From positions 1-36,199 of the forward strand of contig MWCO01000064.1 of NCBI GenBank assembly GCA_002070115.1: a stretch of DNA of 36,199 bases, read 5' to 3'. This document shows positions 1-36,199 of the stretch, piece after piece (positions within the stretch are counted from its first letter, which is position 1; every line of letters begins with the position of its first letter). This stretch comes from Deltaproteobacteria bacterium ADurb.Bin207. GTDB lineage: Bacteria; Myxococcota_A; Polyangia; Polyangiales; Polyangiaceae. The notes under the pieces were generated by a model, which had not been told where the DNA came from, made no database searches, and was given only the letters and a program-made list of their open reading frames with translations. Both the position numbers and the translations under genes were made by a program.

Positions 1-2
1 CC

Positions 3-284
3 GACCTGCCACAAGAAGTCATCGGCGGTGGTGGCAGGAGTTTGACTGCCATTGAATTGCCGGAGCAAGGGTGCAAGCTCGATGACGTGCTGGCGAACGT
101 GGAGCGTAGCTTGATTTTGCAGGCGCTTGCTCGCACAGGGGAGGTCAAGAGCGCTGCCGCCGAGTTGCTAGGAATATCATTTCGATCGATACGGTATCGG
201 ATGAATAAGTTGGCTATCGAGGAGGATGAGGAAGAACTCCCTTCCTCACGCGGGGGACAAGGATCGTCACCTCGAAGTGTTTGA
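3..284 (+). CDS. pilR: PilR-like sigma-54 response regulator, C-terminal fragment
   Basis: This is the 3' end of a gene that begins upstream of the window. The open frame runs from base 3 to a TGA at 282-284. The visible part is a Fis-type DNA-binding tail: a conserved entry helix (LDDVLANVERSLILQAL) followed by a helix-turn-helix with the typical AAELLGISFRSIRYRMNKL pattern, then an acidic, serine-rich tail. Fis-type tails of this kind end NtrC-family sigma-54 activators. The phosphoreceiver and AAA+ domains would lie outside the window. The assignment to PilR rests on context, because two type IV pilin genes follow on the same strand. An NtrC-type regulator of another system cannot be excluded from this fragment alone. 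Confidence 0.8.
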   Translation, partial: DLPQEVIGGGGRSLTAIELPEQGCKLDDVLANVERSLILQALARTGEVKSAAAELLGISFRSIRYRMNKLAIEEDEEELPSSRGGQGSSPRSV

Positions 285-286
285 AC

Positions 287-301
287 TGACAATTTTTGTC
301 A
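287..301. promoter_or_regulatory. Perfect inverted repeat between pilR and the first pilin
   Basis: The sequence TGACAATTTTTGTCA starts three bases after the pilR stop codon and consists of 6-bp arms (TGACAA/TTGTCA) around TTT. It could be an activator operator, since TGTCA-type half-sites occur in described PilR targets, or a small hairpin at the end of the pilR transcript. It lies about 65-75 bp upstream of a sigma-54-like element, a normal distance for an enhancer site. The function is inferred. Confidence 0.4.
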
Positions 302-363
302 ATCATGATCCTTCACGTCCTCATCGCCCCAGGAAATCGGCCTCACCTCGCAACTTGTCCCGC

Positions 364-379
364 TGGCGCACAACGTGCA
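364..379 (+). promoter_or_regulatory. Candidate sigma-54 (-24/-12) promoter for the pilin genes
   Basis: TGGCGCACAACGTGCA has the obligatory GG (365-366) and GC (377-378) dinucleotides separated by exactly ten bases, in a TGGC...TGCA context close to the TGGCAC-N5-TTGCA consensus. A transcript would begin near 390, which is at or just before the ATG codons at 390 and 396. The pilin mRNA would then have almost no leader. A PilR-type activator is encoded immediately upstream. The match is imperfect in the -12 element. Confidence 0.4.
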
Positions 380-389
380 TACTGTCAGC

Positions 390-956
390 ATGACGATGCT
401 CCCTTCCCACCAATCGCCCACGAACTCCAGCAACCAGCGAGGCTTTACGCTGACGGAACTGATGGCGGTCGTGGTCATCGTTGGGATTCTGGCCACCATC
501 GGAGCGGTCGGATACCGTCGTTACGTCAACTCCGCTCGCTCCTCAGAAGCCGTGTGGATGGTGAATGGGATTCGTGCCGCGCAGGAGGCCTACCGAGCCG
601 AAACGTTGACGTATTTGAATGTATCTGAAAAGTTGAGTGAGTACTACCCGACCAAAACCCCAGGAGCCCAAAAGGTGCAATGGGGGGGAGGGACGGACAA
701 TATCGCCAAAAGGTGGCGCATTTTGAATGTAACGACGGATGGTGCCGTGTATTACGGTTACGCCGTGGTAGCTGGGCTTCCTGGTGAAGTCAAAGTCGAA
801 GGTCTTGATCCGCTTTTCAATGTGACCTTACCCGAAGCGGCGGAGCCTTGGTTCATTGTGCAAGCCAAAGGCGATATCAACGGCGATGGCACCCCCTCGC
901 TTTATCTCGGTTCCTCCTTCTCCAATCAAGTCTATTGGGTGAATGAGGGTGAGTAA
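390..956 (+). CDS. Type IV pilin-like protein (first pilin)
   Basis: This is a prepilin with a class III leader. The cleavage motif is QRG/FTLTELMAVVVIVGILATIGAVGYRR, with Gly at -1, Phe at +1 and Glu at +5, followed by the hydrophobic N-terminal helix that packs in the pilus core. The mature part is about 170 residues and ends in a region containing KGDINGDGTPSLYLG, a DxNxDG-type loop shared with the other two pilins of this cluster. No convincing ribosome-binding site is present. Possible starts are GTG 375, ATG 390 and ATG 396; the ATG codons are preferred because a possible sigma-54 promoter would start transcription near 390. It would be cleaved by a PilD-type peptidase (none in the window) and assembled in the inner membrane. 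Whether it is a major or minor pilin cannot be told. Confidence 0.85.
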   Translation: MTMLPSHQSPTNSSNQRGFTLTELMAVVVIVGILATIGAVGYRRYVNSARSSEAVWMVNGIRAAQEAYRAETLTYLNVSEKLSEYYPTKTPGAQKVQWGGGTDNIAKRWRILNVTTDGAVYYGYAVVAGLPGEVKVEGLDPLFNVTLPEAAEPWFIVQAKGDINGDGTPSLYLGSSFSNQVYWVNEGE

Positions 957-990
957 GAGTGAGTCACGATTTGTAGTAGGTGTCTGAATT

Positions 991-1005
991 GGGCCAAGGT
1001 GGCCC
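991..1005 (+). other. Hairpin directly before the pilA-like ribosome-binding site
   Basis: GGGCCAAGGTGGCCC is a perfect 6-bp inverted repeat around AGG. It ends one base before the AGGAGG Shine-Dalgarno sequence at 1007-1012 of the second pilin gene. In the mRNA a GC-rich stem would abut the ribosome-binding site. It could affect translation or protect a processed pilin transcript; both roles are inferred. Confidence 0.4.
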
Positions 1006-1019
1006 TAGGAGGTATGAGC

Positions 1020-1595
1020 ATGCGTACATTCAAGAGGATTCGGGATCGCGGCTTCACGCTCGTCGAGTTGATGATCGTGGTTGCCATCATCGGCGTGTTG
1101 GCCGCCCTTGCCATCTACGGCGTTCGAAAGTACTTGCTGAATGCCAAGACAGCGGAAGCCAAGGAAGGTATTGGCCGTATCGCGAAAGACGCCTCCTCCG
1201 CGTATGACCGGGAAGGTATGCCATCGGCTACATTGGCCCTAACGGCTTCAGCAGGCATTACCCATCGTTTGTGTGAGTCGGCGGCCATGGTTCCGAGCGC
1301 GCAAGCAAACGTTGCTGGTCAGAAGTGGCAGTCTAGTCCTTCCCATTGGACTGGACCGGGATGGAACTGCCTGAAGTTCTCCATGAAAGATCCGCAATAC
1401 TATATGTATCAATATGATTCCTCTGCGACCACCGGCGCGGCAGGAACATTCTTCACCGCTTATGCCTTCGGTGACTTGAATGGCGACACTGTCACATCCA
1501 TGTTTTCTCTTGGCGGTAGCATCCAGTCTGCCACCTCTGGCGGCTTGGTCCTTACCATTGCCCCGAACTTCGCCGAAAACATGCCTGAGGAATAA
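1020..1595 (+). CDS. pilA: Type IV pilin (PilA-like)
   Basis: The start is ATG 1020, seven bases after a perfect AGGAGG at 1007-1012; the ATG at 1014 is too close to it. The 191-residue prepilin has an 11-residue basic leader (MRTFKRIRDRG), then FTLVELMIVVAIIGVLAALAI, with the canonical G/F cleavage site and Glu at +5. This is the closest match to a classical pilin in the cluster. The globular domain has two cysteines (in HRLCES and GWNCLKF) that could form a disulfide. It ends with YAFGDLNGDTVTSMFSLGG, the same GDxNGD loop as its neighbours. The strong ribosome-binding site suggests it is the major subunit. The gene follows the first pilin by 63 bp and is probably co-transcribed. The symbol is by family resemblance, not proven orthology. 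Confidence 0.88.
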   Translation: MRTFKRIRDRGFTLVELMIVVAIIGVLAALAIYGVRKYLLNAKTAEAKEGIGRIAKDASSAYDREGMPSATLALTASAGITHRLCESAAMVPSAQANVAGQKWQSSPSHWTGPGWNCLKFSMKDPQYYMYQYDSSATTGAAGTFFTAYAFGDLNGDTVTSMFSLGGSIQSATSGGLVLTIAPNFAENMPEE

Positions 1596-1597
1596 GG

Positions 1598-1617
1598 TTG
1601 ACGGCTCTTCCGGTCAA
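1598..1617. terminator. Possible hairpin between convergent pilA-like and lepB-like genes
   Basis: TTGACGG (1598-1604), CTCTT and CCGGTCAA (1610-1617) form a 7-bp stem with one bulged G, starting two bases after the pilin stop codon. It overlaps the 3' end of the convergent gene. No T-run follows on either strand, so it is not a standard intrinsic terminator. Confidence 0.3.
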
Positions 1618-2267
1618 TTCACCCACGTAAATCGTCGCTCCGCATCCCCAAATCCTTTACTACTCCAAATCCGAAAAATGATTCGCGCGTCACAACTATC
1701 GGTGGGGACCGCTCCGTACGTCAGGGAGTCGCTCGGATAGGCGCGATTATCGCTGATGAGAAAATAGGAATTCGGAGGCACCGTTCGCTTGACCGGTGCG
1801 GATTGGGCTCTACCTTCGGGATTTCCATGAGCGCGCATATGAATGACCCCTCCCAGGTCCTCCATATCACAATGTAGTTCCACCTCTCCTTCGGTATTGG
1901 GGTGCGGAACCTTGATTTTAGGCGGCGCACAGGCATGGTCCACGTCCGCCATCCGTCCGTTGATAAGCAAACGGGAGGAATTCAGTTCCACTGTATCCCC
2001 GGCTTCGCCCGCAATTCTTCCAATAACCCAGCGACGGGGTTCGTCAGGATCCTTGCACCGAACGAGATCACCAAAGCCGATGGGCAGCCCATGAAGCAAC
2101 AGCACCAGATCTCCAGGACCGAGGGATGGCGCGATGGAAGAGGTCAACGCGGGATCATCGGAGGGAACGGTCCATGTTTTGACCAGCAGCAGACGCAACG
2201 CGCCCCAGGTCACACCCGCGATAATCGATGTCCACAACACAAATTTGCCGACTTTTCGAAGGTCCAC
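1614..2267 (-). CDS. Signal peptidase I (S26) homologue lacking the catalytic lysine
   Basis: This 217-residue protein has one N-terminal membrane anchor (about 8-28). S26 family boxes are recognisable. SIAPSLGPGD (44-53) aligns with the SMxPTLxxGD box, so Ser44 matches the nucleophile. VIGRIAGEAGD (81-91) aligns with the IKRxxGxPGD box. SDNRAYPSDSLTYG (172-185) matches the conserved GDNRxxSxDSRxxG box. The general-base lysine of the second box is replaced by Gly83. The protein is therefore either inactive or uses another base. It lies between two pilin genes on the opposite strand, convergent with the PilA-like gene. The start is GTG 2267 with no clear ribosome-binding site. It is unlikely to be the housekeeping signal peptidase. 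Family membership is well supported; its role is unknown. Confidence 0.75.
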   Translation of the reverse strand: MDLRKVGKFVLWTSIIAGVTWGALRLLLVKTWTVPSDDPALTSSIAPSLGPGDLVLLLHGLPIGFGDLVRCKDPDEPRRWVIGRIAGEAGDTVELNSSRLLINGRMADVDHACAPPKIKVPHPNTEGEVELHCDMEDLGGVIHMRAHGNPEGRAQSAPVKRTVPPNSYFLISDNRAYPSDSLTYGAVPTDSCDARIIFRIWSSKGFGDAERRFTWVN

Positions 2268-2370
2268 ACCCGGATTGTCGTTCGGAACGTGAGGCAGCGC
2301 AAGGTTTTCGATGGGAACGAGGCGTTTGCCTCCCTTGACGAAAGGCCAAGTCTCAATCTATCACCCTGCT

Positions 2371-2859
2371 ATGCGTGCGGTGAGCCCAGTCGAACTCGCC
2401 GTCGTCGTGTCGATCGCCGGATCGGTGTTGGCGGCTTCGGTGCCCACGTTTGTTCGGCACGTTCATGCTTCGCGGATGACGGAGGCTGTGGACGGGCTGT
2501 CGAAGATCGGCGCTGGAGCTATCGCTCATGCGCAGGGAAAAGAGTTGGCTGCTTCCTTTCCCCCTCCCGCGGAGCTTACTCCCAAGGATGTGCCGCGGGG
2601 AGTAGCGGCGGAAGACCCACCCGGCACATGGGATTCGCCCACATGGCAAGCCCTTGGTTTTCGATTTGATGTGCCGCATCGCTACGCTTTTCAATTCGAT
2701 GTCGTACCCGATCCCAGCCGAATCTGGTTTCAAGCCACCGCGAAAGGCGATCTGAACGGTGACGGAATCCTGTCTACCTTTGCCCTCGCTGGTGAGCGTC
2801 GGGTGGGGGAACAAGCCGTTCTCATTCCAGGGATTTATATCGAACGGGAGGTGGAATGA
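2371..2859 (+). CDS. Divergent pilin/pseudopilin-like protein (third pilin)
   Basis: From ATG 2371 the protein begins MRAVSPVELAVVVSIAGSVL, a pilin-type hydrophobic helix with Glu at the +5 position. The cleavage site would be A/V instead of G/F and the leader only three residues long. An upstream in-frame ATG at 2311 would give a 23-residue leader. Neither start has a clear ribosome-binding site. The C-terminal part contains FQATAKGDLNGDGILSTFALAG, closely matching the first pilin, so all three belong to one family despite low similarity in between. It ends in a four-base overlap (ATGA) with the next gene. It is probably a minor pilin or pseudopilin. Whether a PilD-type peptidase can process the altered site is uncertain. 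Confidence 0.75.
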   Translation: MRAVSPVELAVVVSIAGSVLAASVPTFVRHVHASRMTEAVDGLSKIGAGAIAHAQGKELAASFPPPAELTPKDVPRGVAAEDPPGTWDSPTWQALGFRFDVPHRYAFQFDVVPDPSRIWFQATAKGDLNGDGILSTFALAGERRVGEQAVLIPGIYIEREVE

Positions 2860-3782
2860 CCTCTCGAAGCCTTTTGATCGGTTTGGTGTTGCTCGCTTGC
2901 GCCGTGATGATCGGTCTTTCGCGGCCTCGTCTCGTGGAGTGGCTGAGCCAGGCCAAAGAAACTTCGGACGTGTACGTGCTTCCACCGCCCACCGTTCTTG
3001 CACGAGCCTCGTTGGGGTATCGCGCTGCGGTGGCCGATTATTTATGGGCTCATGTTCTCGTGACGCAAGGATTACGGATGGGTGCCAAGCGTCCGTTTCA
3101 AGAAGTTGGTCAGTATCTCGATGCGATCAACCATCTCGATCCGGCTTATCGAGAGCCTTATCGCCTGGCTGATTCGCTCCTTTCCCATCAGGCTGGAGAT
3201 TCGGACCGGGCGCAATCCGTTCGACGCGCTCGGCAAATATTGGAGCGAGGCTTGATCCAATTCCCCTACGACGCCGAATTATGGCTCAATTACGGTCAAT
3301 TCCTTGCGTATATCGGTCCTGGGGCGTTGCAATTCGATTCGGAAGAATGGCATGCCTGGCGAAACGAAGGGGCCAAGGCGATCGTTCGCGCGGGGGAATT
3401 GGGGGCTTCGGATGAGGCGATGGTGTTTCGGTCGATGTCGGCAACCACGATTCTCAACAAGGCGGGCGAAGTCGATGCTGCCATTCGATTTCTCGAGCGG
3501 CTCTATACGGCGACAGACAATGAGGAGGCTCGCGATGACATCCTCCGAAGTCTCGAAAGCCTTCGTGCTGGAAAAGCTGCTTCCCGTGACTTCGAGTTGG
3601 CCAAAAAATTCGATTCCCTTTGGCGAGCAGATCTTCCTTTTGCGTCGCGAGTCATGCTCAGTGTCCTCGGCCCGCCGGTCGATGCTTGGAAGTGTGCTGG
3701 GCCCAACCCGGAGGCGTTTTGCGATCGGACCTGGATTGGGTGGTCCAATCACGCAATGTCGGCCACTGGCAAGAATCCCTGA
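2856..3782 (+). CDS. Membrane-anchored TPR-type protein of the pilus cluster
   Basis: This 308-residue protein has an N-terminal membrane helix (about 5-22) and a mainly helical remainder. Helix pairs such as YLDAINHLDPAYREPYRLADSLL and ARQILERGLIQFPYDAELWLNYGQFLAYIG look like degenerate tetratricopeptide repeats. An ASLGYRAAVADYLWAHVLV segment lies just after the membrane anchor. Its ATG overlaps the TGA of the third pilin gene (ATGA), so translation is coupled to the pilin. Only three bases separate its stop from the next gene. It is probably an envelope scaffold with its TPR part outside the cytoplasmic membrane. I do not recognise it as Tgl, PilF or another named pilus protein. Confidence 0.75.
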   Translation: MTSRSLLIGLVLLACAVMIGLSRPRLVEWLSQAKETSDVYVLPPPTVLARASLGYRAAVADYLWAHVLVTQGLRMGAKRPFQEVGQYLDAINHLDPAYREPYRLADSLLSHQAGDSDRAQSVRRARQILERGLIQFPYDAELWLNYGQFLAYIGPGALQFDSEEWHAWRNEGAKAIVRAGELGASDEAMVFRSMSATTILNKAGEVDAAIRFLERLYTATDNEEARDDILRSLESLRAGKAASRDFELAKKFDSLWRADLPFASRVMLSVLGPPVDAWKCAGPNPEAFCDRTWIGWSNHAMSATGKNP

Positions 3783-3785
3783 CCC

Positions 3786-5018
3786 ATGCAGTTGCTTCCC
3801 CTGGCGCGCCCTTTTCTCATTCCTGCCGTGGTTTTTTGCTTTCTCCTTGCCGTTTTCTTCGACCTGGCCCCACGGCTTTCTTGCCCCGAAGAACCGTGGT
3901 CCCTGCTTCCCCTACCTCCTTTCCCATCCTACCTACTGCACTTCATCGCTACCATCGCCGTTTTCACCGTGCTGTTAGCACTCTCCAATGCGCCGTCGGC
4001 CATGCTGGCATCGCTGTCCTTTGGGCTTTTACCCGTGACCGTCGATGTTGCCGTTGTCTCCCCCTATGAACTTGCCGCGGTCGCAACCGCTCTCATGGCG
4101 GTGCTCCTTCACTTGCGCCCTCATCTTGTCACGCGAGTTGTCTGCATGGTGTTCTATGCCTTGGCCGCGGCGTGGAGCCCAAGCGTCTGGATCGTACCTA
4201 TCCTATTGATTTCCCAAGATATTCTTTATCAGAAACGACCGTTCCGACGATGGGCGCTTTGGCATCTGGCTATGGTGGCCACCGCCTTGGCTCATCTTTT
4301 TGCGCACGCTCCGATGATCAAGTCCGTGAATGGAAACCCAATACGCGCGATGGCTACGCACTTGGTCCTGAGCTTCGACTCGTTGTTGGTGCCTTGGACC
4401 ACGCGGCTATCGGATACGATGAGCTTGCCGTTCACCATCATCGTGGTGTTAGGCGCCGCATCGGCCTGCGCCCTCGCCGTGGTACTCGCCTACAGGAGTC
4501 CATGCGAGGCGAGCCGATTGATGGCTTGGGGATCGGTTTGGTTTATCGCTTCCGTTTTGTCGACAGCGATGCTCGGTTCGAGTCGACGAGCGATCTTATT
4601 TCCTCTGATCGGACTCGCTTTCGTGTTGGCCGCGGCGTTCTTTTGGCTGTGGACATGGACACGGCAATGGTTGGCGCGTGGATCGTATCGCGCGGTGTTT
4701 GGCGTAGGCATAGGAGCATTGTGGTTGGGGCTTGCAGCGCTTTCGGCGCGTCGCGCGCATGAATGGAGCAGCGACGAGACGGCTCTCCGACTGCATTGCG
4801 AGGCGGAAATGCGCTTTGGTTATTGGGAGGGGGCGGAAGAAGCGTGCAACAAAGCTCTTCAGCGCGATGAGAATCAAGTAACTACGCGATATTCATTGGC
4901 TTTATCGCTTCGGAATCTTGGAAGAGACAAGGAAGCTGCTTGGCAAGTCCATCAGATCCTTGAAGAGCATCCTGATCATTCAGGAGCACGGAAGCTGCTC
5001 GCGACGATCAAGGAATGA
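3786..5018 (+). CDS. Polytopic membrane protein with C-terminal TPR; degenerate TMTC/GT-C-like
   Basis: This 410-residue protein has about eight to ten hydrophobic helices followed by a soluble tail. The tail contains one or two TPR units (GYWEGAEEACNKALQRDENQVTTRYSLALSLRNLGRDKEAAWQVHQILEEHPDH). The architecture copies the TMTC-type GT-C glycosyltransferase at 8021-10204, but the diagnostic parts are missing or altered. There is no acidic FDD loop after the first helix, and the HPxxNESVLWVSGRTD-type loop is reduced to LLPVTVDVAVVSPYELAAV. Transferase activity is therefore doubtful. The gene follows the coupled TPR gene by three bases and shares its operon with the third pilin. It could be a scaffold or a vestigial glycosyltransferase. 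Confidence 0.65.
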   Translation: MQLLPLARPFLIPAVVFCFLLAVFFDLAPRLSCPEEPWSLLPLPPFPSYLLHFIATIAVFTVLLALSNAPSAMLASLSFGLLPVTVDVAVVSPYELAAVATALMAVLLHLRPHLVTRVVCMVFYALAAAWSPSVWIVPILLISQDILYQKRPFRRWALWHLAMVATALAHLFAHAPMIKSVNGNPIRAMATHLVLSFDSLLVPWTTRLSDTMSLPFTIIVVLGAASACALAVVLAYRSPCEASRLMAWGSVWFIASVLSTAMLGSSRRAILFPLIGLAFVLAAAFFWLWTWTRQWLARGSYRAVFGVGIGALWLGLAALSARRAHEWSSDETALRLHCEAEMRFGYWEGAEEACNKALQRDENQVTTRYSLALSLRNLGRDKEAAWQVHQILEEHPDHSGARKLLATIKE

Positions 5019-5090
5019 CAAGGTCAGGGAGAATCGATCGGTATTCGCCGTCGAGTTGGGGTTGGATTGTTTGGGGTGGAAAAGCTTGGA

Positions 5091-7847
5091 TCAGAAACGA
5101 ACGCCCACGCCCTTCGTTTCGCCTGCTTTCACGGTCACGCTGGTGGACTTTCGTCCTTTTTCGGGATGAATGAACGTGATGGAGTGTGTGCCGGGGCTCA
5201 CGACAACGCCGGATTTAGGAGTTCTGCCGATAGGACGACCATCCAACAACACGGCCGAAGGCGGAATGGAGTTGATGTTGAGCGTGGCAGGTCCGCCGGT
5301 AGTGGCAGCCGTTGGCGTGCTGGCTGGCGTGGGACCAGGGCCCGAGGTGGGGGCTGTGGAAGAGGATTGCTTTCTATCGTCATCGACAGGTGTTTTTCCA
5401 CGCTCATGCAACTCGATGCGAAACGTTTTTTCAGCTTGGCCGTCGGCAAATGAGATGGGAATTTTGAGATCGTCGTAACCAGGTTTGGTGGCTTCGATGC
5501 TCCACTCTTTGGACGTATCGATATCGATCGAGAGCTGATCGTTTTTGAACATTCTCTCATCGATCTGCCGTTTTTCACCTTTGGAAGGTACGAGCAAGAT
5601 ACGAGCGCCGCGGGTGACGAGCTGCAATGTAGCCTTTCCTTTGAGCACATTGAGCTTGATTTCGCCAAGGTCCTCGATCTTGTCCGGAACCACCGTGAGT
5701 GTCTTTTCAAGGGGTTCAAAGCGTTCCGAGCCGACGAAGCGGAGTTTGTGCTCACCAGGGCTGAGGGTTTTCAGAGTCTGGGGAAGGGGTCCTACTTCCG
5801 AGCCGTCGACAAAAAGCATGATGCCTTGCTGGGCTCCAGCGACTTTGAATCCACTGCCCGCGGAGGCTACCGCAAGCTCGAGGTCGAGTTTTGCTTGCGC
5901 CCTTCCCTTGACTTCGACACCTTTGGGAGCCGTAGGCTCATATCCTTCCGCTTCGGCTTTGACGTCGTGGATGCCCTCTTTCAAATCATTGACGGTGCAT
6001 GGTGAGGAGCTGCACACCTTTTCGTTATTGACGAAGATATTGACCTTGCCGATATCTCGTCCGCCTGGTCCTGAAACATAGACTTTGAGCGATCCGGTGG
6101 AAGGCATAAGGAAGTAGGCGCCAAGTCCACCGGCGACCAAAACGAGAATAGCGACCAAGATCCAAGGCAGCGAACTAGCCTTTTCCTTGGGCGCGGAGAG
6201 CATTGTGGGTTCAGCGGCTGCTACCGTTCGAGGCGGAGGCGCAGGAACGAGCCCGGGTGTGGGCGGAGGAATCGATGGCACCTTGGGCATGGGAGGCGCC
6301 ACGTTGCCCGAGCGTTGGAGAAGCGCGGCAGCAGCCGAAGAAGTCGGAGGCGGAGCGGGCGTGCCCGCGGCAGGAAGTGGCTGCATGATGGCATCAGCCA
6401 CTTCATCGGTGGATTGCTTGTCGTAGACGTGAGTTTTTTCGTCCTCATCGTCCCAATCCATATCGACCGCGGCGGGTTTGGCGGGCGGTGGCCCTATCAC
6501 ACCACTTCCCATGACGGGAGGAGCTACAGGGGGAGGAAGCGGATTGGAGGGAAGCGTTCCCCGTGCGGGAGGAGGCGCACTTCCTTTCGCGGGAGGGGCT
6601 GAAATGGCCGGAAGAACCCCGGAACCGCGCGCCACCGGCGGGGGAGGCAAACCAGGGGAACTCGGAATGGGGAGCCGCCCCGGCGATGAAGGCATCGAGC
6701 CGTGCGCAGAGGGAGGCATGGGTGGTGCCATGCCCAGAAGTGTCCGCGCTCGCCCCGGAGGTGGTGGCCCCGAAGAACTCGCCACTCCCAGTGGACTCGG
6801 TACTGTAGAAGGTGTTGTCGCTGGGCGTGCCTGAGGCTTGCGCGCGAGCCCCTCGAATACGTCGAGGTCCGAACCGCCCTTATTTTCCGCCATTGCGTGA
6901 GCCTCCTCGTGCGACGCGACGCGAAGGCTCGCGTCGTTGGGAAAGGTCCGTCGCATGTAGTCTGCCACCGGATCACGGGAAACCGTGATTCCAGCCTTTT
7001 GTGCGAATGCGTTTAAGTCCGCAAATAAATCCGATGCTGAAGTGTAGCGTTCGTCCACGTCCTTCGCTAGCGCTCGCATCACCATCTGATCAAGTTCTGG
7101 CGATAACGAGGGCGCGAACTGTGATGGTGGTTCGGCTTCCGCGTTACGAATCCGCCCCATCACGACCACTTCGTTGTCTCCAAGAAACAATCGACGACAA
7201 GTCAAAAATTCCCAAAGGCAAATCCCGATTGCAAAAATATCCGAACGTTGATCCACGGGAAGACCGCGAACCTGCTCCGGAGACATATAGCCAAATTTCC
7301 CTTTGATTGAGCCTACTTGCGTACGCGCCAGCTTGCCTGCCGCTTTCGCGATTCCAAAGTCAATCAATTTCACATCCCCATCATAAGAAACAAGGATGTT
7401 CGGAGGACTCACATCGCGGTGAACAAGCCCGAGAGGCTGACCATTCGCATCCACCCGTCGATGCGCATAATCCAACCCCTTACAAAGACTCATGATCACA
7501 TGCAGTGTCATGTCGATGGGAATCGATGCCTGACGGTGCTCTGCATTGTCAATGACCGTCCGCATATCACGCCCGTTCACATACTCGAACGCGATGTAGT
7601 AACTGGCATCGACCTTCCCGATATCAAAGATTTTCGCGATGTTCGGATGATCGAGCTGGCTCGCAATGATGGCCTCGTCGTGGAACATCGAGATGAACTC
7701 GTCGTCCTCCGCCACCGATGGCAAGATCCGCTTGATCGCCACAAGCCGCCGGGATTGCCGATGAACCGCGCGAAATACTTCGGCCATACCACCAACGTTG
7801 ATGCGTTCCAGTAGGTCGTAGGCTCCGAAGGCTTGAGGACGGCTCAC
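5091..7847 (-). CDS. PEGA-domain transmembrane Ser/Thr protein kinase
   Basis: The start is GTG 7847, preceded by GGAG at eight bases; an upstream in-frame TTG at 7916 would add 23 residues. The 918-residue protein begins with a Hanks-type kinase domain (about 9-285). It has a glycine-loop segment INVGGMAEVF, VAIK with Lys39, HRDVSPPN (143-150), DFG (163-165) and SPE (189-191), so all catalytic residues are present. VSPPN in place of LKPxN is usual for myxobacterial kinases. A Pro/Ala-rich linker of about 240 residues follows, with an acidic patch DWDDEDE. A membrane helix (561-581) leads to an outer region with PEGA-type repeats, including SIPPSAVLLDGRPIG near the end. A CSSSPC pair lies in the first repeat. 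It probably senses envelope or peptidoglycan-linked ligands and phosphorylates cytoplasmic targets. It is convergent with the pilus genes. Confidence 0.92.
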   Translation of the reverse strand: MSRPQAFGAYDLLERINVGGMAEVFRAVHRQSRRLVAIKRILPSVAEDDEFISMFHDEAIIASQLDHPNIAKIFDIGKVDASYYIAFEYVNGRDMRTVIDNAEHRQASIPIDMTLHVIMSLCKGLDYAHRRVDANGQPLGLVHRDVSPPNILVSYDGDVKLIDFGIAKAAGKLARTQVGSIKGKFGYMSPEQVRGLPVDQRSDIFAIGICLWEFLTCRRLFLGDNEVVVMGRIRNAEAEPPSQFAPSLSPELDQMVMRALAKDVDERYTSASDLFADLNAFAQKAGITVSRDPVADYMRRTFPNDASLRVASHEEAHAMAENKGGSDLDVFEGLARKPQARPATTPSTVPSPLGVASSSGPPPPGRARTLLGMAPPMPPSAHGSMPSSPGRLPIPSSPGLPPPPVARGSGVLPAISAPPAKGSAPPPARGTLPSNPLPPPVAPPVMGSGVIGPPPAKPAAVDMDWDDEDEKTHVYDKQSTDEVADAIMQPLPAAGTPAPPPTSSAAAALLQRSGNVAPPMPKVPSIPPPTPGLVPAPPPRTVAAAEPTMLSAPKEKASSLPWILVAILVLVAGGLGAYFLMPSTGSLKVYVSGPGGRDIGKVNIFVNNEKVCSSSPCTVNDLKEGIHDVKAEAEGYEPTAPKGVEVKGRAQAKLDLELAVASAGSGFKVAGAQQGIMLFVDGSEVGPLPQTLKTLSPGEHKLRFVGSERFEPLEKTLTVVPDKIEDLGEIKLNVLKGKATLQLVTRGARILLVPSKGEKRQIDERMFKNDQLSIDIDTSKEWSIEATKPGYDDLKIPISFADGQAEKTFRIELHERGKTPVDDDRKQSSSTAPTSGPGPTPASTPTAATTGGPATLNINSIPPSAVLLDGRPIGRTPKSGVVVSPGTHSITFIHPEKGRKSTSVTVKAGETKGVGVRF

Positions 7848-7896
7848 CTGCAATGCTCCAAACACACACGTCTTACGATAAGATAGGCCGATGGAG

Positions 7897-7926
7897 CTTG
7901 TACCGCGCGATAGCAAGGAAGGTCAA
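7897..7926 (-). promoter_or_regulatory. Weak sigma-70-like promoter upstream of the kinase gene
   Basis: On the minus strand TTGACC (7926-7921) is followed after 18 bases by TACAAG (7902-7897), about 50 bp upstream of the kinase start codon. The -35 matches five of six consensus bases and the -10 four of six. There is no experimental support. Confidence 0.25.
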
Positions 7927-8020
7927 TGTTGGGCGACATCGAATCCGTCGATGCAGTCACAAAAAAAAATACCAATATAAGTGTTTTCGGTCCGTGACGT
8001 ATCTTTGCCCAAGGCGCGAA

Positions 8021-10204
8021 TCAAGGTTCGATAAGTGGGCTTTCCTCCCACCATCGCGTGCCCAAAGGCACCGGCACCGCTTGCGCCGTGCGCGGGGACA
8101 TCTCTTTCCGAATCGAAGCCAATAGCTCCTGAGCTGCCGCGGGATCCAGGTGCAGCAAGGCAACGGTATAAGCATCGTCGTCCAGACGGCATTGCGCGAG
8201 CGCCCGCACATAACGCTGCCATACTTCCGGACGGTCTGGGAAGCGTTGATGGGCCAATCGCAGGATTCGCGCCGCACGCAGCCAGCCTCCCACCTCAAAC
8301 TCCGCTTCCGCGCGCAATATCGATGAATCCGGTTCGTCGAACTTGGCCGCTTGAACGCGCTTTTGTCGAACGGCCGCCATGGTTGCGTCCAATCTGTCGA
8401 GAATTTCCCCGCGCTCGTACGGTGTGGTCGACGGCAGGTTTCGGCTTACAACCATCTGATGCGACGCCTGCTCATAAGCTCCTGCCCGAATCAATGCGAG
8501 AGAAAGATTGAATCGGTCGTTGAACTGGAGGACGTCGATGTCTGATACCCTTGCGGCCACCGTTTTGCACAGGTCATCGCGACCGAGACGAGAAGCCGTG
8601 AAGGCTGCCTGCGTAAGGAGCCCCGGCCGGGCAGCGCGTAGCCAGACCGCAAGATTTTGATCGATGATTGGCGGTTCGAGAGATATCCCTTCCATGGCCG
8701 ACGCATGCTGAATGGGACGCCCTTCGGTAAGGGCCATCAATAACGATAGGAGCGTTTCCAGATGCTCTCGCGCTCCGTCTGGACGAGTGTGAAGCAGGTC
8801 GTCGACAAGACGCACATACGTTCGCGCGGGTGTCGAAATGAGTAAGTATTTCGTACTCGCGGGTGAGTACGCACGAAGTAGATGCTTCCGATAGGAAGCG
8901 CGGTCCCCTTGCTTTTCGGCGAGTGTGGCAAGAGCAAAAAGCGCCAGGGGATTGTCAGGGTCAACCGCAATTTCTTGAGCCCAAAACGCGTTTTCCGTCG
9001 TGAAGTCGAGCGTGCGCACCCACGTGATGGCGATGCACACAATGCCCAAACCGCCTAGCAACATCCCACGAGTGATCTGTTGAATCCGGTCGAGCAGGGG
9101 ATGTGCAAAACTCAACCCGGCCACGACGATTCCAAAAAGTGGGAAGTAGAAGTACCGGTCCGCGGTGGTTGAATTCAACCCTGAATAAACGATGTTCAAT
9201 ATCGGGAGAAGCAGCGCGAGAGCGCATAACAGAAAGGGAACTCGATCACGTTTTCGTACCATGGACCAGATAAGGACAGCCCCAAAAGCGAGGGTCGATA
9301 CAACCCCCACTGCGATGTCGAAAGACGGCAAGACGACCTCACCGTTTTCAATGAAAATCGGCTTGACGAAAATCGCTTGCGGCCATGGAAACACGAGTCT
9401 CGAACCATACCGCCCCAACGATAGAAATACGTACTTCGCGTGAAGAAAAAACGAAATCGGATCATCGGGCGGTTGGAGTGGCATGAGCCACGTTCTCAAC
9501 CACAAAAACACCGCGCAACAAACGATTGCCCCTGCCGAAGCTCCCCACATTCTTCGTCGATAGACAGCGTCCTTCGCCACCCATGCATCCACAGCCACGA
9601 GGATCGGAAATACCACCGCGTACTCTTTGGAAAGAAGCGCAAGCAATAATGCCAACACCCCGGCTATCCACGTCAACACCGCACGACTTCCCTTACGCCG
9701 CGAAGCGGAAGAAAAAAGCTCGAGCGCCAACAGCAGAAACAGCGCCATGAATACGTCCGTGCGACCGGAAACCCAAAGGACAGACTCATTGCGTGTCGGA
9801 TGAAGTCCAAACACGAGCGCCGCGGCAAATCCAAGCCGAACATCGGCAAGCCATCGTGTGGCCGTCCTGAATGCAAGCCATACGGCACCCAGATGAGCCA
9901 ACACATTGACCAGATGAAACGACCAGGCCGCACCACCGGATGCTACCCAATTCAATAGATAACTGGCTGAGATGATCGGCCGATAGAAAAGTGACCACTG
10001 CTCAGGATCCGGTCTCGAAGGAATATCCCAAAGATCCGTGGTGAAACACCGTTTGAGATACACCAGGCTCTGCGCGTACGGGTTGTCGACGATGAGCGGT
10101 ATGTCATCGAATACGAACCCAGTCATCAAGCTTGGCAGAAACGCTACGAGAACGAGCACCGAAAGCAGTACGAACCGTTTGCGATACTCGGGGTTCGACA
10201 CCAT
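8021..10204 (-). CDS. TMTC-like GT-C membrane glycosyltransferase with TPR tail
   Basis: This 727-residue protein has many membrane helices in its first two thirds. Family signatures are clear: FVFDDIPLIVDNPY after the first helix (Asp33-Asp34, the acidic GT-C loop), then FYRPIISASYLLNW, FHLVNVLAHLGAVWL and GLHPTRNESVLWVSGRTDVF. These correspond to the conserved loops of the TMTC/DUF1736 group of polyprenyl-linked-sugar transferases. The C-terminal 250 residues are helical and TPR-like (WLRAARILRLAHQRFPDRPEVWQRYVRALAQ). Such proteins move sugars from lipid carriers onto acceptors on the outer face of the membrane; donor and acceptor here are unknown. The start is ATG 10204. The gene follows the phosphodiester-glycosidase-like gene by 36 bp, indicating an operon. 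Confidence 0.82.
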   Translation of the reverse strand: MVSNPEYRKRFVLLSVLVLVAFLPSLMTGFVFDDIPLIVDNPYAQSLVYLKRCFTTDLWDIPSRPDPEQWSLFYRPIISASYLLNWVASGGAAWSFHLVNVLAHLGAVWLAFRTATRWLADVRLGFAAALVFGLHPTRNESVLWVSGRTDVFMALFLLLALELFSSASRRKGSRAVLTWIAGVLALLLALLSKEYAVVFPILVAVDAWVAKDAVYRRRMWGASAGAIVCCAVFLWLRTWLMPLQPPDDPISFFLHAKYVFLSLGRYGSRLVFPWPQAIFVKPIFIENGEVVLPSFDIAVGVVSTLAFGAVLIWSMVRKRDRVPFLLCALALLLPILNIVYSGLNSTTADRYFYFPLFGIVVAGLSFAHPLLDRIQQITRGMLLGGLGIVCIAITWVRTLDFTTENAFWAQEIAVDPDNPLALFALATLAEKQGDRASYRKHLLRAYSPASTKYLLISTPARTYVRLVDDLLHTRPDGAREHLETLLSLLMALTEGRPIQHASAMEGISLEPPIIDQNLAVWLRAARPGLLTQAAFTASRLGRDDLCKTVAARVSDIDVLQFNDRFNLSLALIRAGAYEQASHQMVVSRNLPSTTPYERGEILDRLDATMAAVRQKRVQAAKFDEPDSSILRAEAEFEVGGWLRAARILRLAHQRFPDRPEVWQRYVRALAQCRLDDDAYTVALLHLDPAAAQELLASIRKEMSPRTAQAVPVPLGTRWWEESPLIEP

Positions 10205-10240
10205 GTACTTTCGATACCACCTCCGCAGGTCCGAAAACAG

Positions 10241-12967
10241 TTACTCGTTACCGCTTGCTTTCGGCTTCTTGAAGTATCGTATGCGACGCGCTTGCAAGGG
10301 AGCCCATTCGGATGGATCAACCACCGGCGTGCTTTCGAAAATCCTCCGCGCTCCCGGCGCATCGACACGAACGAAATGAACCTTCCGACCTCCTCCGCTG
10401 GCTGGATGACCCAACGAAGGAGCTAACGGCCGACTCAACAACAAACGCGACGAACACCCCAATTTTTCCAACAAACTCGTCAACATCGCCTCGTCCGCCC
10501 CAGGCCGCTTTCCTTGCTGAATCTCGATGTACACGAGCATTCCATCATCATCCTGGATCCCTAGCGCCGCCACCGGCTCTTGCCCCGCCAGCGAACCTGG
10601 CTCCAGCCCCGATACCACCGCCACCGCACCGTTCACCGGCTCCGATGCAATCGCACACGCGCGATCCGATATCCACAACGTCGGTTGGTTCGGCTCCACT
10701 TCCACGTTCGCCATCGAAACCACCAGCTTGTCATCCGCTTCCGATGCAAGACGCACCGTGCGCGGATCAAGCTTCATGATGAATACTTTGGTGTCAGCAC
10801 GAGACGGATCCGGCTGCAACTCCGTTGTGGCAATCGCATACGGAAAACCGTGTTGCGGCAGACCAGACGTACGCCATTGGGCTTGCACCCCTTCCGCGAT
10901 GTCCAGCTCTGGCCCCGGAAGCACCGACCGGAGCGTAAGATAAAAATAATCTCGCGTTTCTCGCTGAATATAGCGGGGAAAGTTCATCAGCCCCATGAAC
11001 CGCACCATGCGCCGCGCTCGAAACGACCACCCTTCCATGAAGGGCACTGGCCCCTCCGCTTCCCATTTCTTGTCCAACGGACGCCCAAGATCCGGTAACG
11101 TCCCCGTCGGCGCAACCTTGTAATACTCCAACCCCGTATGTCCCGGGTTCATGTCCAGGTGTATGCCGTATTGACATCTCGCCTGAACCATCGCCTGCGC
11201 CAACGGCATCACGTCGATCTCATTGCCGTACAAATACGCGATGAACCCTTCTTTCGTGAGACAGATTCCCGTTCGTGTCGTGTGAACGCGGTCTTCCCAC
11301 TCCGGTGGCGTTCCTCCCCACCACCCTCGCTTGTAGGGATTGATCACCTCGTCCATCACCAGCGGCGTGAGATTCTGACGATAGGATTGGATGGTCGGCG
11401 GAACCACCGGGTCGTTGGGCCATGTTCCAAACCCCGTGAAACCATCACGCATCTCCGCCACCGTCGCGGCAAATGGCTTGGGCGGAAGATAAATCACACC
11501 GTCCCCCATCATTCCCCATTCGCCATGCAACGCTTGAAAGCCACCATTGATGCCCGCCACCAGCCGTTTCATCAGTTCGGGCCGACGAGGAATCATCCCG
11601 GGTCCCGCTTCTCCCGACGCTCCCTTGGGTTCCACCGACCCTGCCATCATGTGAAGCTCAACCTGCCGCGGATCCCATAAGGTTACGTAAATACGCGTAT
11701 AACTGCGCTTCGGATCCGTTCTCACAAACGATGTCAGAAATGCTGGCGGCACGCCTGGATTCATGCGGATGAAAGGATCGTTCTCGAGAGGTATCCACTG
11801 TCCCTCTCCTTCCATCTTCTTACCCAAAAATGGTTCGATGGGCGCCGGTGGCCAGCCCGTCTCCGGATCCGTAAACGTGGTCGGCGCGTTTCGCGCCACA
11901 ATTCCCCCAAGATCTTCCGCAATCTCCTCCGCGGAACTATCCCCCATGACGGTCGTCTGCGCACGACGATAAACATCCAAAACACCGAATGCCACCGTCT
12001 TCAACATCTGCATGCGATCGTCGCCAAACCACGGCATCGCTCGCACCCGGTCGACCGCCCACGTCACCAGGTTTCCAGGACGACCTTTCGTGGAAGGCCG
12101 ATACTCGAGGTCGGTCATGTCTCCCACAACACGACCACCTTCCGTTGGCATACGCGCGATGCTCCCATTCGAACGCATCTCGATCCAACCATCCAGCATG
12201 AGCGTCAACGAGACGTCGTCTTTGGGTGGATCGATAGCCCAAAAAACTGAGTTAACTCCAGTAGTTAACCCTGTTTGCTGAAGATTGGTCACCGCGTTTT
12301 GCCAGCGCGCGATGGTGGACCAATCCCCTTCGAGCGGCGCCTCGCCACGCAGATCAAGCACGCGTACACCAATCGTTCCCGACATCATGCGAACCGTAAA
12401 CGCTACCCTCTGACCCACGACCTCGATGGGACCTTCATCCGCAGGCGTAGCCGTCAAGTTGTAAAGAGCCGGCGCGCCAAGCACCGCTCCTGCCGAAGTC
12501 ATCTTCACCCGAAAATGAAAGATATCCGCCGGCTCTCCACGCTTCCACGCGCGAACCACCCCCCGCGTCGTGCCCAAGGTCGATGGGGGCCCGAAAAAAT
12601 GGACGTCCTCGACGGACGCCACATAGCCATCACGCGAAAGAGCCGCCACCAACGCACCTCGCGGATCCCCATCACGGTCGACAGGAACACACGTTGCCCC
12701 GGTGACAACGATCGCCAGACCCAGCGCCCAAGGAACGGGCTTCCACGGAAAGTGTCGGAGAGCAGAGCGGATGTCGCGCATGGCATCGAGATGAAAACGC
12801 TTCCAGCGCCTAGCACCTTCCGGTGGGAGATGCCACCTGGTTGCGATTTTGCGCCATTGGCCGACCGCACCACGGTATCGCATTCGAGATACTGGGAGCG
12901 CACGTCCAGACAGGGCCCCTTGGGCAAGGGCAGAAACGTGCCTCATCGCTAAGTTCCCACCATCCAC
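10241..12967 (-). CDS. Exported phosphodiester-glycosidase-like (NAGPA/DUF2233) protein
   Basis: This protein is up to 908 residues long. A hydrophobic segment, WALGLAIVVTGATCVPV, near residue 80 is the probable export signal. The true start may therefore be an internal ATG (12946, or one near 12781) rather than GTG 12967. The central part holds the phosphodiester glycosidase fold signature. It includes AGINGGFQALHGEWGMMGDG (about 473-492) and TRTGICLTKEGFIAYLYG. The final segment CQYGIHLDMNPGHTGLEYY corresponds to the conserved 'LDGGGSS'-like region of NAGPA proteins, with His/Asp/Asn in place of the usual glycine run. The C-terminal region is unrecognised. Relatives remove GlcNAc-type caps from phosphodiester-linked sugars. 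Here a periplasmic or surface glycan substrate is inferred from the glycosyltransferase gene 36 bp downstream. Confidence 0.72.
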   Translation of the reverse strand: MDGGNLAMRHVSALAQGALSGRALPVSRMRYRGAVGQWRKIATRWHLPPEGARRWKRFHLDAMRDIRSALRHFPWKPVPWALGLAIVVTGATCVPVDRDGDPRGALVAALSRDGYVASVEDVHFFGPPSTLGTTRGVVRAWKRGEPADIFHFRVKMTSAGAVLGAPALYNLTATPADEGPIEVVGQRVAFTVRMMSGTIGVRVLDLRGEAPLEGDWSTIARWQNAVTNLQQTGLTTGVNSVFWAIDPPKDDVSLTLMLDGWIEMRSNGSIARMPTEGGRVVGDMTDLEYRPSTKGRPGNLVTWAVDRVRAMPWFGDDRMQMLKTVAFGVLDVYRRAQTTVMGDSSAEEIAEDLGGIVARNAPTTFTDPETGWPPAPIEPFLGKKMEGEGQWIPLENDPFIRMNPGVPPAFLTSFVRTDPKRSYTRIYVTLWDPRQVELHMMAGSVEPKGASGEAGPGMIPRRPELMKRLVAGINGGFQALHGEWGMMGDGVIYLPPKPFAATVAEMRDGFTGFGTWPNDPVVPPTIQSYRQNLTPLVMDEVINPYKRGWWGGTPPEWEDRVHTTRTGICLTKEGFIAYLYGNEIDVMPLAQAMVQARCQYGIHLDMNPGHTGLEYYKVAPTGTLPDLGRPLDKKWEAEGPVPFMEGWSFRARRMVRFMGLMNFPRYIQRETRDYFYLTLRSVLPGPELDIAEGVQAQWRTSGLPQHGFPYAIATTELQPDPSRADTKVFIMKLDPRTVRLASEADDKLVVSMANVEVEPNQPTLWISDRACAIASEPVNGAVAVVSGLEPGSLAGQEPVAALGIQDDDGMLVYIEIQQGKRPGADEAMLTSLLEKLGCSSRLLLSRPLAPSLGHPASGGGRKVHFVRVDAPGARRIFESTPVVDPSEWAPLQARRIRYFKKPKASGNE

Positions 12968-13031
12968 ACTCCTTCGGATGGGAGAAGCCAGGCTCGAATG
13001 ATATGGAGGCCTTGCCGTTGCTCGAGGCGGC

Positions 13032-13063
13032 CATCATCCTTTGATGAGCCGGATGAATTCATC
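13032..13063. promoter_or_regulatory. Palindromes in the divergent region 12968-13137
   Basis: The 170-bp space between divergent genes contains CATCA-TCCTT-TGATG (13032-13046) and the perfect 12-bp palindrome GATGAATTCATC (13052-13063). Further GATGAAT copies occur at about 13123 and 13138. These could form a shared operator. No -10/-35 pair could be placed with confidence. Confidence 0.25.
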
Positions 13064-13137
13064 GAACGAACGGCTCTCGATTCGAGCGCGCTTTGCCCTT
13101 TTCCGTCGAAGGTCATGCGTTCGATGAATAGGATTGG

Positions 13138-13485
13138 ATGAATATGTCGAAGCTCTTCCCATTCACGGTTCTCGCAGCCCTCGGCGCGGGAATGATCGCA
13201 GGCTGTAACACACCAACCCTTCCGTTGCCGCCTCCGTCCGAAGGCGCGATCGTCGCGCAACTGGACTTGCCCAGCGGAGAAGCCCGGGTGATTGGCAAAT
13301 CCCAAGCCGTGGAAGCGTATGCTCTCGTGACGTGTTTCAACAATCGAACAGGAGGCGGCGTGGTAGGACTGGCCAACGGTAATGGTGGTTTCGAGATTCG
13401 CGTTGCGGCCCAACAAGGGGATGTCATCGAAGTGTGGCAGCGAGTCCATAATGACCCGCCTAGTGTGGTCGTTTCCGTCGAGTAA
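13138..13485 (+). CDS. Small lipoprotein
   Basis: This 115-residue protein has a lipoprotein signal peptide: a short basic start, a hydrophobic stretch FPFTVLAALGAGMIAG, then Cys23 in an AGC lipobox. The mature part begins with a proline-rich spacer (TPTLPLPPP). It continues with a small predicted beta-rich domain (AQLDLPSGEARVIGKSQAVEAYALVTCFNN...FEIRVAAQQGDVIEVWQ) reminiscent of carboxypeptidase-regulatory or transthyretin-like folds, but no family is certain. The start is ATG 13138, with AGGA just upstream; ATG 13144 is also possible. It is the only plus-strand gene between 5019 and 25495. Its 3' end lies three bases from the convergent acyl-CoA synthetase stop. Confidence 0.65.
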   Translation: MNMSKLFPFTVLAALGAGMIAGCNTPTLPLPPPSEGAIVAQLDLPSGEARVIGKSQAVEAYALVTCFNNRTGGGVVGLANGNGGFEIRVAAQQGDVIEVWQRVHNDPPSVVVSVE

Positions 13486-13488
13486 GCG

Positions 13489-15267
<1,779 letters not shown>

Positions 15268-15378
15268 CTGCAATTCCCCTCGTCCATGTCGGTAATCATT
15301 CACGGTTTGGCTGAACCAATCCGCGTTTATGCCTAGCGTAAGCGTCAGAACGACACCGGGTCAATCCGTGACGGTACT

Positions 15379-16206
15379 TCACGTCACCGTTCGGAGCCGC
15401 CGCCCGTCGAGAACCTCGTTATGACTACCTACCCGGTAGGCTCCCAGATCCAACGTTACATATGAAAACCCATATCGTTTTCCAGCATCATGCACTCGCT
15501 GCCGCGTCGTTGGGTCTGCCATCGCCGCTAATTCGTCTTCTCCCACCTCGATACGGGCAATGGTGTCGTGATGACGAACCCGGACCACACGAAACCCCAG
15601 ATCACGAAGTTCCGCTTCAAATCCAGCTATTTGCGACAAACGCTTGGAGGTGACCGCCGTCCCGTACGGTATCCGACTCGCGAGACAGGCCGCCGCAGGC
15701 TTGTCCCAAAGTCGTAACCCCAACAGCCTGGCCGCCTCTCGCACCTCGCTCTTGGTAAATCCCACATCAACCAAAGGGCTGACGATATTCGCCCGTTTCG
15801 CCGCCTCGAGCCCAGGACGGTAATCCCCCAAATCATCGAGGTTCGTACCGTTGATCACATGACGAAAACCTCGTTGTTGACGATAGCGCTCCGCCGCAAC
15901 GTACAACGCCGATTTGCAGTGAAAACAACGGTCTGGGCCATTGGCCACATAGTCCGCCACACCAATCTCCCCAGCATCCACCATCTCATGATCCGCGCCA
16001 ATCTGCCTGGCAAACGCAATCGCGTCGTCTCTCTCACGAGGCGCCAACGCTGGCCCCGCCGCCGTCAATCCGACCGCATGATGCCCAAGCTGTTCGTGCG
16101 CAACCGCCAGCGTAAATCCACTATCAAGCCCCCCGGAATAACAAACCACCACGGACTCGAGTTGCCGCAACCGCTCACGCAAGGCATCCAACTTTTTATC
16201 GATCAT
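15379..16206 (-). CDS. larE: LarE-type ATP-dependent sacrificial sulfur transferase
   Basis: The start is ATG 16206, six bases after GAGG (16216-16213); upstream ATG codons lack a ribosome-binding site. The 275-residue protein has the PP-loop ATPase motif CYSGGLDSG (22-30). It also has PDRCFHCKSALY (91-102), GTNLDDLGDYRPG (120-132) and WDKPAAACLASRIPYG (167-182). Cys94, Cys97 and Cys174 are the conserved cysteine set of this family. In LarE enzymes cysteine either donates its own sulfur or holds an iron-sulfur cluster to build the nickel-pincer nucleotide cofactor. The partners LarB and LarC are not in the window, so the nickel pathway cannot be confirmed. A related sulfur-insertion role is possible. 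It is probably co-transcribed with the two methyltransferases. Confidence 0.87.
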   Translation of the reverse strand: MIDKKLDALRERLRQLESVVVCYSGGLDSGFTLAVAHEQLGHHAVGLTAAGPALAPRERDDAIAFARQIGADHEMVDAGEIGVADYVANGPDRCFHCKSALYVAAERYRQQRGFRHVINGTNLDDLGDYRPGLEAAKRANIVSPLVDVGFTKSEVREAARLLGLRLWDKPAAACLASRIPYGTAVTSKRLSQIAGFEAELRDLGFRVVRVRHHDTIARIEVGEDELAAMADPTTRQRVHDAGKRYGFSYVTLDLGAYRVGSHNEVLDGRRLRTVT

Positions 16207-16263
16207 AGATGTCCTCATAAAGCCCCGGCCCGGCATCGTCATCGGTGGCAACTTCGTTTTTCT

Positions 16264-16914
16264 CTATTTGCGACGCCACCGGCCCACCATCGCCCATCGG
16301 TTCCACGTATGCCATATCTCCATCAATTCCATCCCGTCGCCCACGTTCAATCCCGCAAATAGCCCCGCGTCAAAGCGGCTTGGATGAATATGACGACGTG
16401 AATAACCATCCCGACGGGCTACCCACTCGAGAACCGTTCGCTCCAATAACCCCAACGTCGAACCAGTTCCGTAATTCGGAGTGGAAAGCAATAGTTCCCC
16501 ACCCGGCGAAAGACGTTGCGCAAGCATCCGCGCCCAACGCTCCGGTTGCCGTACGTGCTCGACCACGTCTTTTGCCACAATCATGTCGAAGGGGCCGTCG
16601 AAAACCTCGGCCGACGGCAATTCATAGGCGGAAGGACTGACCCCAAAGCGATCCGCTTGTCGTGGATACTGTTTTTTGCACGCTTCAATCGCACGCGGAT
16701 CGATGTCGCACGCTGCACACGATATCTCCCGCACCCCATCCACATACGGCTCGAGGCCACACCCCACGATCAGGATCGTCGGCAACGTGCTCCGCGCACG
16801 CACGATCGATGCAATTCGTCGAGAAATCGGACGATGGTACAGGGTCCAAGGAAAGCGATCGCGTCGCTCGTGGTTCGTATAGTACTCGGCGCTGAACTCC
16901 GACTCGCTCATCAT
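16264..16914 (-). CDS. SAM-dependent methyltransferase (class I)
   Basis: The Rossmann-fold methyltransferase has about 216 residues from ATG 16914. This start overlaps the stop codon of the upstream methyltransferase as ATGA; ATG 16929 is an alternative. Motif I reads TILIVGCGLEPYVDG, with the usual D/E-x-G-x-G-x-G pattern relaxed to VGCGLEP. The acidic end of beta-2 is CDIDPRAIEACKKQYP. Motif IV is FDMIVAKDVVEHVRQPERWARMLAQRLSPGGELLLSTPN, which matches the methyltransferase 11/23 group. The substrate is not deducible. Tight coupling to a second methyltransferase suggests the two act in one pathway, perhaps on a lipid or surface sugar. Confidence 0.82.
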   Translation of the reverse strand: MMSESEFSAEYYTNHERRDRFPWTLYHRPISRRIASIVRARSTLPTILIVGCGLEPYVDGVREISCAACDIDPRAIEACKKQYPRQADRFGVSPSAYELPSAEVFDGPFDMIVAKDVVEHVRQPERWARMLAQRLSPGGELLLSTPNYGTGSTLGLLERTVLEWVARRDGYSRRHIHPSRFDAGLFAGLNVGDGMELMEIWHTWNRWAMVGRWRRK

Positions 16915-17723
16915 GGCCGCGCTTTGCAAACGATGAGGTACTCCGCAGCCTCTTCGGCATCAGGCACGCGCGAGGCAAGGGCGTTCAAGGAAATGCGCAT
17001 GAGATCGCTGGTGAGGAAACGCAGACGGGGCAATAGCACCCATCGTCCGGTCAATTTTTTGTTGAGGAACCCCACAAGGCTCGGCCAAAGTAGGATGTCG
17101 AAGGCCCACGATACACCGCGTTGCGCGATCATCGTCACCTCACATGCTTCGAATCCGCAGGCTTCCAAATGCCGCATCCATGTCGCCGCGTCTATCCGAT
17201 GAACATGACGAAACACGTGATCGAGTAGCTCCCCCCAAGCATTTCCGAGACTATGCAATCCCGCCTTGCCAAGCGCTTCCGTCAATGCCAGGCGACGTGT
17301 CCACGTCGGCGTAGGCACGATGAGGACCAGGGGGGCTCCCGGTTTCAATGCGCTACGAACATTCCGCAACGCGGCTCGCAGATCGGGAACATGCTCGAGA
17401 CTGCAATTGGCAATCGCGCTGCCGAAAAATTGCGGAGGAAGATCGACCGTGCAGATGTTGCCGCAAATCAACGTGCTGTACGAATGCGTTCCCTGCGCTC
17501 GCTGCAACTCCGTCGGGTTGATGTCGATGCCCCACGTCTGCTTGCCTGGATAGGCAAGACGCGCAAACACACCATCTCCGCATCCCACATCCAAAATCGG
17601 TTCCGGTAACTCGAGGTGCCTTACGGCTTGAAGCCGAATGCATTCACGCAACGCCAATGCCGTGGGCGCGAAAGCGTAGTACTTGGAAAAGGAGTGAGGA
17701 TCGAGAGGCCATTCGTGGGGCAT
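16911..17723 (-). CDS. SAM-dependent methyltransferase (class I)
   Basis: The 270-residue protein starts at ATG 17723. Its SAM-binding core is clear: PILDVGCGDGVFARLAYPG (motif I), TWGIDINPTELQRAQ (motif II), and FFGSAIANCSLEHVPDLRAALRNVRSALKPGAPLVLIVPTP (motif IV with the typical SxxEHVPD turn). The C-terminal third is mixed helical and hydrophobic (WAFDILLWPSLVGFLNKKLTG), which may allow membrane contact and a lipid-linked substrate. It overlaps the downstream methyltransferase by four bases. The substrate is unknown. Confidence 0.84.
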   Translation of the reverse strand: MPHEWPLDPHSFSKYYAFAPTALALRECIRLQAVRHLELPEPILDVGCGDGVFARLAYPGKQTWGIDINPTELQRAQGTHSYSTLICGNICTVDLPPQFFGSAIANCSLEHVPDLRAALRNVRSALKPGAPLVLIVPTPTWTRRLALTEALGKAGLHSLGNAWGELLDHVFRHVHRIDAATWMRHLEACGFEACEVTMIAQRGVSWAFDILLWPSLVGFLNKKLTGRWVLLPRLRFLTSDLMRISLNALASRVPDAEEAAEYLIVCKARP

Positions 17724-17778
17724 CGGTTCTAACCTATCGTAAATACATAGAAAATATCGTTTCCGGAACCATCGCCAG

Positions 17779-18975
17779 CTACCACAACCACGAGTCCGGA
17801 AACGCCATCACATCACCAATAGACCGGGCTCCAAGACAAAGCGCCACCAATCGATCGACCCCGAGTGCATTGCCCCCCGCCGACGGCATCCCTTCCTCCA
17901 GACTTCGAACGAATCGCTCATCGATTGGATATACGCGTTTTCCCGCTATCCGACGGGTTTGCTGGTCCCTCTCCAACCTCATGCGCTGCTCCGTCGCATC
18001 GGTCAGTTCTCCAAACCCATTGCATAATTCAACCCCCCCCACGTACACCTCGAATCGCTCACATACCATCGGATCATCCACACGACGTCGAGCAAGCGAT
18101 GCATGAACGGAAGGGAAATCATAGAGCACCACCGCATGGGCCGACGCTGCCAACGCCGGCTCGACTTTCTCGACTAACAAACCAAAGTACGTATCTTCCT
18201 CCGCACTCGCCAATCGAAGCACCTCGTCGCGATCGAGAAGCGCATGCCGTGCAAACGCTTGGAGCACCGAAATTCTCTCAAAAGGCGCGCTGACATCCAA
18301 CTCCCGACCACGCCAACGCACCGTGGCTTTCCCCGTCACTTGTCGCGCAACATGCTCGATGAGGCCTTCTGTATCCCGAATCATCTCCTCGATTCCCGCG
18401 AAGGCACGGTACCATTCGAGCATCGTAAATTCGCTATTATGAAGGTCCCCCTGCTCATCGTCGCGAAAACAATGAACGAGTTGAAATAACTTTGGAATCC
18501 CACCCGCAAGCAATCGCTTCATCTGATACTCGGGTGAGGTAATCAACGCCGCGGGCCCGGAATCAAAGGCGTCAAGGTGCAAATCCATCCCAGGGCAGGG
18601 GACCCGCACGGGGGTCTCGACTTCTATAAAGCCTTGATTTTCAAAATAATTTCGAATGACCCCGAGAATTGTTGCCCGACGTTGCAACGCCCAGCCTACC
18701 CCGCGATCGAGCAACCGGGCGGACTCATGAAACTGATCCGCCATCGGCTCCGACACGTCCACCACCACGGCTTCGTCGATGCATTCCCCATCCCATCTGC
18801 CCTCGACAATCACCAAACAGCCTTCTTTGAGCGATGATTCGGCTACTACGGCTACGGTATCGAAGGCGTCCGCGATTTGCCATCGTCCATGCGGTTGCGC
18901 TCGAACTCGCCCGCCTACACGGACTCGAGCCCCATGCTCCATCGTCCGCAAGTCATGAGGAGACATCACATTCAT
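17779..18975 (-). CDS. epmA: EpmA-like elongation factor P lysyl ligase (LysRS paralogue)
   Basis: This 398-residue class II lysyl-tRNA-synthetase-like enzyme closely resembles EpmA/GenX/PoxA. Motif 1 is NYFENQGFIEVETPV (109-123). Further matches are TSPEYQMKRLLAGGIPKLFQLVHCFRDDE (146-174), HNSEFTMLEWYRAF (179-192), a late VGGVELCNGFGELTD, and motif 3 GNALGVDRLVALCLGA. EpmA attaches (R)-beta-lysine or lysine to EF-P, relieving ribosome stalling at polyproline. Residues about 15-75 form an extra N-terminal beta-rich segment (ARVRVGGRVRAQPHGRWQIADAF) that looks like a reduced OB fold; textbook EpmA (about 325 residues) lacks it. The ATG overlaps the tetR stop codon (ATGA). EF-P and EpmB genes are not in the window. 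A standalone LysRS-like role remains possible. Confidence 0.85.
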   Translation of the reverse strand: MNVMSPHDLRTMEHGARVRVGGRVRAQPHGRWQIADAFDTVAVVAESSLKEGCLVIVEGRWDGECIDEAVVVDVSEPMADQFHESARLLDRGVGWALQRRATILGVIRNYFENQGFIEVETPVRVPCPGMDLHLDAFDSGPAALITSPEYQMKRLLAGGIPKLFQLVHCFRDDEQGDLHNSEFTMLEWYRAFAGIEEMIRDTEGLIEHVARQVTGKATVRWRGRELDVSAPFERISVLQAFARHALLDRDEVLRLASAEEDTYFGLLVEKVEPALAASAHAVVLYDFPSVHASLARRRVDDPMVCERFEVYVGGVELCNGFGELTDATEQRMRLERDQQTRRIAGKRVYPIDERFVRSLEEGMPSAGGNALGVDRLVALCLGARSIGDVMAFPDSWLW

Positions 18976-19580
18976 GAATTCGAGGCCAATCCGTCGAGCA
19001 ACATTTTTCCAACCGTTTCGGCCGTCTTGACAAGACCGCCCTCGTGGCCCCCTCCCAAAGCCCAGGTTAGCGTCACCCCATCGAGCGCTCCAAAAATGGC
19101 TCGGGCAACCACCCGTGCGGATAAGTCTTTTCGAAATACCCCAGCATTTTGGCCTTCGATCAGCACACGCTCGAGACGATCGAGATAGGCGGTGAAGTGG
19201 GGCTTCAATAGCTCACGCATCGAACGGCTCGATTGTCGTAGGTTGACCGTCAACAATTCCGCCAGCCCACGCTCGCGGTCCAGCAGCCCAAGCTGAAGCG
19301 CCACCATTCGCAGCAGCTTGTCACGCGGTGCCGCGATCGAGGTAAGCTCGTCATCGAGTTGCCGAAAGAAGCGCGAAACACTGTCTTCGAAGAGCGCGAC
19401 GAGCAATGATTCCTTGCTCGGGAAATACAGGTAGATGGTGCCGTCGGCCACGCCCGCCGTCTGAGCGATATGGGAGATATGGGCTTCTTGAAAACCGCGA
19501 GTCGCAAACACCTCGGCCGCCGCTGCCAAGATTCGCGCTCGTTTCGTTTTCTGCTGCTCCAACGACCGCTTCTTCTTCAC
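18972..19580 (-). CDS. TetR-family transcriptional regulator
   Basis: The preferred start is GTG 19580 (VKKKRSLEQQKTKRARIL), giving 202 residues. A longer reading to TTG 19688 would overlap the upstream SctS-like gene and adds no recognisable sequence. The N-terminus is a standard TetR helix-turn-helix: RILAAAAEVFATRGFQEAHISHIAQTAGVADGTIYLYFPSKESLLVALF (17-65). The C-terminal ligand domain (LDRERGLAELLTVNLRQSSRSMRELLKPHFTAYLDRLERVL) resembles the FadR/YsiA group that binds acyl-CoA, suggesting a lipid ligand. It is translationally coupled to the epmA-like gene. A candidate target is the acyl-CoA synthetase further downstream, but no operator palindrome was recognised. Confidence 0.87.
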   Translation of the reverse strand: MKKKRSLEQQKTKRARILAAAAEVFATRGFQEAHISHIAQTAGVADGTIYLYFPSKESLLVALFEDSVSRFFRQLDDELTSIAAPRDKLLRMVALQLGLLDRERGLAELLTVNLRQSSRSMRELLKPHFTAYLDRLERVLIEGQNAGVFRKDLSARVVARAIFGALDGVTLTWALGGGHEGGLVKTAETVGKMLLDGLASNS

Positions 19581-19626
19581 GTCTCCGCCGCTGTATCGAT
19601 GAACCAACCCTGTCGAGAAAGCACCT

Positions 19627-19881
19627 TCAGCCACCGCTGAATACGCGAAGGGCAAACGCTGCAATCTCGCGCCCCATCCATGGACCAAACGCCGCCAATG
19701 CCGCCACTACCGCAACGATTCGCGGCAGATGCGCCAACGTTGGGTCCTGTACCTGGGTCGCCGCCTGCAATACAGCCACGACCAACCCAACCACGGCGGC
19801 TACCGCCAACACCGGCAACACCACCGCCAAGGACAAAACCAAAGCTTGCTGCGACAACGAGATGATCGTGCTGAGCCCCAT
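19627..19881 (-). CDS. Orphan FliQ/SctS-family export protein
   Basis: The start is ATG 19881, with GGTGAG immediately upstream and only one base after the stop of the lipoprotein gene (TGA-G-ATG). The 84-residue protein has two membrane helices. The conserved family pattern includes SLSQQALVLSLAVVLPVLAVAAVVGLVVAVLQAATQVQDPTLAHLPRI, with VGLxVxxxQAATQxxxxTLxxxP as in FliQ, SctS and HrcS. It ends ALAAFGPWMGREIAAF. In flagellar and type III systems this subunit forms part of the export gate with FliP/SctR and FliR/SctT. None of these partners is in the window. It may serve an apparatus encoded elsewhere or be a relic, although the frame is intact. Confidence 0.8.
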   Translation of the reverse strand: MGLSTIISLSQQALVLSLAVVLPVLAVAAVVGLVVAVLQAATQVQDPTLAHLPRIVAVVAALAAFGPWMGREIAAFALRVFSGG

Positions 19882-19882
19882 C

Positions 19883-20374
19883 TCACCCCCCCGCGTCCGC
19901 TTCGGCCTCCTCAACTACGTCTTTTTCCGCATCTACCGATGCTTCCAATCCCGTCTCGTCATCGTCGACATCGGGCGTTACATCCAACGATGTCTCGATG
20001 CCCGTCTCCACCGGTTCGACATCTTCGGCTACATCTAGCGAGACGTCTTCCACCGAGGCTTCTTGCGGTTCATCCCCTGGTGAATCCGATGCGGCCTCCG
20101 TCACGATGGAATCCGGAAGTCCTTGATCGGTCAGTCCGCTGTCCGGTCGATAGACTTGACCGGGTATGCAAGCAGCAACCGTCGACGGTCTGTCCGGGGG
20201 CGGACAGCACAGCGGGGAGTCTTGCCCTTCGATCTTTTGGCATCGAAGTCCCGACGCACAGTCTTCGTTGTTGTTGTCCAAGCTACATCGTTCTCCCTCT
20301 CCTTGGTTCGAACAAGCTCCCGCCCACAAGGCCACGAAAGCGACAACCAAAACGCCAAAACGAATTCGCCTCAT
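19883..20374 (-). CDS. Cys-rich lipoprotein with acidic repetitive tail
   Basis: The start is ATG 20374, nine bases after GGAG. The signal peptide MRRIRFGVLVVAFVALWAGAC ends in a lipobox with Cys21. A short cysteine-rich module follows (ERCSLDNNNEDCASGLRCQKIEGQDSPLCCPPP), of a type common in secreted myxobacterial proteins. The remaining 90 residues are an acidic, low-complexity stretch of Asp, Glu, Val and Ser with repeated DVxxDVxEDVEPVET-like units, probably an extended surface spacer. The stop codon lies one base before the ATG of the FliQ/SctS-like gene, so the two are translationally linked. No enzyme motif is present. Confidence 0.72.
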   Translation of the reverse strand: MRRIRFGVLVVAFVALWAGACSNQGEGERCSLDNNNEDCASGLRCQKIEGQDSPLCCPPPDRPSTVAACIPGQVYRPDSGLTDQGLPDSIVTEAASDSPGDEPQEASVEDVSLDVAEDVEPVETGIETSLDVTPDVDDDETGLEASVDAEKDVVEEAEADAGG

Positions 20375-20461
20375 CGTCGGTGACTCCAGGGATGCCAAGG
20401 TATTCTTCAACTCGCCTGTCCTACAAGAGGCTGTGCGCCGTGTCCATGCTCGTATCGAATT

Positions 20462-21154
20462 CTATCCTGATGGCGCTCTCTTTGCTTTCGCCTCGACCGC
20501 ATCCACGAAAAACTTGCCGTATTGAAATGCGCTCACAATCGAAAAAACGAGTGAGCAGTAGATCAACGCCCTGCCTACCATCACCAAATCCACCACGCCA
20601 AAATCCACCACAATGAGATCCACATGATAGGGATATCCAAGGATCAAACACACGAGCCCCACCATCTGTAACGCCGTCTTCGACTTTCCTCCCTCTCCCG
20701 CCGCGATCACCAACCCTTCCGTCATGGCAATTCCGCGGAGGGCCGTGATGGTGATCTCTCGACCGATCAAAATAATGACCAACCACGCCGGAACGCGACC
20801 CATCGTGACCAACCAGACAAGCGTTGCCGTCACAATCAGCTTATCCGCCAACGGGTCGAGAAATTTGCCCAAGACACTGACCAAGTTTCGTTTGCGAGCC
20901 AGGTAGCCATCCAAAAAATCGGTAATCGCCGCCAGCACGAAAACCAAAGTCGCCAAATAGCAATCGAACGGGCTGCCTCGATCCAACAGGTACAACACCA
21001 GGGGAATGACCAAAATCCTTCCCATCGTCAGAAGATTGGGAAGATTCAAAGCGTCTTCGCGAAGCGAACGGCGACGCTGCTTTCGTCGAATTCGTCGTGA
21101 CGCCGGGGAGGGGGTCGACGGCGGGCTTAGCGAATGTCTAGAAGGTTCCGTCAC
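20462..21154 (-). CDS. pgsA: CDP-diacylglycerol-glycerol-3-phosphate 3-phosphatidyltransferase
   Basis: This 230-residue integral membrane enzyme makes phosphatidylglycerophosphate from CDP-diacylglycerol and glycerol-3-phosphate, the committed step to phosphatidylglycerol and cardiolipin. The CDP-alcohol phosphotransferase signature D-x2-DG-x2-AR-x8-G-x3-D-x3-D is complete at residues 79-104 (Asp79, Asp82, Gly83, Ala86, Arg87, Gly96, Asp100, Asp104). It is preceded by NLPNLLTMGRILVIPLVLYLL, typical of PgsA. A basic N-terminal extension of about 35 residues (RRIRRKQRRRS) is longer than usual. The start is GTG 21154 with no clear ribosome-binding site. The gene lies 62 bp downstream of the GT-C-like gene. 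A phosphatidylserine synthase is less likely given the N-terminal motif. Confidence 0.9.
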   Translation of the reverse strand: MTEPSRHSLSPPSTPSPASRRIRRKQRRRSLREDALNLPNLLTMGRILVIPLVLYLLDRGSPFDCYLATLVFVLAAITDFLDGYLARKRNLVSVLGKFLDPLADKLIVTATLVWLVTMGRVPAWLVIILIGREITITALRGIAMTEGLVIAAGEGGKSKTALQMVGLVCLILGYPYHVDLIVVDFGVVDLVMVGRALIYCSLVFSIVSAFQYGKFFVDAVEAKAKRAPSG

Positions 21155-21216
21155 ATCTGTGGTTGTAACGGCAGCCGCGTGCGTTGGCTATGGATAATGA
21201 CCTGAAGTTCGATGGA

Positions 21217-23196
21217 TCAAGCTCCGGGGGACTCGGAGCGCACCGGCAAGGTGTTGAGCCCAAGTTGCGCTCGAGGCCAACGGAAAAAGGCCAGCACGAA
21301 AGCTACTGTCCATGCCACGTAGAGCGCCGAAATCGCTGTGAACTTGTCATCGATGAAGTAAAACTGATTCGAAAACACTTGGCTGGCCCCCGCCAAGCCG
21401 ATGATCGCTATCTCCATGCTTCCGTTGCTTCGAGCGAAACGAAGCAGGGTTTCATGATAGTAGTAGTACAGCGCGGCCACAACGCTCACGCTTATGCTGA
21501 ACGCGGTCAACGAATTATCCGGCATCTGCGTGAGCAGGATCTTGAAGCCCGCGAACGCGAAAACTCCAAGAAATACAGCTAGTAACGGCCATTCCATCTG
21601 ACGTTTTAGGCGCGATAGCATCGCGGCCAGAACCCAGATCGACCAATAATAACACGTGGCCTCCGCAGCGCTGACCACCAGGATCAGCGACAAGCCCATC
21701 CCAATCCACAGGGCTTTGGTTCGGCGTAAAGCGAAAAAAAGCAAGCCGCCAAACGAGAGGAACAAGGCTCCCCACAACACCTTGTATTTTTCGAAACGAT
21801 CGTTGCGCTGCTTTTTCCACCGCTCGAACGGGTCGAGCAAGGCGTTGTTGCGCGCGTACTTCATTCGCCCTTCGGGCGATGCCTTGATGACCGTATGCAG
21901 TCCCACATGGTTGGTCAACGCGGTGTTTTGATGCACTTTGATGTGGTGCATGAACTCTTCATACGAATGCACACCTCCGGTGACGTGCAAGCTCAGGGGA
22001 ACGAGCACGAGAACCGCGGCTGCTCCCCCGGCCAAAAACTTGAGATAGGACCGCTGCAATCTTCGCTTTCGATAGATGTCCCAGGCGATGATAGCCAGGG
22101 GGCCAGCCCATAGAACCGCCGGAAATATTCGTAATCCCGCGGAGTAGGCAAGAGCGAATCCGGCAAGGAAAAAGTATCTTTTTCGAGCCAAACACGCCGC
22201 CATGATCGCAAGGAAAAACCAGTCCTGACGAAGGAACGCTCCCCCCGTCCAATAAAATGGCGCAGGTTCCTGCGTGCCCCAAAATAAGAGCGCCACAATC
22301 GTTACGCGCCAACCAAAAGCCCAGCCAATCGCCAGAAATAATAAGGCGGTCATCGTTACGTCAAGGCCCGCCAATAACTTGAAATACTCCGAGGACGCTG
22401 GCTGCAGCGATGACAAATAATGTCCGGCGATAGTCCAGATCGGCGGCGGGTTATAGCCATGATCCTTCTGCATGTCCTTCCAGTATCCGCCCCCGGAAAC
22501 ACGACGGAAAAACTGCAGGTCCTTTTTGAAGTCCTCCCATCGCGCCTCGGAAAAGTGCGACTTGCAGATCTCCGGCTCTTCGAGAAAAGGCTTCGAGGGA
22601 ATCAACAGGTTGGTGGCGGAAAGATCCCGCATTTTGCGTCGTTTGACCGCGGTTTGGTTGCCGGTTTCGGCGTCGGCGATCGCGGCGCAAATGTAGATGC
22701 GCTTGTAGCTAAGCTCCTTCGTGTACTTGGAGCCCATGTAGTAATGGAAGAACTCCCACCGGTGGTAATAGTCCTTGTATGACAGGTGATAAAACAAGAA
22801 GAAGAAAACGATGGCGACCGTGGCAAGCACCGCTCCGATGATCTGTTTGGCACGATCGTGCATCACTCCAAATCGAATTCCGTGGACGCCGATGGCGAAA
22901 AGACCGATCGCGACCGCGAAAACGCCGAGAATCGGAATCGCCCCGTTTTTGAAAACCGCCAGCGCTTTCGCACTATCCGCGAGCTGCTGAAGAACGATCA
23001 CCGCAAGGCCACCGCCGACCAGCACCAAAGGTAAGCGTTTCAGCAGCCGCGCTCGGACCTCTTCCGTAATCGTATGCGCTTGGGATTCGAGGAAGATGAA
23101 CACGCAGGCCAATATCGCCAAACCCGCCTTCACTCCGTGAAGCCATGACTGCTGCGTGAGCGTTTCTAGAACTTGAGAAATCGACTTGGGATCCAT
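21217..23196 (-). CDS. Large polytopic membrane protein, GT-C glycosyltransferase-like
   Basis: The start ATG 23196 lies seven bases after GGTGGG; ATG 23211 would add five residues. The protein has 659 residues and roughly a dozen or more hydrophobic helices. A soluble loop after the fourth helix contains YYHRWEFFHYYMGSKYTKELSYKRIYICAAIADAETG. This resembles loops of GT-C-type mannosyl/arabinosyl transferases of the DUF2029 kind, which use lipid-linked sugars. A central TGGAFLRQDWFFLAIMAACLARKRYFFLAGFALAYSAGLRIFP segment also fits such transferases. No invariant acidic motif could be fixed, so catalysis is uncertain. It begins the long minus-strand directon upstream of pgsA. Its likely role is building an envelope glycan or glycolipid. 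Confidence 0.65.
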   Translation of the reverse strand: MDPKSISQVLETLTQQSWLHGVKAGLAILACVFIFLESQAHTITEEVRARLLKRLPLVLVGGGLAVIVLQQLADSAKALAVFKNGAIPILGVFAVAIGLFAIGVHGIRFGVMHDRAKQIIGAVLATVAIVFFFLFYHLSYKDYYHRWEFFHYYMGSKYTKELSYKRIYICAAIADAETGNQTAVKRRKMRDLSATNLLIPSKPFLEEPEICKSHFSEARWEDFKKDLQFFRRVSGGGYWKDMQKDHGYNPPPIWTIAGHYLSSLQPASSEYFKLLAGLDVTMTALLFLAIGWAFGWRVTIVALLFWGTQEPAPFYWTGGAFLRQDWFFLAIMAACLARKRYFFLAGFALAYSAGLRIFPAVLWAGPLAIIAWDIYRKRRLQRSYLKFLAGGAAAVLVLVPLSLHVTGGVHSYEEFMHHIKVHQNTALTNHVGLHTVIKASPEGRMKYARNNALLDPFERWKKQRNDRFEKYKVLWGALFLSFGGLLFFALRRTKALWIGMGLSLILVVSAAEATCYYWSIWVLAAMLSRLKRQMEWPLLAVFLGVFAFAGFKILLTQMPDNSLTAFSISVSVVAALYYYYHETLLRFARSNGSMEIAIIGLAGASQVFSNQFYFIDDKFTAISALYVAWTVAFVLAFFRWPRAQLGLNTLPVRSESPGA

Positions 23197-23579
23197 CAGC
23201 GCGCCCACCATAGCGCGGTTCTTCGTCGTGGGGGAGAGCGCTTTTTTTACCTTCCCGCCCCGACACTCGACCCCCTTTGCGCAATCCGCGGGTTCTCGCT
23301 ACAATCGACCCTACTGGGTTCGCGTTTCTTACCCTCACCGCACGGCATTCCAAGAGGTAAGGGCAAAAGGGTGGTTAGCACCCCTCCACCCCGCGTCCCA
23401 CTCCACCCGGCATGAAATCATATCCTTGGCGAATGGCCGTAGTCGACGTCTATCCCGATTCGGTTATCTGGACGAGGGCCAGGCAGCGGCTCCCATGATT
23501 CACCCGCGTTTTCAGGCGGCAAATACGTAGGAGGATTTTCGGTGAGATAATTGGCTGGCGTATCGGCTAGTCGGCAAAA
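23197..23579. other. Intergenic region without a recognised gene
   Basis: This stretch of about 380 bp lies between the 5' end of the GT-C-like gene and the 3' end of the lipoprotein gene. It should hold the promoter of the former and the terminator of the latter, both read on the minus strand. I see a T7 run at 23251-23258, a small GGGTG/CACCC hairpin at 23369-23383, and CTTACC/GGTAAG arms near 23329 and 23356. None makes a convincing promoter, terminator or RNA. Confidence 0.5.
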
Positions 23580-25334
23580 TCACTGGCAGTGCTGGTCATA
23601 ATCCTCACAACAATCACCCAGTTGAACGCAGAGGTCGTCGCAAGCGCAGCTTACGTCGGGAGAGACGCCACCACAAGAACCGACACATGAACCAGCGAAC
23701 GGTTCATTGGGTTCCACGACAGGTTCCGGGGTGGCCGGAGGTTGCGAAGGATTGGCTTTGAGCTTGACCTGCGTGACGTGCAGCCCGTGACCTTCGTAGG
23801 CGAGTTGCAGCAGTCCACCGTTGTGTTTCCCTTGGGTAACGACATGAAATAGGCTTGGAGGAACGAATAACCCCGTTCCTGAATCGTCGCGAGGCCCGGT
23901 CATCGCGCGCGCTTGATCCATGAGCGGAGCAATGGCTTGCTGGAATTCGGCGTAGCTTCCATAAGGAGTAGAAACGACTTGGACCATATTGTCGAAAAGC
24001 GCATCGACAGCCTGGCGACGAGGGTCCGAGGAGGGAAGGCGATCCATACCCATCGCTTCCAATAAGCCGGGACGCATCAGGCCGAGGAGCTGTCCCTGCA
24101 CGGGAGCAAGCGATTCTCCCATTTGCTCACGAGGAACGTGGGTTCGCATGAAATGCTGAACGATATCCGCCATGGTCATGGGCTTGAAAGCGAGTTTTTG
24201 GCGCTCCGCTTCGATCATGTTGGCAGGGGCGTATTCGGCGATGGGCTGAAGATCCGCCGGGGCTATCGACAACGTGACCGATGAAACAAGTTCGTTTTCG
24301 TTCTGCTCCGTAAAGGCGGAACGTTCGTGAGCATTATGCTTGTGGAGTTCGGATTGGAACGTGTCCCATACTTGCTGCCCTACCAACGGGATCATGGTCG
24401 TGTCGTTGAGAGGGAACAGCAATCCCGCGCTCGTCGCCACAAAGGCCAGTTCGGCGCAATAAATGAGATTCTCCGGGCGACGGAAGAACTGTTCGGCCGC
24501 GGCATCGCCAGCAATGGCGCGAACCATCATTTCCACATGAGTTTGCAGCTTTTCGGGACTGTTGGCCGCCAACGGATCGCCGCCGTTGTAGTCCCCCGGA
24601 AAATTCGAGACCGTGTTGAAACCCACCATCATCGTCCGGATGTTATCCATAAAAGCGCTCTGTAATTGGCTACTTACATAGCCGGGGAACACGGGGCGGA
24701 CGAAAATCATTGGATAATCATCGTCGCCAAATAGCCCCTGCTGATAGCTTTGTGGATTGTTGATCGTGATAGCCCCAGGTTGACCGTTCCATTCTATCCC
24801 AACCACAATCCCGATATGGGTATCTTGCAGCTTCATGTTTTCTTTCATGCTCGCTGCGCTTCCCCCTAGCGATATGGTGCGATGAGAAGGGCGATGGTGT
24901 TTGATGGCAAAGCCGACACTTCCGGGAGGAAATACCTTGGCGATGATCTCGTCGCGATGAGGGAAAAATCGCCCCGCGGCGTCCGACAAAGCGTCTTCGT
25001 CCGCGTAAGGAATGATGTTGACAGGACCGCCAAATAGATGCGTCGGTGCCGTGAAGGATACCTCCCCAAGGTCCATTTGGACGCTGAAAGCCTGTTCTAC
25101 GCTTTTCAGGGGAGCACCCCCGTATGTGCGGTGTAGCGCCTCGAGATCCGCTTCATAAGGACTCAGAAACGTGCCAGCAGAGGGGCCGTCGCACTTGCCG
25201 TAACACGCCGGCGGCCTGGAAAACCCAGTCTGCCCAGGCTTCGCCGAGCCATCGTCAGACTCCGCCGAGCACCCGACGAAAAGCATCAGCGCGAACAATC
25301 CCCCAAGAGTCGATGAAAGAAGTTTTGATTTCAT
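23580..25334 (-). CDS. Lipoprotein with possible permuted papain-like core and somatomedin-B-like C-terminus
   Basis: The start ATG 25334 follows GAGAGGG by seven bases. Of 584 residues, the first 22 form a lipoprotein signal (LFALMLFVGC, Cys22). A CYGKC pair follows at 44-48. The central part has DTHIGIVVGIEWNGQPGAITIN (171-192), resembling the HVGIVV strand of permuted NlpC/P60 (YiiX/DUF830) proteins. Much later comes LIYCAELAFVA (290-300), resembling their YCSELV segment, so His173 and Cys293 would be the catalytic pair. This is a motif-level inference. The last 36 residues (SCVGSCGG...CACDDLCVQLGDCCEDYDQHCQ) have the eight-cysteine C-C-CxCDxxC-GDCC-C spacing of somatomedin-B domains, usually animal protein-binding modules. 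It faces a C45-like hydrolase gene across a 161-bp divergent promoter region. Confidence 0.72.
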   Translation of the reverse strand: MKSKLLSSTLGGLFALMLFVGCSAESDDGSAKPGQTGFSRPPACYGKCDGPSAGTFLSPYEADLEALHRTYGGAPLKSVEQAFSVQMDLGEVSFTAPTHLFGGPVNIIPYADEDALSDAAGRFFPHRDEIIAKVFPPGSVGFAIKHHRPSHRTISLGGSAASMKENMKLQDTHIGIVVGIEWNGQPGAITINNPQSYQQGLFGDDDYPMIFVRPVFPGYVSSQLQSAFMDNIRTMMVGFNTVSNFPGDYNGGDPLAANSPEKLQTHVEMMVRAIAGDAAAEQFFRRPENLIYCAELAFVATSAGLLFPLNDTTMIPLVGQQVWDTFQSELHKHNAHERSAFTEQNENELVSSVTLSIAPADLQPIAEYAPANMIEAERQKLAFKPMTMADIVQHFMRTHVPREQMGESLAPVQGQLLGLMRPGLLEAMGMDRLPSSDPRRQAVDALFDNMVQVVSTPYGSYAEFQQAIAPLMDQARAMTGPRDDSGTGLFVPPSLFHVVTQGKHNGGLLQLAYEGHGLHVTQVKLKANPSQPPATPEPVVEPNEPFAGSCVGSCGGVSPDVSCACDDLCVQLGDCCEDYDQHCQ

Positions 25335-25495
25335 GATGGCACCCTCTCGATAAGCCCCAGTTATTTCCAAAATGCTCCATATCATGAGGAAGCGGCAAAG
25401 CCCCAGTACCATTTTTCATGCCCGGCCCAAAGATGGAAAAAGAATCCCGAGGTGCCCGCCTTGACTCGCCATGCAGACCGTGGAAAACGATCTTC

Positions 25496-26938
25496 ATGCG
25501 ACGCCTTCTTTTTCCGTTTTCCGTTCTCTTATCGACACTCGTACTTCATTCCGCCGCACCGGTTCACGCGCAACAGCGTGAAATCCTTGATCAAAAACTG
25601 AATTCGGCGGGAGAAGGCTACACGGTGCTCCGAGTCTGGGGATCGCGTCAGCAAATCGGCTATGCCATCGGAGCCACCTTCGCCGATGACATCGTTTCTG
25701 CCTTTGATGAAGTGCGAGACATGTCCGGAAACTACTATTCTGTCCTGCGCGGGGCCATGACTTCCCTGACCTTTTTGCCGAAAGGCGTGGAGGAGGAGTT
25801 CAATGGCTTGGTCGAAGGTGTCAAATCCGTGCGGCCAGAAGCCGACGTGGACGCCACCGACATGAAAGTGCTCAATACGTTCGGAGATTGGTCGTATGCC
25901 TGCCGGTCCCATAGCTGTTGGGGATCACGCGTCGAAGCTCCTTATTCGACTCTATCCACGCGACGCCTGGACTTCGGTTCGCCTCTTGCTGTCGTCCACC
26001 ATCACGTGCTTTACGCTATCGAGCCTTCCGACGAGCCGGTTCGGTGGGTCAATCTGGCATGGCCGGGATTCGTCAGCGTGGTGACTGGCGTCAATGAATA
26101 CGGTTCGCTGGTTTCGGTACACGATTTTCAATCCTCGGTCGTTGCCGACCCGGGAGTGCTTTCCCGAACCATGGCAGCCCGCCACCTGCTTTCCTCCGTT
26201 CCTGCTCTTCCCATCGAGGAGCACCTTGCCTGGGCCCAGCAACAGCTTTCCGACCAGCCCATTGCCACAGGAACGTTCATCAACTTCTATGCGCCCAACG
26301 GCTACGGTGGCGTTTTCACCTGCGCTCCTGGCAAGGTTTGTTCGTCTCCACGAACCCCTCAACAAAACTATCGGGATGGGGAGGTGCTCATCACCACCAA
26401 CAGTCAAACGGACGGTCATAGCACGCCGTCGGGAGCCAGTTTTTTGGACCCGTATTACGACACCCCCGGGCCCAAGACCCTCGAAAGCCACTTCGGTGTT
26501 ATGGTGAGTGATGAACTGCATATGATGACGGTCGGATTTCGTTCGAAAGGCGATATGCGGCTGTTGGCGCATGGCCGCACGAGCGAGGGCTGGACGCCCC
26601 GGATCGATGTGGAATGGTCGACGCTATTTCCAACGCCGACCAACGATGCCGGCGCTGACGCGGAGCCCCCGGACGCACCTATTTCCATGGACGCAACCGC
26701 GGACTCGGAAAGTGAGATCGCGGTGGAATCTGGTGCCGATTCCAGCAACTCCGCCCCCCCCGATTCATCAGACGACCCCTCCAATTCATCCGACGAACCG
26801 TCGGAAGGGGGATGTGGATGCAAGGTCAATGGCTCCCCTTCCACCCGGTCGTGGTACGTTTTTCCTTTGGGATTCCTTGCACTTGGCGTATTTGCCCAAC
26901 GTCGCCGCGGCGGCTGCGCAATTGTCGATCGGGGATGA
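25496..26938 (+). CDS. Secreted C45-like Ntn hydrolase with MYXO-CTERM tail
   Basis: ATG 25496 begins a clear Sec signal peptide (MRRLLFPFSVLLSTLVLHSAAPVHAQQ); a longer reading to ATG 25418 adds a non-signal N-terminus. The body resembles acyl-CoA:6-APA acyltransferase/C45 peptidases. CRSHSCWGSR provides a candidate nucleophile (Cys141), and STLSTRRLDFGSP matches the GRNLDF segment. These are followed by WVNLAWPGFVSVVTGVNEYGSLVSVHD. In this fold the nucleophile is normally exposed by self-cleavage; here about 115 residues would precede it after signal removal. The C-terminus has an Asp/Ser/Pro-rich spacer, then GGCGCKVNGS, a hydrophobic helix (WYVFPLGFLALGVFA) and QRRRGG, a MYXO-CTERM sorting signal for surface display. 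The amide or acyl substrate is unknown. It is divergent from the somatomedin-B-like lipoprotein gene. Confidence 0.78.
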   Translation: MRRLLFPFSVLLSTLVLHSAAPVHAQQREILDQKLNSAGEGYTVLRVWGSRQQIGYAIGATFADDIVSAFDEVRDMSGNYYSVLRGAMTSLTFLPKGVEEEFNGLVEGVKSVRPEADVDATDMKVLNTFGDWSYACRSHSCWGSRVEAPYSTLSTRRLDFGSPLAVVHHHVLYAIEPSDEPVRWVNLAWPGFVSVVTGVNEYGSLVSVHDFQSSVVADPGVLSRTMAARHLLSSVPALPIEEHLAWAQQQLSDQPIATGTFINFYAPNGYGGVFTCAPGKVCSSPRTPQQNYRDGEVLITTNSQTDGHSTPSGASFLDPYYDTPGPKTLESHFGVMVSDELHMMTVGFRSKGDMRLLAHGRTSEGWTPRIDVEWSTLFPTPTNDAGADAEPPDAPISMDATADSESEIAVESGADSSNSAPPDSSDDPSNSSDEPSEGGCGCKVNGSPSTRSWYVFPLGFLALGVFAQRRRGGCAIVDRG

Positions 26939-26948
26939 GGCTGGACAG

Positions 26949-27003
26949 ATCCCTTCATTTTTCCTGAATTGGAAAGGGATTCGAGCTGAGAATTTTTATT
27001 CTT
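26949..27003 (+). terminator. Candidate terminator of the C45-like gene
   Basis: Ten bases after the stop codon, ATCCC (26949-26953) pairs with GGGAT (26976-26980), and TTTCC (26960-26964) pairs with GGAAA (26971-26975) around TGAATT, leaving a left-side bulge of six bases. A T-rich tract (TTTTTATTCTT) starts 12 bases after the stem. That distance is longer than in a standard intrinsic terminator. Confidence 0.35.
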
Positions 27004-27058
27004 GATTTGGGCTCGGTCCTTGACCGCCTTGGACCACCGCCATCGTTTCTCGTGGGGC

Positions 27059-27093
27059 GTGACCGTGACCGTGATCGTGATCGTGGACCGTGA
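27059..27093. repeat. Short tandem hexamer repeat (GTGACC)2(GTGATC)2
   Basis: Two copies of GTGACC (27059-27070) are followed by two copies of GTGATC (27071-27082) and a partial variant GTGGACCGTGA. It lies in non-coding sequence between convergent genes. It looks like a microsatellite that grew by slippage; no function is evident. Confidence 0.7.
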
Positions 27094-27254
27094 AGGAAAA
27101 ACCGGGGGAAAATGCGGGGAAAGGGGACCGGGAGGAGCTTTCACTCCTATCCGTATTGGGATGATTCGGGATTTTCGTCAGTGCTCCGTCAGCTTCGGTT
27201 TCATGGGTCGCTCGCGATTACGCCTGCGACCTGAGCCATCACTCCGGTGAAGTC

Positions 27255-27271
27255 AGGTATCCTCGATACCT
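27255..27271. terminator. Perfect 7-bp hairpin just after the flippase stop codon
   Basis: AGGTATC-CTC-GATACCT lies five bases downstream of the flippase gene on the minus strand. The stem is perfect with a three-base loop, but no T-run follows on the minus strand. It may stabilise the mRNA end rather than terminate transcription. Confidence 0.35.
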
Positions 27272-27276
27272 CACGC

Positions 27277-28857
27277 CTATTCCAGATCGTCACTGCTGAC
27301 CGGCGGAAGAACGCTGATGGCCTCTCCCCGACGCGCCCGGATCTGGTCTTTGACCAAATGGATCAAGTCGTGGGATGTCTCTCGGGCCAGCAACATGGCA
27401 GCGGGAACGTAGACGATAGCTCCAACGATTACCTCCACGAAAAAGGCCAGCCCACGAACCTCGATGCCGTACCGGGACCATAGCCATCGCGCTCCCAATA
27501 CGGCGAGGACCATCGGCACGCATGCGATCAACGGCGGCGTGCAGGCGCGCGCGAACTTCGATAACGGAATCCCATCTTTCCTTTTGATCACCCACATGCC
27601 GGAGATCGCGTGGAAAAGAAAACCGACACTCACACCCACGCAGGCCCACAGCGGCCCGATCTCGTCGCCCGCCTCTCCTCCGAGCCCTTGACCGAGCTTG
27701 CCGAACAACGCCACCGCGGCCAGCAACACCAACACCTTCAAAATACCGATGATCATCACCGTCTTAGGACGATCACACGCTTGCAAATAACTCATGATCG
27801 TCCAGCCCACCGGACGAACGATGGCAAGACCGGAGAGAATCGCGAGCATCGGACCCACCGACCACCACTCCTGGGGTAGAATCGTTTTGATAAGGGTGTC
27901 AGCCGTCGCCCCCAAACCCGTGGCAAGAGGGAAGATGATCACGGACAACAAAGCCGTCGACCGAACGAGCGCCTTTTTTCGATCCTCTTCCTCCATCTGC
28001 GCAAAGGACGGCAAAAGGACATCACCGATCTGTTCCCCCACTTGAACGGCAGGAATATCCGCAAGGTTATACGCCTTGTCGTAAGCTCCCGTGGGGGCGG
28101 GACCAAAAAGTTTGGCAAACACGAGCGTGTCGAGATTGCGCGAGGCGTACGACGACAAACCTGCGATGGAAATGGGAATGCCAAAACGAAAGATGGCTCT
28201 TGCTTTTTCCCAGGACCACTTGGCGGGTGTCAGCCAGACGTCTTTTTTCGAAGCCCAGGCGTTGTAGGTGAACATGAACGCGTACTTCGCGATGTTCGCG
28301 TACACCATGCTCAACCCGATGCTTTCCGGGGTCAGCCCGATGCGCGTCCATACCATCGCCAACCCAATGACGAGCACCGTGTAGACGACCTCCGCTATTC
28401 CTCGTGCAAGACTGACGGGGCGAAAATCCAATTCGCGTGTGAGCACGCGCTCCGGGATGATATGCAGCCGTTCGAACAAGACGGCGACGACCAATCCGGG
28501 GATATACGCCATCAATCCAGGCATGCCGAAAAAGCCCGACCAGAGGTAAGCTACCGGGATCGATAACAAGATGGCGGGGATACCAATCGCCAGGTGTAGC
28601 ACCGTGGCATGCCATACGACGTCTGGCGACTCTTTCGGCTTGGAGGCTACGAATTGTCCGATGCCGAAAGAAGTCAGCTCGTGCGATAATACAACGAGAA
28701 TATAGGCGACTTTCACTTCACCGGCGATCTCCGGGGAGATGAAGTACGTGACCACGATGGTCCCCACCGCGCCGATGATGCGCGAGCCGATGCTCGTGAA
28801 GACCGTCCAGGCAGCTCCTCCTACGGTTTTTCGAATGATGGTGGACTGCGAAGCCAT
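27277..28857 (-). CDS. Wzx-like lipid-linked oligosaccharide flippase
   Basis: The 526-residue polytopic membrane protein of the MATE/MVF-type polysaccharide transporter superfamily starts at ATG 28857. The N-terminus (KTVGGAAWTVFTSIGSRIIGAVGTIVVTYFISPEIAGEVKVAYILV) has the usual Wzx/Wzk layout. SYASRNLDTLVFAKLFGPAPTGAYDKAYNLADIPAVQVGEQIGDVLLPSFAQMEEEDRKKAL matches the conserved flippase loop (F/L-G-x-x-x-G-x-Y-x-x-A). About twelve to fourteen helices are visible. It would move undecaprenyl-linked repeat units across the cytoplasmic membrane for exopolysaccharide or O-antigen. No polymerase or glycosyltransferase operon adjoins it, so the glycan is unknown. It is divergent from the first beta-helix gene across 67 bp. 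Confidence 0.88.
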   Translation of the reverse strand: MASQSTIIRKTVGGAAWTVFTSIGSRIIGAVGTIVVTYFISPEIAGEVKVAYILVVLSHELTSFGIGQFVASKPKESPDVVWHATVLHLAIGIPAILLSIPVAYLWSGFFGMPGLMAYIPGLVVAVLFERLHIIPERVLTRELDFRPVSLARGIAEVVYTVLVIGLAMVWTRIGLTPESIGLSMVYANIAKYAFMFTYNAWASKKDVWLTPAKWSWEKARAIFRFGIPISIAGLSSYASRNLDTLVFAKLFGPAPTGAYDKAYNLADIPAVQVGEQIGDVLLPSFAQMEEEDRKKALVRSTALLSVIIFPLATGLGATADTLIKTILPQEWWSVGPMLAILSGLAIVRPVGWTIMSYLQACDRPKTVMIIGILKVLVLLAAVALFGKLGQGLGGEAGDEIGPLWACVGVSVGFLFHAISGMWVIKRKDGIPLSKFARACTPPLIACVPMVLAVLGARWLWSRYGIEVRGLAFFVEVIVGAIVYVPAAMLLARETSHDLIHLVKDQIRARRGEAISVLPPVSSDDLE

Positions 28858-28891
28858 GATGGGCGTGTATAACCGACTTGTTGTCGTGATT

Positions 28892-28910
28892 GCGACCTTT
28901 CGTCGGTCGC
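28892..28910. promoter_or_regulatory. Inverted repeat in the flippase/beta-helix divergent promoter region
   Basis: GCGACC-TTTCGTC-GGTCGC is a perfect 6-bp inverted repeat, 14 bp before the ATG of the first beta-helix gene and inside the 67-bp divergent spacer. It could be an operator or a leader hairpin. A TATAAC sequence lies at 28869-28874 without a clear -35 partner. Confidence 0.3.
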
Positions 28911-28924
28911 GTTAGGCTCAGCCC

Positions 28925-30511
28925 ATGAAATACCTGATCGGAACGATGCTGGGCTGGATGCTGCCGGTGTGCTTCGTTTCAGCGGCACAAGCAGCCGATA
29001 TTTATGTGGATGCCCGCAATGGGGGAAAAGAAAACGGCACGATAACGGCCCCCTACCGCACCATCGGCGCCGCCGTCAAAGCCGCCTCTTCAGGGGATCG
29101 TATTCAGATCGCCGCTGGTAACTATGCGGAAAACCTACACTTAAAGAAGCCGCTGACCTTGCAAGGCGGATTCGTGGGAGCACAAGCCCAAACGTATGCC
29201 GCGGGCGGTTCTGGAGATTTTTCCCGAAGCGAGCCTTCCAAACAAGAATCTGTGATCAACGGAAATGCAGAGGCTCCCGTGATTCTCGCGGAAGGAACCA
29301 TCGAAACCACCCTCGATGGCCTGGTGCTCCGGGGAGGAAAAAGCGGCGTCGAATCCAGCGCTTATCCGGAAGACAAGGCACGTCTCACCCTGCGCCACTG
29401 CCGCGTGGAACAAAATGGGAACCCGTCCGTCATTGGCGGCGGCATCCGCGCCAAATCCGAATTGCTCGTGGAAGACTCGATAGTTCGTGACAACGTGGGA
29501 GACCGGGGCTCCGGGATCGCTTCAGGTCCTGCCCGCGCCATCATTGCGCGAACCGCCATTCAAGCCAACACCTCCCACGGGGACCATGGAGGAGGGCTGT
29601 ACGCGGCAGGTCCCGTCGATGTGGTAGGCTGCCTCGTTGTCGATAATACTGTTGGGAAAACAGCAGGTTACGGATGGGGCGGGGGATTGATGTTCTTCAA
29701 CGAAGGAACCAAAGCCACCGTGACCGACACCGAAGTCCGTGGCAATTTCGCCCCCACGAAAGGCAGCGGCGTTTTCGTCGACGACGGTGCCGAAGCCTCG
29801 TTGCGCAACGTGCTCATCGTCAACAACCGATGCGCCAAAGAGGGTGGTGCCCTGTATGTGGACGGCGCCACCGAGCAGTTGGGCTCCAAAGCCTGGCTCA
29901 CCAACGTCACCATCGCGGGACACGATTGTGGCGACAACGGCTATGGCAATGCCGTCGTGATGGAACGAGCCTCCACGCTGGAAGTCGTGAGCAGCATTTT
30001 TTGGAACAACGGCCCCAGGGACACCAGCGTGCAGCCCGGAAATACGCTGACGGTGCGCTACTCCAACACGAAAGACAAACTCCCGGGCCCAGGCAACCTG
30101 AGCGCGGACCCGCTCTTCGCCTCCGCGCAAACCGGCGACTATCGTTTGAAAAATCAGGCCGGTCGCTGGGATCCGTCGTTGAATCAATGCGTTAAAGACG
30201 ACGTAACCAGTCCGTGTGTGGACAAGGGGGATCCCGACGGTTCGTATGAAAGGGAGCCCAAACCCAATGGTGGCCGTGTCGATATGGGAGCTTTTGGCAA
30301 TTCGCCGCTTGCGGGCTGTGCGCCGGAGCAATCGTTGACGACCGCTGCTCCCGGGTCGAATACCCCATCGCTCGGTCCCTCCCGCTCCGGTGCGGCCAAA
30401 GGACGATGCGGCTGTGAAGCCCCGGGAAGCCGTCGAGGCCAGTGGGGGTGGCTTGGGGTGGCGCTCTCATGGCTCGCTTTTCGAACTCGCCGCAAACCGT
30501 TCCGTCGATGA
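28925..30511 (+). CDS. Right-handed beta-helix surface protein with MYXO-CTERM tail (copy 1)
   Basis: The 528-residue protein has a signal peptide MKYLIGTMLGWMLPVCFVSAAQAA. The mature protein begins DIYVDARNGGKENGTITAPYRTIGAAVKAASSGDRIQIAAGNYAENL, the start of a DUF1565/pectate-lyase-type parallel beta-helix. Rungs of about 20-25 residues follow. Conserved pieces include GGGIRAKSELLVEDSIVRDNVGDRGSG, GDHGGGLYAAG, FAPTKGSGVFVDDGAEASLRNVLIVNNRCAKEGGALYVDG, and a final cap with DKGDPDGSYEREPKPNGGRVDMGAFGNS. The C-terminus is GRCGCEAPGSRRG, a hydrophobic helix and TRRKPFRR, a MYXO-CTERM-like sorting signal. No polysaccharide-lyase catalytic residues were identified, so an adhesive or structural role at the surface is as likely as an enzyme. 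It is followed 43 bp later by a paralogue. Confidence 0.85.
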   Translation: MKYLIGTMLGWMLPVCFVSAAQAADIYVDARNGGKENGTITAPYRTIGAAVKAASSGDRIQIAAGNYAENLHLKKPLTLQGGFVGAQAQTYAAGGSGDFSRSEPSKQESVINGNAEAPVILAEGTIETTLDGLVLRGGKSGVESSAYPEDKARLTLRHCRVEQNGNPSVIGGGIRAKSELLVEDSIVRDNVGDRGSGIASGPARAIIARTAIQANTSHGDHGGGLYAAGPVDVVGCLVVDNTVGKTAGYGWGGGLMFFNEGTKATVTDTEVRGNFAPTKGSGVFVDDGAEASLRNVLIVNNRCAKEGGALYVDGATEQLGSKAWLTNVTIAGHDCGDNGYGNAVVMERASTLEVVSSIFWNNGPRDTSVQPGNTLTVRYSNTKDKLPGPGNLSADPLFASAQTGDYRLKNQAGRWDPSLNQCVKDDVTSPCVDKGDPDGSYEREPKPNGGRVDMGAFGNSPLAGCAPEQSLTTAAPGSNTPSLGPSRSGAAKGRCGCEAPGSRRGQWGWLGVALSWLAFRTRRKPFRR

Positions 30512-30554
30512 CAAGGCTCGACGCTCCCAGCCGTTCGCGTTAGATTCCACGGCG

Positions 30555-32312
30555 ATGAAAGCTTCCTTGCCATTCGTTTCCGTGGCGGTGCTCTTGCTCA
30601 CCTATTCCTCGGCCCAAGCCGGCGACCTTCATGTCGATGCTCGTAATTCCGGCTCCGAAGATGGAACCGCATCGCATCCGTATCGAAGCGTACAAGCGGC
30701 GGTCAGCGCGGCCAAGGATGGAGACCGTATCAAAATCGCAGGCGGAACCTATTCCGAAACCATCAGCGTCACCAACAAAGGGATCGTTTTCGAAGGAGGA
30801 TACCCAGGAGCGTCTTCGTACGATCAAGGCGGTTCCGGAGATTTCAACCAGGCCGATCCCGGCAAACACCCCACGATTTTACAAGGCTCTTCCGGTTCCG
30901 CGGTGCTCAATGTCTCCGGAACCGTGCAAACCATCGTCGATGGACTCGTGCTTCGCGACGGACGATTCGGTATCACATCGGATGCTTATCCGGAACTCAA
31001 AGGCACCGTGACGGTGCGCCGATCTCTCATCGAAAATAACGGTAGTGCATCGTCCCAGGGCGGAGGGATTCGCGCGGAATCCGCGTTGGTGGTCGAAGAT
31101 AGCGTGATTCGAGGCAATGTAGGGGAGCGGGGGAGCGGGATTTCGGCTAGAAAAGCAAGCCTTCGACTCGTTCGAAGTCTGGTGGAGGATAATGAATCCC
31201 GCGGTGATCACGGGGGAGGCGTGTATGCCGCGGGCGATGTGGAAGTCATCGGATGCGTCATCCGCAACAACCGGGTTGGTGAGGGTTTGAACTACGGCTG
31301 GGGTGGCGGCATCATCGTTTTCAACGCGGGGACGAACGCTACCATTGCGGATACGGAAGTGCTTGGCAACTATGCCCCCACGAAAGGAAGCGGCATTTTC
31401 GTCGACGATGGCGCTCGTGCCACGATTCGCAACGTGCTCGTGGCCAACAACCAATGCAGTGAACGCGGAGGCGCGGTCTATGTCGATGGTTTGGATGCAC
31501 AGCACGGTTCTCGCGCCACTCTCATCAATGTCACGGTGGCGGGACATGCCTGTGGGGATGGTCGGGGCAATGCGTTGCTGCTCGAGCAAGGCTCCGAAGT
31601 GACGGTGGAGAGCAGCATATTTTGGGGAAATGGTGCGAAAGACGTCACCGTGGATCCGGGCAATTCGCTGAAGGTTCGCTATTCGAATAGCATTGACAAC
31701 CTTTCGGGCGATGGAAATCTGAGTGTGGATCCGCTATTCGCGAATCCCGGCAAAGGCGATTACCGCTTGAAAAACGAGGCTGGACGATGGGATCCTCAAT
31801 CCGAGTCGTGTGTTAAAGACAGTGAAACCAGTCCGTGCGTGAATGCGGGGGACCCTTCGGGAGCCTTCGATCGAGAGCCCGAACCGAATGGCGGGCGCGT
31901 GGATATGGGCGCTTATGGCAATTCGCTGTCCGCGGGGTGTGCGGCCAATGGCGGCGCCGGTGGATTTGGCGGCGCTGGTGGTACGGCAGGGCAGGGGGGG
32001 ACTGGCGGAAGCGGACCCGCGGGTGGTTCGGCAGGGGGACCTGGCGGCTCGGGAGGCAGTGCGGAGGAAGGTGGCGGTGCTGGCTCCGGGGGAGGTGGCG
32101 GCGGTACCGGAGGAACGGGACAGGCGGGCACCGGTGCTCAGGCCGGCTCGGGACTGGGGGGCATGGCCGCAACAACCTCGTCGCGAAACGATGACGACGG
32201 TTGTGGCTGCAGGTTCGTTCATCGTGAGGCGAATATGTCGATGGTGTGGCTTACCGTGCTTGGCCTGCTGGGGTGGCGAGCCAGGCGCAAGTATTCGAAA
32301 ATAATAAACTAA
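30555..32312 (+). CDS. Right-handed beta-helix surface protein with Gly-rich linker and MYXO-CTERM tail (copy 2)
   Basis: ATG 30555 begins a signal peptide MKASLPFVSVAVLLLTYSSAQAG; upstream in-frame codons to 30390 overlap the previous gene and encode no signal. The 585-residue protein is a paralogue of its upstream neighbour, with the same order of rungs. These include GDLHVDARNSGSEDGTASHPYRS, GGGIRAESALVVEDSVIRGNVGERGSG, GDHGGGVYAAGDVEVIGC, YAPTKGSGIFVDDGARATIRNVLVANNQC and EPNGGRVDMGAYGNS. It differs after the helix by a linker of about 75 residues made almost only of Gly, Ala, Ser and Thr. The tail is DDGCGCRFVHREANMSMVWLTVLGLLGWRARRK, a MYXO-CTERM signal. The linker would lift the helix away from the outer membrane. 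Its stop lies eight bases from the convergent radical SAM gene. Confidence 0.86.
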   Translation: MKASLPFVSVAVLLLTYSSAQAGDLHVDARNSGSEDGTASHPYRSVQAAVSAAKDGDRIKIAGGTYSETISVTNKGIVFEGGYPGASSYDQGGSGDFNQADPGKHPTILQGSSGSAVLNVSGTVQTIVDGLVLRDGRFGITSDAYPELKGTVTVRRSLIENNGSASSQGGGIRAESALVVEDSVIRGNVGERGSGISARKASLRLVRSLVEDNESRGDHGGGVYAAGDVEVIGCVIRNNRVGEGLNYGWGGGIIVFNAGTNATIADTEVLGNYAPTKGSGIFVDDGARATIRNVLVANNQCSERGGAVYVDGLDAQHGSRATLINVTVAGHACGDGRGNALLLEQGSEVTVESSIFWGNGAKDVTVDPGNSLKVRYSNSIDNLSGDGNLSVDPLFANPGKGDYRLKNEAGRWDPQSESCVKDSETSPCVNAGDPSGAFDREPEPNGGRVDMGAYGNSLSAGCAANGGAGGFGGAGGTAGQGGTGGSGPAGGSAGGPGGSGGSAEEGGGAGSGGGGGGTGGTGQAGTGAQAGSGLGGMAATTSSRNDDDGCGCRFVHREANMSMVWLTVLGLLGWRARRKYSKIIN

Positions 32313-32320
32313 TTCCCTAC

Positions 32321-33994
32321 CTAGCCGATGGGTTGCTCGCTCGGTTTCCGCAATCCCGCGGCGAGAGACTCTAGACTTTGTTGCCAGCGGTGCATCGGCG
32401 AGGGCCAGCGATATCTCGTTCGGCTAAAGCGGGGTTGATCCAGGTCGCGTCGGAAACGGCAGCGCAGCGCATGGGCGTTGGCGATTCCGAAAGCGGCGAG
32501 TTGCAGCGCCCGGGAGGTTGGGTCCAAAGAGCCGAGGGTTGCGTCAAAACGAGCTTCGAGGGTGTTGATACGAGCGCGTTCGAGTTCATCGTGGGCGAAA
32601 TGGCGCAGCGTAGGCAGCAAAATCCGTAGTTCTTGCGCGCGATCGAGCATCTGGTGGCTCCGATGACGCAGCCACGGATCGCGGTTTCCCAGCGAGGCAA
32701 GGGTTTCGTAGCCACGCAAGTAGGTTTCGGTCATGCGGTACACGGAGGAAGAATTGCGGTCGAATTCTTGTTGAAAAGCCTCTTGCAACCATTGGGTGGC
32801 TTGCGCGCGGGTGAAGTGAGGGTGGTGGAAGTTCAGCAAGTGTTGGCCGTGCCATTGTTCGAAAGGAAGGTCGAAATCGATGCGGTTTTGCCTCTTGTAC
32901 TGCTTGTAGAGTTGGGTTCCCGGCAAGGGGGTGAACATCATGAATTGGGTGAAAACTCCTTGAAGATCGATGAGATAGTCGATGTCCTGGGAGATGGTGT
33001 CGGGGCGATGGTGTTCGAGAAAAAGGATGCCGGAAACGAGTACGGCAATGCCGTGATCGCGCAAGTTCCGGATGAGGGCTTGCAGGTTGCGGCCTTTGTT
33101 TTTGTCGTACGTTTCGTGCTTGGATTCGGCACCAATCCAGAGGAAAAACACGCCTAGCCGCGCGAGGTTTTCCACTCCGAACGCCTCGATGGTTTCGGCG
33201 GAGGAGAATACGGCGAAGCTGAACGGGCGATGGTTTTCTTCCATGCAGGAAAGCAGCTCTTGCGCTCTCGTTTTGTCTTTGAGAAAGTTCTCGTCCATGA
33301 CGAAGAACTCCTGGGTGCCAAGTTCGTTGGACATGCGGCAAAGCTGTTCGAAAAGGGCGTGTCCGCTGGCGAAAAACGGGGTGTAGGTTCGACCGAAAAA
33401 GTGGCTGGTCGCGCAGAAGCGGCAGCCGTTGACACATCCGACTCCCGGAACGAGTAGCCCGCACGCTCCTGGGGTTGGAATCCCGAATAGGCGTTTGTGT
33501 TCGGCGGAGATCAAGGTTGGATGATGGATGGGAGCGTGGGGGTCTTCGCCCAGGTATTGTCGGAGCCAGCGGATCCCTTCGCCGCGCACGACATGGTCAC
33601 AGTCGATGAGGTTTTCGATGCCTTCGATGGCGGCGCCGTGGCCTCCGAGGAGAATCTGTGCCTCGGGCTGGTGTTGGCGCACCAATCGAGCCATTTCTTT
33701 GGCTTTGAGGAAGTTGGGGACGATGAAGCTGATGCCGACGGCGTCGTAGCGTTGGCGTTTCAGCTCTCTTTCGAAATCGTTGCGGGAAGGAAAGTCGAGC
33801 ACGGTAACGGGAGCGCGGACGTTTTCCGCCAGGAAGTACAAGCCGAAGGAGCGATGATGGAAGCGAAGCGACGCGATCCCCTGGGCTTTGGTCACCTGAT
33901 TGTGAAATAATTCCATCAGGTTTTCCTTGTGCCCGAAGGCATCATCCACGCCGAAGGGGCCGAAGACGCTGCTGAGAAGAAGTTTTTTTGTCAT
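32321..33994 (-). CDS. B12-binding-domain radical SAM enzyme
   Basis: The 557-residue protein starts at ATG 33994. Residues about 60-150 form a cobalamin-binding-like Rossmann domain (RYDAVGISFIVPNFLKAKEMARLVRQHQPEAQILLGGHGAAIEGIENLIDCDHVVRGEG). The usual cobalamin-ligating DxHxxG motif is not seen, as in many members of this class. The radical SAM core has VPGVGCVNGCRFCATS with CxxxCxxC at Cys187, Cys191 and Cys194, followed by EFFVMDENFL, WIGAESKHETYDKNKGR and the PLPGTQLYKQY segment typical of BchE/P-methylase-type enzymes. The C-terminal 150 residues are helical and unassigned. Such enzymes methylate or rearrange unactivated carbons in lipids, pigments or natural products; the substrate is unknown. 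It is convergent with the second beta-helix gene and divergent from the histidine kinase gene. Confidence 0.88.
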   Translation of the reverse strand: MTKKLLLSSVFGPFGVDDAFGHKENLMELFHNQVTKAQGIASLRFHHRSFGLYFLAENVRAPVTVLDFPSRNDFERELKRQRYDAVGISFIVPNFLKAKEMARLVRQHQPEAQILLGGHGAAIEGIENLIDCDHVVRGEGIRWLRQYLGEDPHAPIHHPTLISAEHKRLFGIPTPGACGLLVPGVGCVNGCRFCATSHFFGRTYTPFFASGHALFEQLCRMSNELGTQEFFVMDENFLKDKTRAQELLSCMEENHRPFSFAVFSSAETIEAFGVENLARLGVFFLWIGAESKHETYDKNKGRNLQALIRNLRDHGIAVLVSGILFLEHHRPDTISQDIDYLIDLQGVFTQFMMFTPLPGTQLYKQYKRQNRIDFDLPFEQWHGQHLLNFHHPHFTRAQATQWLQEAFQQEFDRNSSSVYRMTETYLRGYETLASLGNRDPWLRHRSHQMLDRAQELRILLPTLRHFAHDELERARINTLEARFDATLGSLDPTSRALQLAAFGIANAHALRCRFRRDLDQPRFSRTRYRWPSPMHRWQQSLESLAAGLRKPSEQPIG

Positions 33995-33999
33995 TGTCG

Positions 34000-34018
34000 G
34001 ACAAGCATGCGGCTTGTC
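34000..34018. promoter_or_regulatory. Inverted repeat at the 5' end of the radical SAM gene
   Basis: GACAAGC-ATGCG-GCTTGTC is a perfect 7-bp inverted repeat, five bases upstream of the radical SAM start codon on the minus strand, where a ribosome-binding site would be expected; none is seen. A further TGTCC follows it. It may be an operator shared with the divergent histidine kinase gene, or a leader hairpin controlling translation. Confidence 0.35.
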
Positions 34019-34140
34019 TGTCCGGGCGAGCGTAAAACATGGGTAAAATGGGATGTGGCAGGGATCCTCGCGGCTGTTCCGATTGTGCTATCCATGGGGC
34101 CGAGCCATGAATGGTCGTTTTCTACCCGTTGACCAGTCCG

Positions 34141-34176
34141 GAGCCGCACTGCCATGAGCCGCACTGCCATGAGCCG
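34141..34176 (+). repeat. Tandem 15-bp duplication spanning the histidine kinase start codon
   Basis: GAGCCGCACTGCCAT occurs at 34141-34155 and 34156-34170, followed by a partial copy GAGCCG. Each copy ends in the first two bases of an in-frame ATG (34154 and 34169), so both potential starts have the same upstream sequence. The duplication adds exactly five codons (MSRTA). Confidence 0.85.
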
Positions 34177-35092
34177 TTGGTGGAAAATCCCCGCGGGGCC
34201 AGTTTTCTGGATGGTGACGGTGCAGGTGGCGTGGACCATCACCCTGGTGGCGTGGATCATTTACTTCGTGGAGCGAAGAGAGGAGTTGGAAGGCTGGAGC
34301 ACGTTGGTGGCTGGCATTCTGCTGCTCTGTTTGCTTTTGGCGGGCGTGACGGTCATCGTGATTCATTTTGGCAGGCAAGTCGCTCATAACCGTGCGGTCA
34401 AGGACTTCGTATCCACGGTCAGCCACGACCTTCGCTCGCCCCTTGCCACGGTCAAGTTGCACCTACAAACCCTGGAGTATCGGACGCTTTCGCCAGAGCA
34501 ACAGACCTTGTGCCTTGCCACGGCCCTGGAGGAACTCAATCGGTTGGAATCGGGAATCGAGGATATTCTCACGGCTTCCCGCGTCGAGCGCGGCAACCTG
34601 CGTCTCGACAAGGACCCTGTCGAACTGGCTGATTTTCTAACATCGTATTGCGATGACAAGGGAAGGATGCTTTCGCTGCACGACGCCGTCTTATCGTGGA
34701 CGCCGCCGCAAACGCAACGTTTCAAGGTCCGGGCGGATCCCAAATTGCTGCGGCAGATGCTCGATAACCTTATCGACAACGCGCTTGTGCATGGTCCCCG
34801 GGGCGTGAAAATCGATCTTGGGCTGTCCGAACGGGGCGGCGCGGCGGTCATTCATGTGAGCGACAACGGTCCAGGTATCGTCCGATCCCAGCGAAAAAAG
34901 ATATTTCGCATGTTTTATCGCGCCCCGGGACATCGAAAGCACCGAAAAGGCACCGGTCTTGGCCTGTTCATCGTGGCCAGCATCGCCAAAGCCCATTCGG
35001 GGCGCGCCTGGGTCGATAGCGATGGCGCCGGAAAAGGAAGCACCTTTCACGTGGCCATTCCCTTTGCCAAGGAAGAAAGAAACCCATCGTGA
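34154..35092 (+). CDS. Membrane sensor histidine kinase
   Basis: The 312-residue kinase has two membrane helices (about 16-38 and 50-71) separated by a loop of only about 11 residues. It therefore has almost no extracytoplasmic sensor and probably senses within the membrane or through a partner. The dimerisation/phosphorylation motif is FVSTVSHDLRSPLATV with His91. The ATPase domain has LLRQMLDNLIDNALVHG (N box), VSDNGPGI (G1), FRMFYR (F box) and GTGLGLF (G2), so all catalytic boxes are intact. The start is ATG 34154, with GGAG ten bases upstream, or ATG 34169. Its TGA overlaps the GTG of the response regulator gene, so the two form a cognate pair. The stimulus is unknown. Confidence 0.93.
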   Translation: MSRTAMSRWWKIPAGPVFWMVTVQVAWTITLVAWIIYFVERREELEGWSTLVAGILLLCLLLAGVTVIVIHFGRQVAHNRAVKDFVSTVSHDLRSPLATVKLHLQTLEYRTLSPEQQTLCLATALEELNRLESGIEDILTASRVERGNLRLDKDPVELADFLTSYCDDKGRMLSLHDAVLSWTPPQTQRFKVRADPKLLRQMLDNLIDNALVHGPRGVKIDLGLSERGGAAVIHVSDNGPGIVRSQRKKIFRMFYRAPGHRKHRKGTGLGLFIVASIAKAHSGRAWVDSDGAGKGSTFHVAIPFAKEERNPS

Positions 35093-35781
35093 AACAAAGA
35101 TTATTGCTCGTCGAAGACGAAGAAAACCTTGCGAAAGGGCTGGAACTGAACTTTTCGCTCGAAGGATTCTCCGTGCAATGGGTGGCCAACGGTGTGGATG
35201 CGAGGACGAGTTGGAAAAAAGAAATGCCCGACCTGGTGGTGCTCGATCTTGGGCTGCCGGATACCGACGGTTTGGAATTGTTGCAGGAAATCAAGCGTGT
35301 CGACCTTCGGGTTCCGGTGTTGGTGCTCACCGCGCGAGCTTCGGACGAGGAACGTATCACTGGTTTGAGTTTGGGAGCCGACGATTATGTGACCAAGCCT
35401 TTCAACTTGACCGAACTCGTGCTTCGTGTGCGTGGCCTGGCCCAGCGCAGCCAGTGGTATCGAACGTCGTTGCCCAAGGAGATATGCCTGGGCGCGGCGG
35501 TATTGACGCCTTCGGATGCCACGCTTCGACGGGACGGGGAGACGTATTGGCTGACGGAATTGGAACTGCGGTTGCTTTTGCATTTGTGGCGCCAGCGGGG
35601 GAGTTATGTGTCTCGGGAGGAGCTATTGGTACAGGTGTGGGGGTATTCGGCGGAGACGGCGACGCGGACGGTGGATATTTTCGTGTCGAGGCTTCGCCGG
35701 ATGTTGGGGGATGCAGCTAACCCTGTGTTATTACTAACAAAACGGGGGAAAGGGTATATGCTCGTGCGCGAGGGGGAATGA
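35089..35781 (+). CDS. OmpR/PhoB-type response regulator
   Basis: The 230-residue regulator starts at GTG 35089, overlapping the histidine kinase stop codon (GTGA). The receiver domain has the acidic pair Asp10/Glu11, the phosphoacceptor Asp53 in LVVLDLGLPDTDG, Thr81 and Lys103 (YVTKPF). The C-terminal winged helix is of OmpR type, with LTELELRLLLHLWRQRGSYVSREELLVQVWGYSAETATRTVDIFVSRLRRMLGD and a KRGKGYML wing. It would bind direct repeats at promoters after phosphorylation by the upstream kinase. Candidate nearby targets are the truncated lipoprotein gene downstream and the divergent radical SAM gene; no clear direct-repeat operator was found. The two genes share strand and coupling, so expression is joint. 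Confidence 0.95.
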   Translation: MKQRLLLVEDEENLAKGLELNFSLEGFSVQWVANGVDARTSWKKEMPDLVVLDLGLPDTDGLELLQEIKRVDLRVPVLVLTARASDEERITGLSLGADDYVTKPFNLTELVLRVRGLAQRSQWYRTSLPKEICLGAAVLTPSDATLRRDGETYWLTELELRLLLHLWRQRGSYVSREELLVQVWGYSAETATRTVDIFVSRLRRMLGDAANPVLLLTKRGKGYMLVREGE

Positions 35782-36010
35782 GCGCTGGTGGAGGCAGGGT
35801 GGAGGTTGTACGAATCGCCGAACCTGTTTTCCCACGACTTGTGCAGTATCAGAGTTTGCCGTGCGTTGGGGAGGGGGTTCGGATTTTTTACCGGCTGATT
35901 CATCGATGCTAAGATCTAAGATCGTGGTGGAAGCTTGGATCCGCCCATGCTACGAGAGAATCTATCTTGGGCTTCTGTTGCCTGATTGCAGAAAACAAGG
36001 AGACGTGGGA

Positions 36011-36199
36011 ATGAGAACATCGCTTTCTTTATCGGTAGTCGCGCTGGCCTTTCTTCTGACAGGAGGATTGAGTGCATGCAGCGACGACGACGACAACAAC
36101 AACACGGGTGGCACTGCGGGTAGTGAGACCGGTGGCACTGGTGGTGGGGAGACCGGTGGCACTGGTGGTGGGGAGACCGGTGGCACTGGTGGTGGGGAG
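36011..36199 (+). CDS. Lipoprotein with Gly/Thr-rich repeats, 5' part only
   Basis: The gene runs off the end of the window. ATG 36011 is eight bases after an AAGGAG Shine-Dalgarno. The signal peptide MRTSLSLSVVALAFLLTGGLSAC ends in a lipobox with Cys23. It is followed by SDDDDNNN and a low-complexity region of ETGGTGGG units, each coded by an exact 24-bp repeat. Such spacers are frequent at the N-terminus of secreted myxobacterial lipoproteins, ahead of a domain that here lies outside the window. The 229-bp gap upstream contains a tandem TAAGATC pair near 35910 but no clear promoter. Confidence 0.75.
   Translation, partial: MRTSLSLSVVALAFLLTGGLSACSDDDDNNNTGGTAGSETGGTGGGETGGTGGGETGGTGGGE
36125..36196 (+). 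repeat. Three perfect 24-bp tandem repeats inside the lipoprotein gene
   Basis: Three identical copies occur at 36125-36148, 36149-36172 and 36173-36196, and a fourth begins at 36197. Each encodes ETGGTGGG in frame. A one-unit divergent copy (GGTGGCACTGCGGGTAGT) precedes them. Copy number is likely variable, and assembly may be unreliable here. Confidence 0.9.

Follow-up and report, generated by a model that had tools for sequence, protein, structure and literature searches.

Two putative outer-surface enzymes, one a lipoprotein with a somatomedin-B tail and a probably permuted papain-like core, encoded divergently on a Myxococcota contig

Permuted NlpC/P60 enzymes rely on a triad of cysteine, histidine and a polar residue, in which the cysteine lies near the C-terminus, and they additionally require a conserved tyrosine (PMC3142127). 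A GD motif is a mark shared across the cluster of NlpC/P60-type enzymes (PMC10318531), and for one permuted protein, YiiX, cleavage of a lipid amide has been proposed (PMC3142127). Here we compare with these and other described families two divergent genes found in the window, a stretch of 36,199 nucleotides that makes up one entire contig (G000:C64) of a 6.5-Mb draft genome in 220 contigs. The layout of the locus is as follows.

23580..25334, minus strand: lipoprotein gene, 584 aa from an MKSKLL start; the open reading frame reaches 25412
25269..25334, minus strand: signal peptide with a lipobox-like end, ...LFVGC (Cys22); hydrophobic leader read from the sequence
25335..25495, no strand: spacer of 161 bp separating the divergent starts
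25496..26938, plus strand: Ntn protein gene, 480 aa, with a signal peptide and a MYXO-CTERM-like tail

Starts further upstream are possible for both open reading frames; those given were chosen because they leave the leader sequences at the N-terminus. An earlier sequence-only reading of this DNA had described the two genes, their positions and the spacer in the same way, and it had recognised the minus-strand product as a lipoprotein, which agrees both with its leader and with the finding that most aligned homologues carry a cysteine at or near the place of Cys22. Downstream of the Ntn gene, the window contains short degenerate repeats of the type GTGACCGTGATCGTG (27050-27095) and a further exported, repeat-like protein (28925-30511), whose GRCGC...RRK tail resembles MYXO-CTERM.

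Relatives of the lipoprotein were found in 13 of the 183 genomes of the order and in ten more genomes elsewhere in the phylum (23 in total), with 48-61% identity for most of them and 35-40% for the two most distant; the phylum search with the lipoprotein gave matches in 22 of 377 genomes, part of them through the somatomedin-B (SMB) domain alone, and no relatives were found in viral contigs. Neither Pfam nor NCBIfam has a model that recognises the core. When 12 family members were compared with Pfam at E <= 10, only tails and noise were matched and Peptidase_C92 (PF05708) was absent, while the family profile, searched against solved structures, found SMB chains together with a few matches put down to chance, and nothing for the core. 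A weak NCBIfam match to ROB beta-lactamase (E 0.086) was discounted, as was the match of one family member to Peptidase_C70 (E 0.14), and a profile search of genome contigs yielded only an SMB-like stretch joined to a PAD_porph protein. The core probably represents a new, uncatalogued family of the Myxococcota. In two genomes (G013 and G020; loci L037 and L038) the lipoprotein homologue adjoins genes for 2-oxoglutarate dehydrogenase E1/E2.

The sequence-only reading had drawn attention to the stretches THIGIVV and YCAEL in this core. Both are present, and alignment of 12 homologues places their histidine and cysteine among the following candidate elements.

24951..24956, minus strand: position of the GD motif (RD in this protein), from the alignment of 12
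24816..24818, minus strand: His173 of D-T-H-I, candidate catalytic histidine, invariant in 12/12
24759..24761, minus strand: Asn192, candidate third polar residue, invariant in 12/12, in a likely strand
24588..24590, minus strand: Tyr249, candidate catalytic tyrosine, within the invariant block FPGDYNGGDPL
24456..24458, minus strand: Cys293 of Y-C-A-E-L, candidate nucleophile, invariant in 12/12

Cys293 is the sole cysteine common to all 12 diverse homologues and, leader and tail aside, nearly the sole cysteine in them. Residues invariant in the family (7-12 aligned members) are H99, D171, H173, N192, Y249, Y292, C293 and E295, the invariant histidines of the 12 members being His99 and His173, the latter in the context D-[TS]-H; the first-strand motif reads GD in ten of the 12, GE in one and RD in the copy of the window. 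The order of elements in the family is GD (mostly), His173, Asn192, Tyr249, Cys293. Since the same order of GD, histidine, polar residue, tyrosine and cysteine is seen in C92 and in permuted NlpC/P60 proteins, our best guess is that the core is a circularly permuted papain-like (NlpC/P60-superfamily) Cys/His enzyme, a case made at the level of motifs and not a proof of fold. A true C92 protein encoded in the same genome has GD, H33, E49, Y104 and C117, with YCSEL around the cysteine. Direct comparison of the core with the C92 profile in hhalign gave a score of 23.9, whereas 100 column shuffles scored 12.5 +/- 1.9 and not one of them reached the real value; this match is confined to the helix of the cysteine (18-36 residues) and has an HHsuite probability of 3-7%. 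Single-sequence AlphaFold2 prediction of the lipoprotein reached a mean pLDDT of 38 and gave no usable fold model.

On this reading the core would be a YaeF/YiiX-like permuted cysteine enzyme of a family spread through the Myxococcota, in which His173 would activate Cys293, Asn192 would orient the histidine and Tyr249 would hold the carbonyl of the substrate. With these predicted roles, the lipoprotein would act on an acyl group held by an amide or ester bond, either cutting it off or transferring it; the example of YiiX and LRAT suggests a lipid-linked substrate at the outer membrane.

The C-terminus of the lipoprotein carries the following domain.

23583..23690, minus strand: somatomedin-B domain, residues 549-584, Pfam PF01033, E 1.2e-7

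With 32.3 bits it exceeds the curated Pfam gathering cut-off of 23.1, which bears out the earlier assignment of an eight-cysteine somatomedin-B-like end (C-x3-C-x8-C-x-C-x3-C-x5-CC-x6-C); moreover, the family profile of the lipoprotein aligns to vitronectin in the SMB part. Among the 12 aligned members, the tail is an SMB domain in six and a PPC domain in one; two relatives end in a lamin-tail-like stretch, as read by eye from their sequences, and others have no tail domain. Hence, as judged from the alignments, the SMB tail is interchangeable among relatives, and we suggest that it serves as a swappable disulfide-knotted module, which probably gives the extracellular enzyme a tether or added stability and whose place may be taken by PPC, by the lamin-tail-like stretch or by nothing.

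Profile matches place the plus-strand protein among the C45/NAAA-like Ntn hydrolases, as a divergent member. The earlier assignment to C45-like Ntn hydrolases holds in so far as NCBIfam C45_proenzyme (NF040521) is matched with E 2.5e-9, but the score of 36.9 bits lies below the curated cut-off of 85. All seven members of the C45 alignment match C45_proenzyme (best 1.7e-50) and five of the seven match Pfam AAT. The profile built from the Ntn protein and its C45 relatives matches the NAAA beta-subunit from residue 1 (E 2.5e-4) and also relates to acid ceramidase. In NAAA, residue 1 of the beta-subunit is the autoproteolytic nucleophile; the profile column opposite this residue begins CtS. Features of the protein that bear on its processing and anchoring are listed below.

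25901..25903, plus strand: Cys136, predicted autoproteolytic nucleophile, invariant in the C45 alignment and opposite NAAA residue 1
25916..25918, plus strand: Cys141, earlier candidate nucleophile, conserved in one close orthologue only
26804..26908, plus strand: MYXO-CTERM-like sorting tail (GCGC, hydrophobic helix, RRR), TIGR03901, residues 437-471

Aligning the protein to its C45 relatives and to the NAAA beta-subunit hence puts the nucleophile at Cys136 and not, as had been proposed, at Cys141, which is probably not the nucleophile because it is kept only in the Ntn protein and its one close orthologue. Together with Cys136, Ser138, Arg156, Asp159 and Asn200 are invariant in the C45 alignment; Cys141, Cys276 and Cys282, common only to the close orthologue, are more likely structural. 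The residue preceding Cys136 is alanine, where glycine is usual. Single-sequence AlphaFold2 prediction gave a mean pLDDT of 34.6 and no usable fold model. We propose that the protein is a C45/NAAA-type amidase, whose nucleophile would become free when the precursor is cut ahead of Cys136, and whose C-terminal tail would anchor the product on the outer surface. The tail bears the GCGC...RRR signature of the MYXO-CTERM anchor that had been claimed for it, but its score against TIGR03901 (19.6 bits, E 8.9e-4) falls slightly short of the cut-off, which is 20.

What the data show is the family membership of the two proteins, their conserved residues with the order of these, and the lack of a conserved linkage, whereas folds, catalysis, substrates and location are inferred. 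On this footing we favour, with moderate confidence, two independent outer-surface amidase-type enzymes that are divergent by chance, the core of the lipoprotein being a new permuted papain-like family. The sequence-only reading had instead suggested that the two may be a co-regulated unit acting on one substrate, for which signalling acyl-amides, peptidoglycan or prey molecules were named; lipidated peptides are a further option. Such a unit would fit the divergent arrangement across a 161-bp spacer and the fact that both predicted families contain enzymes of acyl-amide bonds (NAAA and, by profile, acid ceramidase; YiiX as proposed in PMC3142127). However, the lipoprotein family occurs in 22 other genomes, and in none of them does a C45-like gene lie near the lipoprotein homologue; several contigs are short, so that single misses weigh little, but the sum over 22 genomes does not. 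C45-like genes are present in most of these 22 genomes, but in only one of them (G068) on the same contig, about 408 kb away. The Ntn protein has a single clear orthologue (52% identity) among the 183 genomes of the order. It occurs in genome G085, which thus holds both genes, but there the gene facing the Ntn orthologue is MscS-like, and the lipoprotein homologue is found on a different contig, next to an esterase-like gene. Taken together, these observations largely amount to the outcome, homologues that never occur as a pair, which the earlier reading had itself named as refuting its proposal. About 4 kb from the Ntn orthologue of G085 lies a second, typical C45 protein with GCTSAIAWG (L100:680-2032 and 5899-7641). 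Many genomes of the family to which the window belongs (69 of 106) have a C45 protein of a different subgroup, the GCTSF type, so that an Ntn gene somewhere in a genome is to be expected. A consensus scan for a sigma-70-like promoter in the spacer, which is a weak test, found none. We therefore rejected conserved divergent pairing, and consider functional coupling of the two genes very improbable; their pairing looks like a local coincidence of gene order and not like a shared system. The divergent arrangement could be relevant in the genome of the window alone, and a shared substrate is possible, adjacency in this one genome being its sole support. What stands of the earlier picture of two surface enzymes is that both proteins appear exported and anchored, one probably a Cys/His enzyme and the other of C45/Ntn type; a pairing beyond chance does not.

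The nature of the lipoprotein core deserves more caution. It may have another fold, perhaps that of a different Cys/His enzyme or of a binding protein, in which case YCAEL and THI would merely resemble C92; the missing family match, the long stretch from histidine to cysteine, the conserved residues at 320-520 without a counterpart in C92 and the extra invariant His99 all point in that direction. We consider this unlikely, yet clearly less so than functional coupling, given that the five signature elements all occur in the expected order and that Cys293 alone is shared by every member. A further proposal, compatible with the preferred reading of two independent enzymes, concerns the tail: SMB could be a docking tag of the Myxococcota, by which secreted SMB enzymes (the permuted papain-like family, animal-type arginine deiminases, transglutaminase-like and CAP proteins) bind a common bacterial surface partner, a counterpart at the cell or matrix surface in the style of vitronectin. 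Its appeal lies in the abundance of the domain, which is found above cut-off in 29 of the 108 genomes of the window's family and in 52 of the 235 sampled Myxococcota genomes (up to 30 copies each), compared with none of 14 control genomes, and in the partner domains seen on other SMB proteins, which include animal-type PAD, TGase_elicitor, CAP and DUF6748. However, a common partner is not known so far, the window's SMB (38 bits in a whole-genome family search) is the only one in its genome, and the domain may be a mere disulfide-stabilised spacer; we regard a shared docking role as rather doubtful. The same counts show that the premise of SMB as a mainly animal module is incomplete.

Copy numbers of SMB reach 23-30 per genome in families f26, f48 and f53 of the phylum sample, which represents a lineage-specific expansion. 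In genomes of the window's family, for example at L129, L131 and L136 (in G069, G020 and G064, respectively), SMB stands ahead of animal-type protein-arginine deiminases, which match PF03068 with E about 1e-84 in L129 and L131, L136 being similar-looking. At L042, L043 and L138, lipoproteins matching TGase_elicitor (PF16683), another family of cysteine enzymes, have SMB tails. A cyanobacterial origin of animal PADs has been argued (PMC8826395), and the SMB-PAD proteins of Myxococcota bear on the history of citrullination. A literature search on bacterial or Myxococcota SMB found no paper, although some may exist. In this phylum the domain is far commoner than one would expect of a module best known from animals, and this bears on its origin and its basic job. 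If our reading of the lipoprotein core is true, the permuted papain-like enzymes, a group tied to lipid substrates as far as its members have been studied, gain an uncatalogued, surface-exposed family in bacteria known for predation and social behaviour.

Among described systems, the lipoprotein core most resembles Peptidase_C92 (YaeF/YiiX-like), with which it shares, besides the order of elements, YC[SA]EL around the cysteine, a single catalytic-type cysteine and an exported or lipoprotein context; it differs in lacking a PF05708 match, in its wider gap between histidine and cysteine (about 120 residues; the C92 protein of the same genome has about 85), in having asparagine and not glutamate as the third residue, in its long conserved C-terminal half, and in its lipobox and GKCDG leader region. 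The Ntn protein resembles the secreted C45, NAAA and acid ceramidase enzymes (NF040521; PF03417, AAT) in its aligned nucleophile cysteine, arginine, aspartate and asparagine and in the predicted cleavage of a precursor before the cysteine, whereas it scores below the curated C45 value, reads Ala-Cys-Arg-Ser-His-Ser-Cys where others read Gly-Cys-Thr-Ser, and has the extra cysteines 141, 276 and 282 as well as the MYXO-CTERM anchor. Its tail is like those of myxosortase substrates such as TraA in the GCGC signature, hydrophobic helix and arginine-rich end, while remaining marginally short of the curated TIGR03901 score. Finally, the SMB domain agrees with that of vitronectin, autotaxin/ENPP2 and EndoU in its eight-cysteine pattern over 36 residues, but it sits on a bacterial lipoprotein and, in comparison with vitronectin, is one residue shorter from Cys2 to Cys3.
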